From assembly GCA_021806095.1 (NCBI GenBank), contig JAJZYD010000007.1:1-34872 (forward strand): a stretch of 34,872 nt of DNA, read 5' to 3'. The position numbers and the translations under genes are program-made. This document shows, piece by piece, positions 1-34,872 of this stretch. Under the pieces are notes generated by a model. It worked only from the letters and a program-made list of their open reading frames with translations, made no database searches and was not told where the DNA came from. Each line of letters starts with the position of its first letter. The first letter of the stretch is position 1. This stretch comes from Microcaldota archaeon (lineage in GTDB: Archaea; Micrarchaeota; Micrarchaeia; Micrarchaeales; Micrarchaeaceae).

Positions 1-1
1 C

Positions 2-733
2 ATAGATCATATTCCAATACATCATACAAATGAAATTGCACAATCGGAAGCGGCCACAGGCAAAAAGTTTGTCAATTATTGGTTTCATGTCGGATTCTTA
101 ACTGTTAATGGCAATAAAATGGCAAAATCATTAAAAAATATTTATACACTTGCAGATCTTGAAAAAAAAGGTTATCCTGTTTTGGCTTATAGATTCTTTA
201 TAATATCTGGTAATTATCGTGAAGAGATGAACTTCACTTTTGAAGCACTTAACAATGCAAAAAATACTTTAGAGAATATATATCTTTTTATAAATAAACT
301 TTCAACATTTAATAATTTTAATACAAATAATGATTCAAAAGAATTTTTAGAAAATGTAAAAAAATTAAAAAATGAATTTTTTGATTATGTAAATAACAAT
401 CTTGACATGCCAAATGCACTTTCTGCAATGTTTAAGCTTATTAAAGAAGTTAACACTAGAAAGGCAGAAGGCAAGCTCAATACTAATGAGGCAAAGCATA
501 TATTGGAAATAATGCTTGAATTTGATAAAATTATTGGAATTAAGATGGATAATTATATTATAAAAGAAGAATTAAGTGAAGAAGTAAGCAAACTTATTAA
601 AGAACGTGATGAAGCAAGAGCCAAAAAAGATTTCAAACGTGCTGATGAAATAAGAAGCATCCTTAATACAAAGTATAATATAATTATTGAAGATACAAAA
701 GAAGGTACAATATGGCATAAAAAATTTAATTAG
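2..733 (+). CDS. cysS: Cysteinyl-tRNA synthetase, C-terminal part (5' end outside window)
   Basis: Frame is open to the window edge and reads ..IDHIPIHHTNEIAQSEAATGKKFVNYWFHVGFLTVNGNKMAKSLKN.., which contains the HHxNE and KMAKS class I CysRS motifs. The ORF-track start at 119 is an internal Met. Confidence 0.93.
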   Translation: MDHIPIHHTNEIAQSEAATGKKFVNYWFHVGFLTVNGNKMAKSLKNIYTLADLEKKGYPVLAYRFFIISGNYREEMNFTFEALNNAKNTLENIYLFINKLSTFNNFNTNNDSKEFLENVKKLKNEFFDYVNNNLDMPNALSAMFKLIKEVNTRKAEGKLNTNEAKHILEIMLEFDKIIGIKMDNYIIKEELSEEVSKLIKERDEARAKKDFKRADEIRSILNTKYNIIIEDTKEGTIWHKKFN

Positions 734-737
734 TAAT

Positions 738-911
738 TTATTTTTCTTTTCTTGATTCTTGTGCTTCGATTGATTGACGTGCAATTGCAAAATTGCAACT
801 GTTATGTGTGGAGCACCATTTTTGGCACTCTTCGGCAAGTTTTTTGTCAGTATAATTAAGTTTGCATATTTCGCAAAAATAGGTTTTTTTATCCGCATTA
901 TACCCAACCAT
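738..911 (-). CDS. Small Cys-rich protein, 57 aa (CxxC..CxxxWCxxxNSCN), probable zinc binder
   Basis: Manual translation: MVGYNADKKTYFCEICKLNYTDKKLAEECQKWCSTHNSCNFAIARQSIEAQESRKEK*. Below the ORF-track cutoff; patterned Cys/His. Confidence 0.75.
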   Translation of the reverse strand: MVGYNADKKTYFCEICKLNYTDKKLAEECQKWCSTHNSCNFAIARQSIEAQESRKEK

Positions 912-1168
912 TGTATCACTTTATTTTAAATTTATTTTTAAACAAATTTGAAATATATATATATAAAATATATAAGTATATGTTTAAAAGGTTTTGTATA
1001 TTGTATTAATTAGAATTTTTACCTCTTTCATATTTGAATTTGTTTATTATTTAATATAACTAAGAAATTTTTGATAGACAAACAATGCAAATTCTATTCT
1101 TAAATATAGAGCAATTTATTGATTATTGCCAAAAAATGCAAAATATTATAAATATGAGGTTATATATA

Positions 1169-1266
1169 AGCCCGGAGAGGGGATTGAACCCTCGACCTCC
1201 TGTTTTCCTGTTCAAAACTTTTAATGATTTTACAAGACAGGCGCTCTGCCACTGAGCTACCCGGGC
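1169..1266 (-). tRNA. tRNA-Thr (UGU) with an intron of about 26 nt after position 37
   Basis: GCCCGGG/TCCGGGC acceptor, GCTC/GAGC D stem, CCTGT/ACAGG anticodon stem with loop CTTGTAA, GAGGG-TTCAATC-CCCTC T arm. Extra sequence lies between anticodon loop and 3' stem; discriminator U. Confidence 0.9.
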
Positions 1267-1490
1267 AAATACTATTTATTTTATTTTTTGTTTTTGTTTA
1301 TAATCTTTATTTATTATTTAAATATTTATGTTTAACAAATATATGCTTTATATTTTAATTATTGATATTTTAATTCATTAATATTACCAGATATTAATGT
1401 ACAATATATATAAATTTTATATTTATTTTATATAGTATATTTATAAATTTTCTGTTTCTTTTTTTTATTTTTTTTATTATTATAATTTAA

Positions 1491-3110
1491 TTATTCTTTT
1501 ATAAAAATTTCTAAATAATTAATTAGAGGGTTTATTATTAATTTCAGCATTTTTGAGATTTTACCCACTTTGTTAAAGAAATTCAAATTTGATCTTGTAA
1601 CACTTTTTGTCAATGCAAGTAATGGTGGATATATAATTATCGCTATAATAAGATTTGTTAAAATTGTAATCTTTGAATAGTTAAATAAGCTTGAAGCTGC
1701 TATTAATATTGCAAATACTATAATTGATGTGATAATCAATCTTATTAATTTATTCTGTTTATGAACAATATTCAATTCCTTTTTCAGTACATAAATATAC
1801 ATAATAATAAATATTAAAGGTGCTATAATAAAAAGAGAGTAAAGCGCTCCAACCACCCCATATAAAGGTACAAATAATATAAGCATTGCAAACTGTATTA
1901 GTGTATAAATAAGCTGGTATTTCATAAAGCTTTTTACACGATCATAGCTTAATAACAGATTACCAGCATATACTCCTATAATACTCATTAATATACCTAT
2001 TATCATTATTGTAGCATAGAAAGGTACTTCAGTATATGCTTTTGATATTAAAGTAAAAACGATTGGATTTATCGCAGAAATTATATAGACAGAAATAGGA
2101 AGTAGAATTAAAAATGTATAATAAATACTTCCATTATATGTTCTGTTCATATTTTTATAATTTTGGATTTTTTTATCAATTGCAAATTTTGCATATGCTG
2201 ATAACAAGATAAAAGAGAGCGATTGTACTAATATTTCTATGAATCTTGAAAGCCTATATGCTGCACTGTAGTTTCCAAGAAGTGCTGGCGCAATAAAAAA
2301 ACCCAATATTAAAATAGAAAAATTCTGAATACCAAGCAATGCAATATTTGATGTAAAAACAGGCATTGAAAATTTTGTTAGTTTTGAAATTTCCTGCTTT
2401 ACTGGTTTTACTATTTTTAGTTTTATCTTGAAAAAGAAGTAAAATAAGTATATTAATGAACCTGTTATTAAGCTTATTACAAATCCTATTAATGCACCAA
2501 AAATTCCATATCCCAAAAGTATCAAACTAACAACAGTTATCAATTGTACTGATGAATATGTAATATGTCCAATTACTGCTTCTTTAATTTTTCCAAGAGA
2601 TGTCAAAGCTGCTTTTGATAGATTAAAAAGAACAGTAAAGAATTGTATAATTGATGCAATTATAAGAAAAATAGCAATATTTTGGTTGTTGTATACGTAT
2701 CTTGCTATAGGCTCTGAGATTATGATTCCAACAATCATAAGAATAAATGATAGTAGAAGTGCCACAAAATAGCCATTGCTTAATAGTCTATTTATTTTTT
2801 TTGTATCTCCTTCTATTTGTGGTATAAACTTTCTAAATGCTGTACCTATTCCAAAATTACCGGCAGTTCCAATAAATGCAGCAAATGCAACTGCAATACT
2901 ATAAATTCCAAAATCTGTTGGTTGTAAGTATCGTGTTAATATTATCAATAAAATTAATGTTATGATGCTTGAAGTAATTTCACCCAATGAGTATAATATA
3001 CCTCTTTTGGCAGTAGTTGCATGCATGTCTATTAATTCATCATCTTTTATATTACCTTCTATATTTATACTTGAATTAACTCCTATATTATTTTTGTTTT
3101 TGTTCTGCAT
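1491..3110 (-). CDS. Polysaccharide/oligosaccharide flippase-like membrane protein (Wzx/MATE-like)
   Basis: 539 aa with many TM segments; N-terminal pattern RGILYSLGEITSSIITLILLIILTRYLQPTDFGIYSIAVAFAAFIGTAGNFGIGTAFRKFIP is typical of Wzx-type proteins. Confidence 0.85.
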   Translation of the reverse strand: MQNKNKNNIGVNSSINIEGNIKDDELIDMHATTAKRGILYSLGEITSSIITLILLIILTRYLQPTDFGIYSIAVAFAAFIGTAGNFGIGTAFRKFIPQIEGDTKKINRLLSNGYFVALLLSFILMIVGIIISEPIARYVYNNQNIAIFLIIASIIQFFTVLFNLSKAALTSLGKIKEAVIGHITYSSVQLITVVSLILLGYGIFGALIGFVISLITGSLIYLFYFFFKIKLKIVKPVKQEISKLTKFSMPVFTSNIALLGIQNFSILILGFFIAPALLGNYSAAYRLSRFIEILVQSLSFILLSAYAKFAIDKKIQNYKNMNRTYNGSIYYTFLILLPISVYIISAINPIVFTLISKAYTEVPFYATIMIIGILMSIIGVYAGNLLLSYDRVKSFMKYQLIYTLIQFAMLILFVPLYGVVGALYSLFIIAPLIFIIMYIYVLKKELNIVHKQNKLIRLIITSIIVFAILIAASSLFNYSKITILTNLIIAIIIYPPLLALTKSVTRSNLNFFNKVGKISKMLKLIINPLINYLEIFIKE

Positions 3111-3157
3111 TTTTGCTTCACTGTCATTTTTATTTTAGACTATTTATAGTTATTTTA

Positions 3158-4276
3158 TTATGCCCTTATTATATAATCATCTAATTTATCTTTTATTTCC
3201 TTTTTCTTTTTATTATGTTCATCTAAGAATCTATTGATTTTTTCAGCAAGATCCTTTTTATGCTCTCCTGCTAATATTGTTCCTGTTCTCTCAGCTTCAA
3301 AAATCGCTTCTAGCTTCTTATCATCCGGCTCAAACAGGTATTTATAATACTGGCATATCATGCATTTTTCAGGATCTCCCCCATATTTCTTTTGCAGTTC
3401 GGCCGTTGCCTGCTGCCCTGTTACTGCTTTATTAACTTTTTTTATTACCTCTTCATGTGTATCAGTTAAATATATGGCATTATTTGGATTGCTGGATGAC
3501 ATCTTTGTTGAGCCATCTAAGCCTGGCAGGAACTTTCCATGCAAAATTGCAGGCTTATAATAGCCTAGCTTGCCTATAACATCTCGTGCAACCCTAAAAT
3601 GAACATCTTGATCTACTGCTAACGGAATTAAACAGGGAACATTGTGTCCAACTTCAATAGACTTTAAAAATGCCGGAACTGCCTGCATACTTGTATAAAA
3701 AATAAGACCAATATTTGTTTCATTTTTCATTCCAAATGCATCTTTTACAGTTGAAAATGTTATATGCTTTGCAACCCTGCAAGCTTGCTTATATAGAACA
3801 GAGGCATATTCTGTATCAAGAAATATTTTGGTTTTTTTTGGATTGAATCCCAAAGCAAGTATATCTAATATATTGTCATAGCATAATTCTCTTTGTTTAT
3901 TGATATCTCTAATATTTTCTTTAGACAGAAATTTTTCTTCATCTGGTATTTGTATATAGATTTCAACATCAAATTTTTCTTGCAGCCATTTTGTTAACAA
4001 GAATGGTATTAAATGCCCTAATGTCATATTTCCAGATGGTGCTCTTCCTGTATATAAATAAAAAGGGTTTCCTTTTTCATACTCGTCTAAAATCCAATTT
4101 AATTCTCTATGACCAAAGAATATGTTGCGTCTGAACATATAATGTAATTCATGTGCCTGAATTTTTATTCTTTCTAGCAAATCTTCATTGATCTGTTTTA
4201 TACCAAACTGCCTTTCTAAAATTGTATAATCTATTTTACCATTAACTTCCCAAGGGGTCATTTTAAATTCAGCCAT
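3158..4276 (-). CDS. trpS: Tryptophanyl-tRNA synthetase (archaeal/eukaryotic type)
   Basis: MTPWEV N-terminus, FYLYTGRAPSGNMTLGHLIPFLLTKWLQ and KMSSSNPNNAIYLTD motifs. Confidence 0.95.
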   Translation of the reverse strand: MAEFKMTPWEVNGKIDYTILERQFGIKQINEDLLERIKIQAHELHYMFRRNIFFGHRELNWILDEYEKGNPFYLYTGRAPSGNMTLGHLIPFLLTKWLQEKFDVEIYIQIPDEEKFLSKENIRDINKQRELCYDNILDILALGFNPKKTKIFLDTEYASVLYKQACRVAKHITFSTVKDAFGMKNETNIGLIFYTSMQAVPAFLKSIEVGHNVPCLIPLAVDQDVHFRVARDVIGKLGYYKPAILHGKFLPGLDGSTKMSSSNPNNAIYLTDTHEEVIKKVNKAVTGQQATAELQKKYGGDPEKCMICQYYKYLFEPDDKKLEAIFEAERTGTILAGEHKKDLAEKINRFLDEHNKKKKEIKDKLDDYIIRA

Positions 4277-4533
4277 TAACTCACTTTAAATTAGAATATA
4301 TTTAATAATATATTTATTAAATAAACCACCTTTAGATATAATACAATTTTATTATATAGGTTTTTATAATTTGTGCTGTATATTTTATTGTATAGAATAT
4401 GGTAACCTTTATAAATCTTGCTTAATAAACTTTAATAAAATAAAGTTTGATTAAAAAAACTAATTAAATATTTATTTATAATGTGTATTATATTAGAGTA
4501 TTATAAGAGCAGCTAATTTTGAGGTGTTTATTA

Positions 4534-4686
4534 ATGGGAAAATTTCCAATAGCAGATGCAGAAATTGCAAAAATATGGATTTGTAAAAGATGTAAAGCAA
4601 GAAATAAAGCTGGAGCAACTAAATGCAGAAAATGTGGTTATCACTTTTTGAGACCAAAGAACAAAGAAACCAAATCTAAAAAATAA
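4534..4686 (+). CDS. rpl40e: 50S ribosomal protein L40e (50 aa)
   Basis: Manual translation [50 protein letters not shown]; two CxxC pairs; Shine-Dalgarno GAGGTG at 4521-4526. Too short for the ORF track. Confidence 0.92.
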
Positions 4687-4742
4687 TGATTTTATAAAAT
4701 AAAATGCAAATTAAGTGTTTGTAAATATAAAAAGGTGAAAGA

Positions 4743-4955
4743 ATGGTTGAATTAAATTCAATGGAACAATTGGTTATAAATGCAATGAAGGAGCTTGGCG
4801 CAACAAAAGATACATCAATCAAAACAGCTGATGATATTATGAAAAAGTGTAATAGACCAAAAGGAATGATAAATAATACGCTTACTTCGCTTGTGCAGAA
4901 AGGAATAATAAAAAGGGTTGTTAGAGAAAAGGCATCTGGTTATTATATAATTTAA
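4743..4955 (+). CDS. Small winged-helix DNA-binding protein
   Basis: 70 aa, wHTH pattern (IKTADDIMKKCNRPKGMINNTLTSLVQKGIIKRVVREKASGYYII); SD AAGGTGA upstream. Confidence 0.65.
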   Translation: MVELNSMEQLVINAMKELGATKDTSIKTADDIMKKCNRPKGMINNTLTSLVQKGIIKRVVREKASGYYII

Positions 4956-5008
4956 AGTGTATAATTAATAAATTATATATCATATTTAATTATTAATAGG
5001 TAGATATA

Positions 5009-5476
5009 ATGGATGAACCCGAAGAACATGTTCAATTTTTTGCAAAATACAAGGATTGGATATCAATAAAAAAATTGGGAATTTATAATGATACTAAACC
5101 TGAAGAAATTGCTTTTTTTCTTTCTACTATAAAATATACATTAGATAACAAAATTTACAAATTGCTTGGAATAAAAGTTGATGTATTAGATAATTTTGCG
5201 GATTCTGCAATTCCCGATGGAAGAAAGAGTGCAGCACTTCTTACAACCGCAATAGAAAAATTCTTGAGTCCAGATGCAAAAGTTGCGATTGAAAATGCAC
5301 ATAATGATAAAACATTAAAGCCAGTAGCTGAAGTATACTTATTAAATAAACTTATAACAAATGCGGGCTATGAAACAAGTACAAGTGCAATGATATTATC
5401 AAAAATATTTCCTTATTTAAAACTTCCAAAAGAAATATCAATGGCAATGAAGAGAAAGCGGAAGAAAACAGAATAA
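5009..5476 (+). CDS. Conserved archaeal hypothetical protein (possibly DUF2666-like)
   Basis: 155 aa, co-directional with L40e and the wHTH gene; FFAKYKDWISIKKLGI N-terminus resembles my memory of DUF2666 members. Not verified. Confidence 0.5.
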   Translation: MDEPEEHVQFFAKYKDWISIKKLGIYNDTKPEEIAFFLSTIKYTLDNKIYKLLGIKVDVLDNFADSAIPDGRKSAALLTTAIEKFLSPDAKVAIENAHNDKTLKPVAEVYLLNKLITNAGYETSTSAMILSKIFPYLKLPKEISMAMKRKRKKTE

Positions 5477-5633
5477 AGGATTTTGAAACTTGAATTTTAG
5501 ATAAAATACTATTAATTAATTATTTTTTTTTGTTTTATTTTTAATACTTTATATTGTAAGGAAATATGTTTCATCTTTTATCTTAATAAAAGAAGAGATT
5601 CAAAAATAAAAAAGATAAAAAAGAAAGAAAAAA

Positions 5634-5939
5634 TTAACTTATGCCTATTTCTATTTGAACAGTATCAGGTACTGGGATTCTCATTACTTGCCTTAAAGCT
5701 TGCTCATTTCCATCAATTATAAGAAAGCGTTTATGAAATCTCATTTGCCATTTCTCAAAAGTGTGACTGCCATCTGCTGCTGGCGTCTTCCTTGTTGTTT
5801 GTGTTATTCTTCTTGTAGGCATTGGTATAGGCCCTTTGCATTTGACATTCAAAGATGATGCTATAGATTTTATTTGACTTGCTATAGCATCAGCATCTTT
5901 TGCATTTGTGCTTATAAGTTTTATTCTAGCTAATGTCAT
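5634..5939 (-). CDS. rps10: 30S ribosomal protein S10
   Basis: MTLARIKLISTNAKDADAIASQIK..GPIPMPTRRITQTTRKTPAADGSHTFEKWQMRFHKRFLIIDG is diagnostic. Confidence 0.97.
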   Translation of the reverse strand: MTLARIKLISTNAKDADAIASQIKSIASSLNVKCKGPIPMPTRRITQTTRKTPAADGSHTFEKWQMRFHKRFLIIDGNEQALRQVMRIPVPDTVQIEIGIS

Positions 5940-5954
5940 TTAATCCCTTTATTA

Positions 5955-7235
5955 TCACTGCCTTGGTGTAACATCTAAGACAACACCTGCACCTATTGTT
6001 TCTCCCATATCTCTTATTGCAAATCTTCCAAGCTGTGGAAATTCACTATACTTTTCTATTACAACTGCTTTTGTTGGCTTCAACTTTACAATTGCTATGT
6101 CTCCAGTCTTTAATGTTTGTGGATTCTTTTCTGCTACTTGCCCTGTTTTTGGATCCCTCTTTTCAAGGAAGTCTACAAATGTACAAGCAACTTGTGCTGT
6201 ATGAATATGAAATACTGGTGTATACCCTCTTGCTATTACATTTGGATGCTTTAATATAACAACCTGTGCTGTGAATTCAGTTGCAACTGTTGGTGGATTA
6301 TTTGATAAACCAATAACATCGCCTCTTTTAACATCTTTCTTTTCTAATGCTTTTGCAGCAAATCCTATATTATCGCCAGGTTCTGCCTTTTGCAATGCTT
6401 GGTGATGCATTTCAATACTCTTAACTTCTGTTTTTACACCACTTGGCATAATAATTATTTGATCTCCAGGTTTCAAAACTCCAGTTTCAATTCTTCCCAC
6501 TGGTATTGTTCCAAATCCTTGCACAGTATCTACATCTTGAATAGGCATCCTCAATGGTTTATCTGTTGGCTTTGGTGGAACTTTTAATGAATCTAATGCT
6601 TCTAATAATGTTGGACCAGTATACCATGACATTTTATCCGACTTCTTTGCTACATTATCTCCAGTAAATGCTGAATATGGTATATATCCAATAATTGTTT
6701 CTGGTTTATAATTAAGACTCTTAAGAAGATCTCCAATAGTTTTCTTTGTTTCTTCGTATTTTGCTTGCGAAAATTCTACAGCATCCATTTTATTTACGCC
6801 AATTATTACCTGTTTTATTCCAAGAACATTTGCAAGTATTGCATGTTCCCTTGTTTGAGCTTGAACACCCTCTTTTGCACTGCATACTAATACTGCAGCA
6901 TCTGACTGGCTTGCACCGGTAATCATATTCTTTACAAAGTCCCTATGGCCTGGAGCATCAATTATTGTAAAATAATATTTTGCTGTTTGAAATTCTTTGT
7001 GTGCTATATCAATAGTAATACCCCTTTCTCTTTCTTCTTTCAGACTATCCATAACAAAAGCAAATTCGAATGTTGGCTTGTTGAATGTTTGAGCCATTTC
7101 CTTCATTCTTGCCATATCTCTATCTGAAATTGCTCCTGTTTCAAAAAGGAGTCTTCCAACTGTTGTTGACTTTCCGTGGTCAACGTGCCCTATAAATATT
7201 AAGTTCATATGCATTTTTTCTCCCATAGTATTCAC
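5955..7235 (-). CDS. tuf: Translation elongation factor 1-alpha
   Basis: [31 protein letters not shown] motifs; followed by S10 in the canonical order. Confidence 0.98.
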
Positions 7236-7449
7236 CTTAAATATAATATTAACAATGAAATATAACTTTTATAAATAGCATTAGAATATGCTACTACTTT
7301 ATTTATACTTGTTATTTTTATTAGAGTAATGTTATTAAAGCTTTTGCTTTTACTCTTATTATAATATTTATATATAATTTAGGGGATAAATATAAATATT
7401 TTATCTTTCAGATTTTTTCTTTCATATTATTTTTTATATATATATATAT

Positions 7450-8187
7450 TTATAATTTTTTATATAAACAATAATTTTTTAAAGGACAACCATCACATAT
7501 CGGATTATTTTTTTTACAATAATTTTTTCCTAATGCAACAAATTGTGCATGTATATCTTTATAAAGATTTAAATTAGTATCTAACTCTTTTTCAAAATAT
7601 TGCCTCAGTAAATCATAATCAATGTTCTCATCTATATTATAAACTCTATACATAATACGTTTTGTATATGCATCAATTACAAAAATAGGTTTTTCAGCAG
7701 CATATAAAATAATTGAGTCTGCTGTTTCTCTCCCGATTCCATTAAAATTTAAAAGTATTTCTCTTAAAGTTTGTATATCTCTATTAAATAAATTATCCAA
7801 ACTTTTATAATTTTTTAAAATTGACCTACAGATATTTTTTATTTTCTTTGCTTTTTGTCTATAATAACCACTCGATTTTATAATATTTTCAAGTTTATTT
7901 AATTTTATTGATGATAATGCTTCTATTTTAAGAAGATTGTTGTCTTTGAGTAATTTAATAGATTTTTCAACATTCTTCCATGAGGTTTGTTGTGTTAATA
8001 TTGCACTTACAAAAATTTCAAATTTTGATTCTCCGGGCCACCAATATTGGAAGCCAAACTTCTTGAGCAATACAGTGTAAAACTCTTTAAGTTCAAGATT
8101 ATTTTTTGATTTTTTAATTTTGATTAAATCTTTAGTTCGCCACTTTCTAATTTTTTTATTACTAATTTTGGATCCTCGTTTTCGCAT
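7450..8187 (-). CDS. HhH-GPD DNA glycosylase of the endonuclease III superfamily (MagIII-like) with C-terminal Fe-S loop
   Basis: ILTQQTSW, HhH FNGIGRETADSII, catalytic VIDAYTKRI, CxxxxxxCxxCxxxxxC (CKKNNPICDGCPLKNYC). Annotated start overlaps the L11 gene, so the start is uncertain. Confidence 0.88.
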   Translation of the reverse strand: MRKRGSKISNKKIRKWRTKDLIKIKKSKNNLELKEFYTVLLKKFGFQYWWPGESKFEIFVSAILTQQTSWKNVEKSIKLLKDNNLLKIEALSSIKLNKLENIIKSSGYYRQKAKKIKNICRSILKNYKSLDNLFNRDIQTLREILLNFNGIGRETADSIILYAAEKPIFVIDAYTKRIMYRVYNIDENIDYDLLRQYFEKELDTNLNLYKDIHAQFVALGKNYCKKNNPICDGCPLKNYCLYKKL

Positions 8188-8591
8188 TTTACTCCCATAC
8201 TTTTACAGGTACCAAGCACTTGCTTAACTCTTGCAATCTCATTTTTTCCATAAAGCGATGCCTCTTTCGACTTAGCTATTTTTTTAATTTGTTCTAAAGT
8301 CAAGTTGCCTACTATTTCATCTTTAGTCTTTGCTCCAGATTGAATCCCAAGCTCCTTTAAAATAAGTGCACTTGTTGGTGGCATTCCAACTTCTATTCTA
8401 AATGCCTTTGTTACAGGATCAACAATAACTTTAACAGGTATTTTTATACCTTCAAATTGTTTAGTTTTATTGTTTATCTCGCTTATTATATTATTAATAT
8501 TGACACCTAAAGGTCCTAATGCGGGACCTAATGGCGGACCACCAGATGCTTTACCCCCTTCTACTAAACCAGATATTGTTACTTCTGACAT
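8124..8591 (-). CDS. rpl11: 50S ribosomal protein L11
   Basis: GGKASGGPPLGPALGPLGVNI..PVKVIVDP..FRIEVGMPPTSALILKELG. Confidence 0.97.
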   Translation of the reverse strand: MSEVTISGLVEGGKASGGPPLGPALGPLGVNINNIISEINNKTKQFEGIKIPVKVIVDPVTKAFRIEVGMPPTSALILKELGIQSGAKTKDEIVGNLTLEQIKKIAKSKEASLYGKNEIARVKQVLGTCKSMGVKCENEDPKLVIKKLESGELKI

Positions 8592-8645
8592 TTTTACACC
8601 TAATATTTTATTATACTTTTAATATGAAAATATAAAATTAATTTA

Positions 8646-9092
8646 TTAAGATTTTTCTACTTTTGATATAATTTTTGTTGTATTAATTTTTGCTGTTACA
8701 GGTATTGGTACAACAACATCCATAAGTTCAACAGTTATATCATTTTTAGAATCATCCACTTTTAATACCTTTGCTTTATATCCTCTAAAAGGCCCTGATG
8801 TAAATTCTACAATGTCTCCAACACCCACCTCTTGATTATAACTTTTAGATACTATCATTTTACTTAATTCTTCAGTGCTAAGTGGCTTGTTTAATACCCC
8901 TTTAATATTATTTGTTTTTGTTACAAACTGCCTGCATGCTACTTCATCTTCAGCTTCAACAATTATGTAACCTTTTAACCCGTCTACTACTAATATAGAG
9001 TATATTGGTAAATCTGACTTTGCCGCTTTATTCTGGAGTATATTTGAAATTATACTTTCTTGACCAATTGTTACTTTGACTACAAAAAACAC
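8646..9092 (-). CDS. spt5: Transcription elongation factor Spt5/NusG
   Basis: NGN domain plus KOW (VGVGDIVEFTSGPFRGYKAKVLKVD); immediately upstream of L11; GTG start. Confidence 0.93.
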   Translation of the reverse strand: MFFVVKVTIGQESIISNILQNKAAKSDLPIYSILVVDGLKGYIIVEAEDEVACRQFVTKTNNIKGVLNKPLSTEELSKMIVSKSYNQEVGVGDIVEFTSGPFRGYKAKVLKVDDSKNDITVELMDVVVPIPVTAKINTTKIISKVEKS

Positions 9093-9471
9093 AAAATCAC
9101 TTAATTTTATTTTAATTTATTTATTAATAATATATTTAATTGTATGCCAGCTCATCAAATACTTTCCAGTTTAAACATTATTAAGATATAATATTATACT
9201 TAAAAGGAGTTTCTATACTTTGTATGAATATTTTCTCTTTTAAATACATATATATTACATACATTAATGTTTTTATAATTTTTGATTTACTTTTTTCTTT
9301 ATCTTTTGTACTTCAATACTTTTAAATCATCTGACTTAATACAATTTAATTACTCTACATTATAAATAGTATCATATATATTTATATAATTTTATATAAT
9401 TTTAAGGTTAAAAAAAATAAACTACTCAAAAAAATATAAAATGTAATAGATTCCAATAACAAAGTGTTAAG

Positions 9472-10515
9472 ATGAAATATATTAAAATTAAATCCAAATA
9501 TGCAGAGAGAATAAAGAAAATATTGCTAAAACATAATATATTTAATAAAAATGCAAATGCTTTTCATAAAGAGGAATATGTTTATTTTCCAATTCTAAAT
9601 GTAGATAAGCAGTATATTAAAAAGATTATAAATATACCTTTCAGCACTGTATCTAAACAGAATTCAAACAGTATAATAAAAAAATTAACACTTCGTAATA
9701 TATTTAAAAATGATAAAGATGTAATAAAAAGCTATGATTTGTTGGGTAATATAGCAATAATCAATATAAGAAAAAATATCACAACAAAGATGTATTTGAA
9801 ATCTAAAGCAATACTTGCAGCAAAAGTACTAATGAAAATACATCCAAATATAAAAACAGTTATCTCAAAAGCTGGAGCAATTTCTGGAATTTATAGAATT
9901 AGAAACTTTTATTATGTTGCAGGTAAAAAAAATTATATTGCAGAGTATAGAGAAAATAATTGCATATTCAAATTTGATGTACGCAAGAGTTTTTTTTCAA
10001 GTAGACTTTCATATGAGCGTACAAGACTAATAAAACTTGTTAAAGATAATAGCAATGTTGTTGTGATGTTCGCAGGTGTCGGCCCATTTTCAATAGAAAT
10101 AGCAAAGGCCCACCCATCATCAAAAATTGTAAGCATAGAACTTAATAAAAATGCATATCTGGCAATGTGTGATAATATAAAATTAAATAAAGTAAAAAAT
10201 GTTAAGCCTGTGTTTGGAAATGTTAAAAAAATTGCAAAAAACTGCAAAAATTTTGCGGATTTTATTGTGATGCCATTGCCAAAATCAAGTATGAATTTCC
10301 TTGATGAAGCATATATTGTAGCAAAAAATAAAGCAATTGTAAGTATTTATGTATTTGGTCAGAAAGAACACATTTATAATGATACCATTAAAGAGATACA
10401 AAAACATGCTGAAAAGAACAAATACAAAACAAATATATTATTTAATAGAATTGTTAGGCCATATTCAAAGGATGAAGATGAAATTGTTATAGATTATGAA
10501 ATTATAAAGCAATAA
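9472..10515 (+). CDS. trm5: tRNA (guanine-N1)-methyltransferase, Trm5-like
   Basis: VVVMFAGVGPFSIEIAKAHPSSKIVSIELNKNAYLAMCDNIKLNKV followed by ADFIVMPLPKSSMNFLDEA. Confidence 0.85.
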   Translation: MKYIKIKSKYAERIKKILLKHNIFNKNANAFHKEEYVYFPILNVDKQYIKKIINIPFSTVSKQNSNSIIKKLTLRNIFKNDKDVIKSYDLLGNIAIINIRKNITTKMYLKSKAILAAKVLMKIHPNIKTVISKAGAISGIYRIRNFYYVAGKKNYIAEYRENNCIFKFDVRKSFFSSRLSYERTRLIKLVKDNSNVVVMFAGVGPFSIEIAKAHPSSKIVSIELNKNAYLAMCDNIKLNKVKNVKPVFGNVKKIAKNCKNFADFIVMPLPKSSMNFLDEAYIVAKNKAIVSIYVFGQKEHIYNDTIKEIQKHAEKNKYKTNILFNRIVRPYSKDEDEIVIDYEIIKQ

Positions 10516-10545
10516 TATAATAACACTAAAAGTAATGTTTTAGAA

Positions 10546-13110
10546 TTATATTTTATTATTATACTCTAAAAATTTTATATTAGCCCTTATTCTTTCTTTA
10601 ACCTGCAACAAACTTAATTTGATGCCATCCCTCATATTTTCCGGCTTATTGAAAAATTTATCAAATTTATCAAGTGAACTTTTATCGGAATATATTCCTA
10701 ATGATTTAACAATTGATGCAAGCACCATGTCTGTAGGCAAGAACATTTTCAATAATTTTTTCCAATTTTTAAACAACCAATTCATGATAATTGATTTTGC
10801 TGAAGGATTTGAAACAAGTGCAGCAAATAGCACCCTAAAATCTTGAATTCTTATCTTATTAGATATACTAAGATCTAATACTTCATTTATAAGAGAAGTA
10901 TCAGAAAACCAACCTAATGCACTAATAGCATAAGCCTTTTCTTGAGGCATTTCTAAATTATTATACATATTTAATAATATATTAAATATTTTTTTATTAT
11001 TTAATGAACGTGCAACTACAGGATACACCACACCTATAAGATTTTGGTCTATTGTAATATTATTATTTATAAAATCGGCAAATAGTTTCTTTGAAAAATT
11101 AATAATTCTTTGATCATTATTAATACCTAAAATAAACATTGCACTGTTTCTTACTAATTTATTCTCTTCTTTTTCATCTTTCTTTGATTCAAATCCTATT
11201 TTATTAATAATTGAATTACAAAATTCGATATTTAATTTATTAGCGTTTATAGCAAAATCTGTACCTTCAGCCATTTTTTTAATCCAATTAAGATGATATA
11301 TGATTGATATATTTGTAGGATAATCAATATCAAATAAATAACTCTTAATAAAATCAAGATAATTATTTATAGGGTATAATCCAGCATGTACTCTCATAAA
11401 TAGATCATTCTCCAATCCATAAGTATCTAAATCAGAAAAATATTTTGAATTTATATAGTCAGCATTACTTTTAAGTAAATCATCATTATATGACACTTGA
11501 TAAAATCCCGCTTGCCCATAATTTAATTTTATAAAGTTACTTTTTATAGGTAAATTCATTATATTGCTCTTCATCATAATTTTATAATCTGCTTTTCCAT
11601 CAAAATAATGTATAGGAATATACCATTTTTCATTTATTTTGTCATTGAGTAATGTAAACCTTTTTTGTTCTAGCATGAATTTTCTTTTATTTTTTGATAC
11701 ATAAAGCATAGGATAACCAGGTTGATCTATCCAGCTTCTAATAAATTTGATAAATTCTCTTTTTCTTTTCGAATCTTTGCTGTACACTTCACTAAGCGCA
11801 TCCCATAAATCATATCGTGTTGCATTGTCATATTCATGTGCTTTCAAGTAGTTATGCAATCCTTTTCTAAAGGTGGATTCACCCATATAGTCTTCAATCA
11901 TCAATAATATACTACCCCCTTTACTATAACTAATTGAGTCAAATATACTAGCAATCTCACCAACTGTTTTAACATGTACATTTATTGGATGTGTATGTTT
12001 TAATGAATCTTCAGAAAAAGCTTCCATAACTTCATCCAAATAATAATTAATATTCATCTTCATCTCTGGAAATATATTATTTACTATTTTATAGGACATA
12101 AAAGTTGCAAAACTTTCATTAAGCCATAAATCATCCCACCATTTCATTGTAACCAAATTACCAAACCACTGATGAACCATTTCATGACATATAACCTCTG
12201 CAATTCTACACTTTCCTGCTTCACTAATATTCTTACTATCAATGAGCAATGCAGTTTCTCTGAATGTTATTGCTCCCCAATTTTCCATTGCACCCACAGC
12301 AAAATCAGGTATACTTATAAGATCAAGCTTTTGTAATGGAAAATTTATATCAAAATAATTCTCAAGTGCTTTTAAGAATTTACTACCATAATTTAATGCC
12401 AAATCAGCATATTTTATTTGTCCTTTCGGAGTAACCACACTCAATTTAATATTTCCAACCATAGATGATATTCTGTCAAATTTTCCAACACCAAAATAAA
12501 GAAGATAACTTGACATTTTTGGTGTTTGATAAAATATTGTTACTTTTCTTCTTTCTTTTTTGCCATTATAATTAATATTTTCAAACTTAATTTCTTTCAC
12601 AGATGTATTAGATATTGCTTCAAAATTGGGATCTGAAATGATAGCTACATTAAATGTTGCTTTAAATTTAGGCTCATCAAAAGATATAAAAGCCATTCTT
12701 GCTGCGGATGATTCAAATTGAGTACTCAATAAATATTCGATTTTGTTATTATATTTATATTTGCTTCTATAAAATCCATATAAGCTGTCTGTATTTTTTC
12801 CATTAAAATTAACATAAATTTCGGCATTTCCCTTTATTTTATCTATGAGTTTTATTGTAATTATTTCTTTTTTATTATCAATTTTAAAATTAGACTTTAT
12901 TGTATTATAATTCTGCTTTACTTCTAGTTTTTTTATTGATAAATCTTTTGCATTAAGAATAATAGTATCGGTTGGTTCATTAATTTTTATTTTTATTGTT
13001 TCATTACAATTAAAAACGAATGTTTTGAGATTTGTATCAAAAACCATATTATAATTAATAGGAATGACGTTGTAACTAAGTTCGCCAATTTCTTTTTGTT
13101 TTATTTTCAT
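10546..13110 (-). CDS. M1 family aminopeptidase (tricorn-interacting factor-like)
   Basis: GAMENWGAITFRE exopeptidase motif and HEMVHQWFGNLVTMKWWDDLWLNESFA zinc site. Confidence 0.96.
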   Translation of the reverse strand: MKIKQKEIGELSYNVIPINYNMVFDTNLKTFVFNCNETIKIKINEPTDTIILNAKDLSIKKLEVKQNYNTIKSNFKIDNKKEIITIKLIDKIKGNAEIYVNFNGKNTDSLYGFYRSKYKYNNKIEYLLSTQFESSAARMAFISFDEPKFKATFNVAIISDPNFEAISNTSVKEIKFENINYNGKKERRKVTIFYQTPKMSSYLLYFGVGKFDRISSMVGNIKLSVVTPKGQIKYADLALNYGSKFLKALENYFDINFPLQKLDLISIPDFAVGAMENWGAITFRETALLIDSKNISEAGKCRIAEVICHEMVHQWFGNLVTMKWWDDLWLNESFATFMSYKIVNNIFPEMKMNINYYLDEVMEAFSEDSLKHTHPINVHVKTVGEIASIFDSISYSKGGSILLMIEDYMGESTFRKGLHNYLKAHEYDNATRYDLWDALSEVYSKDSKRKREFIKFIRSWIDQPGYPMLYVSKNKRKFMLEQKRFTLLNDKINEKWYIPIHYFDGKADYKIMMKSNIMNLPIKSNFIKLNYGQAGFYQVSYNDDLLKSNADYINSKYFSDLDTYGLENDLFMRVHAGLYPINNYLDFIKSYLFDIDYPTNISIIYHLNWIKKMAEGTDFAINANKLNIEFCNSIINKIGFESKKDEKEENKLVRNSAMFILGINNDQRIINFSKKLFADFINNNITIDQNLIGVVYPVVARSLNNKKIFNILLNMYNNLEMPQEKAYAISALGWFSDTSLINEVLDLSISNKIRIQDFRVLFAALVSNPSAKSIIMNWLFKNWKKLLKMFLPTDMVLASIVKSLGIYSDKSSLDKFDKFFNKPENMRDGIKLSLLQVKERIRANIKFLEYNNKI

Positions 13111-13344
13111 ATTCTCATCTTTAATTATTTTGAAATTTTGAATTTGAATCAGATATCATTAAAATTAAATTTATTACACATATAAAATATAGATAATTAT
13201 TAATAAAAATAAATATAAAGATGTATGATAGTATAATTTATATTATTTATTTGTTGTTTAAATATTATATTATAGTAATTATGTTAAAATAATTATGTTA
13301 TAATAATTATTAATAAACATAAAATTTTATAATAGCGTGAAATA

Positions 13345-14496
13345 ATGACTTTGAGAATAGGCTTTATATCTGATGCGGTTTTCCCTTGGCATGTTGGTGG
13401 CTTAGAAAAAACAGAATCTATTGTAGCAAAAGAATTAGTAAAAAATAAAGATTACAAAGTTGAATTTGTGTGCTGCCAGTGGCCAGGAATGCAGAAAAAA
13501 TTTGGATATAACAATATAATGTATAATACAATAATGAAGATTAATAATAAGCAATTTTATAAAAATCAAAAAAGATCAACATTAAATTCAATTAGATACA
13601 CATTGAATATGTTTAAAATTTTTAAATATAAATATGATGTTATAATAGTTAATTTTTTTCCTATATTACACATACCAATAATTAGACTTTATTCAAAGAT
13701 TACTAAAACAAAAATGATTTTGGATGTTGCAGAAATATGGGATAAAAATTATTGGATTGAATATCTTGGAAAATTTTTTGGGGAGATCTCATATAGATAT
13801 ATGAGAATGTCATTAAAAATGGCAGATGCCTATATTATAAACTCCTCTTTGACTGCACAACGGGCAATTGATGAAGGAGTAGATTTTAAAAAAATAGATA
13901 TATTTTCACCTATAATAGATGCAGAATTAATGAATAATATATTAAAAAGTATAAAGAAAAGGAATAAAAAAATTATATATGCCACCAGATTTATAAAAGA
14001 AAAGAGAGTTGATAAGTTTATATATCTCATCGATGCATTCCATAAAAAATATAAAAAAGAAAAGCTCAATGCATTGTTAATTGGAACTGGGCCTGAAGAA
14101 GATAATATTAATGAATTAATAAGTGAATTAAATCTAATGAAAATAATAAAAGTTAGAAAACCTTATTACGATATAAAAGATGTATATAGAGAAATAGCTT
14201 CTTCATACATAACATATATTCCATCTGAAAGAGAAGGATTAAGCGCATTGGCTATAGAAAGTATTGCATTAAATACACCAGTTTTGCTGCCTCCAGAAAC
14301 GCCAATACCAAAAGAGGTAAAAGATATGTGCATAGTTGAATTTGAAGAAAATATGCCTGAATTACTTAGAAAAATATTGAAAAGCAAAAATCCCTCAATC
14401 TTTATTAAAAACAAAGAAAATCTTAACATGTTTATTATTTCAAGAATCAACAAATTTTATAGCAAATTATTCAAAAGATTGCTAGCAAAAGAGTAA
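13345..14496 (+). CDS. Glycosyltransferase, GT4-like
   Basis: GFISDAVFPWHVGGLEK N-terminus and C-terminal SEREGLSALAIESIALNTPVLLP sugar-nucleotide site. Confidence 0.87.
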   Translation: MTLRIGFISDAVFPWHVGGLEKTESIVAKELVKNKDYKVEFVCCQWPGMQKKFGYNNIMYNTIMKINNKQFYKNQKRSTLNSIRYTLNMFKIFKYKYDVIIVNFFPILHIPIIRLYSKITKTKMILDVAEIWDKNYWIEYLGKFFGEISYRYMRMSLKMADAYIINSSLTAQRAIDEGVDFKKIDIFSPIIDAELMNNILKSIKKRNKKIIYATRFIKEKRVDKFIYLIDAFHKKYKKEKLNALLIGTGPEEDNINELISELNLMKIIKVRKPYYDIKDVYREIASSYITYIPSEREGLSALAIESIALNTPVLLPPETPIPKEVKDMCIVEFEENMPELLRKILKSKNPSIFIKNKENLNMFIISRINKFYSKLFKRLLAKE

Positions 14497-14581
14497 ATAA
14501 AATATTAAATAAATTAATAAAATAAAAGTAAGGTTAAATCAAAATCAAAAAGCAGTATTGGGATAAACAATTGATGATATA

Positions 14582-15532
14582 ATGATTGCAGAACTTATAT
14601 ATCCTATTTTATTATCATTGATGCTTGGACTTATACATGGTGTAACACCAGATGAACACACTTGGCCAATAACTTTTAGTTATGCAATAGGAGTCGCAAA
14701 TGAAAAAAAAGGCGCAGAAGCAGGTTTACTTTTTTCAATTGGATTTACTTTACAGAGAGCATTGCTTGCAGAACTTGCTTATCTTGCACTTTTACCTTTT
14801 TTGTTAAATATATCAATTAACGCAGCAATTTATATTGTTGTTGGAATAGTGATGAGTATATCTGGATTTTATGTACTAAAAAAACACATTTATTTTCATT
14901 TTCATAGATTATCGCATTGGATCAATAATTCTTTTCATATGTTAATAGGGTATAATAAAGAGGTAGCAGAAAACGAGCATATCGAAGAACATGATATATT
15001 TGAAAAACACCCTGTTTTAGAAACAAGGAAAGTGCCATTAAAACTTACATTATTGCATGGATTTATAGCTGGATTTGGATTTGGGGCTTTTGCATTAATA
15101 TTATATACAACAATAGTACCTCAAATGCCAAACGCATATATTGCATGGCTACCGGGAGCATTATTTGGAATTGGAACAATGATTATGCAGATATTTTTTG
15201 GTTATATAATTAGCAAATGGATGCATATGAGAAAATATACAACAACACAAATTGAATATATAAGCAGCAAAACTGCGGGGAGAATATTAGCATATGCCGG
15301 ACTAGCTTTTATAATATCTGGATTCATTTTATATGCAATTCCAAAAGTTGCCAATTTTGGAATTATAACTCCTATAAATATTCCAAATCTAAATGTACTT
15401 GATATAGGATTCTTTTTAGTAATAATATCAATAGTAATAGTCGCAATTCCTTCTTATTATTTGGCAGTTAAGGAGAGCAAATACATTAATAACAGGATAA
15501 AGATAAAAAAGAAAAAGAAAATTAAATTATAG
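14582..15532 (+). CDS. Polytopic membrane protein, putative Ni/Co (UreH/NicO/RcnA-like) transporter
   Basis: GLIHGVTPDEHTWPITFSYAIG resembles the HxxxxDH transporter motif; His-rich internal loop (HIYFHFHRLSHWINNSFHM...NEHIEEHDIFEKH). Confidence 0.5.
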   Translation: MIAELIYPILLSLMLGLIHGVTPDEHTWPITFSYAIGVANEKKGAEAGLLFSIGFTLQRALLAELAYLALLPFLLNISINAAIYIVVGIVMSISGFYVLKKHIYFHFHRLSHWINNSFHMLIGYNKEVAENEHIEEHDIFEKHPVLETRKVPLKLTLLHGFIAGFGFGAFALILYTTIVPQMPNAYIAWLPGALFGIGTMIMQIFFGYIISKWMHMRKYTTTQIEYISSKTAGRILAYAGLAFIISGFILYAIPKVANFGIITPINIPNLNVLDIGFFLVIISIVIVAIPSYYLAVKESKYINNRIKIKKKKKIKL

Positions 15533-15556
15533 AAGCTTTTATAAAAGAAATAATAA

Positions 15557-15628
15557 TGGGCTTGCGGAGAATCGAACTCCGGGTCTTCTCTCTGTGAAAG
15601 AGACGTCTTACCATTCGACTACAAGCCC
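15557..15628 (-). tRNA. tRNA-Val (CAC), intronless
   Basis: GGGCTTG/CAAGCCC acceptor, GTC/GAC D stem, TCTCT-TTCACAG-AGAGA anticodon arm (5 perfect pairs), CGGAG-TTCGATT-CTCCG T arm, discriminator A. Confidence 0.9.
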
Positions 15629-15740
15629 TCTTTTTCATTCATACAATTCAAATTTTTAATTAAAATTTGGTATTATAATATTATTAAGAAAGATTTTAAG
15701 TTATTATGATTTATATTTATTAATTTAATAGGATGATCTA

Positions 15741-16307
15741 ATGAAATATTATACGAAAGTAGGAGACAATGGCTCTACAATTCTTCCAAACAATAAAAAA
15801 ATTGACAAAGATAGTGAAATATTAAAAATTGTTGGTGGTATTGATGAACTTAATAGTTTATTGGGAATTGTCAAAACAAATGTAGATGATAAATATATTA
15901 ACGATATTATTAGTGGTATACAAGATAGACTTTTTAATATTGGTGCTGAAATAATAATGCAAAATTCACTTGAACAAAAAGATTTCATTGCAAAAAAGAT
16001 TAGTTTTTCAGAGCAAAACTTAAAAGATTTAGAAGATAAAATTGATGACATTAGTAAAAAAATTCCGGAGCTTAGAAAGTTTGTAATACCTGGAGGTTCA
16101 CAGTCTGCCGCATGGTTGCATTATGCAAGAGCAATAGCAAGAAGAATTGAGAGGAATTTTGTAAGCTTTTCAAAAATAAATAATATTAAATTAAATCCAA
16201 TTATATTAAAATATATGAATAGATTATCTTCATTTCTTTTTGTAGCGGCGCGATATATGAATGAAAAAGAGGGTATTGAGGAAACCTCGCCAACTTATCA
16301 ATCTTAA
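15741..16307 (+). CDS. pduO: ATP:cob(I)alamin adenosyltransferase, PduO type
   Basis: YYTKVGDNGST.., GGIDELNSLLGIVK, FVIPGGSQSAAWLHYARAIARRIER, YMNRLSSFLFVAARYMN. Confidence 0.93.
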   Translation: MKYYTKVGDNGSTILPNNKKIDKDSEILKIVGGIDELNSLLGIVKTNVDDKYINDIISGIQDRLFNIGAEIIMQNSLEQKDFIAKKISFSEQNLKDLEDKIDDISKKIPELRKFVIPGGSQSAAWLHYARAIARRIERNFVSFSKINNIKLNPIILKYMNRLSSFLFVAARYMNEKEGIEETSPTYQS

Positions 16308-16337
16308 CTTATAATTTTCTAATTTTGCTTAAAATTA

Positions 16338-16826
16338 TCAAAAATTAAAATATTCAGTAAACTTTTGCGTTGTTTCCAACCTTTTAGTTCTGCCTGCTTT
16401 TGCTGCTTTTATAAAATCCTTATCTAAAAGCTCTTTAATATATTCATATGCAGAAGTACCAAATGATTTTATAATTATATTCTGCATTATTGGTTCATTC
16501 TTGCTTACATATGCCAGGATTCTTAGTGCTCCTTTTGATATATCTGGGCTTCCTGCAATGCTACTTACATATTTTAAATAATTTTCTTTTACTGTCATAA
16601 CATAGTTATTTCCGAGTTTTGAAATTATTAAAGAACTATCATGTTTATTATAATCATCAATAAGCTCATTTATAATCTGTTCTACACTACCAATAGAAGC
16701 AATTCCAACAATATCTGCAATATTATTAAGACTAAGCGCTCTTCCAGATACAAATAGAGCTGCTTCAATAATTTTTTTAATGTCTTTTGTATCTTCAGCA
16801 TCCATTTTATCACGTGTTTTTTCCAT
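16338..16826 (-). CDS. scpB: Segregation and condensation protein ScpB
   Basis: IKKIIEAALFVSGRALSLNNIADIVG..KGALRILAYVSKNEPIMQ wHTH pattern; near scpA. Confidence 0.85.
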   Translation of the reverse strand: MEKTRDKMDAEDTKDIKKIIEAALFVSGRALSLNNIADIVGIASIGSVEQIINELIDDYNKHDSSLIISKLGNNYVMTVKENYLKYVSSIAGSPDISKGALRILAYVSKNEPIMQNIIIKSFGTSAYEYIKELLDKDFIKAAKAGRTKRLETTQKFTEYFNF

Positions 16827-16889
16827 ATATTTGGTAACTTATCAATATTTTATAATATGATACTTGCTTTTTATTTTCTAAATTATTTG

Positions 16890-17128
16890 CTGACATCCTC
16901 CCACGAATAAATTCTGTGGGGTTCCTCACGGTTTCAAGGTTCATTTCAGTCATTGGCATCATTGCACCATCTGTACTCGTTCCAACGATATACCGCAGGG
17001 TGTGCTAGGACACCCACTACTCTTCCACTGCCTTGCTGCAATGGAATTTGGAGATACTTTTTCATTATGTTCAACGCACCATTTGCATCTGCGTTGAACT
17101 GTTTATTGTATAGTTTGCGTCTATACAA
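16890..17128 (-). pseudogene. C-terminal relic of an IS200/IS605-family TnpB with right-end sequence
   Basis: Fragment YRRKLYNKQFNADANGALNIMKKYLQIPLQQGSGRVVGVLAHPAVYRWNEYRW has the TnpB C-terminal NADxNGAxNI block with an in-frame TGA just upstream. Followed by GAGGAACCCCACAGAATTTATTCGTGGGAGGATGTCAGC, typical of IS605 right ends. Confidence 0.85.
16900..16920 (-). ncRNA. Right-end hairpin, possible remnant of a TnpB-associated reRNA/omegaRNA scaffold
   Basis: CCCACAGAATTTATTCGTGGG inverted repeat with a single bulge, directly 3' of the tnpB relic. Confidence 0.4.
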
Positions 17129-17238
17129 TCACTGCATTAATTTCATTTATTTCACTGCTATACAACATACTTAGTTACAATTAATAAATCTTTACATTTC
17201 GCATTCATCCAACTCTTGAAAGATGGGCTTTCTGTTAT

Positions 17239-17949
17239 TCATTTTGTAATTATTATTTCACCAAAAAATATTTCTTGAATTATTGTTATTTTTGATTGAT
17301 GTGCAAGAAACAACAATGGAATAAACAAATCAATAAGTATATTTTTGTTATTTGATAATTTAATAAAATGATTTGAAAGCTCTTTAAATGTAATCATTTT
17401 TTCTTTATCATAATTTTGATCTATTATTTTCATAATTTGATTTATCTTATTATCTATATCTTCTTTATTTAATTCAATCACCAAAGGTATTAAATTTTCC
17501 TTTGTAATAATTTCTTTATTATCTTTAATTTTCATCGCTTCATCTAATGCCGCCATTAACTCAAATAAAGTTATACGCCTATTTGGCTGTATTCTTACTT
17601 TGTTGATTAACTGTGGCACTGCAGGAATAACTCTTTGAGCCTCTTGTTCTTCTTCAATTTGTTCTGGCTCATTAAATAATTTTAAAGATGTAGATTTCAT
17701 ATAAAGGAGTATAGACGCAGCAAGTATAATATTTGCAGGTACATGCAAATCTAAAGTCTGCATTTTTTTAACAGTATCAATATAATTATCAACAACCTTT
17801 GATATATTTATATCCCATGGATTTATTTTATTTGTCTCAACAAGTTCAATAAGCAGTTCTCGCCATGTTATATTCTTTACAAATTCTTCAAAATTAATCT
17901 GTTTAGAATCAACAATTATATTAGTAGATACATTAGTAATCTCTTTCAT
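17239..17949 (-). CDS. scpA: Segregation and condensation protein ScpA
   Basis: WRELLIELVETNKINPWDINISKVVDNYIDTVKKMQTLDLHVPANIILAASILLYMKSTSLKL is a strong ScpA pattern. Confidence 0.92.
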   Translation of the reverse strand: MKEITNVSTNIIVDSKQINFEEFVKNITWRELLIELVETNKINPWDINISKVVDNYIDTVKKMQTLDLHVPANIILAASILLYMKSTSLKLFNEPEQIEEEQEAQRVIPAVPQLINKVRIQPNRRITLFELMAALDEAMKIKDNKEIITKENLIPLVIELNKEDIDNKINQIMKIIDQNYDKEKMITFKELSNHFIKLSNNKNILIDLFIPLLFLAHQSKITIIQEIFFGEIIITK

Positions 17950-18324
17950 CTATGTCACTGGTTGCCTTAATATATATACTGACGAAAGATATTTATGCTT
18001 AATGATAATAGAGGCAATGATTTGATAAATAGAAGGTATATTTTAATAAATTTATAGAATAATAGTAAATAATATATATTTGACTAAATAATATTAAATA
18101 AATATTATGCAAACATTTCAAACCTAATATATGATAAATATTTAGTATCAAAACATAAAAGTTAGAAAATATGAGAGACAGTATTTTAAAGTAAAAATGA
18201 TTATATAATTAAAATTAGGATTAAGAGCTAAGAAAAAAGATAAATATAATATATAGATTAAAATATATAGATTAATTTATAATTTATATTTAAAATTAAT
18301 AAAAACAATCAATAAAATGTTTAT

Positions 18325-19512
18325 ATGAATGATATGTTATCCGCAAGGATTTTTGGAGAAAATGTTTTACTTAGAATACAAAGTAGATTTAAAAAACCTA
18401 TTATGTATTTACCATCTTCTATAGCAATGACAGAGAAGCATCTTTATTATATTGGCCTTATTAAAACAATTGCAATACCTTATAAGGAGATAACTTCAAT
18501 AAGTATAAAGAAATCATTATTTTATTCACAAGCTATAATTAAAACAACTCAAAAAAAATCAATGAAATTTAGATCTGATAACAAAAGTATACTTGCTCTT
18601 TTTGGATTATTAAGTAATGAATTGCTTCCAGTGAAACCAACTTTCTTTGGTAATACAACAATTTTGACAGATGATGATGCTTACGTTGATAGTAATAAAA
18701 AGAAAAATAAAAATAATATAAGGATTGATAAAAAATCCATACATATTAGAATAAAAGATCCAAAAAAAGGAATAAAAATTCTTACAAATAACAATAACAA
18801 TATCAAAGATAATATTGATGATATTAATAACAAAAAATACAATGTAAGTAATAATATTTTATTTATAGATACAATTAAAACATTATCAATTAAACTTAAA
18901 GCAACAAGTAATAAAATTAATTATAAATTATTTAAAAATAATTTTAATAATAATATTAATATAATTTACAATAATTATGTTAAATTATATCTATTTAATA
19001 TAAAGAATAAAATATTGAATATTGACATTTATAGCAACCAACTCTATTTAAAGAACTTAAAAAATAAATTATTAAATATAGATTTGAAACAAATAAATAC
19101 AATAGCAACAGATTATATTAAGAATATTAAATTGAAAGTTGTAAATCTTAAATATTCATATAATAATATTAGAAGTTTGTTGATGAACAAACAACATACT
19201 GTTATTTTAAGCAATAATAATAAATTTATTTTAAAAAATACTAAATACAAAGGCATTAAAAATATTTCAACTATTTATTCAAATCAAAAAATCGCAAAAA
19301 ATGAAGAACATATGATAATAGATAAAAAAACACAAACATTTACAAACAATAAAAATAGCGATCTTTATAAAAGCATGCATATATTTAATGTTAGAAAAAT
19401 TAGAGAAAACATCAAAAAATTTGATGAATTTAATGATGAATTAAATAGTTATAAATTATTGTTCATAGAAGAAAAAGACAATAATAATTTATGGTTTAAA
19501 AGAGGAAAATAA
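18325..19512 (+). CDS. Hypothetical protein: PH-like N-terminal domain plus long Asn/Lys/Ile-rich C-terminal region
   Basis: 395-codon open frame in extremely AT-rich DNA; N-terminal ~110 aa (LPSSIAMTEKHLYYIGLIKTIAIPYKEITSISIKKSLFYSQAIIKT) looks PH-like. Confidence 0.7.
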   Translation: MNDMLSARIFGENVLLRIQSRFKKPIMYLPSSIAMTEKHLYYIGLIKTIAIPYKEITSISIKKSLFYSQAIIKTTQKKSMKFRSDNKSILALFGLLSNELLPVKPTFFGNTTILTDDDAYVDSNKKKNKNNIRIDKKSIHIRIKDPKKGIKILTNNNNNIKDNIDDINNKKYNVSNNILFIDTIKTLSIKLKATSNKINYKLFKNNFNNNINIIYNNYVKLYLFNIKNKILNIDIYSNQLYLKNLKNKLLNIDLKQINTIATDYIKNIKLKVVNLKYSYNNIRSLLMNKQHTVILSNNNKFILKNTKYKGIKNISTIYSNQKIAKNEEHMIIDKKTQTFTNNKNSDLYKSMHIFNVRKIRENIKKFDEFNDELNSYKLLFIEEKDNNNLWFKRGK

Positions 19513-19710
19513 TCGATTTAAAATTAAGTTTGTATTTATTTTATATTTTATTCTGCTTGTTTATTAAAATTTATTACATTATCAGTATTACTAAATAGCA
19601 TTTTATTTATATTATATATGCATCACATTATAATTTATTAATATATTAATTTGGCATAATATATTAATTAAATATAATTAAAATGGAAGAAAGTAAAATT
19701 AGATGATGAA

Positions 19711-21840
19711 GTGGATATTTTATATATCATTGGAAAAGCTCCAAATGAAATAATTGAATCATTAAGAAATAGGAATATAACAGAATTTACACCCCCACAA
19801 GCAGAAGCAATAGAAAAAGGATTATTAGAAATGAAAAAAATTGTAATTTCGGCGCCGACTGCAAGTGGAAAAACATTAATAGCTGAACTTGCTTGTATTA
19901 ATATGATTATAAGAACAGGTAAAAAAGCAGTTTATGTAGCCCCAATGCGGGCATTAGTAATGGAAAAGTATAATGAATTTAAAAATTCATATCCTTATAT
20001 AAGATCAGTTGTATCCATAGGTGATTTTGATTCTAGCGATCCAATGCTTAAAAATTATGATTTGCTTTTTGTTTCAACAGAAAAATTTGATAGTTTAATA
20101 AGGCATAAAATAGAATGGCTGGATGAGATTGGCTGCATTGTTTTTGATGAAATACATATGCTCAATGATGCTTCAAGAGGACCAACACTTGAAATTTTAA
20201 TTACAAAACTAAAAGATAATATTAATACCCAGATAATTGCACTTAGCGCGACAATAGGAAATCCAGAAGAACTTGCAAAATGGCTTAATGCAGAACTTGT
20301 AATCAGCGATTATAGATCTGTTAAATTAAATAAGGGGATAATTTATAAAAACAAATTTTATATGTTGAATGAGAATAATGAAGAAGAAGCTACAACTTTA
20401 AAAAGTACAGCCAAATTGCCAGAGCATATTATATTGGAAGATACATTAAAAAGAAGAAAGCAGGCTATATTGTTTTATGCAACAAAACGAAATGCAGAAT
20501 CTGGAGCACAGAAAGCAATTGAAATAGTGAAGAATTATATTAGTAATGATGATAGAGAAAAACTAAAAAAAATAAGCAAAAAAATTTTGGAAGCGTCCAG
20601 CAGACCGACAGAGCAATGCATCAAACTTGCAAATATTGTTAATGATGGAGTGGCATTCCATCATGCAGGGCTTCTTAATGAACAAAAAATACTTGTTGAA
20701 GACGCTTTTAAAAAAAATTTAATAAAGGCAATATGTGCTACAACAACTCTTGGTTATGGTATTAATTTTCCTGCACATACAGTATTAATAAGAGATTTAA
20801 GCCGATATAATTCATCATATAATGAAAATTTAAGTGTTAATGAGGTATTACAGCTTTTTGGAAGGGCTGGCAGACCAATGTATGATAGTGAAGGCAGGGC
20901 GGTAATAATTGCAAACTCAGTTGAGAGAAAAAATGAATTGTATAAAAGATATATATTGGCAAAGCCAGAATCTATAGATTCTAATTTGGGTGTTTTACCA
21001 GTATTAAGAACACACATTCTTGCATTTATTTCAGAGGAATTTTTAAATGATGTTAATTCAATAATAAATTTTTTAAATAATAGCTTTTATGGCATGCGCT
21101 ATGGAAATAATTCAAGAATAAAAAGTATTGTTAGTGAAGTATGTAAAGAACTTATAAACTTTAATTTTGTAGATATTGATAATTATGAAAAATTAAAGGC
21201 AACTTCTATAGGAAAAAGAGTAAGTGAATTATATATAGATCCGGTATCTGCAAAATGGATTATAGATTCATTAAATATTATCGATAAAAATACAACAATT
21301 GATGAAATATTATATTTAATAACAAATACTTTAGAAATGAGGCCATATGTAAGAGAAGTACCAGAAGTAGAATCTGCTTACAATCTTTATCAAAAGTTTA
21401 ATAGTAGAATTTATGAGAAATATGAAAGAATTGATTATGGATATTATGACCCGTTAAGAGTTATAAGCACTGCATTAATGCTCAAAGATTGGGTAGAAGA
21501 AGAAAGAGAAGATGAGATAATTGCAAAATATCATACAACACCAGGAGAACTACACACAAAAATTATGAATGCTGACTGGATTATTTATTCTACGATAGAA
21601 CTTGCAAAACTTATCAAAAAGAATATTCACGAATTAATTAATGCGAGGATTAGGCTTAGATATGGGGTTAAAGAAGAATTATTAGACTTAATAAGGCTTG
21701 AACAAATAGGGCGTGTAAGAGCCAGACTACTGTATGATAATAAAATTAAGAAAGTCAGTGATATAAAAAATAATAAACAATTAGTATATAAGCTCTTGGG
21801 AAAAGAAGTTTCTGAAAAAATATTTGTACAAATTCCTTAA
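19711..21840 (+). CDS. hel308: Hel308-like Ski2-family superfamily 2 DNA helicase
   Basis: SAPTASGKTLIAELA Walker A, FDEIHML DEIH box, QLFGRAGRPMYD, C-terminal HhH LEQIGRVRARLLYDNKIKKVSDI. Confidence 0.92.
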   Translation: MDILYIIGKAPNEIIESLRNRNITEFTPPQAEAIEKGLLEMKKIVISAPTASGKTLIAELACINMIIRTGKKAVYVAPMRALVMEKYNEFKNSYPYIRSVVSIGDFDSSDPMLKNYDLLFVSTEKFDSLIRHKIEWLDEIGCIVFDEIHMLNDASRGPTLEILITKLKDNINTQIIALSATIGNPEELAKWLNAELVISDYRSVKLNKGIIYKNKFYMLNENNEEEATTLKSTAKLPEHIILEDTLKRRKQAILFYATKRNAESGAQKAIEIVKNYISNDDREKLKKISKKILEASSRPTEQCIKLANIVNDGVAFHHAGLLNEQKILVEDAFKKNLIKAICATTTLGYGINFPAHTVLIRDLSRYNSSYNENLSVNEVLQLFGRAGRPMYDSEGRAVIIANSVERKNELYKRYILAKPESIDSNLGVLPVLRTHILAFISEEFLNDVNSIINFLNNSFYGMRYGNNSRIKSIVSEVCKELINFNFVDIDNYEKLKATSIGKRVSELYIDPVSAKWIIDSLNIIDKNTTIDEILYLITNTLEMRPYVREVPEVESAYNLYQKFNSRIYEKYERIDYGYYDPLRVISTALMLKDWVEEEREDEIIAKYHTTPGELHTKIMNADWIIYSTIELAKLIKKNIHELINARIRLRYGVKEELLDLIRLEQIGRVRARLLYDNKIKKVSDIKNNKQLVYKLLGKEVSEKIFVQIP

Positions 21841-21895
21841 TTATATTATATAAATAAAGCAAATATTATATATATTATAATATTAAATTGATAAA

Positions 21896-22456
21896 ATGAA
21901 CAAATTAAACAATAAATTTGATAATAAGATTGCAGACTTTGCTAATATGGATTTTAGAGTTTACATTAAGGAACTTGATGAAAATAATTTAGAAGAACTC
22001 GTTGAATGTGCAAATGATAAAAATGTTTCTGAAGGAGTTAATTCTAATTTAATACCATATCCATTTACAAAAATGAATGCAAAGATAATAATTGAAAGAA
22101 ATAAGTTAGGAATTGAAAAACATTTTGGTATATTCCTGAAAAATAAAAATAAACTCATTGGCAATATAGTTATATTTAATAGAAATGGAGATAATGCAGA
22201 AATTGGATACTGGATAAATAGCAATTATACAGGTAAAAGATATGCAAAAGAGGCAATTATTCTTCTTTTAGATTTATGTTTAAATAATTTAAATCTAAAA
22301 AAAATATATGCAAGGATTAGACGTTCTAATAAATTTTCAATAAGGCTCGTTAAATCATTAAATTTTATAGAAGAAAATTTATTAAATGAAAACTTAGGTG
22401 GAGATGCAATGGATGTTGTATTTAGTTTGCAAATAAGCAAAATAGTATTCCACTAA
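21896..22456 (+). CDS. GNAT-family N-acetyltransferase (RimJ/RimL-like)
   Basis: AEIGYWINSNYTGKRYAKEAIILLLDLC acetyl-CoA binding pattern. Confidence 0.85.
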   Translation: MNKLNNKFDNKIADFANMDFRVYIKELDENNLEELVECANDKNVSEGVNSNLIPYPFTKMNAKIIIERNKLGIEKHFGIFLKNKNKLIGNIVIFNRNGDNAEIGYWINSNYTGKRYAKEAIILLLDLCLNNLNLKKIYARIRRSNKFSIRLVKSLNFIEENLLNENLGGDAMDVVFSLQISKIVFH

Positions 22457-22525
22457 TCATCCTTCTTACAATTAGTTTAAATATTTTGTTATCATTTTAA
22501 TATTGCTTTATATTTAAATTTTAAA

Positions 22526-22738
22526 ATGATATCTATGTATATTTCTACATCAACAATTAAGAGAATTTTGAAGGAAGCAGGCGCAGAAAGAGTAAGCAAT
22601 GATGCAATTATGATTTTTCATGAAAATATAAACAAATTTGCCTATAAAGTTGCTACGCGATCTGTTAAATTTGCAAAACATGCAAAAAGGAAAACAGTTG
22701 ATTCTTCTGATATAAGACTTGCAATGACTTTTGATTAA
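22526..22738 (+). CDS. Archaeal histone
   Basis: STIKRILKEAGAERVSNDAIMIFHENINKFAYKVATRSVKFAKHAKRKTVDSSDIRLAM is a complete histone fold. Confidence 0.95.
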   Translation: MISMYISTSTIKRILKEAGAERVSNDAIMIFHENINKFAYKVATRSVKFAKHAKRKTVDSSDIRLAMTFD

Positions 22739-22786
22739 ACTCACCAAAACTAAAAATATTTATACAATATAAAACAGGTTAGTGTA

Positions 22787-23593
22787 ATGTCTATTATTAA
22801 TAGAATTTTTGGGAAACATGTAAAGCTCTCAATAAATGAAAATGAAAATGAGATAGCTCTTACTGAAAGTGGAAATGAGAAAGTAATTACCTTCAATAAC
22901 ATTGTTTATTCAAAACTAAAAAAAGGTAGTATACTTGTTGATGGATATTGGGACTATTTTTTACCATTACCAAACTACTTTAATAAAATCAATATAAATA
23001 ATATCAAAAATAAAAATGTTGTGAATGTTTTAGTAATAGGCCTTGGTGCTGGTACTATTCCTTATCAAATGCTGCAGACATATAATAATGTTAAAATTAC
23101 TGCTTTAGAAACAAGTGCAGCTATGATACAAATAACAAAGGAATTATTACAAAAGGAAGATCTTAAAAAATTAAAAATAATATATCATGATGGTTATGAT
23201 TATATAAATAAAAATGTAGCACATTTAAGAAATCTTTATGATTTAATAATTTTAGATGCATATATTGATGACAAGATACCAGATGTTTTTTTTGAAAAAC
23301 AATTTATAGACAATATTAATTTCATACTTAATAATGAAGGTATATTTGCAATAAATTTTATCCAAAACACTAAAAATGATTTGAGATTATTAATAAAGAA
23401 TTTAAAAGATTATTATAAGATTTATTATTTAAATACCGGATTATTCTCGGGAAATCTCATAATATTGAATATGAAGAATAAAAATAGGGGTATTAATAAT
23501 TTACTCCAAGCTTTTAATGGCTTACAAGACAATATAAAACTTGAGGCTTATAATTATTATGCTAATATAAAGAGTGAAAACAAAGATTATTAA
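22787..23593 (+). CDS. Spermidine synthase-like class I SAM/aminopropyl transferase
   Basis: VLVIGLGAGTIPYQMLQTYNNVKITALE..YDLIILDAYIDDKIPDVFFEKQF. Confidence 0.75.
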   Translation: MSIINRIFGKHVKLSINENENEIALTESGNEKVITFNNIVYSKLKKGSILVDGYWDYFLPLPNYFNKININNIKNKNVVNVLVIGLGAGTIPYQMLQTYNNVKITALETSAAMIQITKELLQKEDLKKLKIIYHDGYDYINKNVAHLRNLYDLIILDAYIDDKIPDVFFEKQFIDNINFILNNEGIFAINFIQNTKNDLRLLIKNLKDYYKIYYLNTGLFSGNLIILNMKNKNRGINNLLQAFNGLQDNIKLEAYNYYANIKSENKDY

Positions 23594-23613
23594 CATTGAT
23601 TTTTTTAATTAAA

Positions 23614-24654
23614 TTAATAACCTACAATATCTTTGAATGAATGTAGTTGTATGCCTACTTCATCATTAGAATTAATGATTTCTATTTTGATTTTATTTTT
23701 TTCAGCAATCTCCAAAACTTTTTGAAATTCTTCATCACCCAACATATTATCGTTTACAAGCAATACATTTATTTCATAATTCTCAATTGCATCTTTTATA
23801 TTTTTAATTCCATATATGCCTTTACCAATACTATAAGCACTTAAAAATTCTTCCATCATTTTAAATTCTTTACGTATTTTCTCTTTTTCTAAAAGATTTG
23901 CAACACTATCACTTTTTATTAATTCATATACTGCACTTCTTTCTGCACTGCTTGTATTTTCAAATATTATTTGCTTATTAATTTTTTTTAGAAAGCCACC
24001 CTTTTCCGCAAAATCTTTTATATTATCTTTTGTAAATCCAGGTCCTGCTATTATAATTGTATCAACATTCATAGTAACACATAAATCAAGTATTTTTTGA
24101 AAATATTTTTTTTCCTGTTCTTGAAAATCTTTTTGAGATAGTCTTTTACTTAATCTGCTATAAATTTCATTTCCAAATTCTATTCCATAACCTAATAAAT
24201 ATGCAAAAAGAGCTTTTTCATCATCAACTACAATGATACCAAGAATCACTTTTTTAGTATTTTTAATTGCCTCACTAATTAATTCGCGCATATAATTTGG
24301 CCAATGTAATTTTGTAATTTCTAAAGTATCCCCTTCACTTATATTAAGTGTATGATAGCTCCCTAATCTAATATAATCAAGAGGCTTCCCTTCAATAATC
24401 TTTCCACTTATTCGCAGTTTATTCGAATTTTTATCAAATTCAGTTTTTTCAACTTTTACTTTTATAATCACTTCTTTAAGTTCTCCAACATCACGATCAT
24501 TAGATTTGAATTTTCTAAAACTTTCTGATTTTACCATATCATCTTTAAAAATAATCCTTTGAATAGTCCAGATATCATTTACATTATCAGCACGGAGCTT
24601 TAGACTGCCTGTACTTTCTTGAAATCTAATTATTTTCATATTTTTACCGATCAA
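23614..24654 (-). CDS. pelA: mRNA surveillance protein Pelota (Dom34)
   Basis: GSLKLRADNVNDIWTIQRII..; three-domain organisation with TIIIAGPGFTKDNIKDF and C-terminal LLVNDNML region. Confidence 0.93.
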   Translation of the reverse strand: MIGKNMKIIRFQESTGSLKLRADNVNDIWTIQRIIFKDDMVKSESFRKFKSNDRDVGELKEVIIKVKVEKTEFDKNSNKLRISGKIIEGKPLDYIRLGSYHTLNISEGDTLEITKLHWPNYMRELISEAIKNTKKVILGIIVVDDEKALFAYLLGYGIEFGNEIYSRLSKRLSQKDFQEQEKKYFQKILDLCVTMNVDTIIIAGPGFTKDNIKDFAEKGGFLKKINKQIIFENTSSAERSAVYELIKSDSVANLLEKEKIRKEFKMMEEFLSAYSIGKGIYGIKNIKDAIENYEINVLLVNDNMLGDEEFQKVLEIAEKNKIKIEIINSNDEVGIQLHSFKDIVGY

Positions 24655-24919
24655 TAATTTATATTTGAATTTATCATTTTTTCTTTTTTAGTTATCTTAA
24701 TTTTATTATATTTCTTTCATTTATTTTGTTTGTATATTTTAATTTTATTTATTACTGATATTTGATATATATTTATAAATGTAGTTGCTTTAATTGATAT
24801 AATTTAATATTAAATGAATTGAAAATGTTTTATATAAATACTTATCAAAGTTGAATTAATAAATATAGTTTAAATTATTTAAATTATATAATTTAATATA
24901 AGTATATTTATGATTATTT

Positions 24920-25585
24920 ATGATTAATATGTTTGATATACAATTTATACAACTTATCATAAGCTTTATTTTTAATATTATAAGCAGCTCAGCAGTGAAC
25001 TCAACATACACAATGCTATATAATTTTATATCAAACTATGGTTATATATCACTATTTGTGCTCATGTTGTTAGAGAGCTCTTCATTACCTATACCAAGTG
25101 AAATTGTTGTACCGATTGCGGGGATATTAAGCAGAGCTGGAGGCCCTCTATTTTTTCCTGTTGCTTTGCTGGCGTTAACTCTAGGAAGTATTGTTGGCAT
25201 GTTGATTGATTATTATATAGGTTATATTTTTGGTAAGGATATTGTATATAAACATTTAAAGGCTTTACACCTTAAAAAATCAGAACTTGACAAATTTGAC
25301 AATTTATTTGACAACAATGCTGTTTTAACAATATTTATAACAAGATTAATACCTGTTATAAGAACAGTTGTTAGTTTTCCGGCAGGTTTTGCAAAAATGG
25401 ATATTAAAGTCTTTTTGTTATATTCAATACTCGGAACAGTTTTGTGGAATATTTTATTAATGCTCTTTGGTTATATGGTTGTTTCAACTAATATTAATCT
25501 TATGATATTGATTATAATAGCATTTTTTATGCTTTTATATATTATTTATAAGATTACAAAAAAGAAGCTTTTTAGTAAACAATAA
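24920..25585 (+). CDS. DedA-family membrane protein
   Basis: LLESSSLPIPSEIVVPIAGIL, ITRLIPVIRTVVSFPAGFAKMDIKVFLLYSILGTVLWN. Confidence 0.92.
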   Translation: MINMFDIQFIQLIISFIFNIISSSAVNSTYTMLYNFISNYGYISLFVLMLLESSSLPIPSEIVVPIAGILSRAGGPLFFPVALLALTLGSIVGMLIDYYIGYIFGKDIVYKHLKALHLKKSELDKFDNLFDNNAVLTIFITRLIPVIRTVVSFPAGFAKMDIKVFLLYSILGTVLWNILLMLFGYMVVSTNINLMILIIIAFFMLLYIIYKITKKKLFSKQ

Positions 25586-25610
25586 TTGACAATTTGATAA
25601 TATCAAACTT

Positions 25611-26051
25611 ATGGAAAAGCTTTTAAAATATTCTTTTTATGTATTAATTAGTGATGTTATGGAAAGAAAAACCAAAATATCTAAACATGTTGTAAAAGAA
25701 AGGGAGAATAAGATAATAGAGGATTTATTATTATTAGCGTTTATATTTATTGGGCTTGGCATTGGAATTGCTTATTTACAAGTAGCAGCTGGATTATTAA
25801 TAGGTTTTGGCGTTGGAATGATTTTTAGAGAATTTTTAAGGCCAAAAAAAGATAAATTACAGGAAATTGCAATATCAATGAATGTAGCGGCATATATTCT
25901 TGTGCTTATAGGTGTATATTTTATAATAATGGGTATTGTACTTTTGGAAAATTTTACATTTTTTTATCCATATAATGCAAGTTATATTCTTGTAATAATT
26001 GGTATTATATTTATAGCATTATATGCAATTGAAAGGAAGAATAAAAAGTAA
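25611..26051 (+). CDS. Small polytopic membrane protein of unknown function
   Basis: 146 aa with about four hydrophobic helices (LLLLAFIFIGLGIGIAYLQVAAGLLIGFGVGM etc.); start could be the Met at 25659. Confidence 0.6.
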   Translation: MEKLLKYSFYVLISDVMERKTKISKHVVKERENKIIEDLLLLAFIFIGLGIGIAYLQVAAGLLIGFGVGMIFREFLRPKKDKLQEIAISMNVAAYILVLIGVYFIIMGIVLLENFTFFYPYNASYILVIIGIIFIALYAIERKNKK

Positions 26052-26211
26052 GATAATTATAATAGTTTAGCCAACTTATTTTTTATTTTTTTATTATTAT
26101 TTTTTATTTTTGAAACTTACCACTTAGATTAATAAATATCAGTAAAATTTATAAATTTATTTACAAAATTTATAGTATTCTTTTTATACTTATCTTATTA
26201 TTATTTAACAT

Positions 26212-26269
26212 ATGATGACCGAGGTGAACGCTGAGCTTAGTGCTATGAAGAGAGTTGCGGGCGGGCTGA
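26212..26269 (+). ncRNA. Probable C/D box sRNA (2'-O-methylation guide)
   Basis: C box ATGATGA (26212-26218), 12-nt guide CCGAGGTGAACG, D' CTGA (26231-26234), C' ATGAAGA (26245-26251), 14-nt guide GAGTTGCGGGCGGG, D CTGA (26266-26269). A GC-rich island in AT-rich intergenic DNA. Confidence 0.75.
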
Positions 26270-26270
26270 T

Positions 26271-27140
26271 TTGATGGATGTTTTAAGAAAATTGAAGAAG
26301 AGCAATATACGCGCTACAGATATTGCGGCACAATTCTGGTGCGAAAAGCAGATGGAATTAGGCTATATTTATGGACGTAAAATAACAGCTGAAATAAGAA
26401 AAGGAAAAGCTATACATGAAGCATTAGAAAATGAGACAAATATACCTATAATATTAATGCCAAAAGGTTATGCAGATGCATTATATAAAATTCTTTATAC
26501 AAGTGTTTCTGCAATTAAAACATTAATAGAAAAAGGTAAATCTAGAGAAATACAAATTTATGGATCTGTTGATGGCTTTCCATTAGTTGGAAAAATAGAC
26601 ATGCTTGAATTAAAGAACAATATTGTAACATTATGGGAAGATAAAACAAAAAGAAATGATGATTTGCCCAATACACCACAATTATATACACATAAAATTC
26701 AAATAATGTTTTATAAGAAGATGCTTGATAGTTTAATTTCTGGTGCTTATAATAGAGAACTATTTAATAAACATTATGGAATTGATAGATTAATTCTTAC
26801 TGATGAATTTAAAAGACAACTTAGTGCACTTAATATTAATGCAAATGAACAAAATTTGAATTTTATAGTAACAACATATTTTGATCTATTTTCTAAATTA
26901 GGTAAAATTAGTGAAACTTTGCGGATAAGATATATAAATCAATTTACTGGCAACGAAATAAAAATTTATAAATTTATATATGATAAAAATGAGGTAGAAA
27001 ATGCATTAAAATTTATTTTAGGCTATTGGAAAGGCGAACGTGATGCACTTACTGTCCCTGAAAGCGAGAAGTGGAAATGTTCATATTGTGGATTTTATGG
27101 AAAAGAATGTATGGTCTGGTGGCCGCAAAAACATCTATAA
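26271..27140 (+). CDS. PD-(D/E)XK nuclease of the Exo5/Cas4 family with predicted Fe-S cluster
   Basis: FWCEKQMELGY, RKGKAIHEALE, GKIDMLELKNNIVTLWEDKTK (D..ExK), HKIQIMFYKKMLD, C-terminal CSYCGFYGKEC. Likely start is the ATG at 26274. Confidence 0.8.
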   Translation: MMDVLRKLKKSNIRATDIAAQFWCEKQMELGYIYGRKITAEIRKGKAIHEALENETNIPIILMPKGYADALYKILYTSVSAIKTLIEKGKSREIQIYGSVDGFPLVGKIDMLELKNNIVTLWEDKTKRNDDLPNTPQLYTHKIQIMFYKKMLDSLISGAYNRELFNKHYGIDRLILTDEFKRQLSALNINANEQNLNFIVTTYFDLFSKLGKISETLRIRYINQFTGNEIKIYKFIYDKNEVENALKFILGYWKGERDALTVPESEKWKCSYCGFYGKECMVWWPQKHL

Positions 27141-27182
27141 AATATTAACAAAATATTTTAATTGATAAAAAAGGTATTATAA

Positions 27183-29867
27183 ATGATTGATAAAGAAAGT
27201 TTGCGTGAAGATTTTTCCAAGAAACCAGAATTATATTATTCAACAAGATTTTTTAATGAAAATAATTTTACAAGAAAAAAATGTAAAATATGTAAAAAAT
27301 ATTTTTGGACGTTAGATGAAAGCAAAGAAATTTGTGGTGATGCAGAACATTCTGGCTATTCTTTTTTTAGGGACAAGCCTGTTAATGTAGATTATGTTGA
27401 ATTCTGGGAGAAATTTGCAGATTTTTTTGCAAAAAATGGGCATAAAGTAATTAATAGGTATCCAGTAGTTAGTAGATGGCGCCAGGATTTATATTTCACA
27501 ATAGCAAGCATTCAGGATTTCCAGAGAATTGAAAAGGGTAAAATGAGCTTTGAATATAATGCTAACCCGCTTATAGTACCTCAAATATGTTTAAGATTTA
27601 ATGATATATTAAATGTTGGTGTAACAGGCAGACATTTAACCTCTTTTATGATGGCAGGCCAACATGCATTTAACTATCCGAAGGAGGGTTATTGGAGAGA
27701 CAGAACAATTGAGCTTAACTTTAAATTTCTTACAGAAGTAATGAAAATCAAAGCAGATGAAATAACATATATGGAAGATGTATGGGCAATGGGCGACTTT
27801 TCAGAATTTGGACCTTCATTGGAGAGTTTTGCTGGCGGACTTGAATTAGTAAATAGTGTATTTACGCAATTTGAATTGGAAAACAATCAAATAAAAGAAT
27901 TATCAAGTAAAGTTATTGATGTTGGATGGGGATTTGAAAGATTATTATATTATTACAGCGGAAATCAAACAATTTTTGATGCAATCTTTCCTAAAGAATT
28001 AAAGTATATATATAAAGGAATGTCAATAGTTCCAGACATAAATCTCTATTCAAAGATTGCAGCAATGATGGGAAAAATTAATTTTGATGTTGAATCTATA
28101 AATATAAAAATGGAGCATGAACTGTTAAAGAAAATAGAAGAACAGGGAGTTAAGAGCGATGATTATTATAATATTATAAAACCAATGCAAGCAGCATATG
28201 CACTAGCTGATCACTCTATGACATTATTATATGCAATGACAGATGGCGCCTTGCCAAGTAATGTTGGAGGGGGATATAATCTAAGAGTACTTCTTAGAAG
28301 GATGTTTAATTTCATTGATAAATATAAAATAAACATTGACATAATAGAATTGATGAAGATTGAAGCAAACAGATTAAAGAAGCTTTATCCTGAACTATCA
28401 AATAATTTAGATACAATCAGCAAGGTAATAAATATAGAAAGGAATCGCTATGAGAATATGAAAGTTAATGCAAAGAGAATTATAACAACAATGATAGATA
28501 AAAGAGAATTATTAACAAAAGAAAAAATGAGAGTTTTATATGAAAGTTATGGGGTTACACCTGAATTTATAAATGAGGTTTCACACTCAATAAAATCAAA
28601 TTTTGAAATTCCTGAAGAATTTTATAATTATATATTAAAAGGAAATTTTGTAGAAAAGGAGAAAAAGAAGGAAGAAATTGATATCAATATTGATAATATT
28701 GAGCCAACTGAAAAATTATATTATAAATTTGAAGATTCTGCAACAGCAACAGTAGTTAAAGCAGAAGATAAATTTATTATACTCGACAGAACACCTTTCT
28801 ATCCAGAAGGTGGTGGGCAGGAATCTGATAGAGGTGAAATAGAAGGTGAAAAGGTAAGAGATGTACAAATAATAAAAAATGTTATTATACATATAATGGA
28901 AAATCCAACACATTTGAATGAAGGACAAAAAGTTCATTGCATTGTTGATAAAGATAGAAGATTGAGGTTAATGGTTCACCACACCGCAACACACCTTATA
29001 AGTGCCTCTGCTAGAAAAATATTAGGAAAGCATGCATGGCAGGAGGGTACACATAAATCAGCAAATAAAGCACACATAGATATAGCACATTATGAGAAAT
29101 TCGATGAAAAGCAGGTCCACGAAATAGAACAGCTTGCAAATAGCTATATACTTGATGGCATAAAAGTTGACGTAGAAGAAATGAAAAGGGGTGATGCTGA
29201 AAACAGATTTGGATTCTCAATATATCAAGGGCATGGCGCTCCAGCTAAAAAGCTTAGAATTGTTACAATCTCTGATTATAAGGGAAATATAATAGATGCT
29301 GAAGCTTGTGGAGGCATGCATTTAAAAGGAAGAGAAAATGCATTAGGCTTGATAAAGATTATAGCAACATCTAGGCCCCATGATGGCATAAACAGAATAG
29401 AGTTTGTTGCTGGACCTGCCGCTTTCAATTATATCAATGAAATGGAGAATCTGATAAAAAGAATTGCACTTGTCTCTGGTTTGGACAAAGACAAGCTTGA
29501 GCAAGGCATAAGCGTACAGATGAATGAATTAAAGAAATATAGAAAAGAATACAGATCAATAATAGACTCATTATCAAAATATATTGTAGATGAATTGACT
29601 AGAAGCAAATTAGAAAATAATATAATAATAAAAGAATTGGACTATGAACGCTTGATATTAAGAGAAACAGCAACAATATTTACTGAAATTAATAAAAAAT
29701 CAATAATATTATTGTACAACAAGAGCAATGAATTTGTATGCGTTTCTGGAATTGAATCAAAATATAATGCTAATGAATTTTTAAAAGAGCATGCTATAAC
29801 CTTAGTAAAAGGCAATTTTGTTGGTGGAGGATCAAAGAAAATAGCTGAAGGCAAAATTGTTAATTAA
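27183..29867 (+). CDS. alaS: Alanyl-tRNA synthetase (archaeal type)
   Basis: CKICKKYFWTLDESKEICGDAEHSGYSFF zinc-containing N-terminus, RFNDILNVGVTGRHLTSFMM, editing-domain HHTATHLISASARKILG and CGGMHL. Confidence 0.97.
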   Translation: MIDKESLREDFSKKPELYYSTRFFNENNFTRKKCKICKKYFWTLDESKEICGDAEHSGYSFFRDKPVNVDYVEFWEKFADFFAKNGHKVINRYPVVSRWRQDLYFTIASIQDFQRIEKGKMSFEYNANPLIVPQICLRFNDILNVGVTGRHLTSFMMAGQHAFNYPKEGYWRDRTIELNFKFLTEVMKIKADEITYMEDVWAMGDFSEFGPSLESFAGGLELVNSVFTQFELENNQIKELSSKVIDVGWGFERLLYYYSGNQTIFDAIFPKELKYIYKGMSIVPDINLYSKIAAMMGKINFDVESINIKMEHELLKKIEEQGVKSDDYYNIIKPMQAAYALADHSMTLLYAMTDGALPSNVGGGYNLRVLLRRMFNFIDKYKINIDIIELMKIEANRLKKLYPELSNNLDTISKVINIERNRYENMKVNAKRIITTMIDKRELLTKEKMRVLYESYGVTPEFINEVSHSIKSNFEIPEEFYNYILKGNFVEKEKKKEEIDINIDNIEPTEKLYYKFEDSATATVVKAEDKFIILDRTPFYPEGGGQESDRGEIEGEKVRDVQIIKNVIIHIMENPTHLNEGQKVHCIVDKDRRLRLMVHHTATHLISASARKILGKHAWQEGTHKSANKAHIDIAHYEKFDEKQVHEIEQLANSYILDGIKVDVEEMKRGDAENRFGFSIYQGHGAPAKKLRIVTISDYKGNIIDAEACGGMHLKGRENALGLIKIIATSRPHDGINRIEFVAGPAAFNYINEMENLIKRIALVSGLDKDKLEQGISVQMNELKKYRKEYRSIIDSLSKYIVDELTRSKLENNIIIKELDYERLILRETATIFTEINKKSIILLYNKSNEFVCVSGIESKYNANEFLKEHAITLVKGNFVGGGSKKIAEGKIVN

Positions 29868-30384
29868 TAATTTAAATATAAATGATTCTATGAATTATTA
29901 TAATGATATCATTTATCCAATTTTATATATTTTGCCTGCATTTATAGCAAATGCAACACCTGTAATTTTTGGTGGAAATACACCTTTAGATTTTAAAAAG
30001 AAGCTGTTTAAAAAAAGAATATTTGGAGATCATAAAACAGTTAGAGGCACATTCTCAGGAATATTCGCAGGTATATTAGTTGGTATAATAGAATCTTTTT
30101 ATCTGCCACAAATGCTTATGATATCTGTTGTACTTTCATTAGGTGCAATGTTTGGTGATCTTTTAGGTAGTTTTATAAAAAGAAGAATTAATGTAACTCC
30201 AGGTTCTTCCATACCAGTTCTTGATCAATTTGGATTTGTCATATTTGCACTTATATTTGCAGCACCTTTTGGTTATATCCCAAATATTATAGGAATAATT
30301 TTAATATTTGTTTTAACTGCTATATTGCACCCGCTTACCAATATTATTGCATATAAAATTAAATTAAAAAAAGTTCCATGGTAA
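29857..30384 (+). CDS. carS: CDP-archaeol synthase (CarS/DUF46-like)
   Basis: ILPAFIANATPVIFGGNTPLDFKKKLFKKRIFGDHKTVRGTFSGIFAGILVG. True start may be the ATG at 29890 rather than the overlapping 29857. Confidence 0.88.
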   Translation: MLINNLNINDSMNYYNDIIYPILYILPAFIANATPVIFGGNTPLDFKKKLFKKRIFGDHKTVRGTFSGIFAGILVGIIESFYLPQMLMISVVLSLGAMFGDLLGSFIKRRINVTPGSSIPVLDQFGFVIFALIFAAPFGYIPNIIGIILIFVLTAILHPLTNIIAYKIKLKKVPW

Positions 30385-30460
30385 AATCAAAAAAATAGGC
30401 AAAACTTATTAAATGTTAAATTTATAAATGTAGTATTATTTTTAATTTATTTTTGCTTGC

Positions 30461-30577
30461 GGCGGGGTAACTCAGCCTGGTAGAGTGCTAGACTCATATG
30501 CAAAGCATTATGAGTGAAGAGCAGAAATGCGATGACGAGAAATCTAGAAGTCGCGAGTTCAAATCTCGCCCCCGCCA
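30461..30577 (+). tRNA. tRNA-Met-like (CAU) with an intron of about 43 nt in the anticodon loop
   Basis: GGCGGGG/CCCCGCC acceptor, ACTC/GAGT D stem, CTAGA/TCTAG anticodon stem, GCGAG-TTCAAAT-CTCGC T arm, discriminator A. CAU could also be tRNA-Ile2. Confidence 0.9.
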
Positions 30578-30633
30578 TTCATGTCATTTGAAAGAGGGTA
30601 GTTCAAATCTATCACACAAAACTATATATAATT

Positions 30634-32595
30634 ATGAATATAAGTAATGATATTATGCTATTTCATAAGGAAATTATAGCTACATTTGGAGGCAAAGGTG
30701 CGGGACTTCTTAGATTAAAAGAGGCAGGATTCAATGTTCCTGATTTCTTTATTCTGCCTACTAATATTTTTGAGCATTTTCTTTCCGATAACGGATATAC
30801 AATTTCCCAGCTCGCTTCTAACAGCAATAATAGAGAACTCATAATGCAAATGCACTTTAGCGAACAACTCAGCAGAAAAATAATTGCTGAATATAAAAGC
30901 AAGTTTGGAAATCAAAAAGTTGCAGTACGTAGCTCGGCCACAATAGAAGATGCTGAGAAAGATAGCAAAGCAGGAAAATTTGAAACATTACTGTCTGTGG
31001 ACAGAAACGGAATTCTAGATGCTGTAAAGAAAGTCTATGCTTCGTTGTTCTCGGATTTAATTGTAGATAATGAAAGACCACTTATGGCAGTAGTCGTGCA
31101 GAAACAGTTATTGCCGCAGAAGGCGGGAGTCGCATTTGTGGATGACAATTCCGTTCTAATAAACGCAATCCTTGGACAAGGTAGCATCCTTGTTTCCGGA
31201 AGAGAAAGTGGAGACACCTATGTTGTTGACAAAGAAGGAATACATATGCAGGTAAAATTGCAGGAAAAAGCAAGTAATAATGGGATTGATATATTAAATG
31301 TACCTCTAACTGTTAAGACAAAACAAAAACTTTTAGCATATGAGATAAGTGAGATAGCAGAGATGTCAAGAAGAATAATGATTGCGTTCAAAAGCCCGCA
31401 GGATATAGAATGGTGCATAGATTCAGGAAAATTGTTTGCATTGCAATCGCGCCCTATAACAAGAGCTATAGATGCACCAGTATTAGAAAACATCGGCGGT
31501 CTCATTCCTGTAAGCATAGGCAAAGCTGAAGGAATCCCATGGTTTGCGCTCAAAAAAATTCCAGATAGGGATGTAGTGCTTATAGCTACATTTATAGAAC
31601 AGCGTGATTTAGAAAAATTGGTGACAAGCGGACATGTGAAAGGAATTATAACAGAGCTTGGAGGAGTTCTCTCACATGAAGGGGTCATTGCTAGGGAAAA
31701 AGGCATACCTTATCTTGCAGGAGTTAGAAATCCGCAAAAGCTGTTCCAAAATGTAAAATATGTAGTATTAGATACTGAAAAGATGGAAGCTCTTGCTGAT
31801 GGCAAAAACATGATAATATCAGAAGCCGAAACTTATAACTGGCTGAATAGAGATATTGAAGATTTAAGAACAATACAGATTGATGGTAAAAAACATGGTT
31901 TGGTTGTAAGAACCACAGATAGCACGGTGATTGTGTATTCTTCGATAAAAGACAAAAAACAAGGCGCAGCAATTCTCGCGGCTCTCAATAGAACAGAATC
32001 TGTACTTGTATGCGACGAATCAGACAAGACACATGATATAACAAATAAAGCCGTTGTCAATATCATGAATCATGATAGTAAAATAAAAGAACATGTACAG
32101 GCTATGGCTGATGCTATTAGGAGGTTTGATGTGCATGCATTTGATGTTGCCAATATGGCGGCTAAGAAAGTTACAGAGCAAGAATTTGAGAGAGCTAAAG
32201 CGGCATACATTGAATACAATATTACTAAGGATACTGGAAAGCTTGAGACTGCGCTAAAGTCGTTTGCTAGAGCAAATAGTTATTATAAGGGCACATGCAT
32301 AATGGCACAATATTTTGAGTACTCGTTTGGTATTTTTATAAGCGAACAGGAAGAAAGGACAATAACAGATCTTGAGCTCTATAGATTAAGAGGCAAATAT
32401 GAAGCAACTAACCAAAACATAAAGCACATGGAAGAAAGAATACAGAGGGCTATAGAAAATCTTGATAGGTCACTCCCTGCTTTCGGAAATGGCAAAGAAT
32501 CGCTAGAAGGACTCTATAATTTGCTAATGCAAGATGCACAAAAAAGATTGAAAGAAGAAAAGTTATTTGCTTTGCTTTTTGGAATTGAAACTTGA
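30634..32595 (+). CDS. PPDK/PEP-synthase-like ATP-grasp plus phosphohistidine-domain protein with novel C-terminal domain; lacks the PEP/pyruvate TIM barrel
   Basis: GGKGAGLLRLKEAGFNVPDFFILPT, VAVRSSATIEDAEKDSKAGKFETLL, QDIEWCIDSGKLFALQSRPITR, phospho-His domain ELGGVLSHEGVIAREKGIPYLAG, then about 250 aa with no PEP-binding barrel motif. Confidence 0.85.
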   Translation: MNISNDIMLFHKEIIATFGGKGAGLLRLKEAGFNVPDFFILPTNIFEHFLSDNGYTISQLASNSNNRELIMQMHFSEQLSRKIIAEYKSKFGNQKVAVRSSATIEDAEKDSKAGKFETLLSVDRNGILDAVKKVYASLFSDLIVDNERPLMAVVVQKQLLPQKAGVAFVDDNSVLINAILGQGSILVSGRESGDTYVVDKEGIHMQVKLQEKASNNGIDILNVPLTVKTKQKLLAYEISEIAEMSRRIMIAFKSPQDIEWCIDSGKLFALQSRPITRAIDAPVLENIGGLIPVSIGKAEGIPWFALKKIPDRDVVLIATFIEQRDLEKLVTSGHVKGIITELGGVLSHEGVIAREKGIPYLAGVRNPQKLFQNVKYVVLDTEKMEALADGKNMIISEAETYNWLNRDIEDLRTIQIDGKKHGLVVRTTDSTVIVYSSIKDKKQGAAILAALNRTESVLVCDESDKTHDITNKAVVNIMNHDSKIKEHVQAMADAIRRFDVHAFDVANMAAKKVTEQEFERAKAAYIEYNITKDTGKLETALKSFARANSYYKGTCIMAQYFEYSFGIFISEQEERTITDLELYRLRGKYEATNQNIKHMEERIQRAIENLDRSLPAFGNGKESLEGLYNLLMQDAQKRLKEEKLFALLFGIET

Positions 32596-32642
32596 TTAAC
32601 TTTTATATCAATTATTTTTTATTTTGACCTCTTCTTTATTAC

Positions 32643-32667
32643 ACTCAACTTTCCAATCTTAATTAAA
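32643..32667. repeat. 25-bp direct repeat, copy 1
   Basis: ACTCAACTTTCCAATCTTAATTAAA, exact match to 33570-33594. Confidence 0.93.
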
Positions 32668-32672
32668 CTTGA

Positions 32673-32850
32673 ACAATATCTGCCAAATTAAAACCAGTTG
32701 GGTACTACACATTTACCGTCGATATTTTCAGTCAAAATGGAAAGTTGATTTATAATCACATCCAGGAGCCAGGCATATCTGCTCGAATCTTACCCCCTTA
32801 TACTTTCTCCTTAAAGGCTTCCGATGTATCAGACATTTCACTTGCTTACC
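32673..32850 (+). pseudogene. Truncated coding fragment with beta-rich, extracellular-like sequence
   Basis: Open frame without start: TISAKLKPVGYYTFTVDIFSQNGKLIYNHIQEPGISARILPPYTFSLKASDVSDISLAYH, overlapping the 3' end of the convergent Nudix gene. Confidence 0.4.
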
Positions 32851-33253
32851 ATAAACCACTATGTCTTAGTTCTTCAGCTTTAATCACAAACTTCTGCCAG
32901 TCGTGCTGATCTGAAAGTGCCCTTAATGCGTCATCATAATTGAACCATCGAAATTCTGAGTGTTCATCGCTGATGACAATATTTGGGTCCCGTACCTTAA
33001 CAAAATAAACTATAATTATCCGGTTGTTTCCCTTTGAATTTTTGTATCGAGATTCGTGGCAGACATCTTTTATCACCTGCAATTCTTCTATTCCAGTCTC
33101 TTCCTTCAACTCCCTATATAGGGTTTCAAAATCTTTTTCATCCTTTTCCTGATGACCCTTAGGAAATTCCCAGAATCCGCGGTCGGCCCTTTTCAGGAAT
33201 AGGTATGTTCCATCCCAATTCATTACCATTGCTCCGATAGATTTTTCGTCCAT
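32846..33253 (-). CDS. Nudix hydrolase (Ap4A-hydrolase-like)
   Basis: Nudix box GHQEKDEKDFETLYRELKEETGI matches GX5EX7REUXEEXGU; FWEFPKGH upstream. Confidence 0.92.
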   Translation of the reverse strand: MDEKSIGAMVMNWDGTYLFLKRADRGFWEFPKGHQEKDEKDFETLYRELKEETGIEELQVIKDVCHESRYKNSKGNNRIIIVYFVKVRDPNIVISDEHSEFRWFNYDDALRALSDQHDWQKFVIKAEELRHSGLW

Positions 33254-33265
33254 ATAGTCAACCCC

Positions 33266-33442
33266 TTATCCAATCTTCCTTTCGGAGTCTTGATCTGCGG
33301 ACTTCTCCGCATCGAAAATCGGCCCAAAGGCTTTATCCAATTCTCTATTTCCCCTAGCTCCTATTATTTTCTCTGCCGCCTTAACCTTCACCGGCGCCGC
33401 GCTGTGAAATACCCTTTCGTCCTTGGTTTTTAGTCCATCCAT
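33266..33442 (-). CDS. Small hypothetical protein, 58 aa, directly upstream of the Nudix gene
   Basis: Manual translation MDGLKTKDERVFHSAAPVKVKAAEKIIGARGNRELDKAFGPIFDAEKSADQDSERKIG*; same strand, 12-nt gap to the Nudix start. Missed by the 60-aa cutoff. Confidence 0.6.
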   Translation of the reverse strand: MDGLKTKDERVFHSAAPVKVKAAEKIIGARGNRELDKAFGPIFDAEKSADQDSERKIG

Positions 33443-33569
33443 TTCTATACCATCAACTTAATATATATGATTCATAATATATGATGATAAATAATATATA
33501 GGGTATAAGAAAATATACACTTTTCTGTTCAAAGGGCTTTGGGACAAAAGTCACCCATAGCCAATTCTA

Positions 33570-33594
33570 ACTCAACTTTCCAATCTTAATTAAA
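33570..33594. repeat. 25-bp direct repeat, copy 2
   Basis: ACTCAACTTTCCAATCTTAATTAAA, exact match to 32643-32667. Confidence 0.93.
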
Positions 33595-33626
33595 TTATCG
33601 CCGACAAACACATGTATATAACTTTT

Positions 33627-33886
33627 TCAATTAGGCAGGTAATTCTTTAATTTTAGTGTAAAATAAATTTCAATTTGTTCTGGTGTCATTTTTTTTAATA
33701 TCTTTTTTACTGAAGTAGATTTTTGGCCTGATTCCCTAAAATAGCTCCTTTATAGTCAAAATCTATATTCTTAGTATCTGTTCATGATTTAGCAAAATTT
33801 TCCAAAACCAAAAGTTAAGGCCTCTTTTCTTATATCTTTTGTGGACTCTTCTAACGTTATGAATACACTGAACTTAGCCTTCTCCT
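33627..33886 (-). pseudogene. Decayed coding fragments, the 5' one RAD55/KaiC-like
   Basis: Fragment 1 (about 33789-33886): EKAKFSVFITLEESTKDIRKEALTFGFGKFC*, resembling the segment after Walker A in KaiC/RAD55 ATPases. Fragment 2, frame-shifted (from 33627): RESGQKSTSVKKILKKMTPEQIEIYFTLKLKNYLPN*. Multiple stops between. Confidence 0.5.
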
Positions 33887-33901
33887 ATTTTTTATACTAA
33901 A

Positions 33902-34134
33902 GTAGTGGTGAGCCGTAGCCCTCTTTTTGTTTTAGGCAACATTAGACTGAGCGGCAAATGCCTTGCATACTCATTGAACATACACCGACCGTTTCATCTA
34001 AAAAGTTACGCTCGTCGTGTCATTGCTTTATGAAACTTTTTAGTATCGTTTCTGCTCCGGATAAGGCCTTAAGCCATATGTTCTCTGTATGAGAGGAGCT
34101 TCCTCCTTTCGGTTGGTTGCCCGCTCACCACTAC
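33902..34134 (-). ncRNA. rnpB: RNase P RNA (compact)
   Basis: 12-bp terminal helix P1 (GTAGTGGTGAGC/GCTCACCACTAC), P2 GGCAAC/GUUGCC, CR-I-like GGAGGAAGCUCC, CR-II-like GCAGAAACGA, CR-III-like GAUGAAACGGUCGG, CR-V-like AACAAAAAGAGGGCUACGG; P4 pairing AGCUC/GGGCU possible; GC-rich relative to flanks. Confidence 0.82.
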
Positions 34135-34218
34135 AATATAAATATAAATTTATAAACTAAATATTTTTCCTTTCATTTTTAAAATGAACATTAAAACAAA
34201 AAATAAAATAAAAAGATG

Positions 34219-34566
34219 CTATCTTTTCACAGAATAGTAGCTCACAATCCTCGCATACTTTCCCTTTATTCTCTTATTAAGAATCTCTGCAAATTCACTG
34301 CTGTCGACTTCCTCGCTGTGTTTTGTCTTTTCGATAAGTCCGTAATCGCTATCTTTATCTCCCTCTCCACTATCTCCAATATTGACCTCTTGAACTCCTT
34401 TTATTTCAATAATTTCTTCTGCAAGCTTTCCAAGATCAACATTCTCCTGATAAGGAATTAGATAGTACTTCTGAATTCTTGAGATTCTTTTTATTTCTTT
34501 GCTATCTTTTCTTTTGCTCCTTTCAGCGCTTGCGCTGTTTCCTATTCTTTTGTTTTTTTCACTCAT
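34219..34566 (-). CDS. Hypothetical protein, predicted ferredoxin-like beta-alpha-beta arrangement
   Basis: 115 aa with SD-like GTGGTGGG before the ATG; KYYLIPYQ..VDLGKLAEEIIEIKG..VQEVNIG..SEFAEILNKRIKG..YARIVSYYSV. Confidence 0.6.
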   Translation of the reverse strand: MSEKNKRIGNSASAERSKRKDSKEIKRISRIQKYYLIPYQENVDLGKLAEEIIEIKGVQEVNIGDSGEGDKDSDYGLIEKTKHSEEVDSSEFAEILNKRIKGKYARIVSYYSVKR

Positions 34567-34592
34567 TTTCCCACCACTATTTTCATTTTGTT

Positions 34593-34793
34593 TTATTTCA
34601 TTTTATTTTTTTCATATTTACTTGCATCTATATTTTTATGTTTTTGTTTATTGTTCTTTTCAAGAAAGAAGAAGAGCCATACATAGTATGACATTGTTTT
34701 TCCGCTTTTGTCCTTTCCAACAATTTTGAGCCTTTTCTCTATTACAGATCTTTTCTCATCCAATTTTCTTATTTCAAATTTTGGTTTTGTCAT
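34593..34793 (-). CDS. Small basic hypothetical protein
   Basis: 66 aa with SD GGTGAG 3 nt before the ATG; same strand and directly upstream of 34219..34566. Confidence 0.5.
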   Translation of the reverse strand: MTKPKFEIRKLDEKRSVIEKRLKIVGKDKSGKTMSYYVWLFFFLEKNNKQKHKNIDASKYEKNKMK

Positions 34794-34872
34794 AATCTCA
34801 CCACAAATATAATGTGTGGGTAGTGGTGAAAGATTGTGGGTGGTGCAAGGGATTCATTGTCAATCCCTTACA

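Follow-up and report, generated by a model that had tools for sequence, protein, structure and literature searches.

A barrel-less phosphohistidine dikinase of Micrarchaeota with a new C-terminal domain and a possible role in ribosomal peptide modification

Results

The window analysed here, a 34,872-nt stretch of DNA which corresponds to one complete contig of a Micrarchaeota MAG (782-kb genome), contains a gene (30634–32595, + strand, 653 amino acids plus stop) predicted to encode a His-relay dikinase in which the PEP/pyruvate barrel is replaced by a C-terminal domain of a new kind. We propose that phosphorylation or activation takes place on a ribosomal peptide, or a compound derived from one, presented by this domain; we give this reading nearly an even chance of being correct, and in it both the phosphotransfer itself and the peptide as acceptor are putative.

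The assignment of the protein to the PPDK/PEP-synthase/RPH dikinase superfamily follows from its two N-terminal domains. The ATP-grasp nucleotide-binding domain (PPDK_N, PF01326; residues 17–279, window 30682–31470, +) scores 157.6 bits against a curated cut-off of 27 (E 6.5e-46), and the swivelling phospho-His domain (PEP-utilizers, PF00391; residues 312–382, window 31567–31779, +) scores 45.9 bits against 23.1 (E 4.4e-12), with the phospho-acceptor His348 sitting within GGVLSHEG; the initial annotation was thus right in recognising an ATP-grasp module followed by a swivelling domain with its His kept. In family A, the group of closest relatives to which the protein belongs, the ATP-grasp residues Lys21, Arg99, Thr118, Glu259, Gln271 and Arg273 are invariant, and a Lys, an Arg and the His corresponding to His348 are invariant across all 35 barrel-less proteins. 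In the rifampin phosphotransferase RPH-Lm the ATP site comprises Lys22, Arg117, Thr136 and Glu297 and the phospho-carrier is His825 (PMC4844700); these align with Lys21, Arg99, Thr118, Glu259 and His348 of the window protein, all of them invariant in family A. Among PDB sequences, rifampin phosphotransferase and PEP synthase match best, the similarity being confined to the ATP-grasp and His domains. Comparison with three close relatives yields dN/dS values of 0.16–0.21, alike in both halves of the gene, which indicates purifying selection; the nearest relatives (L003, L004 and L016) are 80–83% identical to the window protein. The invariance of the catalytic residues, together with these dN/dS values, suggests that the relay core is very probably functional.

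The PEP-utilizer C-terminal barrel (PF02896), which had been described as missing, is indeed absent from both the protein and the whole host genome. A separate barrel gene acting in trans was also considered, and none was found in the host genome or in any family-A genome. The NCBIfam equivalog cut-offs for PEP synthase and PPDK are missed by far, and eight other genomes of the order encode full-length PPDK with the barrel (888–926 aa). Judged from the barrel, tested and absent, the protein is not a PEP synthase or PPDK: it shares with these enzymes the order of ATP-grasp and phospho-His domains and the conserved catalytic residues, but has an unrelated beta/helical domain where the barrel would be.

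A related possibility is a PEP-synthase surrogate whose C-terminal domain would form a new pyruvate/PEP site, as the annotation of its homologues in Mia14, a co-cultured ARMAN archaeon, implies: there, MIA14_0437 and MIA14_0462 are annotated as PEP synthase/PPDK (PMC5498576). The core domains are common to PEP synthase, and the gene under study encodes the sole PPDK_N protein of its host. We nevertheless regard a surrogate as very improbable, since the barrel is missing from the protein, the host and every family-A genome, the barrel-bearing PPDK is found in the eight genomes mentioned above, and most relatives do without family A. The Mia14 genome (our G021) carries a clade-B and a clade-A gene 27 kb apart, which fits the 25-gene spacing from MIA14_0437 to MIA14_0462, and the two annotated genes are therefore most likely barrel-less dikinases of clades B and A, the locus-tag match being inferred. 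This leaves the pyruvate-to-PEP step inferred for Mia14 without support.

In respect to rifampin phosphotransferase, the window protein resembles it in being a barrel-less His-relay dikinase, and RPH is its best PDB match in both sequence and fold, a match driven by the ATP-grasp domain. RPH has, however, ~865 aa in the order ATP-grasp – RIF domain – His, whereas the order found here is ATP-grasp – His – new domain. The curated RPH model gives 137.6 bits against a cut-off of 999, the RIF domain is unmatched and the His lies at position 348 of 653, and from these features the protein is judged not to be a rifampin phosphotransferase. The two-component phenolic dikinases HpeHI, CreHI and PpsAB are likewise barrel-less, their domains being divided between chains like those of the split relatives described below, and use an acceptor domain other than the barrel (PMC12167813). 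They differ in having the acceptor and His domains on one chain and in acting on aromatic substrates; the new domain is unmatched to them, and in HpeHI the His is C-terminal, unlike the order seen here.

The C-terminal domain (residues 395–653, window 31816–32592, +) has no credible match in Pfam, NCBIfam or PDB sequences, and Foldseek against PDB and viral structures yields nothing at E≤0.001. The sole PDB sequence match below 1e-3, the designed TIM barrel 6z2i, was discarded, as no stretch passes on its own, and a hidden RIF-type or PEP-barrel fold was rejected on the same Foldseek search of PDB and viral structures. The check that the initial annotation had set for itself, namely a comparison with the PEP barrel, RPH or another dikinase arrangement, was thus carried out and returned no match. 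A confident AlphaFold2 model (pLDDT 84.5, pTM 0.81) of the domain has a few N-terminal strands and, after them, an all-helical bundle, in agreement with the earlier description of a mostly helical segment that could not be assigned.

The same annotation considered the domain an orphan, and this does not hold, as relatives carry it in full length. By hhalign profile comparison, clades A, B and CD have homologous, colinear C-terminal domains: the A–CD comparison scores 44.9 against at most 18.3 in 30 column-shuffled controls, A–B scores 26.0 against 20.0 for the best shuffled control, and B–CD scores 30.5. No set of invariant polar residues is seen across the clades, and the full-length model is based on only 12 sequences. 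Middle proteins of split operons were also considered as homologues of the domain and rejected, the similarity not being significant. On these comparisons, the C-terminal domain is a family domain that was undescribed before, and we infer that it is the acceptor site.

Some 28 proteins make up the domain family; they are barrel-less dikinases, fall into three clades (A, B and CD) and almost all come from Micrarchaeota. Family A is present in about a dozen Micrarchaeota genomes, including one contig-end fragment and one remnant, and a convincing C-terminal match was obtained in 11 of the 301 genomes searched, plus the fragment L105. In a tree of the core domains, each of the three clades is monophyletic (support 99–100) and A and CD are joined with 100% bootstrap; the grouping of all 35 barrel-less proteins has a support of only 48. 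A PPDK_N census of the order recovered further barrel-less dikinases of 530–730 aa, comprising clades B and CD as well as one short form (L147) and the split forms. A third barrel-less layout, in which the His is close to the C-terminal end, is seen in dikinase-like proteins of ~530–560 aa (L107, L108, L119, L120 and L121).

Most relatives lack family A, whose distribution is patchy with loss. In a genome of the same genus (G003) a C-terminal family-A remnant (L006:1501–1830) retains an open frame of 110 aa with a stop within the match, which we interpret as decay of the gene in a sister genome. A pattern scan of GTDB species returned seven loci, six titled Micrarchaeota and one titled Nanoarchaeota; the latter, on a 3-kb low-coverage contig, is probably misbinned. 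Among 371 genomes of the phylum of this contig two further matches were obtained, one convincing (L141/L143) and the other weak and with a stop. No viral relatives were found.

Analysis of the genomic context of homologues, which had been suggested from the outset, revealed recurrent radical-SAM (rSAM) operons, and Cys-rich peptide ORFs in two of the loci, L017 and L018. These two family-A operons have the same organisation: a small peptide ORF (1357–1536 in L017, 5406–5663 in L018), an rSAM gene (1549–2613 and 5669–6757) and the dikinase (2613–4604 and 6762–8801), with a 1-bp overlap at the rSAM–dikinase junction in L017 and a 4-bp gap in L018. The two rSAM proteins are 56% identical to each other and resemble RiPP maturases, the best match being TIGR04463 (1.9e-37 and 5.9e-38), under the equivalog cut-off. 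The ORFs directly 5' of them, of 59 or 85 aa, have in common a VDE[T/S]GKV motif and end in Cys/Gly-rich tails with CGxGC (NVGCGAGCGGGNTVCT; IPCGVGCPCPGGC); these are candidate precursor peptides, picked as small ORFs by motif and eye. Homologous rSAM genes elsewhere in the order, with no dikinase seen beside them, are accompanied by short ORFs that are rich in Cys and carry a [DK][KR][FYL]GR-like motif, and this supports the precursor-peptide reading. Cys-containing short ORFs with a GR-type leader motif adjoin rSAM genes at several Micrarchaeota loci with no dikinase beside (L131:2797–3024, L134:1241–1414, L135:807–1058 and L138:2443–2616) and are likely RiPP precursors.

Other barrel-less dikinases are independently found in comparable settings. 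A clade-B gene (L100) has an rSAM/SPASM gene 8 bp upstream, a frameshifted, broken rSAM gene overlaps the start of a clade-CD dikinase (L095), and the short form L147 overlaps an rSAM gene resembling AlbA, the subtilosin maturase. Two split operons (L145 and L146) have the order rSAM – His domain – helical protein fused to a second rSAM/SPASM – ATP-grasp, and a third (L149:4973–11545) encodes a His domain, a C39-like peptidase protein, a YcaO protein of the SagD type (5.9e-56), an ATP-grasp protein, an unknown protein and an rSAM. Abhydrolase_11-like genes also recur beside barrel-less dikinases (L106, L017:4746–5408 and L149:3842–4486).

Among the 267 non-dikinase ORFs of 32 loci, selected by PPDK_N or C-terminal matches and not via radical SAM, ten are rSAM ORFs (from the loci L017, L018, L144, L145, L146, L147, L148 and L149), and nine of the ten belong to the same-strand run of the dikinase itself. 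The hypergeometric P of 5e-8 for this enrichment is optimistic, as the rSAM profile was partly trained on operonic copies. As the rSAMs next to the three clades are only distantly related to each other, the association could reflect repeated recruitment. Taken as genome context, the link between barrel-less dikinases and RiPP-type enzymes is strong; as chemistry it is unproven.

A distinct neighbourhood was observed for the clade-CD dikinase of another archaeal lineage (L143:6402–8767), with an MNT-HEPN fusion gene 3 bp upstream and an AbiEii-like nucleotidyltransferase close by. Such a location, along with the helical nature of the domain and the patchy distribution with loss, would suit a regulatory or conflict phosphotransferase acting on protein or RNA, for example with MNT-HEPN modules, the helical domain then serving as a docking platform. 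We find this improbable, as the MNT-HEPN neighbour was seen once, while the recurrent neighbour in Micrarchaeota is radical SAM.

Most family-A loci, including the window, G057/G083, G133, Mia14 and G044, have no adjacent rSAM gene. The window contains neither an rSAM remnant nor a precursor-like ORF, and its genome has no close homologue of the L017/L018-type rSAM at the search depth used. In G058, a remnant of an rSAM C-terminus, 83% identical to L017, abuts the family-A start. This partner loss, the gene decay in G003 and the missing rSAM partner suggest that the present role of the window copy may differ: as an operon survivor, it may use another partner or substrate. The same observations would fit a decaying relic of a lost operon, functionless in the host today, yet the open reading frame is intact, the catalytic residues are complete and selection is purifying across both halves, and a relic seems a slim prospect.

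The position held by the radical-SAM gene in some relatives is occupied in the window by an intron-containing tRNA gene (30461–30577, +; Rfam tRNA, 58.7 bits) directly upstream of the dikinase, as had been reported; it is missed by default ARAGORN, and its intron is seen in ARAGORN intron mode. This intron, of roughly 40 nt, lies in the anticodon loop, the intron mode giving Ser(aga) and CTCATAA (CAT) being an alternative reading of the loop. The observation that the dikinase gene is less A/T-extreme than its neighbours was also reproduced: its GC is 37.1% versus 27.6% for the window and its GC3 29.6% versus 12.6–24.2% in 13 other window genes, with a codon distance at the upper end of the range, yet inside it. 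Downstream, a 25-nt perfect direct repeat (32643–32667 and 33570–33594) brackets a Nudix gene whose composition is atypical (GC3 40%), and a 45-nt imperfect inverted pair is also present; this is possibly a small mobile segment. An archaeal RNase P RNA is found at 33904–34132 (−; Rfam RF00373, 88 bits).

Discussion

The claim that the C-terminus recognises a different acceptor is probable, since the barrel is replaced and the catalytic residues are intact. We would refine it to peptide, RiPP-type chemistry, the context for this refinement coming from relatives only. The main competing explanation is a small-molecule dikinase, with the same His relay and a C-terminal domain that binds a metabolite, the rSAM link reflecting a cofactor or metabolite pathway or being incidental. 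Indeed, the characterised barrel-less relatives that we found in the literature act on small molecules (PMC4844700, PMC12167813) and family-A genes mostly stand alone; the recurrent rSAM/SPASM, YcaO and C39-like neighbours, the Cys-rich peptide ORFs, the lack of a fold match of the new domain to RPH and the unlike domain order argue against it, and we consider it unlikely, although less so than the other alternatives.

In the peptide reading, the ATP-grasp domain would bind ATP and transfer the beta-phosphate to His348, with release of AMP and Pi, and the phosphorylated swivelling domain would then swing to the C-terminal domain, which, in place of the PEP/pyruvate barrel, would present another acceptor. 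This acceptor would be a ribosomal peptide or derived product, handled jointly with the radical-SAM enzyme in a RiPP-type tailoring step, either peptide phosphorylation or phospho-activation. The outcome might be a stable phosphate or a side chain activated for elimination or ring closure, between which the sequence cannot choose.

More tentatively, the family may represent a class of RiPP-modifying enzymes in DPANN archaea that has gone unrecognised, in which a PPDK-type phospho-His dikinase would either phosphorylate or phospho-activate a Cys-rich ribosomal peptide via the new domain, together with radical-SAM/SPASM enzymes and, once, YcaO. The enzymes encoded in operons with the barrel-less dikinases are similar to the RiPP rSAM/SPASM maturases (TIGR04463, AlbA and PapB families) and SagD-type YcaO, for which, in contrast, we found no PPDK-type dikinase partner reported in the literature; our literature search found no paper joining radical SAM, RiPP and PPDK.

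The substrates of the His-relay dikinases known so far are pyruvate, glucans, phenols and rifamycins; the protein described here extends this group of enzymes by a new acceptor domain and, probably, by a further type of substrate. The results also caution against annotating barrel-less dikinases as PEP synthase, and make the Mia14 annotation doubtful. If the substrate is a peptide, the family would provide a new route to activate ribosomal peptides and would reveal peptide tailoring in genome-reduced archaea.
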